Source of the DNA: a virus
Length of the DNA: 34,431 bases
Virus record (IMG/VR): IMGVR_UViG_3300042346_000524
Coordinates: 1-34,431 of that record
Reading direction: 5' to 3' (one strand)
The notes under the pieces are model-generated. The model searched no databases, was not told the DNA's origin, and saw only the letters and a list, made by a program, of their open reading frames with translations. Shown in pieces: positions 1 through 34,431 of this stretch (the stretch's first letter is position 1; each line of letters begins with the position of its first letter). Made by a program: the position numbers and the translations under genes.

Positions 1-127
1 CACCGCATCGAGTTTGTCGATTAAAGCGTCAACAACTTCATCCGATAAAGTTTCGCGCATTGATTTATCTATTTTATCCAATACTTTAACAGTAGTATTA
101 ATGGTTAAGTTTAGATTTTTAACCGCT
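1..127. repeat. Left copy of 127-bp terminal direct repeat
   Basis: Positions 1-127 match 34305-34431 base for base. The repeat lies inside one continuous reading frame (116-aa gene) when the ends are joined. A 127-bp exact end overlap is what a de Bruijn assembler run at k=127 leaves on a circular contig, so this is most simply an assembly overlap and not a biological terminal repeat. The molecule is therefore circular or circularly permuted in the data, with 34,304 unique bases. Confidence 0.97.
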
Positions 128-309
128 TCTTGTATCTTCTTATCAATTACTTTTTTATTTGATACATTAGTGATATCGTAATTGTATTCTCGCTTTATAG
201 CTATTGTATTAGCTTCTTCAATCGTTTTCTTGCAACCTTGTATATAAATTACATTAAGGGCACAAATAGCGCTTAAACGTGTGATATTGTCTTTTTCTTC
301 TTTAGTCAT
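1..309 (-). CDS. Hypothetical protein, 5' portion (gene wraps across the contig ends)
   Basis: ATG at 309 opens a frame that runs off base 1. Base 1 equals base 34305, and the frame continues from 34304 to a TAA at 34263-34265, giving 116 aa in total (103 codons here, 13 more at the other end). The protein starts MTKEEKDNITRLSAICALNV. It is charged, helix-rich and has no obvious signal peptide; the second half (lysine/aspartate-rich, ending LEGIIKSK) looks like a coiled coil. Function unknown. It lies 19 nt after the 61-aa gene at 329-514 and belongs to the small-gene run that starts at 1164. Confidence 0.8.
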   Translation of the reverse strand, partial: MTKEEKDNITRLSAICALNVIYIQGCKKTIEEANTIAIKREYNYDITNVSNKKVIDKKIQEAVKNLNLTINTTVKVLDKIDKSMRETLSDEVVDALIDKLDAV

Positions 310-328
310 TTTTTCTAATTGTGTAGGG

Positions 329-514
329 TTAATTTTTAACAACTTTTTTATTTAATTTTTCAATATACATTTGCGCTTTTGCTATTGAAAAAAATGTGTT
401 TACTCCTTTTTCCTGTACTGAAATTTGAAACCAAAATGGCAATAAAAAATATTTTAATTGTATTTCATAACCTAGATAGTTATCAGTAACTATTCTGTAT
501 TTTTTAAATTTCAT
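329..514 (-). CDS. Small hypothetical protein, 61 aa
   Basis: ATG at 514, overlapping the end of the upstream 103-aa gene by 11 nt. The middle is aromatic and hydrophobic (KYFLLPFWFQISVQ) and the C-terminus is basic (KLNKKVVKN). The general shape, a short basic start, then Y/F/W-rich beta-like segments, resembles the 45-aa protein at 33312-33449, but I cannot claim homology. Function unknown; probably an early accessory protein, from its place in the chain of coupled small genes. Confidence 0.65.
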   Translation of the reverse strand: MKFKKYRIVTDNYLGYEIQLKYFLLPFWFQISVQEKGVNTFFSIAKAQMYIEKLNKKVVKN

Positions 515-815
515 TTTTTTTATCTTTTATTTGTTCAATTAAATTATACTCTATTGCTTCCTTAATCTCGTATTTCGGCTTAATTCGTCGTTTTTCATTG
601 TCAAAAAATTCAATATCCGTAATTTCAACATTTATCCAATCTTCAATCGGTGTAAAATATCCATCCCCTGTTTCGTACTTATCAACGCTAAATTCAAAAT
701 TTACAGTGCCATCAAAAACAATGCTTTCAAAACTGCAATTATCCTCAGAATACACAAGCACCGTTGCATCGCCTGATTGAGTGCCTATGTTGTAATCGTG
801 TAGTTCTACTTTCAT
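504..815 (-). CDS. Hypothetical protein, 103 aa
   Basis: ATG at 815 overlaps the stop of the upstream 67-aa gene by four bases (ATGA), a typical translational coupling. The protein is acidic in its first 75 residues (many D/E, beta-rich, e.g. VNFEFSVDKYETGDG) and ends in a lysine-rich helix (LIEQIKDKKNEI). No catalytic motif, cysteines pairs or membrane segment seen. I do not recognise the family. Confidence 0.75.
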   Translation of the reverse strand: MKVELHDYNIGTQSGDATVLVYSEDNCSFESIVFDGTVNFEFSVDKYETGDGYFTPIEDWINVEITDIEFFDNEKRRIKPKYEIKEAIEYNLIEQIKDKKNEI

Positions 816-1015
816 TTTAAATATTCCTTTAGTTTATTCTCGTAATTAATCGTTTTAAATTCTTTCTCCCAGTAATTCCTCCCATCGGGTATTTCTAAAA
901 TTGAATTTAGCTTTTGCCTTATGTGTTCCGAGTATTCCAACTTTTGCACCCTTACCGTTGTGGGGTTTGGGTGCGTTATTAGTTGGAGGGGGAGGAGTAG
1001 GAGGATTAGGCGCAT
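812..1015 (-). CDS. Hypothetical protein, 67 aa, hydrophobic N-terminus
   Basis: The ATG at 1015 overlaps the stop of the upstream 49-aa gene in a TAATG arrangement, which supports this start. The first 13 residues (MRLILLLLPLQLI) are strongly hydrophobic and could be a short membrane anchor or a signal-like segment, followed by a charged helical tail (YENKLKEYLK). Its stop is coupled to the next gene by ATGA. No family recognised. Confidence 0.6.
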   Translation of the reverse strand: MRLILLLLPLQLITHPNPTTVRVQKLEYSEHIRQKLNSILEIPDGRNYWEKEFKTINYENKLKEYLK

Positions 1016-1164
1016 TACAATGAGTAAGCTACATTTTTAGCTACATAATTAGAACAAGGAAAATTAGATTTTACCCATTCTTTTTTTTCCTCTACATTCC
1101 AATTCCTAAAATTGTTAAAACCTCCGTTTTCTCTAATGTTTTTTAAAATTTCTTGCGTTTTCAT
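1015..1164 (-). CDS. Hypothetical protein, 49 aa, first gene after promoter P1
   Basis: ATG at 1164, TAA at 1015-1017. The protein begins MKTQEILKNIRENGGF and has one Trp-rich stretch (NWNVEEKKEW) and one cysteine. The stop overlaps the next start (TAATG). It is the first gene downstream of the TATATTTG promoter at 1197-1204, leaving a leader of about 25 nt. Function unknown; the tight coupling and promoter position argue it is a real gene despite its size. Confidence 0.6.
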   Translation of the reverse strand: MKTQEILKNIRENGGFNNFRNWNVEEKKEWVKSNFPCSNYVAKNVAYSL

Positions 1165-1196
1165 AACCTTTATATTTAATTGTTAATATTATATTA

Positions 1197-1227
1197 CAAA
1201 TATATAAATTAATTTTGAATAAACAAT
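1197..1227 (-). promoter_or_regulatory. Promoter P1 (TTG-N19-TATATTTG), shared 26-bp block
   Basis: On the minus strand a TTG sits 19 nt upstream of TATATTTG (complement of 1197-1204), fitting the Bacteroidetes sigma consensus TTTG / TAnnTTTG. Positions 1197-1222 are identical over 26 nt to 3885-3910 and match 24 of 26 with 9087-9112. It lies 33 nt upstream of the 49-aa gene and just past the terminator of the previous operon. Confidence 0.7.
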
Positions 1228-1265
1228 AATGTTTATAAAAATATTTTTCATTAAGATTTATTAAC

Positions 1266-1283
1266 AAAAAAGGGGCTAACCCC
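1266..1283 (-). terminator. Short intrinsic terminator after the XRE gene
   Basis: On the minus strand GGGG-TTAG-CCCC is followed directly by six T residues (complement of 1266-1271). The stem overlaps the TAG stop codon of the XRE gene. The stem is only 4 bp but all G-C in an AT-rich genome. It would separate the recombination operon from promoter P1 downstream. Confidence 0.55.
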
Positions 1284-1494
1284 CCTCCTTGCTAACTATT
1301 TCTGCTATTCGTTGCATTGTCGTAATATTTAGTCCTCGCTTATCGTTCAAAAATAAATAAAGTTGATTTGAGTTCAACTTGCAAAGCTTCGTAAACGCGT
1401 GTATGCTTAACTCATGCTTAGCCATGTAGTCGTTAATAATTTCCTTGCAATCCCTTGTAAGGTTAATTAATTGAGCTGGTTTAATCTTTTCCAT
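1276..1494 (-). CDS. Small XRE-like helix-turn-helix protein, 72 aa
   Basis: A compact all-helical protein with the layout of a Cro/CI-type HTH: helix with NDYMAKHELSIHAFTKLCK, recognition-helix-like NSNQLYLFLNDKRG, then NITTMQRIAEIV (residues about 20-68). Known members of this superfamily bind operator DNA as dimers; here it is the only clear repressor-sized HTH next to the replication/recombination operons, so it may regulate the shared 26-bp promoter blocks (inference). Its start overlaps the 51-aa gene by 14 nt. No integrase accompanies it, so a lysogeny role is not established. Confidence 0.75.
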   Translation of the reverse strand: MEKIKPAQLINLTRDCKEIINDYMAKHELSIHAFTKLCKLNSNQLYLFLNDKRGLNITTMQRIAEIVSKEGG

Positions 1495-1636
1495 TTAAAT
1501 CGGTATTTTCATAAAGGTATAAATCTAATAATTTGCATAAACTGTAAATTGTTCCGTCTTCTAATTTGATAAATAAATCTTGACTTTCAGGTTTAATAAC
1601 CTTATGCCTTCTTAAAAATTCAGTTTCTTTTTCCAT
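1481..1636 (-). CDS. Small hypothetical protein, 51 aa
   Basis: ATG at 1636, TAA at 1481-1483. Starts MEKETEFLRRHKVIKPESQD; a beta-like segment LFIKLEDGTIY follows, then a leucine-rich helix. It lies 2 nt after the SSB gene and overlaps the XRE gene by 14 nt, so it sits inside one tightly packed operon. It could be a small partner of the XRE protein, but nothing in the sequence proves that. Confidence 0.6.
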   Translation of the reverse strand: MEKETEFLRRHKVIKPESQDLFIKLEDGTIYSLCKLLDLYLYENTDLNGKD

Positions 1637-1638
1637 AA

Positions 1639-1980
1639 TTAAAAAGGTAATTTATCATCTTCCATTGTTGGCTCTGGTGCTGGTACTGGTACGCTTACAG
1701 GTGCAGAACTTTCGTTTGTAATTTTCCACGCTTCCAAAGTGTTAAAAAAACGGTCGTTACCCTCTTTATCCGTCCATTTGCGCCCACGTACATTTATACT
1801 TACTTGCACCAAATCACCCAGCTTGTAATTGTCTAATACTTTACATTTATCTTGTGATACTTGTAAAATAATACTCTGTGGGTACTGTTCTTTCGTTTCA
1901 ACTACAAATTCACGTAAAGCAAATTTTTCGCTTACTTGTTTTGTGTCGTAAATTCTGATTAATTCTCCTTTTAAATCCAT
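1639..1980 (-). CDS. Single-stranded DNA-binding protein, DUF3127 type
   Basis: 113 aa. Residues about 1-88 carry the DUF3127 pattern I recognise from Bacteroidota: DLKGELIRIYDTKQVSE, then REFVVETKEQYPQ, QDKCKVLDNYKLGD, and NVRGRKWTDKEGN with FNTLEAWKI. This is an OB-fold-like family. A Pro/Val/Ala linker (about 92-105) leads to an acidic tip EDDKLPF, which matches the SSB tail (DDDIPF in E. coli) used to recruit partner proteins. It follows the exonuclease (10-nt overlap) and Sak3 annealase, so it most likely coats ssDNA in phage replication and recombination. Confidence 0.85.
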   Translation of the reverse strand: MDLKGELIRIYDTKQVSEKFALREFVVETKEQYPQSIILQVSQDKCKVLDNYKLGDLVQVSINVRGRKWTDKEGNDRFFNTLEAWKITNESSAPVSVPVPAPEPTMEDDKLPF

Positions 1981-2627
1981 GATTGTTGGTTTTTAGTTGT
2001 TAATTCTGCTAAACATTCTTTATAGTACACATTAGCAATTTCGTACTGTTTTTTAATTTCTTCCTCTATTTCCAAATCCCTTTCAACTCTCACAGCTGTA
2101 ATTCGTTTTTCGGCTTCTATGTGGTCAACCTTGTGCATACTCACATCCTCCCATGCACTAAGTAAACTGTCAGGAGTTGAAGTTAAGCAGTAAATCACTT
2201 CTGCAACTTCTTTGTTATATAGCATCATGTAACCCCTCATTTGCCAATCGTAGCCACTTTTTTTAACTGATTTTTGCGCTTCTTCTTCATACGCTGGGAA
2301 TGTATCAAATGACCAGCTGCATTTTATATCAATTATGCGGTCTTCTGCGTTTATATCACACTCGCCTGTTAACCAGCCTAAATCTATGCGTTCGGTATTT
2401 TTAACAAAATCCATAAACCTAACTTGATTAACCAAATCTATCCCGATTTGCTCGTTAGCTATACCCTTGCTAAGATACTTGTTTTCTAAAATAGGTTTTA
2501 AACCATAGAAATCGCATTTTGCTTTTTCTTGTATGTATGATTTTGCGGTTTCGCCTAATGGCTCGGCTTTGCTTCTCCCCTTAGTCATCAAGTTGCTAAG
2601 TTCCGAACATCTTACTTTTAGTTCCAT
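1971..2627 (-). CDS. YqaJ/lambda-exonuclease-like PD-(D/E)XK nuclease
   Basis: 218 aa. The nuclease core is visible: ANEQIG with E59 early, TGECDINAED with D91, then IIDIKCSW giving D100 and K102 of the D-x-K motif, and a later DWQMRGYMML segment with Q129, all in the order of the YqaJ-type viral recombinase exonucleases. Such enzymes resect dsDNA 5' ends to give 3' ssDNA for an annealase. The C-terminal 50 residues form a charged coiled coil. Located between the Sak3 annealase and SSB in one operon, it completes a Red-like recombination set. Confidence 0.85.
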   Translation of the reverse strand: MELKVRCSELSNLMTKGRSKAEPLGETAKSYIQEKAKCDFYGLKPILENKYLSKGIANEQIGIDLVNQVRFMDFVKNTERIDLGWLTGECDINAEDRIIDIKCSWSFDTFPAYEEEAQKSVKKSGYDWQMRGYMMLYNKEVAEVIYCLTSTPDSLLSAWEDVSMHKVDHIEAEKRITAVRVERDLEIEEEIKKQYEIANVYYKECLAELTTKNQQSWI

Positions 2628-2628
2628 T

Positions 2629-3249
2629 TTACTTTATTTTAGTTATTGATTTAATATGTTTTTTTAAAATTGGATATAAACCTACTCGCTCATTTTTTGC
2701 GTAAGATATTTCTATATTTTCATCTGCTTCTATTGAAAAATAACCTAAAAAAAAGCTATCATCTTTACTCACAACCTCCACAACATCGCCAGTTTGGAAT
2801 TGCATAAAATCTATTTTTTTGGTGGGTAGTTGGGCGTGTTGATATGCAGAATATAATCCAGTTGAGGTACAGTCAATATAATAACCCTTATATTTTCCAG
2901 ATATTTCTATTTTGTCTAAATAATCTCCGTCATCATCCCACACCTCCAATTCCACAGGCTCGGAAAACTCACACGTATCGGGTAATTCATCAAATTTACC
3001 CTCTTTGGCTAATTGGGTGTATTTTTCGTTTAAATTTTCCTCTTCCTCCGAAAAATCAAAGTCAGCAGGGAAATGCGTTTTTATTTCTTCGGTAATTGGT
3101 GCGTAAATTCCATAATATAATCTTCTCCAAAATAAATCGTCTGTATTCTCCCAAATGAAAGCGGCAGATAACAAATCATTTTTATCATCACTCTTTGCCA
3201 AATACTCCGCCATTCTGCGGTAAGGCTGTTTTAATTCACTAATTTTCAT
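2629..3249 (-). CDS. Hypothetical protein, 206 aa, within recombination operon
   Basis: Starts 1 nt after the Sak3 stop and ends 1 nt before the exonuclease start, so it is co-expressed with them. The first 60 residues are helical (KQPYRRMAEYLAKSDD, FIWENTDDLFWRRLY), the middle is very acidic (FSEEEENLNEK, VWDDDGDYLD) and the last 60 look beta-rich (GDVVEVVSKDDSFFLGYFS). No enzyme motif found. Acidic surface plus position may suggest a DNA-mimic or accessory recombination factor, but that is only a guess. Confidence 0.75.
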   Translation of the reverse strand: MKISELKQPYRRMAEYLAKSDDKNDLLSAAFIWENTDDLFWRRLYYGIYAPITEEIKTHFPADFDFSEEEENLNEKYTQLAKEGKFDELPDTCEFSEPVELEVWDDDGDYLDKIEISGKYKGYYIDCTSTGLYSAYQHAQLPTKKIDFMQFQTGDVVEVVSKDDSFFLGYFSIEADENIEISYAKNERVGLYPILKKHIKSITKIK

Positions 3250-3250
3250 C

Positions 3251-3856
3251 TTATTTCGCTTTTTCGTTAATAAATTTATTTAATTCATCTCTCTGCAAGT
3301 CGCTTAAATCAAATGTTTCTTCTAATTTTTCAATTGAGTAAGTGCCTTTTTTAATGCTATCTAAAGCGCCGTTAAATCTTGCTTTGTCAAGTGTTGGCTT
3401 TTTCGGTGCTGGTGCTTCGTAACCCTCAGGCAAATCCTCCCCAGCATAAATGTAAATTCCTAAGCCAAACATTGCTAAATTTTTAGTTAAACAACGCATG
3501 ATTGTTTTGTTTATATCAAACATTGTGAAAGCTTCTACACTTTTTTCGCCAAATTTAGTGGTGTAAGTGTAAGGTTTTGATTTCATAGCTCTATTTGCAC
3601 CATCCATTACAGGTAACCACATTTCATGCATAATATTACCAACGGTAACACGTGTGTACACCATTGCTCCGCTTTCATCTGCAAAATAAGGTAACCCCCT
3701 TGTATCTTTAACTATGTAGTAAGTAGCTTCAGGACATACCTTTTGAAATTCAGACCACGCCCAAGCCCAGCTAAGATAAGTTAAACCACTCTTTTTTTCG
3801 GTTTTTTCGTTCACGTTAATAGCACTTAACGTTTCGAAGATTGTTTTGTTTTCCAT
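3251..3856 (-). CDS. Single-strand annealing recombinase, Sak3 / DUF1071 family
   Basis: 201 aa. The family pattern is clear: GLTYLSWAWAWSEFQK (about residues 24-39), TRVTVG with MWLPVMDGANRAM, then FDINKTIMRCLTKNLAMFG and IYIYAGEDLPEG. DUF1071 proteins are the Sak3 group of phage single-strand annealing proteins, which anneal complementary ssDNA at processed ends. The C-terminal 50 residues are a helical, lysine-rich tail. First gene of the operon behind promoter P2, followed by a hypothetical gene, exonuclease and SSB. Confidence 0.85.
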   Translation of the reverse strand: MENKTIFETLSAINVNEKTEKKSGLTYLSWAWAWSEFQKVCPEATYYIVKDTRGLPYFADESGAMVYTRVTVGNIMHEMWLPVMDGANRAMKSKPYTYTTKFGEKSVEAFTMFDINKTIMRCLTKNLAMFGLGIYIYAGEDLPEGYEAPAPKKPTLDKARFNGALDSIKKGTYSIEKLEETFDLSDLQRDELNKFINEKAK

Positions 3857-3884
3857 AATCGTTTTTGTTTTAATTGTTATACTG

Positions 3885-3910
3885 CAAATATATAAATTAA
3901 TTTTGAATAA
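3885..3910 (-). promoter_or_regulatory. Promoter P2, identical 26-bp block to P1
   Basis: The -7 box TATATTTG is the complement of 3885-3892, and the whole 26-nt block is identical to 1197-1222. No TTG is present at the -33 position here, so the conserved upstream TTATTCAAAAT element may replace it. The Sak3 ATG lies 28 nt downstream of the -7 box. Confidence 0.65.
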
Positions 3911-3927
3911 TATTACTTATTTACAAA

Positions 3928-3996
3928 AAATGTTACTTAAATTTTTTAATTGCTTGATTTTTAAGTAGTTAATTTTTTAAATAAATGTTACTTAAA
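3928..3996. repeat. 14-bp direct repeat pair around the P2 upstream region
   Basis: AAATGTTACTTAAA occurs at 3928-3941 and again at 3983-3996, 55 bp apart. The second copy contains the stop codon of the 140-aa gene. Each copy is next to an AATTTTTTAA-type tract, so the region is AT-rich and low in complexity. It could hold protein-binding sites upstream of P2 or mark a small duplication. Confidence 0.5.
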
Positions 3997-4414
3997 CGCT
4001 TTTTTGTTGGTTTTCTTCACGTTTTAAATTGCTAATATGTTGGTTCATTGCGTCTATAATACCATTACACACTTCAAAAAAAGTTCGCATTTGGTAATAA
4101 ACCCCATCCCATTGCTTTTCATTCGCATACTCGTTTATACTTTCAAATTTTCCAATTTCTACAGCTTTAGCCATCGGTAAATTCAAACTCATTGCTTTTT
4201 TGGTTTCAGTTCGCCTTACCCTCTCGGTTTCAGCTTCTGCATTTTTCCACCTTATACGCGCGTCACTCATTTCAGAGCTGTAAAAAGCCAAATGTGTTAT
4301 AAGTTGTATGCGCTGGAACATAATCTCATTTATTCCGTTGTAGTCCATAGGTAGACTGTGATACCATTGTATAATTCCATTAATTTCTTCAATCGTTTTG
4401 TTTAAGTTGTTCAT
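3992..4414 (-). CDS. Hypothetical coiled-coil protein, 140 aa
   Basis: Almost entirely helical and charged: KNAEAETERVRRTETKKAM is a good heptad-like stretch (about residues 57-75), and the C-terminus has HISNLKREENQQKSV. It overlaps the NinG gene by 26 nt and is the last gene of the helicase operon. Small coiled-coil proteins in this location can be helicase loaders or recombination accessory proteins in other phages, but nothing here identifies which. Confidence 0.7.
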   Translation of the reverse strand: MNNLNKTIEEINGIIQWYHSLPMDYNGINEIMFQRIQLITHLAFYSSEMSDARIRWKNAEAETERVRRTETKKAMSLNLPMAKAVEIGKFESINEYANEKQWDGVYYQMRTFFEVCNGIIDAMNQHISNLKREENQQKSV

Positions 4415-4934
4415 TTTTAACTTTTTGTGTATAGTGAATAAATAAGTCCTCTAATTCCTCTTTGCTTAATTTCAGCTTTGTATTTCTATTTGCATCCAAC
4501 CAGTCTAAATCTTCTTGACTAATTCGCATTAATATTCGTTTCCGATATTCGTGCAAATTACCGTGTTTTTCTCGGTTGCATGGTACACATTGGCCATGTA
4601 CGTTAAGTTCGTTAAATCTCAAACCCTCGTATGTACTAGGGTAAAAGTGCCCCGCATCAAATTTTCGGTTATGCAATGGCACTCCACAAGATACACAGCC
4701 TTTGTTTACATCTCTTAACCTAATGTACTTGTTAAAAACGGTTTGTACTTTTTTCTTCCAATCCGAAAGCGTTAAATTTTCGTAGTTAAATTTCTTTCTT
4801 TCAAAGGCAACCTTTTTCTTGAAGCTACGTTGCGTTTCGGAATTGGTTAAAATTATTGCACACTCAAAACTACATACTTTTTGGGTGCTCCTGTAAGGCT
4901 CAAACTCCTTACTGCATACTTTACATTTCTTCAT
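4389..4934 (-). CDS. ninG: NinG/Rap-like recombination nuclease
   Basis: 181 aa. An N-terminal zinc-ribbon-like motif uses C4, C7, C21 and C25 (MKKCKVCSKEF ... KVCSFEC). The central NinG core has CVSCG (C80, C83), FDAGHFYPS (H96), NVHGQCVPCNREKHG (H113, C116, C119, H124), an HNH-like zinc fold. NinG (Rap) of lambda is a Holliday-junction-targeting endonuclease that resolves recombination intermediates. It follows DnaB after 9 nt. Length and motif order fit the family. Confidence 0.85.
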   Translation of the reverse strand: MKKCKVCSKEFEPYRSTQKVCSFECAIILTNSETQRSFKKKVAFERKKFNYENLTLSDWKKKVQTVFNKYIRLRDVNKGCVSCGVPLHNRKFDAGHFYPSTYEGLRFNELNVHGQCVPCNREKHGNLHEYRKRILMRISQEDLDWLDANRNTKLKLSKEELEDLFIHYTQKVKNEQLKQND

Positions 4935-4943
4935 ATTTTTTTT

Positions 4944-6296
4944 TTAAAAAGGCAAATTTTGCGTAAAGTTAGCGAATTTCGGCTCTGTTCGTAATTCTTG
5001 CAGTCGCTCCGTTAAGTCGTTCCATTCGCTTGTTTCCAGCTTAACATCCATAGTATGTACGCCGATTGCACCGTCGCGGTTTTTAGCAACTAGAAATTCG
5101 CCAACTCCCTCTAAACTATTACCGTTTTCATCTTCTGTTACTCCGTAATATTCGGGGCGGTGTAAAAATGCGACAATACTAGCATCCTGTTCAATTTCGC
5201 CACTCTCTTTAAGGTCGGGTAAAGTAGGTCGTTTACCAGTTTTTCCAGCATCTCTGGATAGTTGTGCTAAACAAATAGTAGGTATCCTGTGAGCCATTAC
5301 AATCCGTTTAATATCGTTTGATATTCTCGTTACTTCCTGATACCTATTGTCGGATTTCTCAGGTAGTATTTTCTGTATGTAATCAACAACAAAAACATCA
5401 ACATCAACACCTCTATTTTTAACACTTTGTAGTTTATTTTCAATGTCCTTAGTCGTATGTGAGCCGTCAAAAATAATAATATTTTTTAACCTTTCATCAG
5501 CCTTGAAATTTAATATTTTTCTTATTTCGTGGTCTTCACAAGTACCGTATTTAATTTTATTGCTATCTACACCAGTTACATTGCTAATCAATCTTCTTAG
5601 TATTCTATCGTGTGCCATTTCTAAGCTAAAAAATACCATAACTTTGTTCTGCTCAAAACAAATATTTTTCATTAAAGATATTGCCCAAGCTGTTTTACCC
5701 ATTGCGGGTCTTCCTCCTACTATCATAACATCATCATTTTCCAATATCACTTCTTTGTGTAAGCATTTCCAACCCAGCTCTAAACCTAAAACAACCCCTT
5801 GTTTTGCTTGTAGGTGCTTTTCTAGGATATAATCAATGCTTTCTTCATTGCTTAACTCTTTTTTAGTATTTTCAGTAAACAAATTTTTAACTTTTTCCAG
5901 CTCTTCAAGTATTCTAGTTTGGCTCGGCTGGTCTTTGGTAATCTCGATATTAACATTATTAACCATTAGTCCTACTTTTTTAATCGAATACTCATAGGCA
6001 CATTGGTTAATGATTGAGTTTTTAGATAAAATATCTGTTAGTTCAGCTTGAGCAACTAGATTTGTAATTTTAATCAAAAAATCCTTTTCTAATAAATTAG
6101 CTTCTCTAAGCCATTTTATTATTGAAGTGGTATCAATATACCGATTTTCGTTTTTAATCGCTTGTACTCCCTTTAAAATAGCTGTGTGAAAGTTATTTTC
6201 AAACCACTCTGGGCGCAAATTATTTACAAACTCGTTTTGCTGGTTTTTATCTAGGTTAAGTAACACACCGAAAACCTTATCTCTTATATCAATCAT
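4944..6296 (-). CDS. DnaB-like replicative helicase
   Basis: 450 aa. The N-terminal helical domain (about 1-140) is followed by the RecA-like motor: Walker A GGRPAMGKT at 194-202, FFSLEM (motif H1a), Walker B VFVVDYIQ with D305, LAQLSRD, and ESGEIEQDASIVAFLHRP (arginine/glutamine region). Hexameric 5'-3' helicase that unwinds the replication fork. Its ATG overlaps the replisome organizer stop (ATGA), so the two are coupled. The C-terminal tip TQNLPF resembles the SSB tip KLPF of the phage SSB. No primase domain is fused, so priming would come from the host. Confidence 0.93.
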   Translation of the reverse strand: MIDIRDKVFGVLLNLDKNQQNEFVNNLRPEWFENNFHTAILKGVQAIKNENRYIDTTSIIKWLREANLLEKDFLIKITNLVAQAELTDILSKNSIINQCAYEYSIKKVGLMVNNVNIEITKDQPSQTRILEELEKVKNLFTENTKKELSNEESIDYILEKHLQAKQGVVLGLELGWKCLHKEVILENDDVMIVGGRPAMGKTAWAISLMKNICFEQNKVMVFFSLEMAHDRILRRLISNVTGVDSNKIKYGTCEDHEIRKILNFKADERLKNIIIFDGSHTTKDIENKLQSVKNRGVDVDVFVVDYIQKILPEKSDNRYQEVTRISNDIKRIVMAHRIPTICLAQLSRDAGKTGKRPTLPDLKESGEIEQDASIVAFLHRPEYYGVTEDENGNSLEGVGEFLVAKNRDGAIGVHTMDVKLETSEWNDLTERLQELRTEPKFANFTQNLPF

Positions 6297-7102
6297 AATG
6301 TACCGTTGTAATTGTTAGTAACTGCTTTTTTTTCGCTTTTAAAACTATACTTACTTAGTTTGTCGGGTCGAGCAAAGAAGTCTAAACCAATGTGCTTAAA
6401 ATTAGTTTCTACATGAAAACTATCTTTACTTACTGTAAGCATTGCATCAATAATATTTTCTTTAGTATAACCACTTTTGAGCCTTGCACTATATTTGTTT
6501 TTAATCGAAGTATCAAATACTGTTACACGCTTGTTAAATGTTTGATTAAAAAAAGCCAAAAATTTATCCCAATCCAAAGTGCTTGCACTTTCTTTTTTTA
6601 CTTTTTCTTTTATAGTCTTATCTTCTCTACTCTCCTCTTCTCTTCTCTTCTCTGCGACAATTTGCGATTGGGTGGCTATCGGGTAGTTATCGGGTGGCGA
6701 CAACGTAGCGACTTTGTTTTTTTGTAATTCTAAAGCTTCCTCAAGTGTAATCTCTTTATTTTCAAACCTTTTATACAACTCAGGCTTATGTTTTTTCAAA
6801 TTTCCAATTTTACCACTTGTGCTTAACTTATTAGTTTTACCCTCTGATTTTTCAAAATTTTCATCAAGAAAATTAATTTTAATAAAATCATTTTCAACTA
6901 AAATAACTTTTTTTAATATTAAAATATCTAAATGTTCTTTGTCTATTTCAATTTCAGCATCTTCTAAACTTATACAACACTCTTTATTCCAATACAAGCA
7001 ACACAACCTAATAAACCTCGCTTGTGTTACCTCAGGGCATCTTTGTATTTTACCCATAACCCAATCTCTAGGGCTGAATTTAAACCATACTAATTTCTCC
7101 AT
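6293..7102 (-). CDS. Replisome organizer / replication initiator (DnaD-like layout)
   Basis: 269 aa. N-terminal domain (about 1-85) starts VWFKFSPRDWVMGKIQRC and has LYWNKECCISLEDAE, a winged-helix-like region typical of phage replication initiators of the DUF1376/replisome organizer type. A charged, low-complexity linker (RREEESREDK, KEKVKKES) follows, then a C-terminal domain with LDWDKFLAFFNQTFNKR and HIGLDFFARPDKLSKYS, seen in phage helicase-loader/initiator proteins. It sits directly next to the repeat-rich origin candidate at 7103-7197 and is coupled to DnaB. Inferred role: origin binding and helicase loading. Confidence 0.75.
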   Translation of the reverse strand: MEKLVWFKFSPRDWVMGKIQRCPEVTQARFIRLCCLYWNKECCISLEDAEIEIDKEHLDILILKKVILVENDFIKINFLDENFEKSEGKTNKLSTSGKIGNLKKHKPELYKRFENKEITLEEALELQKNKVATLSPPDNYPIATQSQIVAEKRREEESREDKTIKEKVKKESASTLDWDKFLAFFNQTFNKRVTVFDTSIKNKYSARLKSGYTKENIIDAMLTVSKDSFHVETNFKHIGLDFFARPDKLSKYSFKSEKKAVTNNYNGTL

Positions 7103-7197
7103 ATTGACCGTTTTAAAAGTTAAACCCTATCAGGTAGCCACGGTCAAACAGCTTCCCAATAGGGTTTATAATAATTTCTTTTTGTAATTGACCGTTA
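7103..7197. repeat. Origin/operator-like repeat region upstream of the replication initiator
   Basis: ATTGACCGTT occurs at 7103-7112 and 7187-7196 (84 bp apart, close to eight helical turns), and the inverted form CGGTCAA lies between them at 7141-7147. A perfect 10-bp inverted repeat TAAACCCTAT (7121-7130) / ATAGGGTTTA (7159-7168) encloses 28 nt that hold the inverted copy. The region is non-coding, next to the initiator and helicase genes. Candidate replication origin or initiator autoregulatory site; as RNA it would form a stem-loop in the leader of the initiator mRNA. Confidence 0.6.
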
Positions 7198-7203
7198 CAA
7201 ATG

Positions 7204-7211
7204 CAAATATA
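7204..7211 (-). promoter_or_regulatory. Promoter P4 -7 box (TATATTTG) for the replication operon
   Basis: The complement of 7204-7211 reads TATATTTG, the same -7 box as P1-P3, but the upstream half of the shared block is not conserved and there is no TTG at -33. Transcription from here would pass through the whole repeat region 7103-7197 before the initiator ATG at 7102. Confidence 0.5.
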
Positions 7212-7222
7212 CAAAATAATTC

Positions 7223-7291
7223 TTAATCTTTTTCTTTTTCCTTTACAAATTTAACTCCGTCGATTTCTATAATATTAAAAAAAGCTTCCAT
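7223..7291 (-). pseudogene. 22-aa reading frame duplicating the tail of the neighbouring HTH gene
   Basis: ATG at 7291, TAA at 7223-7225, encoding a peptide that contains EIDGVKFVKEK. The same sequence ends the 46-aa HTH protein at 7504-7644, and the DNA is identical over 23 nt (ACAAATTTAACTCCGTCGAT followed by TTC) at both places. The frame overlaps the end of the 75-aa gene by 17 nt. Most likely a leftover of a partial duplication of the HTH gene, or an insertion of the 75-aa gene between copies; whether it is translated is unknown. Confidence 0.45.
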
Positions 7292-7502
7292 GAATATTTT
7301 CATCCCAATCGAATTCCTCTTCTGTATTTGGAATGAAATACAGACCTTTGTCTAGATGAGCATCTAAAACTGCCCTAACAAAAACAGGGTCATCTTTACC
7401 CGCATTCATTGCGTCAAGTATAGCGTCTGTTACATCTTCCTTTTTAGTTATGGCAAAAACCCCTTTTTTTTTTCCGTTCACAAATATTTTTATTATTTCC
7501 AT
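7275..7502 (-). CDS. Small hypothetical protein, 75 aa
   Basis: Starts at the ATG at 7502, one base after the stop of the HTH gene; a longer frame upstream would overlap that gene entirely and is unlikely. The protein begins MEIIKIFVNGKKKGVFAI (beta hairpin-like), has a helical middle (VTDAILDAMNAGKDDPVFVRAVLDA) and ends in an acidic, aromatic tail (EEEFDWDENIHGSFF). Function unknown. Confidence 0.65.
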   Translation of the reverse strand: MEIIKIFVNGKKKGVFAITKKEDVTDAILDAMNAGKDDPVFVRAVLDAHLDKGLYFIPNTEEEFDWDENIHGSFF

Positions 7503-7503
7503 T

Positions 7504-7644
7504 TTATTTCTCTTTAACAAATTTAACTCCGTCGATTTCGACAATTTCAATTTTTCCAGCTTTAGCCAACTTGTAAACCCACGTTGGCGACTTGCCTATT
7601 TTCTTTGCGTAATTGCTTACTTTTATTAAATCTAGTGTTTGCAT
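7504..7644 (-). CDS. Excisionase/MerR-like small HTH protein, 46 aa
   Basis: ATG at 7644, TAA at 7504-7506. The sequence SNYAKKIGKSPTWVYKLAK (residues 10-28) followed by GKIEIVEIDGVKFV has the layout of the minimal HTH_17/excisionase fold: helix, turn, recognition helix, then a beta wing. Such proteins bind DNA as recombination directionality factors or small transcription regulators. No integrase is present, so regulation is more likely than excision. It overlaps the upstream 80-aa gene by 13 nt. Confidence 0.6.
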   Translation of the reverse strand: MQTLDLIKVSNYAKKIGKSPTWVYKLAKAGKIEIVEIDGVKFVKEK

Positions 7645-7874
7645 TCTAATACATTTTTTAATGTTTGTAATCGTTCTAAATATGGCTTAAATCTTATTTT
7701 ACCCTCGTTTGCTTTGACAATTCCTAAATGATTTTCAATAAATCTTTTACAATCTAAAATAGTTGTTCCATCACATAGTTTAATCGGCTCTTTAGGTAAT
7801 TTTATCGAGCTAAAAAACGCTTCAATTTCGGCTATTTGTTCGCTCCAATCTTCTATTTTTCGCTTGTATATCAT
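7632..7874 (-). CDS. Small conserved phage protein, DUF6965-like, 80 aa
   Basis: The pattern IAEIEAFFSSIKLPKEP, LCDGTTILDCKRFIENHL and GKIRFKPYLERLQTLKNVL resembles the DUF6965 family common in Bacteroidota phages and mobile elements; I am recalling the family from sequence and have not searched. No function is known. Its ATG overlaps the upstream stop (ATGA). Confidence 0.65.
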   Translation of the reverse strand: MIYKRKIEDWSEQIAEIEAFFSSIKLPKEPIKLCDGTTILDCKRFIENHLGIVKANEGKIRFKPYLERLQTLKNVLECKH

Positions 7875-8173
7875 ACCTTATTAATATTTTCACGTACTTG
7901 TTTTTCAAACTTTTGCTTTTCCTCGTATTTAACCCCACGTAATTCGGGGTGCTTTTCCTGTATTTTTCTACGGGCCCGTGTAATAGTATCTGGACTAGGT
8001 AAATTTCCGTTAACCATAACCTCAAGTAGTTCAATTGCACTCATTTGGTTTATGTTAGCTATGTTATTGTAATAGTAACTAGCAACTAACCTAACATCGT
8101 TGTCCCTTAATTTCGGATAGGCTTCCAATAGGAATTTAACGCTATCTTGTACCTTTATCAATTGCTTCAGCAT
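7871..8173 (-). CDS. Conserved hypothetical phage protein, 100 aa
   Basis: Helical protein with the recurring Bacteroidota phage pattern EAYPKLRDNDVRLVASYYY (about residues 17-35), MSAIELLEVMVNGNL, SPDTITRARRKIQEKHPELRG and a lysine-rich end. The RARRKIQE segment could contact nucleic acid. Function unknown. Overlaps the upstream 60-aa gene by 32 nt and the downstream gene by ATGA. Confidence 0.75.
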   Translation of the reverse strand: MLKQLIKVQDSVKFLLEAYPKLRDNDVRLVASYYYNNIANINQMSAIELLEVMVNGNLPSPDTITRARRKIQEKHPELRGVKYEEKQKFEKQVRENINKV

Positions 8174-8324
8174 GTTGTTTAAGTTTTAAGATTTTCAAAT
8201 ATAATTCGCGATTAAATGTGCTTCTAATTACACCGTTGTTATTTTGATTTTCCCAGCGTAATATATCGTTCAGCACCTTTGACTTCACTCCGTAGCTTTT
8301 TAACTCTTTAAACGTTATTTCCAT
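8142..8324 (-). CDS. Small hypothetical protein, 60 aa
   Basis: Begins MEITFKELKSYGVKSKVLND and continues as amphipathic helices (ELYLKILKLKQHAEAI). The first 30 residues could be an HTH-like element, but this is weak. It starts 3 nt after the DnaA-like gene and overlaps the next gene by 32 nt. Confidence 0.6.
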   Translation of the reverse strand: MEITFKELKSYGVKSKVLNDILRWENQNNNGVIRSTFNRELYLKILKLKQHAEAIDKGTR

Positions 8325-8327
8325 AAG

Positions 8328-8651
8328 TTATAAATTTTCAATTACTTTGTTAAAATCATCTAACATTTTGAAGTCAAATTGTCTATTTTTTACAAGTTTG
8401 CAGCCATAAATAACGGTTGCATGGTCGCGTTTAATATACTTACCAATTACATCAAAAGTAAATCCATTTTGCCTTGCAACATAACAGTAAATTTGCCTTG
8501 CACGTACTAAATGTTCAAATCTTGTTTTACCCATTACTTCCTTTTTGTTTAGTTTCAAGGAGTGGCAAACTACGTTCATAATGTGCGCTAAATGGTTGTA
8601 CTTAGGCTTAAATTTTAGACCTACGTACATTTGTGGACTTATAAGTTCCAT
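8328..8651 (-). CDS. DnaA domain-IV-like DNA-binding protein (no ATPase domain)
   Basis: 107 aa. Residues 35-85 match the DnaA C-terminal DNA-binding domain: KTRFEHLVRARQIYCYVARQ, then TFDVIGKYIKRDHATVIYGC. The RDHATV stretch (75-80) corresponds to the DnaA signature helix that reads DnaA boxes. There is no AAA+ domain: length equals domain IV plus a short N-terminal extension. Likely a phage regulator or replication accessory that binds DnaA-box-like sites, perhaps near its own origin or to compete with host DnaA (inference). Confidence 0.8.
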   Translation of the reverse strand: MELISPQMYVGLKFKPKYNHLAHIMNVVCHSLKLNKKEVMGKTRFEHLVRARQIYCYVARQNGFTFDVIGKYIKRDHATVIYGCKLVKNRQFDFKMLDDFNKVIENL

Positions 8652-9043
8652 GTATCAACGATTTTAACATTTTCAACAAAATAAAAACTTTCTGCCATGT
8701 CCTCAGCTTGTGAGTATGTGCGTTCTTCTGTTAACACTTCCTTGCTTATAGCGTCAATTACGTGCCAACGTGGAAAATCGCTTAACCATGAGTAGATAAG
8801 TTGGTGCTCTTTTACACGTAAATTAGTCGCTAAAAAATGTGCCTTATGATTTGCGCCTTTTATTTCCATAAGCCAATCAATGGTTTCTTTGTCCTCCAAA
8901 TATTCAAAGCTTATACGTTCGCCATTACACCTTACATCGGCGTAAATCTTCCAGCTTTGAAAACCGTTGGTTCTTACTGTGAAATTAAAGCTTACATTGT
9001 GTTCGCGCTTTAAATGGTCTGTAATCTTGATTTCTGTTTTCAT
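8639..9043 (-). CDS. Hypothetical protein, 134 aa, first gene after promoter P3
   Basis: Mixed alpha/beta protein, starting MKTEIKITDHLKREHNVSF, rich in aromatic residues (WKIYADVRC, WLSDFPRWHVIDA) and with an acidic C-terminal half (RTYSQAEDMAESFYFVEN). No known motif found. It leads the operon that includes the DnaA-like protein and small regulators, so it is probably expressed early. Overlaps the next gene by 13 nt. Confidence 0.7.
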   Translation of the reverse strand: MKTEIKITDHLKREHNVSFNFTVRTNGFQSWKIYADVRCNGERISFEYLEDKETIDWLMEIKGANHKAHFLATNLRVKEHQLIYSWLSDFPRWHVIDAISKEVLTEERTYSQAEDMAESFYFVENVKIVDTWNL

Positions 9044-9086
9044 ACTATTTTGTTTTAAATATTAGTTATTAGTTTTAAACTTTGAA

Positions 9087-9112
9087 CAAATATATAAACT
9101 TATTTTGAATAA
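9087..9112 (-). promoter_or_regulatory. Promoter P3, near-identical 26-bp block (24/26 to P1)
   Basis: The -7 box TATATTTG is the complement of 9087-9094. The upstream element TTATTCAAAAT is conserved as in P1 and P2, while TTG at -33 is absent. The 134-aa gene starts 43 nt downstream of the -7 box. It directly follows the late-operon terminator. Confidence 0.65.
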
Positions 9113-9125
9113 AAAAACATAATGC

Positions 9126-9155
9126 AAAAAAAAAGTGTAGTTTTTTACGCTACAC
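9126..9155 (-). terminator. Intrinsic terminator at the end of the late (tail/lysis) operon
   Basis: On the minus strand GTGTAG (complement of 9150-9155) pairs with CTACAC (complement of 9135-9140) around a 9-nt loop, followed by nine T residues (complement of 9126-9134). It lies 26 nt after the endolysin stop. The hairpin plus T-run orientation fits minus-strand transcription. Confidence 0.8.
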
Positions 9156-9180
9156 CTTAATTTTTATAATATTTTAACAG

Positions 9181-9627
9181 TTAATACTCCCACCTAGCAC
9201 GAGAACCGCGCAAATCTAAGTGAATAAAACCCTTTTTTCCTTTAGGTAGATCAGGCTTTTTTTGTGCTACACCGCCATTAAAGTTTTCAAGCTGCTTAAA
9301 TACCCAGTAGAAAATAATTAAATAATCTTCTTTAGCACAAATTGGCTGAAAGTCAACTGCCCACCCTTTAGTATGTTGGCTATTTCCTGACCGTTTTTGC
9401 TTCAATTCCCATGCTTTTTGGCGCAAACCTGATGTAATCTTAAACCCTGTAAATTTAGAGCCAAATTCCGCTTTTGTTTTATCTCGCAATTTTTGTAACT
9501 CTTCTGCAATTAAACCGATGTTTTTTCGCTGTTCATCCGAAATTAAATCGTAGTTCATCTTTATAGCTTCCTTAGGCATTTCGCCATCGATGAACTCGTT
9601 TAAAGAAAAATTAGCTGTTAGTTTCAT
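9181..9627 (-). CDS. Endolysin, peptidase M15 family (Peptidase_M15_3-like)
   Basis: 148 aa from the ATG at 9627, one base past the upstream stop; an in-frame start at 9666 would overlap the previous gene by 38 nt and seems less likely. The M15 zinc site is visible: SGLRQ (S66, R69), NSQHTKGWAVDF with H85 and D92, and the distal FIHLDLRG with H136. M15 enzymes cut peptide bonds in the peptidoglycan stem or cross-bridge. There is no signal peptide, so a holin is expected to release it; small membrane proteins lie just upstream at 10489-11452. Last gene before the late terminator. Confidence 0.85.
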   Translation of the reverse strand: MKLTANFSLNEFIDGEMPKEAIKMNYDLISDEQRKNIGLIAEELQKLRDKTKAEFGSKFTGFKITSGLRQKAWELKQKRSGNSQHTKGWAVDFQPICAKEDYLIIFYWVFKQLENFNGGVAQKKPDLPKGKKGFIHLDLRGSRARWEY

Positions 9628-9628
9628 A

Positions 9629-10492
9629 TCAATAATGTGTTCGTTTATTATTTGTTTTGTCGCCAACTTTACAAGTAAGCACCGCTAATCTTTGATAATC
9701 TTCTAAGTAATCAATTTCGGGGCTCTCTGCAACTATTACAGGTAAATCCAAAATAGAATGCGAATTGTTGAAAACGTTGTAATCCGAAATGTAAAGCTCG
9801 TTTTCACTCAATAAATATAGTTCGCTTAACTGATCAAGTATAGGCGAAGTATAAGGGTCTGTTTTAATTTCGTAGGTGTTAAGATTTTCGCGAACTACTG
9901 ATTTAATTACCCTATCTTGATAAATTAAATTATCAATTTCCATGTTCGGCTGTCTATTGCCTATAAACCCGTTAAATCTTATAGTATCTTCAACATTTGC
10001 GTTTGTAAAATTAATACCCTCAATAGTTTGGTTGAGGTTAAATTTCACTCTTAAACGTGCCGTATATTTAGCATTTTCAAGGCTATAAGCTTTTAAATCG
10101 TAAATACCCCACGTTATTACACCCTCTACACCTTGTATATTATACAGCAATTCCAACTTGTAGCACCCAGCACCGTCCGAATTTAAAACATCTTGCCATT
10201 TAATAGTTGCATAAAACGAAAATTCCTCACTCGGAAAAAGTATCGGTGTAGGTGTATAGCTTATATTTTCCCCATTTTTGGTAAGTTTAAACTCGATTGT
10301 ATCGGTCAACTCACTTAACTTAATCCATGCGCTTGTAACATCGTTTTTCCATGTTTCATTTTGGACTGAGTGAGCCAAAACAAGTCGCTTAGTATCACAG
10401 CATCGAAATGGCTCGTTAAACTCGTTAACTGCCTTAACTGTTGGAAGTTCAACAGTTGTAAATACTTGCGCAAATCGTTCTTGAATTATCAT
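9629..10492 (-). CDS. Hypothetical structural-type protein, 287 aa
   Basis: Beta-rich protein with repeated strand-like segments (FKLTKNGENISYTPTP, YKLELLYNIQGVEG, ARLRVKFNLNQTIEG) and few charged helices. No catalytic motif or membrane segment. It lies between the membrane proteins and endolysin, and its start overlaps the upstream gene by four bases. Similar-sized beta proteins in this spot in Bacteroidota siphoviruses are unannotated; a virion-associated or cell-surface role is possible. Confidence 0.7.
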   Translation of the reverse strand: MIIQERFAQVFTTVELPTVKAVNEFNEPFRCCDTKRLVLAHSVQNETWKNDVTSAWIKLSELTDTIEFKLTKNGENISYTPTPILFPSEEFSFYATIKWQDVLNSDGAGCYKLELLYNIQGVEGVITWGIYDLKAYSLENAKYTARLRVKFNLNQTIEGINFTNANVEDTIRFNGFIGNRQPNMEIDNLIYQDRVIKSVVRENLNTYEIKTDPYTSPILDQLSELYLLSENELYISDYNVFNNSHSILDLPVIVAESPEIDYLEDYQRLAVLTCKVGDKTNNKRTHY

Positions 10493-10749
10493 TCTTTTGG
10501 CAAATTTTCAATTTTGTCCGTTAAATTTTTTGCCACGAAAAACCCAGCAATTAACAAGATGCACCCAGCCACTATTTCGTACCAACTTTTTGAAGTCGCT
10601 CCGTCAATTACTAAGGTTATACCAGAAGTGATTAACACACCACCGCCACCCATTTGGGTAATTCCCTCAACTTTTACTTTTGTATCAGTTTTTTTAAGTG
10701 CCTTAATTACAGCAACTGGGTTAATTCTCAATAAGAAATCTTTCAACAT
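10489..10749 (-). CDS. Small membrane protein, holin-like, 86 aa
   Basis: Two hydrophobic segments are visible: GGGGVLITSGITLVIDGA (about residues 34-51) and YEIVAGCILLIAGFFVA (about 57-73), separated by a short turn, with a basic N-terminus (IKALKKTDTKVK) and charged C-terminus (DKIENLPKE). This topology, size and position next to the endolysin fit a class II holin, but sequence alone cannot prove it. A second candidate lies next to it at 10754-10948. Confidence 0.65.
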   Translation of the reverse strand: MLKDFLLRINPVAVIKALKKTDTKVKVEGITQMGGGGVLITSGITLVIDGATSKSWYEIVAGCILLIAGFFVAKNLTDKIENLPKE

Positions 10750-10753
10750 ATCT

Positions 10754-10948
10754 TTATTTTTTAAAGGTTTTGTACGCTTCTAATAATTTTATTATAATCG
10801 TTATAACTCCAAGTGTAATCCCTACAATGTAAGAAACCGCGCTTAGTTTTAAATTCGTTTCTAGGGTAATTTCGCCAACGATAATCGACAGGAATGTGCC
10901 ACCTCCTGTAATCTTTGTAAATAATATATCTTTAACATTTGTGTACAT
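10754..10948 (-). CDS. Small membrane protein, holin or antiholin candidate, 64 aa
   Basis: One moderately hydrophobic segment (GTFLSIIVGEIT, about residues 17-28) and one clear transmembrane segment (SAVSYIVGITLGVITIII, about 36-53), then a basic tail (KLLEAYKTFKK). It sits 4 nt before the other holin candidate. The pair could act as holin and antiholin. Confidence 0.6.
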   Translation of the reverse strand: MYTNVKDILFTKITGGGTFLSIIVGEITLETNLKLSAVSYIVGITLGVITIIIKLLEAYKTFKK

Positions 10949-10961
10949 GTATGCAAAACTA

Positions 10962-11378
10962 TTAAAATTTGTTCAAATATGGTTTATTTCCGCAGTATTT
11001 TTTTCCTTTTCGCCAAACAATCAAAACAGTTTTAGCGCAATGATTTGGGTGAATCCAATCTAATAAGTTTGCAAGTAAATTTCCACATTTTGAAAGTGTT
11101 TCCGTGATTTGGTTTCTACCTAAAACGTAGCTAATTGTCTCGTCCTCATCCCCAAATTTATAACCATTTCGCTTTATTATTATAGCGTTAAATAAAGGCG
11201 CTAAAATAACGTTGCCTAACTGGTCAATACTTAATGCAATTGTTAAAAAATAATGGCTTAAACGTGCCATACTAAGGCGCAAAGTAAACAAGCCATGTAA
11301 CCACCCAAATGGAAATAAAACCACTGCCAAAATTAGGGCAATTAAAAGCAAACCGATATTAGTTAGTAGTATTTTCAT
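10962..11378 (-). CDS. Conserved phage membrane-associated protein, 138 aa
   Basis: An N-terminal transmembrane segment (ILLTNIGLLLIALILAVVL, about 3-21) and a second hydrophobic stretch are followed by SIDQLGNVILAPLFNA, KFGDEDETISYVLG and a C-terminal LLDWIHPNHCAKT. The DQ..N, GDEDETIS and DW..HC blocks form a pattern I recall in uncharacterised phage proteins encoded near lysis genes. Its start overlaps the 25-aa TM peptide's stop (ATGA). Role unknown; lysis or envelope association is inferred from context. Confidence 0.65.
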   Translation of the reverse strand: MKILLTNIGLLLIALILAVVLFPFGWLHGLFTLRLSMARLSHYFLTIALSIDQLGNVILAPLFNAIIIKRNGYKFGDEDETISYVLGRNQITETLSKCGNLLANLLDWIHPNHCAKTVLIVWRKGKKYCGNKPYLNKF

Positions 11379-11452
11379 TTAGACACAAATAGATAAATAA
11401 AAATAATAAATAAGGCTAATTCCGCCCACCTTTCAAGATTAGTTTTCTGCAT
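11375..11452 (-). CDS. 25-aa single-transmembrane peptide
   Basis: ATG at 11452 and TGA at 11375-11377. The sequence has a polar start (MQKTNLERWAE) and a single hydrophobic helix (LALFIIFIYLFV) with a final lysine. It overlaps the upstream gene by 14 nt and the downstream gene by ATGA, so it is threaded into the operon with no spare bases, which argues for a real gene. It could be a tiny lysis-related peptide. Confidence 0.5.
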   Translation of the reverse strand: MQKTNLERWAELALFIIFIYLFVSK

Positions 11453-11876
11453 GGCTTACTGTAATTTCTAATTGTGGATAGGCATCAAAAATCGCTTGGT
11501 GTTCAGGTAAAATAGTATTAGCGTAGAAATATAATTTGTCCCCCTCTTCATGCGTTTGCATATTCATAGCTTGTCGGTGCAATGCTAAACCCATAGCAAT
11601 TTCGGGTTCATTCATTGCACCCCACACAACACCGCTTTTATTTTGTATGATTTGAACGGCTTTATCTTCTTCATGCCAAAAGTTTAAAGGTGGTAAATCT
11701 ACAATCACTAAGTTATTAACCCAGCTAACATCAATATTGGTATTTTGTAAAACTTCCGCTTCACTTATATACCATTGTCCACCTCTTTCAAATGGACTAA
11801 AAAAACTATTATCTTTAAACATTAAACCTTGTAAAATGTTTTTTTGCGTTTCTGTTATTATTGCACCCTTATACAT
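11439..11876 (-). CDS. Hypothetical tail-region protein, 145 aa
   Basis: Begins MYKGAIITETQKNILQGLMF; includes FERGGQWYISEAEV and LPPLNFWHEEDKAVQII. No clear domain. It follows the receptor-binding protein with 8 nt overlap, so it may be a fibre-associated or assembly (chaperone-like) protein, by analogy with the position of fibre chaperones in other phages; nothing in the sequence confirms this. Confidence 0.65.
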   Translation of the reverse strand: MYKGAIITETQKNILQGLMFKDNSFFSPFERGGQWYISEAEVLQNTNIDVSWVNNLVIVDLPPLNFWHEEDKAVQIIQNKSGVVWGAMNEPEIAMGLALHRQAMNMQTHEEGDKLYFYANTILPEHQAIFDAYPQLEITVSHAEN

Positions 11877-12699
11877 TTCTTCCCAATATTGTTTGGTATT
11901 CTTGAACTATATCATAAAATAAAGCTTGTTCGACGTTGCTCATTCCATTACCTATACTTGCGAATGCGCATTCTTTATTCGTAAAAGTAAGTGGGGTATT
12001 ATTATTATTGTAAGAAGCTAAATACACATTAGCACTATTTTTTACAAAAGTTTCACTATTCGTATTTTGATTTGAAACTGTTTTGTTTTTAAAAAGTTGC
12101 CTAAGTGTTGCGTTTTGCATATTACCCATAAATAAACCTCTACTATCTGTTTCCGTCGCCGAAGCTTGATTAACAACTGTTGAGGAAAAATATGCTTGGC
12201 TAAGATTAGTGTTATCTCTAATTCGCAAATAAAAAGCTGGAGCAGCGCCGAAATTATTACACCCCATTAGCAACTCATTTGTAACTTGTGAGTTAGTTCT
12301 TGAATAATAAGAGAAATGAGCATTATTTGTACCTGTAATCAACGAGGGTATAAATCCTGTGTTTGCCCATGCGTTTGTTCCGTTAGGTAGTGCCCCATTT
12401 GCTGAATGTGTCCAACCTCCGTTAAATGTTAGCCTATATAACCCTGTATCTATAAGGTTATAACTATGCTTTGTTGCATCCCCTCCAACCATTGGATAAA
12501 TAAAGTTAAACTTACCAATTAGGTTATTATCTACCAATTCTTTAACCAAATAGCTTATGGCTTCCATTTGGGTAGGGTCTGTAATATTAGCATCCCTAAA
12601 AAAATTATTAGCGTAGAAATACGGATTATAACCCATTAAATTACTACTCCCTATTTTCGGGATAGCAAAAGTACCTAATTTCAATATTTGACTAGACAT
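11869..12699 (-). CDS. Putative receptor-binding tail protein, 276 aa
   Basis: After a short N-terminal helical part (about 1-65), the protein is a beta-rich, Asn/Thr/Ser-rich domain with few charges (LYRLTFNGGWTHSANG, AHFSYYSRTN, FYLRIRDNTN), ending with ECAFASIGNGMSNVEQALF and EYQTILGRNV. That final block recurs at the end of lectin-like (LamG/concanavalin-like) proteins of Bacteroidota phages, where it caps the domain. Probably binds a surface glycan. Downstream of the fibre, 8-nt overlap. Confidence 0.65.
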   Translation of the reverse strand: MSSQILKLGTFAIPKIGSSNLMGYNPYFYANNFFRDANITDPTQMEAISYLVKELVDNNLIGKFNFIYPMVGGDATKHSYNLIDTGLYRLTFNGGWTHSANGALPNGTNAWANTGFIPSLITGTNNAHFSYYSRTNSQVTNELLMGCNNFGAAPAFYLRIRDNTNLSQAYFSSTVVNQASATETDSRGLFMGNMQNATLRQLFKNKTVSNQNTNSETFVKNSANVYLASYNNNNTPLTFTNKECAFASIGNGMSNVEQALFYDIVQEYQTILGRNV

Positions 12700-15013
12700 A
12701 ATGAATTTTTTTAACTGTTACAGAAATTGTTACATTCGCGCTATTCCACGACCCCGAACTAATAAACAAGTTTTGCCCCGATGTTGTGCTAAAAAACCGT
12801 GTACCCAAAGTTAAAACAACCGTAGCATTAGCACCAATAGTTATTGCGTTGGCAATATCAACACCCCCAGCAGTTGAGCCAACACTTACAACCACACTAT
12901 TAGCAGTTGTATTAATTACCAATATTTCATCAATAATAAACGTGGCTTTAAGATTACTAGCAACCCCATCAATACCAATTAATGCAAGTTGCTTATTCGC
13001 GGTTATTCCTGTTTCTTTAAGAATGTTAAAAGCTTCAATTCCTTCAAATTCAGTTATTTTATTATCTTCTTTAAACCCTATTAAATTTCCCTCCGTACCT
13101 GTTAAGTTAGTAGCATTTCCGTTACTATCACCAACGGTAAAACGTTCGTGAGGTATTTTTAAATCAACCTCATCCAAAGCATTTAAACCAAATCTATTAG
13201 TATTAACATCCTTAGTAATATTGGTATCTAAACTTACAACTGTTTCGCTGTTAATTGCATCATCAACCGCCCCTAGAAAATCGGTAAATCGGATTTTTGA
13301 GCGTTTTGTTAGTGGTGTTGGATTAGTTCCTGTATATATTTGCGCCCCTCCGTCAGGTTGTGCATTTTGCCACCTTTGATTAGTGTTATTCCACGTTAAA
13401 ACATCATTGTTAGCCAATCCTGATACTTGTACTCTTTGGTCTGAATGCAAATCATTTCCTTGCTCTGCTCTAACCATAAGTGTACCATTAGTAGCAGCGT
13501 GTATTACAAATGCTGTCGCTATCTTTAAATTAGGAGCTGTTGGCTCTGTTGCTGTTAATTGACCTGCAACTGTTGGACTAATCCATAATACATCGCCATC
13601 ATTATAAGCGTTTGTATTTATTTGCCTAATTTTACCGTAACTACATACTTGACCATCTGCACCAATTGCTATATTTTCTGCAGCAAGACCAATAAATAAT
13701 CTACCTGCAATCGTACCATTAGCAATCATTGGAGCAACTGTTATTCTACCACTTGCACCTAGTGTGCCCGTAGCATATACAGCAGTGCCCTTGGTAATTA
13801 TTGAAGCTGTATTATTCCTTACATGAACAAATGTATCTTGCCCCATGTATAGAGTAGTACCATCCATTATAAGTTTAACAGTTTCTTCATCCGTACTCCA
13901 ACTCATCTCTCCTTGAGTACCAACACCACCTCTTAACTGAACAACATCAGATATTACATTACCTGTGACATCTACATTGCCAGTACCATTAATATCATTA
14001 CCATTTAAATCTAAATTACCTCCTAATTGTGGTGTGGTGTCTTCTATTACAGCTCCAATTTTAGTTGACACTTGATTATCAACATAGGCTTTATCAACCA
14101 AGCTTCTAACTGAAAAATTAGCGGAATAATCTGCATTATATTCTAACCCTTTTTTTGTTGCTCTTAAATCCTCAAAAATATTTCCATTCGCGCTGTTTAA
14201 TTTTAAAACTCCAGTGCCTGTTTTTTCTAATATTGTTTCATCAGGAGAAAAATACAGTCTATTTCGTTTGGTATTTGCGTCCGAAATATCCGAAAGACTT
14301 AAAACTTCAAACTCATTCGGATTAATTCTTGTAATTACACCTATACCATTATTTTCAGCATCAAAAATAGCAGTACTCTGGTCAAATGTTTGGGAATTTA
14401 ATTCTATATTCTCAAACCTTTCATTGCTGTTTTCTCCTACTGTAAAACTAGCGGAGTTATTAGCATCATTTGTGACAATTTGGAATGTTCCATTTTCAGC
14501 GACTTGCAATTCTCGAATAGTATCCGAAATAATCAAATCGTTTGTACCTATATTTTCGGATTTTTTTAAGGAAACTAATATGTAATTGTCGCCACTAAAT
14601 GAAGATTTGTGCAAAATATAAACCTCATCAGCTTCACAGGTAAATTGTGTAGGCTCTGTAATTATTGAGCCGTCAGGCAAAGTAATATTTACACCTGTTT
14701 CGGGTTGTATTCCTATCCTACCCTTGACAGTAATCATATTGTTAGGTAAAGCTAAACCGCTGGGAATTACTAATGTCCTAACATTAGCATTAGAATTTGT
14801 GATTAATTTACCCGCATCTTTATCCGTTAATTCATAACCTGAAATATACGTTGTAATATCAATGTAATTTGCGCCCAATACGTTTTTTAACGTAGAACCC
14901 TTAATTTTTGCGCTTTGATAACTCGAGCCAGTCCAATAATCTATATCGTAGTAATCTTCATCGCCTATACTTGTGCGCTCTAATGGGTATTGATGTATTT
15001 TAATTCCAGCCAT
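12692..15013 (-). CDS. Tail fibre protein, 773 aa
   Basis: The N-terminus starts MAGIKIHQYPLERTSIGDED, a likely attachment region. A fibre signature occurs in the middle: LVDKAYVDNQVSTKIG, then EDTTPQLGGNLDLNGNDING, which is widespread in phage tail fibre and side fibre proteins. The rest is rich in Gly/Asn/Thr/Val with beta repeats (e.g. FVHVRNNTASIITKGTAVYA). Long trimeric fibres of this type reach to the cell surface. It lies directly before the receptor-binding protein. Confidence 0.8.
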   Translation of the reverse strand: MAGIKIHQYPLERTSIGDEDYYDIDYWTGSSYQSAKIKGSTLKNVLGANYIDITTYISGYELTDKDAGKLITNSNANVRTLVIPSGLALPNNMITVKGRIGIQPETGVNITLPDGSIITEPTQFTCEADEVYILHKSSFSGDNYILVSLKKSENIGTNDLIISDTIRELQVAENGTFQIVTNDANNSASFTVGENSNERFENIELNSQTFDQSTAIFDAENNGIGVITRINPNEFEVLSLSDISDANTKRNRLYFSPDETILEKTGTGVLKLNSANGNIFEDLRATKKGLEYNADYSANFSVRSLVDKAYVDNQVSTKIGAVIEDTTPQLGGNLDLNGNDINGTGNVDVTGNVISDVVQLRGGVGTQGEMSWSTDEETVKLIMDGTTLYMGQDTFVHVRNNTASIITKGTAVYATGTLGASGRITVAPMIANGTIAGRLFIGLAAENIAIGADGQVCSYGKIRQINTNAYNDGDVLWISPTVAGQLTATEPTAPNLKIATAFVIHAATNGTLMVRAEQGNDLHSDQRVQVSGLANNDVLTWNNTNQRWQNAQPDGGAQIYTGTNPTPLTKRSKIRFTDFLGAVDDAINSETVVSLDTNITKDVNTNRFGLNALDEVDLKIPHERFTVGDSNGNATNLTGTEGNLIGFKEDNKITEFEGIEAFNILKETGITANKQLALIGIDGVASNLKATFIIDEILVINTTANSVVVSVGSTAGGVDIANAITIGANATVVLTLGTRFFSTTSGQNLFISSGSWNSANVTISVTVKKIHYV

Positions 15014-17308
15014 TTAACTTAATATTTTTAGTTCGTTATCTGTTGTTTCTTTATCTATATTATCAGTTGTTTCCTTACTTACAATCACTATGTCATCATC
15101 TCCTTGCTTAATTTTAGCAGTGATTTTTACGTTTTTTACCGTAGATAATTTACTAGTATCAAAGTTACAAGAAAATTTTATAATATTTGTAGAAATTAAA
15201 TCAAAATCTAAAAGTAAACCAGAGATTGGACGCAAAGGATTATTTATATTATTATCAAAATCAATAAATGAAGATAACATCCACCTCGGCGAATTTTCAA
15301 AAGGCTCTACCGTAATTTGTCCCCAAATCTTTTGTAAATCCCAAACCCCTGAGTTAAGTGTATGTGTAGCCTCTATCCTTAACATTTCATTTTTAGGTAC
15401 GTAATTTACCGTAGATAAATCCGATAGTTTTTTTAAAGTAATTACCGTATCTACGTTATCATTAGCATCGTAGTCGTTAATAGCTAAAGTATTGGAATGT
15501 TCAAAATTTAACCCGTTATCTAACAAAGTAATTGTTGCTCTTACCTCCCACGCTCCTGTATTTGCATACGGAAACCAATTGTTGTTAAAATCAGGTGCAA
15601 AATCAGTATTTACACCGATTAAACTTTGCCAGTATTTCCAATTAATCAAAAACGGATAGTAAGCAGAAACCTCGTAACTTTCGCTGTCTTCAACACCTGT
15701 TAATTGTACAACTGCGTTTCTTTTTTCGCTGGTATTTAGCAACTCATTATTTATATTTTGAGTTTGATTGAGTAAGTATTTTCCCGTACTACTTTGATAA
15801 ATTGCACTTGCAAAGCTAAAGTTTGCCTGTTGCAGTGTAAAACGTTCATCTGTAGTAGTGTTATAAGCTTCTATACGTACGTTTATATTTTCGTAGGTTG
15901 TTTTAAATTTCTCTAAATTAAACGTGCCATAATAAGCCAAATCGTCTTCAATGTCGGCTTCAAAACCTGTTAAGTCGCCTGATACACTTGTTACATTTTG
16001 GGAGTGGTCTAAGTAACCGAAATCGCTATTCATTGTCAACACTCCCCCTGTTGGCATCTCCTTGCTTAATTGTTCCGAAAACACTAAATGATTTGTGTTG
16101 CCAACTTTCGCCCAAATGTAAAATAAACGGTCTTCATCCCTTGCATCAATGAACGATTGAAAAGCACTATTAAAAGTAACCTCTAGTGTTACCGTTGCAA
16201 TAGTTCCCACAACATCAATATCAAAAACAAGTACCTCCCATTCTGCACCAGCATTGTTATTTGAAGTATAGGTATTACCTACGGATATAACCGTAGTTGG
16301 TAACAAGTAACTTAACTTACTTTGGCTTGTAGGTTTATTCTTGTAATAGCTATCATCCGTAGAAATATAAACCCCTCCTATTGCCAAATCGTCCACATCC
16401 GTACCGTTTAAATCCACCTCAAAAGACACGGTGTTTACCGTATTAAATTTAAGTTCGCTAATTGGTAACACAACGCTTCCACCAGTTGCAACACTTATAT
16501 TATTCGCTTCATTAAACCAACCAGTATTCGCGCTTTCATCCAATACAAATTCAGCACGATTGAAAACTTCATTATCTTTACTCGCCCATAAACCACGTAC
16601 AAACACTTTCAAACAATCGGAAGTCGCAAACCAATCTTGATTAAATACACCCGAGTTTGCAAATTCTATACTAATTTCATATTGGTGGAAACCGTCCGCA
16701 TTAGCGCCCAAATACTCAATTTCGGCATTATCTAAGAATTGCCCTGATTGATTACCAATTAAGAAACCACCTTGCGCACCGCTAACAATTAAATCGTTTA
16801 CTTGCCCGAAAAATATTTGTGTTTTTTCGCCGTCTATTAAACTTGCAGAACTACCAATTTGATTATTTAATGCATGATTAAATTCTAGTAGTAAATCCGA
16901 CCTCTTACGTGGCACACCTCCAACGCTTACAACTGGCACGACTTCCATAATTTCATTCGCCGAAATGTCGTAAAATAACCCAGCCGACCAGCTATCAAGA
17001 TTTAAATTTGTAGCTGTTACGCTTGTAACATTCGCGTGATGTGTCGCACTTAACACCCCCGCACTTGTATATTTCCTAATTCGTACAATGTCGCCTACTC
17101 TTATTCCCTCAGCTATCCAACTAACTGTTGGACTACTCAAAATATTCATTATCGGGTCAAAACTAAAAGGATTACCCTGTGTTGTAACTCGGATTAATTC
17201 AGCTACTGTAAGTGTTAAAATGCTTGTGTCTCCTGCATTACTTACATAGGTAGCACCACTATAACCATACGGATTAGTATAGTTATTATTTTCTATTAAT
17301 ATCGGCAT
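15014..17308 (-). CDS. Tail/baseplate structural protein, 764 aa
   Basis: Start taken at the ATG at 17308 (MPILIENNNYTNPYGYSG); a TTG four codons upstream is possible but less likely. The protein is beta-sandwich-like throughout, with many Asn/Thr/Ser and no obvious enzyme motif (e.g. VSFEVDLNGTDVDDLAIG, WEVRATITLLDNGLNFEH). Size and place after the baseplate hub-like protein suggest a baseplate or tail-tip component. It overlaps the 74-aa gene by 23 nt. I do not recognise a named family. Confidence 0.7.
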   Translation of the reverse strand: MPILIENNNYTNPYGYSGATYVSNAGDTSILTLTVAELIRVTTQGNPFSFDPIMNILSSPTVSWIAEGIRVGDIVRIRKYTSAGVLSATHHANVTSVTATNLNLDSWSAGLFYDISANEIMEVVPVVSVGGVPRKRSDLLLEFNHALNNQIGSSASLIDGEKTQIFFGQVNDLIVSGAQGGFLIGNQSGQFLDNAEIEYLGANADGFHQYEISIEFANSGVFNQDWFATSDCLKVFVRGLWASKDNEVFNRAEFVLDESANTGWFNEANNISVATGGSVVLPISELKFNTVNTVSFEVDLNGTDVDDLAIGGVYISTDDSYYKNKPTSQSKLSYLLPTTVISVGNTYTSNNNAGAEWEVLVFDIDVVGTIATVTLEVTFNSAFQSFIDARDEDRLFYIWAKVGNTNHLVFSEQLSKEMPTGGVLTMNSDFGYLDHSQNVTSVSGDLTGFEADIEDDLAYYGTFNLEKFKTTYENINVRIEAYNTTTDERFTLQQANFSFASAIYQSSTGKYLLNQTQNINNELLNTSEKRNAVVQLTGVEDSESYEVSAYYPFLINWKYWQSLIGVNTDFAPDFNNNWFPYANTGAWEVRATITLLDNGLNFEHSNTLAINDYDANDNVDTVITLKKLSDLSTVNYVPKNEMLRIEATHTLNSGVWDLQKIWGQITVEPFENSPRWMLSSFIDFDNNINNPLRPISGLLLDFDLISTNIIKFSCNFDTSKLSTVKNVKITAKIKQGDDDIVIVSKETTDNIDKETTDNELKILS

Positions 17309-17510
17309 ATTTTTCCGCAAATTTATTTATTCCTAAAAAATTCCCACTCTTAACCTCTCGCATCATTTCGTTAATATCAACTTGATGTTGCTTTACTTTT
17401 TCGTAAACTTCGGGTGCTAACTTGCTGTAAGCTTCATTTTGCAACTTTACCAATTGCTCCACATTCGAGCTTAAATTTTGCAAGTTTTTTGCAATTTCAT
17501 CAATTCCCAT
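17286..17510 (-). CDS. Small coiled-coil tail-region protein, 74 aa
   Basis: Fully helical: IAKNLQNLSSNVEQLVKLQN shows heptad spacing, followed by EVYEKVKQHQVDINEMMREV. It lies 2 nt after the 570-aa baseplate-like protein. It could be a tail assembly factor or trimerising element, but no family was recognised. Confidence 0.65.
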   Translation of the reverse strand: MGIDEIAKNLQNLSSNVEQLVKLQNEAYSKLAPEVYEKVKQHQVDINEMMREVKSGNFLGINKFAEKYADINRK

Positions 17511-17512
17511 GA

Positions 17513-19225
17513 TTAATCATTTATAGTTAAAATTTCTACTTTACCCTCAGCATAGTTAAATGGCTCTCTATACGTTACAACCGCTTGACTTTGTTCATCC
17601 GTAAATCGAACTGTTAAAATCTCGCATAAAGCACCATTAATATAAGCAAAATTATTATCTAGCAAAGATATAAATTCCTGTGGATTTAATCGCATTGGCG
17701 CATCATTATACACCTTGTAGCCATTTACATTAATTTCATTTATCTTGTGATAAAGATTATAAATATTACTAGCTTTTATCTTATCTACGTAGTTGCTCGG
17801 TTGTCTTCCATTAACGGCATACAAAACTTTAGTAACCCCAAAAAATTGGCTGCTAATTTGCGTAACACCAAGGCGGTCTGTAATTAGTGAAGTAAAATTT
17901 AAATCTACTCCAAATAGCCCTATTATGCTATCGGCTAATTGCAAAAATGTACGCCCAAATATTTCGATATAACTTAGTTCATCCTTTCTTACACCCAAAG
18001 CAAATGGAATATTAACATCGTTGAAACCTCGAATACTTACCAAATCTTCATTAATTACATTCAAAGGCTCGGTGCTATATTCAGCATCCGTAGGGTCAAA
18101 TTTGTCTAAAGTGTGAGTATCGGCATAGTCAACTTGATAGTGTATATAAGTACGCTTCCAAGCTTCCTCTGTGTTAAATCTATACTCATTTTGCCTATCG
18201 GATTGCAAATTTAAAGCTGGTAAAGTGGTGTTAGTAGTTATGTTCTTCCAATAATCCCTACGTTCAATTTGTACTACTCCATTTAACACCTTAGTTTTAG
18301 CATTAAACCACGTTTCAACTGCATTTATTAATTCCCCCAATGTGCTCACAGTATCTTGTGCAGTAGGGTATCCCTTTGTAAAGCTAAAGTTTAAATCGTT
18401 TTGAATAAAATTAAATACGCTTCGTTTATCCTTAATTAACGGTACTGGCATAATGGTTAATTTATCCCATGAATTAAGTAAATTGCTATCCAAAGTATAA
18501 CCCAAATACTCACACCCTTTTTTTATTAATTCCTTAATCGTTGCACTTTTGTAATATCGAACTTTTGGAAATATTAATTCTTGTAATTGCCTTGCCAATT
18601 TGATTAAAGCAACGTAAATAGCCAAAGTATAAGCTAACTGGGCAACTACAGCAACGCTTAACGCTATAATTTCGCCTAAAGGAGGAACAGGAACTAAACT
18701 CACATTCGGCGTTACAGCTCTTATTAATTTTTCTGTTGCGCTTACTAAATCCCTTGTGGCCTGTATAGCTTCCCTAGTAAGTGAGTAGATAGCCAAAGAC
18801 AAAGTTAACCCTATTTCAACTTGATTTTCGGGTATAATTAAATAAGGCAAATTAATAAAGTTAAAATTAACACCCTTTTTTACCATTAATTCAAAGCTTA
18901 AACCCTCCGCGTTTTCAAAGAAATTATCAAATCCTTTGCGTTTTTTTATTTTTACTTCTACTTCAAAATCTCGGATAGCAAAACTTTCTGTTAAATCCAC
19001 GTAATAATCAAGCTGTATATTACCAACTTCCAACGTGTACGGAATACCCTCGAAAACTCCTTGTGTGGCTACGTGTTGCATGATTACATCCCTTGCTTCA
19101 CGTGGCAAAACAATTGTATCGGTATCAACTTGCAACATTTCGGGATTGCCTGTATAATCCGTAATTAATCCAATTTCAAGAACATTTCGGGGTGCTACTT
19201 CAACCCCATTTAAATAGTGTTTCAT
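17513..19225 (-). CDS. Distal tail / baseplate hub-like protein, 570 aa
   Basis: Its ATG overlaps the tape measure stop (TAATG). An N-terminal beta region (LEIGLITDYTGNPEMLQV, FEVEVKIKKRKG) is followed by two very hydrophobic helices (about 135-215: LTLSLAIYSL, EIIALSVAVVAQLAYTLAIY, VALIKLAR), then an alpha/beta C-terminal part with FNAKTKVLNGVVQIERR. Location straight after the tape measure is where Dit/Tal-type baseplate proteins are found. The hydrophobic insert may contact membrane during DNA entry (inference). Confidence 0.65.
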   Translation of the reverse strand: MKHYLNGVEVAPRNVLEIGLITDYTGNPEMLQVDTDTIVLPREARDVIMQHVATQGVFEGIPYTLEVGNIQLDYYVDLTESFAIRDFEVEVKIKKRKGFDNFFENAEGLSFELMVKKGVNFNFINLPYLIIPENQVEIGLTLSLAIYSLTREAIQATRDLVSATEKLIRAVTPNVSLVPVPPLGEIIALSVAVVAQLAYTLAIYVALIKLARQLQELIFPKVRYYKSATIKELIKKGCEYLGYTLDSNLLNSWDKLTIMPVPLIKDKRSVFNFIQNDLNFSFTKGYPTAQDTVSTLGELINAVETWFNAKTKVLNGVVQIERRDYWKNITTNTTLPALNLQSDRQNEYRFNTEEAWKRTYIHYQVDYADTHTLDKFDPTDAEYSTEPLNVINEDLVSIRGFNDVNIPFALGVRKDELSYIEIFGRTFLQLADSIIGLFGVDLNFTSLITDRLGVTQISSQFFGVTKVLYAVNGRQPSNYVDKIKASNIYNLYHKINEINVNGYKVYNDAPMRLNPQEFISLLDNNFAYINGALCEILTVRFTDEQSQAVVTYREPFNYAEGKVEILTIND

Positions 19226-22200
19226 TAGCTTACCCTGTATCTATTGTAAATATTAGTATTGCCTTTTTTTGTATTCCTAGTGATAGCCATTGCACCGCCT
19301 ATAATTTGTTCTACTTGTATAGTGTGCTCGGGTTTATTTGCAATAGTACGTTCCAAACTATCCAATTTTTTCGCCAAAATTTCAACACCAGCAAAACCGT
19401 TGCTTAAGGCAGTATCTGTTATGGGTCTAATCATACCGTTTTGATAGTTATAAGCTAATTTGCTTAACTCTTCGTTACTCATACCTCCGATTAATTCGTT
19501 TTGCTTAGCAGTAACTACGCGCTCATTTGGGTGTAAAACCGATAAAAAACCGCCTTTATTATCAATACCATTTCCGTTTTTTCCAGTGTCCTCCGTACCG
19601 TCGAAAAACGCTGGTAATGATTTAATAAATTCAGTAAGTAACACCGTATCTGTTATTGTTTTTTGCAACGGATTTTTTACCTGTGGATTGTTGCTATTTG
19701 TTACATAAGCCTGTAAAACACTACTTGCAAGTTGTATTCGTTGTTTTCGCTTTTCCTCCTGTTCGCGTTTTCGGTTTTGTTCAGCCATTAATTTCGCTTC
19801 CTCTGCCATGCTTTCACGCGCCAAAATATTCCCACTTTCAGCCAACGACTGCAAACTATCAAATCGCCTTTGACTTGCTTCAATCTCTTCATCAATTTTG
19901 GCAATTCGCTTATCTGCAAGTTCATTAGTAATATCCGTTAATGATTGTATGCCGTTCAAAACCATTTCGCGCCTTACCTCTAATAGTTCGCGTTCATTAT
20001 CCAATTCTTCAAAACCTATTTCGCGCTTTTTATCCGCTGTTTCGTTTTCCAATCGGATAATATCATTCGCTAATTTGCTGTTAATTTCATCTAGTTTTTT
20101 TGTTTTTTCTTCTTGCTCGATTATTTCGCGCTCCGCTGTTTCGCGCTCAAAATATGCTATATCCATTAATTGTTGGATTTTCAGCTTTTTTATTTCATCC
20201 AATCGTAATTTTAAATTTTCATAAGTTTTATCTTGCAAAATCAATTTTCTATCTTCCAACTGTTTTTCTATATCAAACTCCCTTTCAGCTTTTTCAATCC
20301 TTAAACTCAAATTATCTTCATCTATTGCCTGTATGCTTGTGGCAACAGCTTTGTTTAACTCAACTTGTTTTAAAGCATTTTCTAACTGCAAATCGGCTAA
20401 ATCTTGCTCCACTAATTTACGCTCCTTGATAATTTCCATTATCCTAGTCAAAGTAGTTTCGTTCAAATCGTATTTATTTAACATCGAACGTATTTCTGCT
20501 TCATCATTTGACTTCATTATTTCAGTAAAATTAATCATCTGCTTAGTATATTTTTGCACTAATTCCACCTGATTAGCAAATGAACTATCTGCCAACTTTT
20601 GCACCTCTTCTGTTAATCGTTTTCGCTCTGCCAAAGTTGTACGCTCCATATTTATTCGCCTTTCATGGATTGTTTTTTCTACATCAAATAAATCAATAGC
20701 ATAATCTAATTGTTTTTCGAAATCATCCTTAGCAGTATTACGCCCCTCCATAGCGTTTTTCGCTAAGGCGCTAGCCAACTCGTTATCTTTTGCAATTAAT
20801 GCGGTTTTTGCGTCTGTAAGTGAATTTATTTCCTCCATATTAACAGCCATACGGTCGCTTTCATTTTGCATAAACTCCATATTGATAATCTGCTGTAAAC
20901 TGTAATCTTTACCAGCATCAATTAACCGTTGCTTAGTCTTGTATGCTTCAACTTCAACAGCTTCTTGTAGCAATTCTTTCTCTAAACCTATTCGCTTAAT
21001 TACGGTTTGATTGTACAATTCTTGCGCTCTTCTTTGCTTATCAAAGCTTATAGTCATATCCCCAGCTCTTTCGCTTAGCAACTCTTCCTGCCCCATTAAG
21101 CGCTCTATTTCCTCGCTTGTTTTTGCTAAACTAAAACTATAATTAATTTGTGCCATTATAGCCTCTTCAACATTTTCAATCATTTTTTCGGGTTTGTACT
21201 CCTTTTTGTTTATTGCTTCAATTTCTAAGCCAATAGCCGTTAACCTTTTTTGGATTAATGGTGTTGTGCCAAAGCCGTTAAAAATTTCCTCAAATTTTAA
21301 TTGCATTTCTTCAAGTTTCAATTTCAAAATGTCAAATTTATCCATTGCTATATTACCAAACATGGTTATACTAGACGTTGCAATTTGCATATATTTCTGC
21401 ATTTTTAACAACCCGCCATTTGTATCGCCTAAAGCAGAAACAACCGCCCCCAATATTGCTATAATCGCACCAATACCAATTGCCTTTAATGCATTTCCAA
21501 ATAAGCGTACTTTCTTACCAGCGGTATCAGCCGATTTACCTAATACAACAAACTGTTGAACCTGTCCCTTAAGCGCGTCTATACTGTCTTTAATTCCACC
21601 AATCAATCCACCTAATTCCCCTGTTGCTTCCTTAATACTATCGGTATAATTACCAACATTTAATTTCTGTTGCTTTAATGCATCGGAATTTTCTCGGATA
21701 ATTTCGTTATTTTCATCTAGCTGGTCGTTAATTTCCTTTAGTCTTTTTTTACCCTCTTCAGTTTCAAGATTTAATTTTTCTCGCTCTCTTCTTAAAATAC
21801 GACTTTGCGCAGCTACTTTTTCGAGTGTCCCAGCGTTTTCATCGTTCAGGATTATTTCATCCGCTAAAATCTTTTTTTGTTCTGCGCTTACTTTTTGATA
21901 CTTAATTTTCGCCTTTACCTCTTCATCCGTAGCATCTGTTAACTGTTTCTTCAGCTTTATCCTTTCTTGCTCTATTTTACGTAGGTTTTCATCAGCCTTA
22001 ATTTGGCTTTTAACCGCATCGGCTTTGGCTTTATCAAGTTTCAAGCTGTGCTCCATTGCCTCACTCATTAATTTACTCGAGGTTTGCAATTTTTCTATAC
22101 TTTCAATGGTATTATCCAACGGTTTTTTTAACTCGGTTTGTAAAACTTTTGCAGTTTTTTCCAAATTAAGATTTAACGTTTCAACTATTTTTATAGTTTT

Positions 22201-22272
22201 ATCGGCGCTTTCTCGGATTTCCTTGTATAAATCCTCTTCCGCTATTTCACTACGCTTTATTTGATTTGCCAT
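19225..22272 (-). CDS. Tape measure protein, 1015 aa
   Basis: Long, almost wholly coiled-coil protein rich in K/E/L/I (e.g. ESADKTIKIVETLNLNLEKT, ENETADKKREIGFEELDNER) with a hydrophobic segment IGIGAIIAILGAVVSALG at about residues 264-281, and a Gly-containing C-terminal part with FFDGTEDTGKNGNG. This is the classic build of a tail tape measure, which sets tail length and is ejected ahead of DNA. 1015 aa at about 1.5 angstrom per residue would predict a tail of about 150 nm. It overlaps the previous gene by 23 nt. Confidence 0.92.
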   Translation of the reverse strand: MANQIKRSEIAEEDLYKEIRESADKTIKIVETLNLNLEKTAKVLQTELKKPLDNTIESIEKLQTSSKLMSEAMEHSLKLDKAKADAVKSQIKADENLRKIEQERIKLKKQLTDATDEEVKAKIKYQKVSAEQKKILADEIILNDENAGTLEKVAAQSRILRREREKLNLETEEGKKRLKEINDQLDENNEIIRENSDALKQQKLNVGNYTDSIKEATGELGGLIGGIKDSIDALKGQVQQFVVLGKSADTAGKKVRLFGNALKAIGIGAIIAILGAVVSALGDTNGGLLKMQKYMQIATSSITMFGNIAMDKFDILKLKLEEMQLKFEEIFNGFGTTPLIQKRLTAIGLEIEAINKKEYKPEKMIENVEEAIMAQINYSFSLAKTSEEIERLMGQEELLSERAGDMTISFDKQRRAQELYNQTVIKRIGLEKELLQEAVEVEAYKTKQRLIDAGKDYSLQQIINMEFMQNESDRMAVNMEEINSLTDAKTALIAKDNELASALAKNAMEGRNTAKDDFEKQLDYAIDLFDVEKTIHERRINMERTTLAERKRLTEEVQKLADSSFANQVELVQKYTKQMINFTEIMKSNDEAEIRSMLNKYDLNETTLTRIMEIIKERKLVEQDLADLQLENALKQVELNKAVATSIQAIDEDNLSLRIEKAEREFDIEKQLEDRKLILQDKTYENLKLRLDEIKKLKIQQLMDIAYFERETAEREIIEQEEKTKKLDEINSKLANDIIRLENETADKKREIGFEELDNERELLEVRREMVLNGIQSLTDITNELADKRIAKIDEEIEASQRRFDSLQSLAESGNILARESMAEEAKLMAEQNRKREQEEKRKQRIQLASSVLQAYVTNSNNPQVKNPLQKTITDTVLLTEFIKSLPAFFDGTEDTGKNGNGIDNKGGFLSVLHPNERVVTAKQNELIGGMSNEELSKLAYNYQNGMIRPITDTALSNGFAGVEILAKKLDSLERTIANKPEHTIQVEQIIGGAMAITRNTKKGNTNIYNRYRVS

Positions 22273-22723
22273 ATTCGTTTAGTATTGTAAAATATTCTTT
22301 AACTGTTGTTTCTTTTGGGTTTAATTTGTAGCCTAAGTGCATAGATAAATACATTAATATTGTTTCGATACTTTTTCCGTCGCCAAAATGCATTTCTAAA
22401 TCTTTTAATTTTGCGTCCTGTATCTCAATTTCAGTAAGTTTAAACCTATCTTTTTTTATCACATATTCGGCTTGTAATAGAGCCTTTTTACGCTTAACTT
22501 CTAAATACTTCTTATATCGCTTATCTAGTCCGAAAGTAGCTAAATATTCGTTATACAACCGCATCCAATTAATTACATCATTTGCCTTATTCCCTCTTCC
22601 ATTCCTCACATACTCTAAATGTCCGTTATTGCATTTAATCCAGTTGTAAAGTGGCATTTCATCAATCGAGCCCCAATACTTTTCGGGCATAAATGATATA
22701 ATTCTCTTTAATTTTTTCCACAT
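22250..22723 (-). CDS. Tail assembly chaperone-like protein, second frame, 157 aa
   Basis: The frame opens at ATG 22723 inside the end of the previous gene (62-nt overlap) and runs into the tape measure start. The protein is helical, with aromatic-rich PEKYWGSIDEMPLYNWIKCN and a charged middle (YLEVKRKKALLQAEYVIKKD). Two overlapping genes directly before the tape measure are the usual position of the G/GT tail chaperones. Here the two frames would need a +1 (or -2) shift for a fusion; a separate start is equally possible. Confidence 0.65.
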   Translation of the reverse strand: MWKKLKRIISFMPEKYWGSIDEMPLYNWIKCNNGHLEYVRNGRGNKANDVINWMRLYNEYLATFGLDKRYKKYLEVKRKKALLQAEYVIKKDRFKLTEIEIQDAKLKDLEMHFGDGKSIETILMYLSMHLGYKLNPKETTVKEYFTILNEYGKSNKA

Positions 22724-23105
22724 ATTTGGTTAAATTTTCATCTGTTAAATTTAAAATATTCAAATCCCACCAATCCTGACCTTGCATTTTTGCGTAATCT
22801 GCATTTATTATTATACCGTCCACCAAAACTTTTACAAACATACTCATAAAAAACTCGCCTGTATCTTCCAAATTATAGGGGTCGCCCTCTTGCTTTCTGC
22901 CCTCACTTATTATTTCTGTCCAATAACTATAATAACCAATTACACGCCCCTCACTATCAACACCCTTTTCAATCAACTGTTTATCTTGAATTAACTTAAT
23001 AATCATATCTTTTACCTCTCTATCATGGCTTTCAAACCATGCTTCAGCATCGATAAGCATGTTATTGTTTTTTAAAAAATAATCAATTGCAGTTTTTCCA
23101 ATCAT
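22662..23105 (-). CDS. Tail assembly chaperone-like protein, first frame, 147 aa
   Basis: Start chosen at ATG 23105 (MIGKTAIDYFLKNNNMLIDA); the frame extends upstream but into a terminator. Helical protein with LIQDKQLIEKGVDSEGRVIG and WWDLNILNLTDENL. Position between tail tube and tape measure fits the gpG-like chaperone. It overlaps the following gene by 62 nt in another frame. A TACATTTG box directly upstream could start transcription, leaving almost no leader. Confidence 0.65.
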   Translation of the reverse strand: MIGKTAIDYFLKNNNMLIDAEAWFESHDREVKDMIIKLIQDKQLIEKGVDSEGRVIGYYSYWTEIISEGRKQEGDPYNLEDTGEFFMSMFVKVLVDGIIINADYAKMQGQDWWDLNILNLTDENLTKYVEKIKENYIIYARKVLGLD

Positions 23106-23113
23106 AATACTTA

Positions 23114-23121
23114 CAAATGTA
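23114..23121 (-). promoter_or_regulatory. Possible -7 box TACATTTG upstream of the chaperone/tape measure genes
   Basis: The complement of 23114-23121 reads TACATTTG, fitting TAnnTTTG. It directly follows the T-run of the terminator and ends 9 nt before the ATG at 23105, so a transcript would be nearly leaderless. No TTTG is seen at -33. Weak candidate for re-initiation after the terminator. Confidence 0.35.
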
Positions 23122-23122
23122 C

Positions 23123-23147
23123 AAAAAAAAGGGAGCATTTTGCCCCC
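23123..23147 (-). terminator. Intrinsic terminator between head/tube genes and chaperone/tape genes
   Basis: On the minus strand GGGGGCA (complement of 23141-23147) pairs with TGCTCCC (complement of 23131-23137) with one G-T pair around an AAA loop, followed by eight T residues (complement of 23123-23130). It comes 5 nt after the stop of the 53-aa gene. It would reduce expression of tail genes relative to capsid and tube genes. Confidence 0.75.
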
Positions 23148-23151
23148 TCTT

Positions 23152-23313
23152 TTATTTGGTTTTTCGTGTTTTTTTTACTGGTGTTTTTGGGTTTGCTTTT
23201 TCCCACGCTTTTTTTACAAATTTTTCGGGTACATTATGGAGGTTACTTATAGCAACCTCCAAATCTATACCTTTTAATTTTTCTATATCAAACGTGGTAC
23301 GTCCTAGCTTCAT
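23152..23313 (-). CDS. Small lysine-rich protein, 53 aa, coupled to tail tube
   Basis: ATG at 23313 overlaps the stop of the tail tube gene (TAATG), TAA at 23152-23154. Begins MKLGRTTFDIEKLKGIDLEV and ends in a basic tail (KTPVKKTRKTK). Position after the tube gene and tight coupling suggest a structural or assembly role, and its tail may bind nucleic acid or another acidic protein. No family recognised. Confidence 0.6.
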   Translation of the reverse strand: MKLGRTTFDIEKLKGIDLEVAISNLHNVPEKFVKKAWEKANPKTPVKKTRKTK

Positions 23314-24218
23314 TATACTGTTACCGTTGCACTACCCGAAAAACCATTTTTAGAAACGCTTACTTTGATAACATCCCCAGCAGTAGCCGTGTTAGTCGCA
23401 AAGTTTAACGAATATGTACCGTCTGGAGTTTCAGTAACGCTATCAGGCGCAAAAGTATCGTTATCCGTTACATTCGTAATACTCCAATCAGCTAACTGGT
23501 CTGCTCCAACATACTTGATTTTGTTTACAGCAGTACCATAGTCTAATTTAGCGCTAAATGTTGCCACCGTAGTTGTAGAAGCTAAACTGATTAAATTTAC
23601 ATCCTTTAAGCCTTCTAAAGTAGTGAAATCAATTCCAGCTTCTTCAACTGAAATCATGTACATCGTTGACTCATCAAATAAACGATCAAAGTCAAAACCT
23701 AACATGATTTTTTGTGTTGTGCTATCCGTAGCAAAGGCAAATTTAGGGTCAAACGATTGGTTATCTACGGCAATAGGGTATAAATAACCGCCTACTTGTG
23801 AGCCTATTAAATTACCATTAACATCAACTACATAAACCCCAAAATCAACACATCTTGAATTTTGTAATTTACCTAACAAAGTCGGTGTGCTATCATCTGC
23901 CCAAAGTTCGCCTGAAAACGAACGCTTACCTTGTCGCAAAAATACCATTCTACCCGAGTTTGCTTCTTCAAACTGGCTATCTGCTTTTGGTAATTCTACA
24001 TTTTCAAATTCAGGCAAAGGAAACCAACGCTTTGAAGCGTCCGCTTGATTTACTAAACTTGACCATGTTGGCAAAGCAGTAGATAAATTAATGCCATTTT
24101 TTACGCCGTCGTTATCAAAGATAGGCACTAAAATTAAACTCGAAGTGATACCAAAAATAGGCACACAATTCGGTCTTCCTGTGTTGGATAAACCAACGTT
24201 ACAATTACATCCTGTCAT
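23313..24218 (-). CDS. Major tail tube protein with C-terminal Ig-like domain, 301 aa
   Basis: Residues about 20-210 are beta-rich with FSGELWADDSTPTLLGKL and FDPKFAFATDSTTQKIMLGF, the style of phage tail tube proteins. Residues about 212-301 resemble an Ig-like domain (ATFSAKLDYGTAVNKIKYVG ... GDVIKVSVSKNGFSGSATVT) which in tube proteins decorates the tail. The N-terminus is cysteine-rich (MTGCNCNVGLSNTGRPNC, C4, C6, C18). Location between connector genes and tape measure agrees. Confidence 0.8.
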   Translation of the reverse strand: MTGCNCNVGLSNTGRPNCVPIFGITSSLILVPIFDNDGVKNGINLSTALPTWSSLVNQADASKRWFPLPEFENVELPKADSQFEEANSGRMVFLRQGKRSFSGELWADDSTPTLLGKLQNSRCVDFGVYVVDVNGNLIGSQVGGYLYPIAVDNQSFDPKFAFATDSTTQKIMLGFDFDRLFDESTMYMISVEEAGIDFTTLEGLKDVNLISLASTTTVATFSAKLDYGTAVNKIKYVGADQLADWSITNVTDNDTFAPDSVTETPDGTYSLNFATNTATAGDVIKVSVSKNGFSGSATVTV

Positions 24219-24230
24219 TTTATTTATTTT

Positions 24231-24908
24231 TTAACATTTACAATTCTCTTTATATCGGGATAAATTTAACTCTAATGCAACTCCCGATAAATTTGCATCT
24301 AATACGTTTTGCAACACTCCTTTATCGTTTTCAACACCAAAGCGCGAAAAAGTTTTGTAAGTGAAATTTTCAACTGTTTTGTATTTTCGGTTTTGCTCGA
24401 CAACTCTTAAGAATTCATCCATTAACTTCTGCATAGGTTTTACAACTTGCTCTCTGTGGTCTTTAGTGTAGTATTGGCTCGGGTCTGTTTCATCTAGGAA
24501 AAACAATCTTAATTGCATATCCTTTTCAATCGCCGAACCTTTACCATAACCTGTTTCGCTTATAACTTCCAATAACCAAATTAAAGGCAGTTTTTCGCTT
24601 AAATCAGGACTTACCATTGTCCACTCGTTGTTCGTTGCTATCTTAGTACCTGTAATGAAAAAAGGATTTGATAAGTGAATAATATCTGTCGGCTCATTGC
24701 CATTTATTAAGGCTTGTAATTCGATAAAATTATCAGTGTTTACATCCTTAATCAAATATTCGTTTTCCTCACTATCCGTTACAAGTTTTCCAACACGTGC
24801 CCATTTAGTATTGCAAGTAATAAAGTGCTTAGTAATGGGGTCATAACTTCCATTAACACTATTGTTCATTGCTTCAATTAAATCACGTACATACTCGCTT
24901 GCTTCCAT
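24231..24908 (-). CDS. Head-tail connector / tail completion protein, 225 aa
   Basis: Mixed alpha/beta protein with VRDLIEAMNNSVNGSYDP, LIWLLEVISETGYGKG and LRVVEQNRKYKTVENFTYK, and a cysteine tip NCKC. No family name certain. It starts with one-base overlap after the 170-aa connector candidate and precedes the tail tube, which is where head closure and tail terminator proteins are encoded. Confidence 0.6.
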   Translation of the reverse strand: MEASEYVRDLIEAMNNSVNGSYDPITKHFITCNTKWARVGKLVTDSEENEYLIKDVNTDNFIELQALINGNEPTDIIHLSNPFFITGTKIATNNEWTMVSPDLSEKLPLIWLLEVISETGYGKGSAIEKDMQLRLFFLDETDPSQYYTKDHREQVVKPMQKLMDEFLRVVEQNRKYKTVENFTYKTFSRFGVENDKGVLQNVLDANLSGVALELNLSRYKENCKC

Positions 24909-25420
24909 TATATCCAGTTTGCGTAAGATACCTTTACTCCGTTAAATTTCAAGTAATCTGTTGAATTATCACAAATAAATTTCTGTATTGTTTTGTAAGT
25001 CCTTACAGCTTCATTATACCTTGTATAAATCATACTGTTTAAAGTGCTTACATTCTCAGAATTTTCGCCCATTTGTCGAACATTTCCACTAACAGCGACC
25101 GTATTTGTTAAATCCTTTAGATACTGAAAATAAATAAATCCTTTAATCATATCCAGCATACCCTCTGAAATGTAAACCGTACAATTAACATCATCGTATT
25201 CAAAGGCTTCAAATATGGCTAAATACCTAGCATCCTGAGGAACACCAGCAACCAAATCAGCAACAAAATCTTTAAATAATTCAGCACCCAATAACTTTAC
25301 AAGATATTGACGCTCGTATTTATCAATATAAGCCTGTATTTTAGTGCTCTCATACATTCCCTTATGAAGCTCATATTTACCCTTCCCGAAGTCGTTAAAC
25401 GTGATATTTAGTAGGCTCAT
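24908..25420 (-). CDS. Head-tail adaptor-like protein, 170 aa
   Basis: Helical protein: ESTKIQAYIDKYERQYLVKL, ELFKDFVADLVAG, MLDMIKGFIYFQYLKDLTN and YTRYNEAVRTYKTIQKFI. Such a helical bundle, encoded soon after the capsid gene, is typical of adaptor (gp6/gp15-like) proteins that bind the portal ring; similar proteins of Bacteroidota phages carry the label DUF6712, which I cite from memory. ATG at 25420. Confidence 0.65.
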   Translation of the reverse strand: MSLLNITFNDFGKGKYELHKGMYESTKIQAYIDKYERQYLVKLLGAELFKDFVADLVAGVPQDARYLAIFEAFEYDDVNCTVYISEGMLDMIKGFIYFQYLKDLTNTVAVSGNVRQMGENSENVSTLNSMIYTRYNEAVRTYKTIQKFICDNSTDYLKFNGVKVSYANWI

Positions 25421-25431
25421 TTCTTAGTTTA

Positions 25432-25650
25432 TTAAACCCCCTCAATTACAGAGGGGGTGTTAATTTTTGCAGTTGATTTTTTCTTTTTTGTGCTTTTGCA
25501 CTCCTTACACTCTTTCTCACAATTTGCGCTACAATCCGATAAAACAGCTATTGAGTTCATTAACATAAAGTAAGATTGTTGCTCCGTTACCTCGATAACA
25601 TCGCCTTTCTTCTTACCGTTATAATCTCTAATCAGTTTTACTTTCTTCAT
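25432..25650 (-). CDS. Small cysteine-cluster protein downstream of capsid, 72 aa
   Basis: Start taken at ATG 25650, 11 nt after the capsid stop; a longer frame would overlap the capsid gene. The N-terminal half (KKVKLIRDYNGKKKGDVIEV) looks like a small SH3/beta-barrel, as in phage capsid-associated proteins; then a cysteine cluster C40-x3-C44-x3-C48-x2-C51 and a lysine-rich stretch (KSTKKKKSTAK) follow. The cysteines could bind a metal ion. Could be a capsid decoration or head-completion protein. Confidence 0.65.
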   Translation of the reverse strand: MKKVKLIRDYNGKKKGDVIEVTEQQSYFMLMNSIAVLSDCSANCEKECKECKSTKKKKSTAKINTPSVIEGV

Positions 25651-25661
25651 GGCTTTATTGA

Positions 25662-26888
25662 TTAAACAGCTGTAATATCGGTTAACGCTTGTGCAATATC
25701 CGTACATTTCATGAACGCATCTTGGTTTATTTGCGCTACGTGGAATTGTAATCTTTCAACTACTTTTAACGTTACAATTTCGTGCTCGAAATTATCGTTG
25801 TTTTCGTAAGACATTTCTAAAGTAGCTCCTTGTCTGTCCAAAATCTCGCCTTTTGAACTATCAAACACGTATAAAGTGTTAGCAGTTACTAATGGAGAGG
25901 TTACGATACGCATACCATTTAACACACCGTCGCCACTCATAACGAAGTTTGGTAACAAGTAATCGCCGTCCGCATTCTTTTGGTGCATGAACTTAACGTA
26001 ATCGTTGTAGTTCATTACAATAGTATCAGCATTCCAGCTGTTTTCTTGTCCAAAAGTGTAAATTTGCGCTTTCATTGCTGCAGTTAATTCTGCTAAAGTA
26101 GCACTTGCAAAAGCTCCCGTGTAAGGTGCTAAAACGTTAGCTGGGTCAAACTCTGAAGCAATAGCATCAATAGACAAAATGTTTCCACTACCTAATAAAA
26201 TCTCGCTATCTTCTTTTAATTTTACAGATTGGTTAACCAATTGCTCAACTTCTGAAGCTACGAACGCGTAATCATCAATCATATCCAAACATACATCAAC
26301 GAAATCGCGGATTTTTTGGATTTGAACAGTTCTAGTAACCCACGTTTTTTTAGTGTTACTTGTTGAAGTAGCACAAGCCACAACTACTTTAGCATCTCTA
26401 GTAACTGTATCTTCTTCACGATATTTCACATACTCTGTTGAAACAGGAACACGACGGAATAAATCGATAATCCTTGTAGCTCTTACAGGTTTAAACACTG
26501 TGTTCGGTAAGAAAGTAGCGTAATCGGTACGAGTACCAATATCCGACGGGTCTTGTTGCGCTTTAATAGCGATTTCAAACTTTTTGTTTGATTTTAACGC
26601 TTCCTTAATTTCAGCCGATTTTTCGGATAAAATCCCTGCTAAAGTTTTTGCCCTTTGCGGTGCATTTTTAGCAACTTCTTTTAAAGCCAAAACAGAACTC
26701 TCAAGCTCTACCATTTTCACTTTTAATTCATCCGAACCACTGTTTTTTTCAGTTAATTCTTTAATTCCTTTTAATTGGTCTTTTACAGCGTCCAATTCAG
26801 CTACGCCAACTAAACCTTTAGTCGCTTCACCGATTTTCGCCTCAAATTTTGCCACCACTTGCTCGGGTGTTAATTGATTTTCTTGCAT
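25662..26888 (-). CDS. Major capsid protein, HK97 fold, 408 aa
   Basis: The N-terminal ~105 residues are a charged coiled coil (VVAKFEAKIGEATKGLVGVA, LKGIKELTEKNSG, SEKSAEIKEALKSNKK), like the HK97 delta (scaffold) domain that a protease removes. The rest has the capsid layout: RIIDLFRRVPVSTEYVKYRE (N-arm/E-loop start), VCLDMIDDYAFVASEVEQLV (spine helix), NADTIVMNYNDYVKFMHQKN (P/A domain) and ending KVVERLQFHVAQINQDAFMK. It directly follows the prohead protease. Confidence 0.9.
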   Translation of the reverse strand: MQENQLTPEQVVAKFEAKIGEATKGLVGVAELDAVKDQLKGIKELTEKNSGSDELKVKMVELESSVLALKEVAKNAPQRAKTLAGILSEKSAEIKEALKSNKKFEIAIKAQQDPSDIGTRTDYATFLPNTVFKPVRATRIIDLFRRVPVSTEYVKYREEDTVTRDAKVVVACATSTSNTKKTWVTRTVQIQKIRDFVDVCLDMIDDYAFVASEVEQLVNQSVKLKEDSEILLGSGNILSIDAIASEFDPANVLAPYTGAFASATLAELTAAMKAQIYTFGQENSWNADTIVMNYNDYVKFMHQKNADGDYLLPNFVMSGDGVLNGMRIVTSPLVTANTLYVFDSSKGEILDRQGATLEMSYENNDNFEHEIVTLKVVERLQFHVAQINQDAFMKCTDIAQALTDITAV

Positions 26889-26906
26889 TGTTTTTGATTT
26901 TTAAGT

Positions 26907-27641
26907 TTACATTAATTTATTTAATTTGTCCCAGTTAAATTGTGATTTTACATTAACTTGCTCGGGGCTTTCAGCTTTGGGACTTGTAACTGTCGGCATC
27001 ATTGCAAGGTCAACTAATCGAGAATTTAAGTATTTTAATTTCATTTCCAAATTATAAAGACGTTCATCCGTGCCTTTACCATTTATCAATGATTTTGTGA
27101 CTATTTCAATTTCTTTTGCGTATTTTTCTACTAATTGGATTTTATTTTCACTTTTTCCAATTGCTAATACTTCCGTTTCTTCATTCGCGCCAAAGGTAAC
27201 CGCAGAACCCTCGAATAACTTAACTTCAAATATCTCGAAATTGTCGCCTACTTTTCGGATTTGGTCGGTTAAATATTGATAGCCGATTGAATGTTCTTTA
27301 ATTATTCCCTCTTCATAATCTCTTAAAGCATCCTCGCCCTTTGTTGATGTTGATAATTTTCCAACTGCAAACAAACCTAAATCGTCTTCCTCTAATCTAA
27401 TGAATTTACCAATTTGATGTTGCCAATCATGGTAACGTAAAAAGGCTATCTTTCTATTACTAGCACTATCCACACCCCTATCTAACAAACTACGCTTAAA
27501 CGCACCCTTAATGATAATATCGTTATCACTATCTAACACCCCGAATTTGCTTAAATACATAGCAACTTCACGCTTACCGAGTGATAAATCTTTAATCTCA
27601 GTTATGCTTTTAGTCTTGTATTGAGTAAAATTTTTATTCAT
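26907..27641 (-). CDS. HK97-family prohead protease, 244 aa
   Basis: Start taken at ATG 27641. An in-frame TTG at 27662 would add seven codons, but it lies inside the -7 promoter box. The Ser/His catalytic pattern is visible: H71 in LRYHDWQHQIGKF and S118 in IIKEHSIGYQYL, with KLFEGSAVTFGAN after it. Cleaves scaffold domain from capsid subunits during maturation. The C-terminal region (about 160-230) is a helical, coiled-coil-like extension that may target the capsid. Confidence 0.88.
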   Translation of the reverse strand: MNKNFTQYKTKSITEIKDLSLGKREVAMYLSKFGVLDSDNDIIIKGAFKRSLLDRGVDSASNRKIAFLRYHDWQHQIGKFIRLEEDDLGLFAVGKLSTSTKGEDALRDYEEGIIKEHSIGYQYLTDQIRKVGDNFEIFEVKLFEGSAVTFGANEETEVLAIGKSENKIQLVEKYAKEIEIVTKSLINGKGTDERLYNLEMKLKYLNSRLVDLAMMPTVTSPKAESPEQVNVKSQFNWDKLNKLM

Positions 27642-27645
27642 TAAA

Positions 27646-27690
27646 TACGGTTTTATACGCAAATTTACGTAAAAATACGTAATTTTACCA
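27646..27690. repeat. Five TAC(G/C) units at exact 10-bp spacing in divergent gap
   Basis: TACGG at 27646, TACGC at 27656, TACGT at 27666, TACGT at 27676 and TACCA at 27686: five units spaced exactly 10 bp apart, all on one face of the helix. The gap between the protease ATG (27641) and portal ATG (27708) is 66 bp, and this array fills most of it. It overlaps the protease promoter. Likely a protein-binding array that controls divergent transcription. Confidence 0.7.
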
Positions 27691-27692
27691 AA
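27660..27692 (-). promoter_or_regulatory. Promoter for the protease/capsid operon (TTTG-N21-TAAATTTG)
   Basis: On the minus strand TTTG (complement of 27689-27692) lies 21 nt upstream of TAAATTTG (complement of 27660-27667). The ATTACG/TACGTAAATTTG context closely resembles the ParB-operon promoter at 33151-33182. The protease ATG at 27641 lies about 18 nt after the -7 box. Confidence 0.65.
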
Positions 27693-27707
27693 ACATTAAA
27701 AAAAAAT

Positions 27708-29084
27708 ATGAATAATAATTTTTGGACTTCGGTTTTTGGCGCAACAAGTGGGAGAAATGATAACTTGTTAAAAATGATACAACGCACAAGTAACCAATTC
27801 TGGGGGAATACTAAGCCCCAATGGGTAGATACAAGTAAACCATACGATTTATACATTACTATTCCCGAGCTTAGGGCAGTAATTAATAAACGTGCTATAA
27901 TGATGAGTAGTGGCAAACCCGTACTTTGTGACAAAGAGGGTAACATTATTGAAAGCCATTGGATGTTAGATTTAATCAACAATCCAAATCCCACACAAAG
28001 CTGGTCGGATGTTGTATATTCGTTGGCTGTAAACGATGGCTTATTTAATAATTCATTTGCTTACTGCCCGAAAAGAAGCTTTGATATTCGTAATTTAATT
28101 ATGCCTTTACCAGCTAATCAAGTTAAAATCGTTGGTACAGGAAAATTTCTTAACCAAATCGACAAAGATGGATTGATTAAGAATTTCGAGTTTTGGTATG
28201 ATAGCCAAAAAATGGAAAAAATCGAGCTGCAAGATATGGTGTATATGAACACCCCCGACGGTATTAATTTAATCAATTCGATAAATAGGATTGATACATT
28301 GAAATATCCACTATCCAATATCATGGCAACCTACAACAAGCGTAATGTTATACTTGAAAATATGGGTGCAATCGGTATTTTGTCAAGTAAGAAATCGGAT
28401 ATGGGTGGAACTATCCCAATGACACCCGAGGAAAAAGACGAAATTCGCAAAGATTGGGTGAGCCGAAATAAAGATAAATTAGTGCTTACAGAAGCAGACA
28501 TCCAATGGACACCTATGTCCTACCCTACTAGGGATTTAATGTTATTCGAGGAGTTGAACGAGGATAAAATGGCTTTAATTGATGCTTATGGATTAAACAA
28601 ATACGTGTTTTCAAACGCAAATGATAGTATTATGAGCAACGTTCAACAAGGTATGCGCATGGCTTATCAAGATGCTATTATTCCAGAGGTTACCCAAATG
28701 TACCAAACTATGTCGCAACAGCTAGGTTTAACGGCTCAAGGCTTGTATTTAAAACCTGATTTTTCGCATATTCCTGTATTGCAAGAGGATGAAGCCAGTA
28801 AATCTGCTGTTGTTTTATCGTTGTTTCAAAGCGGTGTAATTGATAGCTCTGAAGCACGTAATGAGTTAGGCTACCCAATTAAGGAGGAGCAAGGCGCACC
28901 AGTTCAATCGTTAAATGGTGCACAAGTAACTTCAATGGTACAAGTAGCTCAAGCAATTAGCGAGGGTATTTTAAGCCGAGAAAGTGCGACGGAAATTTTA
29001 ATTATTTCGTTTGGTATTTCGAGGGAACAAGCAACTGCCATAACTAGCACGATTGAAATTAAACCACCAGTACCGCAGTTTTAA
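27708..29084 (+). CDS. Portal protein, HK97/PF04860-like, inverted
   Basis: 458 aa; the only plus-strand gene. The pattern fits portal proteins: YITIPELRAVINKRAIMMSS (wing/clip start), LINNPNPTQSWSDVVYSLA, FYDSQ-type loop region, LENMGAIGILSSKKSDMGG, EELNEDKMALIDAYGLNK and QQGMRMAYQDAIIPEVTQMY. The portal forms the dodecameric DNA channel at the capsid vertex and docks terminase and tail. It is divergent from the protease and convergent with TerL: both stop codons share TTAA at 29081-29084. Codon use and base composition look like the neighbours. Confidence 0.88.
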   Translation: MNNNFWTSVFGATSGRNDNLLKMIQRTSNQFWGNTKPQWVDTSKPYDLYITIPELRAVINKRAIMMSSGKPVLCDKEGNIIESHWMLDLINNPNPTQSWSDVVYSLAVNDGLFNNSFAYCPKRSFDIRNLIMPLPANQVKIVGTGKFLNQIDKDGLIKNFEFWYDSQKMEKIELQDMVYMNTPDGINLINSINRIDTLKYPLSNIMATYNKRNVILENMGAIGILSSKKSDMGGTIPMTPEEKDEIRKDWVSRNKDKLVLTEADIQWTPMSYPTRDLMLFEELNEDKMALIDAYGLNKYVFSNANDSIMSNVQQGMRMAYQDAIIPEVTQMYQTMSQQLGLTAQGLYLKPDFSHIPVLQEDEASKSAVVLSLFQSGVIDSSEARNELGYPIKEEQGAPVQSLNGAQVTSMVQVAQAISEGILSRESATEILIISFGISREQATAITSTIEIKPPVPQF

Positions 29085-30433
29085 GCGAAATTTTTAGGAA
29101 ATAACGATTTTAAAAACATAGATAACCCAGCTAAACAGTCGGGCGCATCGTCGTTTTTGTTCTTACCCTCCTTAGAGAACCCCTCTACATTGGTTATAAA
29201 TTGGTGGTATTCTTTATTTTCTAATACTACAAAATTAAAGGATTGGATAATAAATCCGCTTTCCATTATAATCCTTGTAATCTTGTTACGTGTGTTGTTA
29301 ACTTGTAGTATTCTAGTTGTGGTTAATTTCTGCAATTGTCGGCTAAACATAGCACCCATACTATTACTTTCAACTCTGCAATATTTCACCCCCCATTCCG
29401 TTAATTTTTCGGCGCACATTGGAAGCGTAATATCGGTGTTAGATTGGGTAAATACATAGTCAACAATGTAAACCTTATTGTCCATTATTCCGCCAATCGC
29501 CAATGCTGTAAAATCAGTACCTTGGTCGCTTACATCAATATAACCTACATAACCCTCAATCTTATCTTTAATGCTATTAAATTCCTCCTTTGATAGCTTA
29601 TTTAACCCACTAAATAATCTACCTTTCATATCGACAGGCTCTTGTTGATATTCAGCAATCCAAATATCTGGATTTATTCGGCTTCTTATATCATGATATT
29701 GCTCCGTTGTCATTACGTCTTCGCAAAACGATTTATCCTCAATATCCAATGCTGGTATAATTACACTTAAATCATACCTCCCAGCTTCATAATTTTGCCC
29801 TATTACATCGTTAATACTCCAACGAGTACCAATATCAATTTTTCTACAGTTTCGCTCTAAACGGCTATCATGGGTAGCTTCTTTCCATTGTAGTATTTTA
29901 TCGTTACTATTATCACTTATTGCATCTTCAACACCTCTATACAAGTCATCTGTAATCGCCAACTTAGTAGCACCAAAACCGATAATTGTACCACCTACAC
30001 CAGCACCGAAATAACCCACCTGTTTACTGTGGTTTGTGTTCCAACCTTGTAAATTTGCTTTATCATCGGATAGCCTTACATCTGGAAATACTTTGGAAAA
30101 TTTCTCGGTTTTTACTACATTTCTAACATCGTAGGAAAACTTTAAATATAGGGTAGCTGTACAAGTATTTCGCATTATACTTTCTTGCGGTGTTTTGCCA
30201 ATACTCCATGCGCTAAACAAAGTCGTTATATACGATTTACCCGCTCTTGGTGGCATTGATACAGATAAGCTGTTAATCTTACCCTCTTCTATTAATTGGA
30301 AAGCGTCCGCAACTTTCTTTAAAAATATTCGTTTTTGGAAAAATTCCCCATCATAAAATAAACAAAACTCCCAAAAATTTCTTCTTGAGAGTTCCGCCCT
30401 TAATAGTTCCTTTATTGCTTCTTTTTTATTCAT
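29081..30433 (-). CDS. terL: Terminase large subunit
   Basis: 450 aa. ATPase domain: Walker A MPPRAGKS at 60-67, Walker B KLAITDD at 157-163 (DD replacing the common DE). Nuclease domain: VGYIDVSDQGTDFTALAIGG with D300, YCRVESNSMG, and KNDDAPDCLAGL with the final catalytic aspartates. It cuts and translocates DNA into proheads through the portal. It overlaps the small subunit by 8 nt. The last four bases are shared with the convergent portal stop. Confidence 0.93.
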   Translation of the reverse strand: MNKKEAIKELLRAELSRRNFWEFCLFYDGEFFQKRIFLKKVADAFQLIEEGKINSLSVSMPPRAGKSYITTLFSAWSIGKTPQESIMRNTCTATLYLKFSYDVRNVVKTEKFSKVFPDVRLSDDKANLQGWNTNHSKQVGYFGAGVGGTIIGFGATKLAITDDLYRGVEDAISDNSNDKILQWKEATHDSRLERNCRKIDIGTRWSINDVIGQNYEAGRYDLSVIIPALDIEDKSFCEDVMTTEQYHDIRSRINPDIWIAEYQQEPVDMKGRLFSGLNKLSKEEFNSIKDKIEGYVGYIDVSDQGTDFTALAIGGIMDNKVYIVDYVFTQSNTDITLPMCAEKLTEWGVKYCRVESNSMGAMFSRQLQKLTTTRILQVNNTRNKITRIIMESGFIIQSFNFVVLENKEYHQFITNVEGFSKEGKNKNDDAPDCLAGLSMFLKSLFPKNFA

Positions 30434-30800
30434 TTAGCAAATTCTTAATTTCATCAGTAGTTAACCCAGATAAATCAATGTTGGTTTGTTTTTGTTCGAT
30501 ATGTTGCATTGACAACCTCCTTAATTCTTCTTGATTTCCTATCAACTTCATTAAAGCCATTTGCAAAGCTGGGCTATTTGATTTGTACCATTTTGACCGC
30601 ATAGACACTTTTAATTCGGTGCGGTTTGTTTCTAACAATTCTTTTAGCTCGTTGTATTCGTTGGAATTAATATCGAAAAATCTATAAAAAGTTGTTTTAT
30701 CACATGGCAAAAAAGCAACTATATCCTCAATAAAAAATAGCTTATGTTTTACAATTACTTCCTTTGCCTGTTCGTATATTTTTTTTTTATCGTATGCCAT
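30426..30800 (-). CDS. terS: Terminase small subunit
   Basis: 124 aa. N-terminal HTH-like region (EQAKEVIVKHKLFFIEDIVA, FLPCDKTTFYRFFD), then helical segment NRTELKVSMRSKWYKSNSPA with LQMALMKLIGNQEELRRLSM, typical of small terminase central oligomerisation regions, and a short C-terminal tail (NIDLSGLTTDEIKNLLNE) that could contact TerL. Starts one base before the stop of the TET/JBP-like gene (position 30800), so all are in one transcript. Confidence 0.8.
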   Translation of the reverse strand: MAYDKKKIYEQAKEVIVKHKLFFIEDIVAFLPCDKTTFYRFFDINSNEYNELKELLETNRTELKVSMRSKWYKSNSPALQMALMKLIGNQEELRRLSMQHIEQKQTNIDLSGLTTDEIKNLLNE

Positions 30801-31600
30801 TATTTCAATCCTTTAAATGCTTTAAGTGGGTAAAATACAAGTGAGTTTCTATAACCACCCTCAAAAGTTGGTATGATAGGCGTAACTCCGTGTACGTTTC
30901 TCCACGCTGGGTAAACTAAAATAGAATTATCTTGCTGTCCGATTGTAGCGTTGTAGTCAGGTATATGTAAATCGCCACCTTTTGAATTATGTTTTTTACA
31001 AATGATTACATTGACTGCACCAATTATATTACCAGCATCTCTATGAAAGTTAGCTGAAATATTAAAGTTTGAAATTGAACTTGTAAATAAGTTTCCAAAT
31101 TTCCATTTATCTGGTACCTCTTTAAATAATTCAATTTGTTGTTCGTATTGTTTTGGCAATAATTCTTTTATTAATAACTCACTTTCTTTAGCTAATAATA
31201 ACATTGCTTTGATAAATGTTTGTGCTGACTTTACTGAATGAACAGAACTTCTATTTTTATATTCCCTTCTCATTAATGCTTTGGGTGGTACAGAACCAAT
31301 AATTGTTGAATACTGTTCTACATCAATTGCGTTAGCTTCATCTTTTGTTTTACCCATTTGTAAAGCTCTTAACTTACCAGCTCTTGCCATTAATGATTTA
31401 GGCACATTCTTACTTCTGAATTCAGCATTTGCCAAATCCGCAAGCTTACACATCTTATCTGGCATCTTAGTTAAGTAAAAACCGATAGGCTCGCCATTTG
31501 CATAAAAAACACAATCCTCAGTTATATTTGGCTCTATGTATTCACACGCTTCGCCAATTTTACGGTTATGCTTTACCTCAATTAAATCAATTCGTTTCAT
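30800..31600 (-). CDS. TET/JBP-like 2-oxoglutarate/Fe(II) dioxygenase, 266 aa
   Basis: The C-terminal half shows the Fe(II)/2OG site: NFHRDAGN with H186 and D188 (HxD), then GGDLHIPDYNATIGQ, distal H237 in RNVHGVTP, and R251 in YRNSLVFY as 2OG-binding arginine, 14 residues later. The order and the GG-x-LHIP and YRNSLVFYPLK blocks resemble the Tet_JBP family, whose members oxidise thymine or 5-methylcytosine in DNA. The N-terminal part (1-165) is helical, with a basic region RREYKNRSSVHS. Located between FkbM methyltransferase and terminase. Substrate unproven; other 2OG dioxygenase roles possible. Confidence 0.75.
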   Translation of the reverse strand: MKRIDLIEVKHNRKIGEACEYIEPNITEDCVFYANGEPIGFYLTKMPDKMCKLADLANAEFRSKNVPKSLMARAGKLRALQMGKTKDEANAIDVEQYSTIIGSVPPKALMRREYKNRSSVHSVKSAQTFIKAMLLLAKESELLIKELLPKQYEQQIELFKEVPDKWKFGNLFTSSISNFNISANFHRDAGNIIGAVNVIICKKHNSKGGDLHIPDYNATIGQQDNSILVYPAWRNVHGVTPIIPTFEGGYRNSLVFYPLKAFKGLK

Positions 31601-31603
31601 ATA

Positions 31604-32302
31604 TTATTTATTAAATGCGAAAACATTTGTACATGCAGGAAACCAAGACTTTTGCCAAACATCATAATCACGACTTTTAAATTTACCAGTATTACCAACA
31701 TCCTTTAAATCGTTATATTCCTTTTTATGTTTTTCAATTATATTCCAAAAACGTGGTAAGCTATCATCAATATCAAAACTCCACTCATAAACTAATTTAT
31801 TAAATACCTTATTTGTATTTTCAAGTATTAACATTTCTGCTCCTTCAATATCCATTTTGCAACAATCAAAGTTTTTAGCTTCAGCATCAAAATTTAAACA
31901 AGATACTTTTAAACCTTTGTTATTCCATTTTTTTACTATTGAATTTCTCCATACGTTGCCATTGTTACCTATGAATAAAATTATTTCTTTAGTATCGTTA
32001 TGAACTAATGCAGCTTGTTTTATTGTAGCTGTAAATCCATTTAAATCTAAATTCTTTTTAATCATTTCGCAGTTAAAAGGGTCAGGTTCATAAACTGTAA
32101 CTTTCGCACCTTTTGAACAAGCTAATAAAGTAAAAGCGCCAACATTGCCACCGCAATCCATCCAAGTTTCACCGCTTTTAATTGTCATTGATTTTTTCAA
32201 ATATACTTCGTTTCCTAAAACCTCTTCAAAAGTTTTAAGGTCGGACATGCCTTCTCTGTGGTAAAATTTAATTCCTTTTATTTCAGATTTATATATTTTC
32301 AT
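31604..32302 (-). CDS. FkbM-family SAM-dependent methyltransferase, 232 aa
   Basis: SAM-binding motif I WMDCGGNVGAFTLL (48-61), motif II acidic VYEPDP (70-75), and FDCCKMDIEGAEMLIL (145-160) match FkbM methyltransferases, usually O-methyltransferases on sugars or hydroxyls. In this position, its start overlapping the ParB-like stop (ATGA) and 3 nt before the dioxygenase, it could methylate a hydroxyl that the dioxygenase makes on a DNA base (inference). Alternative: methylation of a glycan or protein. Confidence 0.8.
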   Translation of the reverse strand: MKIYKSEIKGIKFYHREGMSDLKTFEEVLGNEVYLKKSMTIKSGETWMDCGGNVGAFTLLACSKGAKVTVYEPDPFNCEMIKKNLDLNGFTATIKQAALVHNDTKEIILFIGNNGNVWRNSIVKKWNNKGLKVSCLNFDAEAKNFDCCKMDIEGAEMLILENTNKVFNKLVYEWSFDIDDSLPRFWNIIEKHKKEYNDLKDVGNTGKFKSRDYDVWQKSWFPACTNVFAFNK

Positions 32303-32877
32303 ATTTTTTCCTTTTCAGCTTTTAAATATTCCATTATCATCCCCCCTACATATGCTTGTTTATCTCTCCAGAATTTTACAAGTTCGTAGGCTTCCTCATA
32401 ATGTTCAGCTTCAAATTCAATTTGGATAGCTTTTTTAACTCCATTTGTCATACCTTCTAATAGGCCTGAAACAGCAGCACCATCTAAAAACGAACAACCT
32501 ACATCAGACGCAAAAGTAGGAACTCCCAAACCCCAGCCGCCCAACAAATCTACATCCCATTCATTCGATAACATTTCCCAATCCCATTCTCCACCGCTAA
32601 CATTATCCTTGATTATAAATTGCCTTTGTTCATCCTCTGTAAGGTCGTCCGCTTTGATTATTGGCACTTCTTTTAATCCAGCTTCAATACAGGCTTTTAA
32701 ACGCATATTTCCGCCTAACACAACCATATCAGCGTTAACAACTATTGGACGAATTTCCAACATTTTAGGAAACTCTTTAATCGAGTTTACAAGCTTTACA
32801 AATTTATCATCCTTAATTATTCTCGGATTGTTCGGGTTTTTCTTAACCGTTTTAATATCTACTAATTTAAAATCCAT
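32299..32877 (-). CDS. ParB/sulfiredoxin-fold nuclease-like protein, 192 aa
   Basis: N-terminal ParB-like domain (about 1-95): VKKNPNNPRIIKDDKFVKLV, RPIVVNADMVVLGGNMRLKA and LTEDEQRQFIIKDNVSGG, the VLGGNxR block being the hallmark. The second half has the EWDVDLLGGWGLGVPTF block and a helical end (YELVKFWRDKQAYVGGMIME) common in phage ParB-like proteins. These often sit with DNA modification or terminase genes. First large gene of the modification/packaging operon, overlapping the 59-aa membrane protein by 16 nt. Confidence 0.85.
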   Translation of the reverse strand: MDFKLVDIKTVKKNPNNPRIIKDDKFVKLVNSIKEFPKMLEIRPIVVNADMVVLGGNMRLKACIEAGLKEVPIIKADDLTEDEQRQFIIKDNVSGGEWDWEMLSNEWDVDLLGGWGLGVPTFASDVGCSFLDGAAVSGLLEGMTNGVKKAIQIEFEAEHYEEAYELVKFWRDKQAYVGGMIMEYLKAEKEKI

Positions 32878-33041
32878 GCTAACAAAATTAAAATTAATAC
32901 TCTTACTAACGCAAATTTAACTATATTCCAACTAGGAAAAAAATCTTTAAATTTCGGGTGCTCGGTGTGTGGCAATAGGGCGCAAAATATACGGTCTAAA
33001 GTCCAGATTATGTAAAGTATAGGAAAAAGTAAGTATTTCAT
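32862..33041 (-). CDS. Small membrane protein, 59 aa
   Basis: ATG at 33041, TAG at 32862-32864. Two hydrophobic segments, KYLLFPILYIIWTL (2-15) and VKFALVRVLILILLAWIL (41-58), separated by a hydrophilic loop (LLPHTEHPKFKDFFPSW). It heads the ParB/FkbM/TET-JBP operon and overlaps the ParB-like gene. It could be an anti-superinfection or envelope protein; no family recognised. Confidence 0.6.
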   Translation of the reverse strand: MKYLLFPILYIIWTLDRIFCALLPHTEHPKFKDFFPSWNIVKFALVRVLILILLAWILN

Positions 33042-33064
33042 GATTTAAGGTTTAGGGTAGTTAC

Positions 33065-33122
33065 TAGGTGGCGCGGTGTAAGAATTTAAAACTATGCGAA
33101 AAGAACGAAATGCAACCACCTA
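33065..33122 (-). promoter_or_regulatory. Structured 5' leader of the ParB/FkbM/TET-JBP operon
   Basis: In the 86-nt leader region (33042-33127) a 7-bp inverted repeat TAGGTGG (33065-33071) / CCACCTA (33116-33122) encloses 44 nt which hold a smaller TGC/GCA hairpin. It would form a base-closed RNA structure between the promoter and first gene. Could be a translational control element; no riboswitch class recognised. Confidence 0.45.
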
Positions 33123-33127
33123 ATATA

Positions 33128-33229
33128 CTAACAATTAAAACAAAACGTTACAAATTTACGTAATTTATGCTTTATAACCAAATAAGTTAGTAAACACTTA
33201 AATAGTGCGTAGTACATTAATACTCTCAT
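33128..33229 (-). CDS. Possible micro-ORF, 33 aa
   Basis: ATG at 33229 overlaps the TGA of the previous micro-ORF (ATGA) and ends TAG at 33128-33130. Sequence starts MRVLMYYALFKCLLTYLVIK, a single hydrophobic stretch followed by a basic tail (KHKLRKFVTFCF). It overlaps the ParB-operon promoter, so it may be only an open frame, but the ATGA coupling is notable. Confidence 0.35.
   Translation of the reverse strand: MRVLMYYALFKCLLTYLVIKHKLRKFVTFCFNC
33151..33182 (-). promoter_or_regulatory. Promoter for the ParB/FkbM/TET-JBP/terminase operon (TTTG-N20-TAAATTTG)
   Basis: On the minus strand TTTG (complement of 33179-33182) is 20 nt upstream of TAAATTTG (complement of 33151-33158), fitting the Bacteroidetes consensus. 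The ATTACGTAAATTTG context, with palindromic TTACGTAA at 33156-33163, closely matches the promoter in the portal/protease gap, so both late operons may share a regulator. Confidence 0.7.
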
Positions 33230-33309
33230 AATATAATAAAATCTGCTAAAATATTAATAAATAAACCGATTAAAAATCCGTAGAGGAATATAAGTAATTC
33301 TTTTTTCAT
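33226..33309 (-). CDS. Micro-ORF with one transmembrane segment, 27 aa
   Basis: ATG at 33309, TGA at 33226-33228. Sequence begins MKKE then a long hydrophobic stretch LLIFLYGFLIGLFINILA, a plausible single TM helix with a positive N-terminus. It is 2 nt from the upstream 45-aa gene and overlaps the next frame by ATGA, so it forms part of a coupled chain of four small frames. Confidence 0.45.
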   Translation of the reverse strand: MKKELLIFLYGFLIGLFINILADFIIL

Positions 33310-33311
33310 AA

Positions 33312-33449
33312 TTAAAATCTAATTGATACACTCCAAAAAATAAAATGCAATCTTAAAATATACTTTTTTTGTATAAAATACTGAAATTTCCAAAACATAA
33401 CGCTAAATCCAAATGTTTCGTAATCCTTATTAATTATTATTTTTTTCAT
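33312..33449 (-). CDS. Small hypothetical protein, 45 aa
   Basis: ATG at 33449 overlaps the TGA of the 59-aa gene (ATGA); TAA at 33312-33314. The protein is basic and aromatic (VMFWKFQYFIQKKYILRLHF). It may be a beta-hairpin protein similar in style to the 61-aa protein at 329-514. Function unknown. Confidence 0.5.
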   Translation of the reverse strand: MKKIIINKDYETFGFSVMFWKFQYFIQKKYILRLHFIFWSVSIRF

Positions 33450-33625
33450 TTTATAAAATATTGGTTTAATTGATTAATCATAATTTCTGTAGAAAATGGA
33501 AAACAAGTATGCGACCATAAGTGATAATCACATTCTTCATCGCTCCAATCAGGCTTAAAATAGCGTACGCAATCAATACCTGTAAACTTGTTATCAATTG
33601 CGTGTTTTAGTGTTAGTGGTTTCAT
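33446..33625 (-). CDS. Small hypothetical protein, 59 aa
   Basis: ATG at 33625, TGA at 33446-33448. Begins MKPLTLKHAIDNKFTGIDCV, then RYFKPDWSDEECDYHLW, with three Cys and two Asp/Glu-rich segments, ending in a helix (TEIMINQLNQYFIK). Placed just downstream of the GTTAACGA inverted repeat. Coupled to the following micro-ORF. The Cys/His content (C19, C32, H36, H39, C41) could allow metal binding. Confidence 0.55.
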   Translation of the reverse strand: MKPLTLKHAIDNKFTGIDCVRYFKPDWSDEECDYHLWSHTCFPFSTEIMINQLNQYFIK

Positions 33626-33654
33626 TTTCTTTTATTTTAAATTAATAACTTTTT

Positions 33655-33681
33655 GTTAACGAAATTAAAACTATCGTTAAC
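33655..33681. promoter_or_regulatory. Operator-like inverted repeat GTTAACGA-N11-TCGTTAAC
   Basis: GTTAACGA at 33655-33662 and its exact complement TCGTTAAC at 33674-33681, with an 11-nt AT-rich spacer; centre-to-centre distance 19 bp, about two helical turns. It lies in the 63-bp gap between the zinc-ribbon protein and the 59-aa gene. Fits a dimeric repressor operator; a hairpin without T-run is not a good terminator. Confidence 0.6.
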
Positions 33682-33688
33682 GGGGGTG

Positions 33689-33889
33689 TTAGGCGTAATT
33701 TTTACCACACCTACTACATTTTGAAACTTTTGGCATTCTACCGTCATTAGGTATAAATCCAAATTCATCTATACAATCTTGCATTTTACAAGTAAATTGA
33801 TGCCAACCTATTTTGCAAAATAATCTGCCAATAAAACTACGCCTAACATCGGTTTGGCAAGATTGGGGGTTTTTTTCTTTATTCATCAT
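33689..33889 (-). CDS. Small zinc-ribbon protein (DUF1660-like), 66 aa
   Basis: The pattern LFCKIGWHQFTCKMQDC (Cys25, His29, Cys33, Cys37) and C-terminal KCSRCGKNYA (C58, C61) make a putative zinc-binding pair of knuckles. The C..G.H start and C-x2-C end resemble the small DUF1660-type phage proteins known from siphovirus accessory regions (recalled, not searched). Function unknown. Two adjacent ATG codons (33889, 33886) could start it. Confidence 0.6.
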   Translation of the reverse strand: MMNKEKNPQSCQTDVRRSFIGRLFCKIGWHQFTCKMQDCIDEFGFIPNDGRMPKVSKCSRCGKNYA

Positions 33890-33967
33890 TTGTGCTATTT
33901 TTAAACATTAGTAATAATTTGAGCGATTGTGCTTCTAAGTCCCCAACCATCGCAAAGCCGTGAACCG

Positions 33968-34162
33968 TTAGCAAACATTTTCAGAAAGTGCTACCATTAC
34001 CCTTCTTGGTAAATCCAAAGATTCTTCACAGTTTGCAATTCTAAACCTATAAATTTTAAACCCATTGTCATAATACCAATAAGTTACATTTAACTTGCTT
34101 TCAATTGTTTCTATAAATTTTTTAGTTTGTTCTTCGTATTCTTTAATTTCTTTTTTTGTCAT
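33968..34162 (-). CDS. Hypothetical protein, 64 aa
   Basis: ATG at 34162. A helical, acidic N-terminal half (IKEYEEQTKKFIETIESKLN) and a beta-rich aromatic second half (TYWYYDNGFKIYRFRIANC, LPRRVMVALS). Lies just downstream of the inverted repeat at 34184-34256, which may regulate it. No family recognised. Confidence 0.6.
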   Translation of the reverse strand: MTKKEIKEYEEQTKKFIETIESKLNVTYWYYDNGFKIYRFRIANCEESLDLPRRVMVALSENVC

Positions 34163-34183
34163 AATTAAAACGTTTGCTCACAA

Positions 34184-34256
34184 GGTATATACGAAATAAC
34201 CTATTAAGGTTTGTATTAAATTTTAAAGTTTGTGGTTAGGGTACTTCGTATATACC
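34184..34256. promoter_or_regulatory. 12-bp inverted repeat GGTATATACGAA / TTCGTATATACC, 49-nt spacer
   Basis: GGTATATACGAA at 34184-34195 and its exact complement at 34245-34256, separated by 49 nt. Lies in the 100-bp non-coding gap between the 116-aa wrapping gene and the 64-aa gene. The arms are 61 bp apart (start to start). Candidate paired operator sites or a large hairpin; no TAnnTTTG promoter seen within. Confidence 0.6.
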
Positions 34257-34262
34257 CAACCG

Positions 34263-34431
34263 TTATTTACTTTTAATTATTCCCTCCAAATCAACACTAT
34301 CCAACACCGCATCGAGTTTGTCGATTAAAGCGTCAACAACTTCATCCGATAAAGTTTCGCGCATTGATTTATCTATTTTATCCAATACTTTAACAGTAGT
34401 ATTAATGGTTAAGTTTAGATTTTTAACCGCT
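34263..34431 (-). CDS. Hypothetical protein, 3' portion (gene wraps across contig ends)
   Basis: TAA at 34263-34265 closes the frame that starts at 309 and passes base 1. The 13 codons unique to this end encode LDSVDLEGIIKSK. The stretch 34305-34431 duplicates 1-127. The join gives one 116-aa protein with no frame shift, supporting circularity. Confidence 0.8.
   Translation of the reverse strand, partial: AVKNLNLTINTTVKVLDKIDKSMRETLSDEVVDALIDKLDAVLDSVDLEGIIKSK
34305..34431. repeat. Right copy of 127-bp terminal direct repeat
   Basis: Exact copy of positions 1-127; see the left copy. When counting genes or length, one copy should be removed. Confidence 0.97.

Follow-up and report, generated by a model that had tools for sequence, protein, structure and literature searches.

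A helically phased TACG array as the probable core of a curved bidirectional promoter between phage portal and prohead protease genes

We analysed a 34,431-nucleotide stretch of viral DNA (IMG/VR record IMGVR_UViG_3300042346_000524, positions 1 to 34,431), referred to here as the window, in which an array of TAC(G/C) units in strict 10-bp phase occupies positions 27646 to 27689 (plus strand) between two divergent head genes. At this array there is probably an intrinsically curved sigma-A promoter, with the array at its core, that works in both directions and would serve the protease/capsid operon on one side and the portal gene on the other, a reading that draws on the observed sequence, its conservation, its spacing statistics and its calculated curvature. 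Divergent -7 boxes placed one or two helical turns apart, together with phased A/T tracts, would explain the phasing more simply than an array of bound HTH proteins does.

The 66-bp gap (27642 to 27707) runs between the ATG of the prohead protease gene at 27641 on the minus strand and that of the portal gene at 27708 on the plus strand, so that it lies between divergent genes, as bidirectional promoters can, and it is the region for which we predict two-way transcription from sequence and curvature from wedge models. The protease gene (26907 to 27641, minus strand; Pfam Peptidase_S78, 4.6e-21) heads the capsid operon, and the portal gene (27708 to 29084; Pfam Phage_portal, 9e-30) is the sole credible plus-strand gene seen. 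The portal and terminase large-subunit genes are convergent, with ends overlapping by 4 bp (29081 to 29084), which leaves the portal gene alone on its strand.

Read directly, the array consists of TACG at 27646, 27656, 27666 and 27676 and TACC at 27686. The longest in-phase run of TACG at period 10 in the whole window is therefore 4, a length never reached in 200 dinucleotide shuffles of the window, where the longest run was 1 in 148 shuffles, 2 in 51 and 3 in a single one. At all other periods from 5 to 25 the TACG runs are no longer than 2, and when period-10 runs of any tetramer with at least two G/C were counted the shuffle maximum was 3. The spaced pair TACG-N6-TACG has 5 matches in the window against 0.5 expected, a count reached in 0 of 100 shuffles. 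The TACG phasing is real and non-random, and both the direct reading and the shuffles bear out the claim of the first-pass annotation that five TAC(G/C) units stand at exact one-turn steps in the 66-bp gap.

The consensus of sigma-A promoters in Bacteroidota differs from the E. coli type. It comprises a -33 TTTG and a -7 TAnnTTTG with its G at -5 (PMC6847099, PMC9723704). The protease strand of the gap carries both parts in this arrangement, a -7 TAnnTTTG with a -33 TTTG about 19-21 bp upstream: the -7 box TAAATTTG, assigned to the promoter of the protease/capsid operon (27660 to 27667, minus strand), matches TAnnTTTG exactly, with its T-12 at 27667, and a -33-like element recognised by its sequence, TTTTGG (27688 to 27693, minus strand), lies 21 bp upstream of it. 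Taking this T as -12, the protease-side start site is predicted near 27655, with a leader of about 14 nt, and the first two units of the array (27646 and 27656) are positioned at this site or downstream of it. The TAAATTTG box keeps its place, -26 relative to the ATG, in each of clades A, B and D; the TTTTGG element is kept in clade D and absent in clade B. On the portal side, the -7-like box TAATTTTA (27680 to 27687, plus strand) has one mismatch from TAnnTTTG, and its counterpart in clade C is the exact TATTTTTG. This box is weaker than the protease box, as it does not have the nearly invariant G and no -33 element was recognised for it, so the portal transcript might start elsewhere; the missing consensus G is the weakest point of the bidirectional model. 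Between the two boxes is a 12-bp spacer (27668 to 27679), equal to 2 bp plus one 10-bp turn, which holds TACG units. An earlier proposal that the gap holds two divergent promoters is thus supported at the level of sequence prediction, and the TAC units do flank and overlap a genuine -7 box, TAAATTTG, read on the minus strand from 27667 to 27660. An Rfam search of the window for structured RNA gave no match.

Within the same region lies a 20-bp near-palindrome, a possible operator, with GTAAAAATAC as its left half and GTAATTTTAC as its right half (27669 to 27688), in which 9 of 10 pairs match and which fills the spacer between -33 and -7 on the protease strand. The window contains three 20-bp palindromes of 9/10 pairs, one of them with this sequence, and the phage genome contains a single copy, the next best site having 4 mismatches. 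We compared the gap across forty-odd viral contigs in which it is present; named phage records, with portal identity below 60%, were too distant for gap comparison. The gap is unchanged in clade A, the clade of the window itself, the leader differs in the neighbouring clades B and D, and in B the upstream part differs as well. The palindrome is identical in clades A, B and D; in clade D it extends to 22 bp, GGTAAAAWTACGTAWTTTTACC, with perfect outer symmetry, and clade C has a perfect 16-bp palindrome, AAAAATACGTATTTTT. Between clades A and B, 29 of 29 core bases are identical, while identity at the 4-fold sites of the protease gene is 57%. The first-pass annotation had tied its array to the 10-bp spacing being kept in close relatives. 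That much stands for the three-unit core at 27666, 27676 and 27686, which is present in clades A and B, has one C/G change at unit 27666 in clade D and takes an altered form in clade C (unit 27666 is TACC in both C and D), but it fails for the units at 27646 and 27656, neither of which survives in clades B, C or D.

In distant relatives, whose proteases are 50-70% identical, gaps carry back-to-back -7 boxes in the form CAAAnnTA-N2-TAnnTTTG, as in CAAATTTATCTAAATTTG (L098) and CAAATTTACGTAATTTTG (L126), and the gaps with such facing boxes are otherwise unrecognisable. In clade C, TATTTTTG faces TATTTTTA with CG in between. Of the 22 gap clusters, 7 have such a pair at spacing 2 exactly and 11 have it when one mismatch is allowed; the shuffles give expectations of 0.00 and 0.05 (maxima 0 and 2). 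With one mismatch allowed, spacing 12 is confined among these 22 clusters to clades A, B and D, and 8 clusters have neither spacing. The gap has candidate promoter elements on both strands, the protease box exact and the portal box with one mismatch, and exact pairs exist in 7 of the 22 clusters of relatives. Because these relatives use spacing 2 and clades A, B and D use 12, the gap can be described as a facing-box promoter with one extra 10-bp turn, and this extra turn would in turn account for both the 10-bp array and the 20-bp palindrome of clades A, B and D. Facing -7 boxes as a general habit were rejected, since spacing 2 was not enriched in 61 Flavobacterium genomes (188 vs 177 per spacing); the spacing rule therefore appears specific to the phage portal/protease pair and not to such DNA generally.

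No other 60-bp segment of the window is as curved as the gap, which reaches 109 and 107 degrees against a window mean of 28 (sd 15) in calculations with a 16-dinucleotide wedge model and an AA-wedge model, the parameters of both being checked on A-tract controls only, phased and unphased. This value was reached in 0 of 300 shuffles, and the gap has the predicted bend of intrinsically curved DNA. Predicted curvature is likewise high in clades A, B, C and D and in L015, L035, L042, L050, L089, L098 and L126; it is high in the majority of relatives whose boxes are paired, and gaps without such pairs are mostly not highly curved (among them L038, L044, L054, L074 and L086). Paired boxes placed in random flanks averaged 46 +- 17 degrees, so the bend of the gap is greater than the boxes alone give; it might nevertheless simply follow from A/T-rich boxes standing in phase.

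Under the bidirectional promoter reading, TAAATTTG (27667-27660, minus strand) would drive the protease/capsid operon and the weaker TAATTTTA (27680-27687, plus strand) would drive the portal gene, each TACGTA being the joint TA-CG-TA at which -7-type boxes face. Since the boxes of other relatives are 2 bp apart, their starts lie 10 bp, or one turn, apart; the group of this phage would have gained an extra 10-bp box-like unit between the boxes, making the spacer 12 bp and the distance between starts 20 bp, or two turns, and this unit would be the origin of the TACG repeat. Spacing by integral turns would set the two boxes on the same helical face and bring the A/T tracts into phase, giving the predicted bend of about 109 degrees. 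Polymerase would bind in one orientation at a time, with either possible, and as it presumably cannot occupy both, transcription of the portal gene and of the capsid operon would compete at one site, where the stronger protease-side box may favour capsid over portal. The start sites, the competition, the expression ratio and any role of the bend are what we infer from these features.

Bacterial bidirectional promoters have reportedly been studied by Warman et al. 2021. They are a known bacterial class (PMC12825309, PMC10268837), which the phage gap would resemble in being a short symmetric sequence with putative elements facing both ways. In E. coli the start sites are mostly 18 bp apart, with 10 and 23 also common, the -10 elements are shared or overlapping, about one quarter of the promoters lie between divergent genes, and occupancy in one orientation blocks the other (PMC10268837, PMC12825309). 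The phage -7 boxes, in contrast, do not overlap and are 2 or 12 bp apart, and the calculated distance between start sites, about 37 bp here and about 27 bp in the spacing-2 relatives, falls outside the 10-23 bp range of E. coli. The protease strand, with its exact -7 box and TTTTGG at -33, is like a Bacteroidota sigma-A promoter, but it departs from one in the palindrome that occupies its spacer and in the presence, within 12 bp, of another -7-like box pointing the opposite way. The A/T tracts at steps of about 10 bp and the high predicted bend are shared with intrinsically curved promoters that carry phased A-tracts; in those the bend lies upstream of one promoter, whereas in the phage it coincides with two facing -7 boxes. 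No examples of bidirectional promoters in Bacteroidota were found in the literature searched.

Other explanations would put a protein, or the bend itself, at the centre. A DNA-binding protein of phage or host might sit as a dimer on the palindrome of 20-22 bp that occupies the -33/-7 spacer, repressing or activating the late genes, with the third half-site at 27666 allowing a second dimer one turn away. We regard this as possible, at clearly lower probability than the promoter reading, with which it is compatible; it is also close to the idea of the first-pass annotation. The palindrome fills the spacer exactly, remains identical in clades A, B and D despite diverged flanks and 4-fold sites, and in clade D has perfect outer symmetry, and because this 20-bp identity exceeds what two -7 boxes need, a bound protein is possible. 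Against it, the symmetry follows in part from the facing -7 boxes, the single copy in the genome is unlike the operator of a regulon, and no candidate binder follows the site. The two small HTH proteins that had been put forward do not track with the palindrome: homologues of the 72-aa HTH protein (1276-1494) occur in G014 and G015, both without the site, and it was not found in G010, a 31-kb contig with the site, while the 46-aa Cox-like protein (7504-7644) was found only in clade A contigs, several of the records being partial. Both candidates become less likely on these records; a simple cooperative 10-bp array of small phage HTH proteins was rejected, given one operator copy and no co-occurrence of regulator and site. 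The terminase small subunit, TerS, does not track either, because members of clade A have exchanged it and still have the same palindrome. There are TerS proteins that bind repeats in helical phase, and the site is surrounded by head and packaging genes, yet a pac site bound by TerS is scarcely credible and was rejected on the same ground, the TerS of clade A varying (a 26-residue match in L003 vs 97% over 124 aa in L005) beneath an identical palindrome. It is also improbable that the phasing is a mere by-product of curvature, with A/T tracts every 10 bp serving nucleoid-protein binding or another purpose in place of a bidirectional promoter: this would suit a gap whose predicted bend is the largest in the window and persists in all four clades despite their differing TACG units, but leaves unexplained why distant relatives have exact -7 consensus pairs that face each other across 2 bp.

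Matches elsewhere bring in a possible host regulator. The exact palindrome has 11 matches in 84,980 species genomes, 5 of them in Flavobacterium and 4 of those at the nas nitrate reductase promoter, and the phage site might therefore copy a host operator, so that a host regulator, most simply a NarL-type response regulator, would act on the phage promoter; we consider this unlikely. Triple TACGTA arrays occur in 32 of 150 Flavobacterium genomes (0 with the reversed control), and among the matches listed 22 of 75 TACGTA pairs have period 10, the next best period having 6. These sites lie at nas and between a response regulator gene and a nitrate-type MFS transporter gene, and array and response regulator go together (14/22 vs 7/39 genomes, p = 6e-4), although both genome size and the presence of nas (p = 1e-4) are confounders of this association. 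One genome, G031, has nas, the array and the regulator and no Crp/Fnr gene, which favours a response regulator as the host binder and led us to reject Crp/Fnr. The phage shares with the nas array a 10-bp TACGTA grammar and 16 identical bp (TACGTATTTTTACGTA), and the TACGTA-N4-TACGTA dyad of the Flavobacterium operator is present at 27666-27681. The dyad is incomplete in clades C and D, where the second full TACGTA is missing, and in clades A and B that second copy arises at the joint with the -7 box. The dyad centre is an A/T linker in the Flavobacterium array and TACGTA in the phage palindrome. Moreover, triple TACGTA arrays in 11 other viral contigs have no shared promoter context of this kind, and a search of 397 Flavobacteriaceae genomes, run without a positive control, found neither the capsid nor integrated relatives. 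That the Flavobacterium nas regulator binds the phage site is a guess.

The Flavobacterium arrays are of interest in themselves. Conserved TACGTA-N4-TACGTA arrays were seen at nitrate-assimilation promoters in L155, L156, L163, L164, L182 and L187-L215; at nas promoters the third unit is shifted by one base in some genomes and the spacing of the first dyad is constant. The predicted curvature of the nas array is 58-93 degrees, and a TATTTTTG box abuts it in 9 of 22 nas loci. This 10-bp TACGTA operator of Flavobacterium nitrate assimilation is apparently undescribed so far, a search of the literature on TACGTA in Bacteroidetes or on Flavobacterium nitrate regulators having found nothing relevant. 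Two further motifs recur in this genus. Between an rmuC-like gene, assigned by eye, and a lipoprotein-like gene that diverges from it, many Flavobacterium genomes have a conserved TACGTAAAAGTACGCAATAATACGTA (L189, L190, L192, L193, L197, L203, L213, L214). The motif CAAAAATAGTTAGTTTTG, which has facing -7 boxes at spacing 2, is found at G019:C31:165525-165542 and in about a dozen further Flavobacterium genomes among those listed, and it may mark one conserved host two-way promoter.

Several other sites were seen in the window. Promoters of the early/replication half at 1197-1204, 3885-3892 and 9087-9094 (minus strand) have ATTCAAAATTAATTTATATATTTG or a near copy ending in a -7 box, and two of these early promoters may be two-way with spacing 5, because an opposing TAATTTTG is present. 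A second copy of TTACGTAAATTTG at 33151-33163 (minus strand), with TTTGG 20 bp upstream, stands ahead of a ParB-like/methyltransferase/terminase cluster and is kept in G002, G003, G004 and G005. The region 30800-32877 (minus strand) holds three genes in a row, one like a Tet/JBP-type 2OG-Fe(II) oxygenase (with a further match to a phage family of queuine tRNA-ribosyltransferases), one methyltransferase-like and one ParB-like; this row, a possible DNA base-modification cassette, is partly missing in close relatives.

Two-way promoters are already known, and what looks new is the exact spacing by one helical turn across related phages. A much more far-reaching view, which we think very unlikely as a whole, is that Bacteroidota phages have a class of self-curving bidirectional promoters in which -7 boxes set whole helical turns apart (10 or 20 bp) fix the ratio of portal to capsid, and that the added turn also let a nitrate-type regulator of the host bind there, so that capsid output would depend on the nitrogen state of the host. 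A phage head is built with few copies of portal and a great many of capsid. If one two-way promoter made polymerase choose a direction, the output of portal and capsid would be coupled without any regulator, and the spacing rule, exact in diverged relatives, offers a clean handle on helical phasing and curvature in Bacteroidota promoters.
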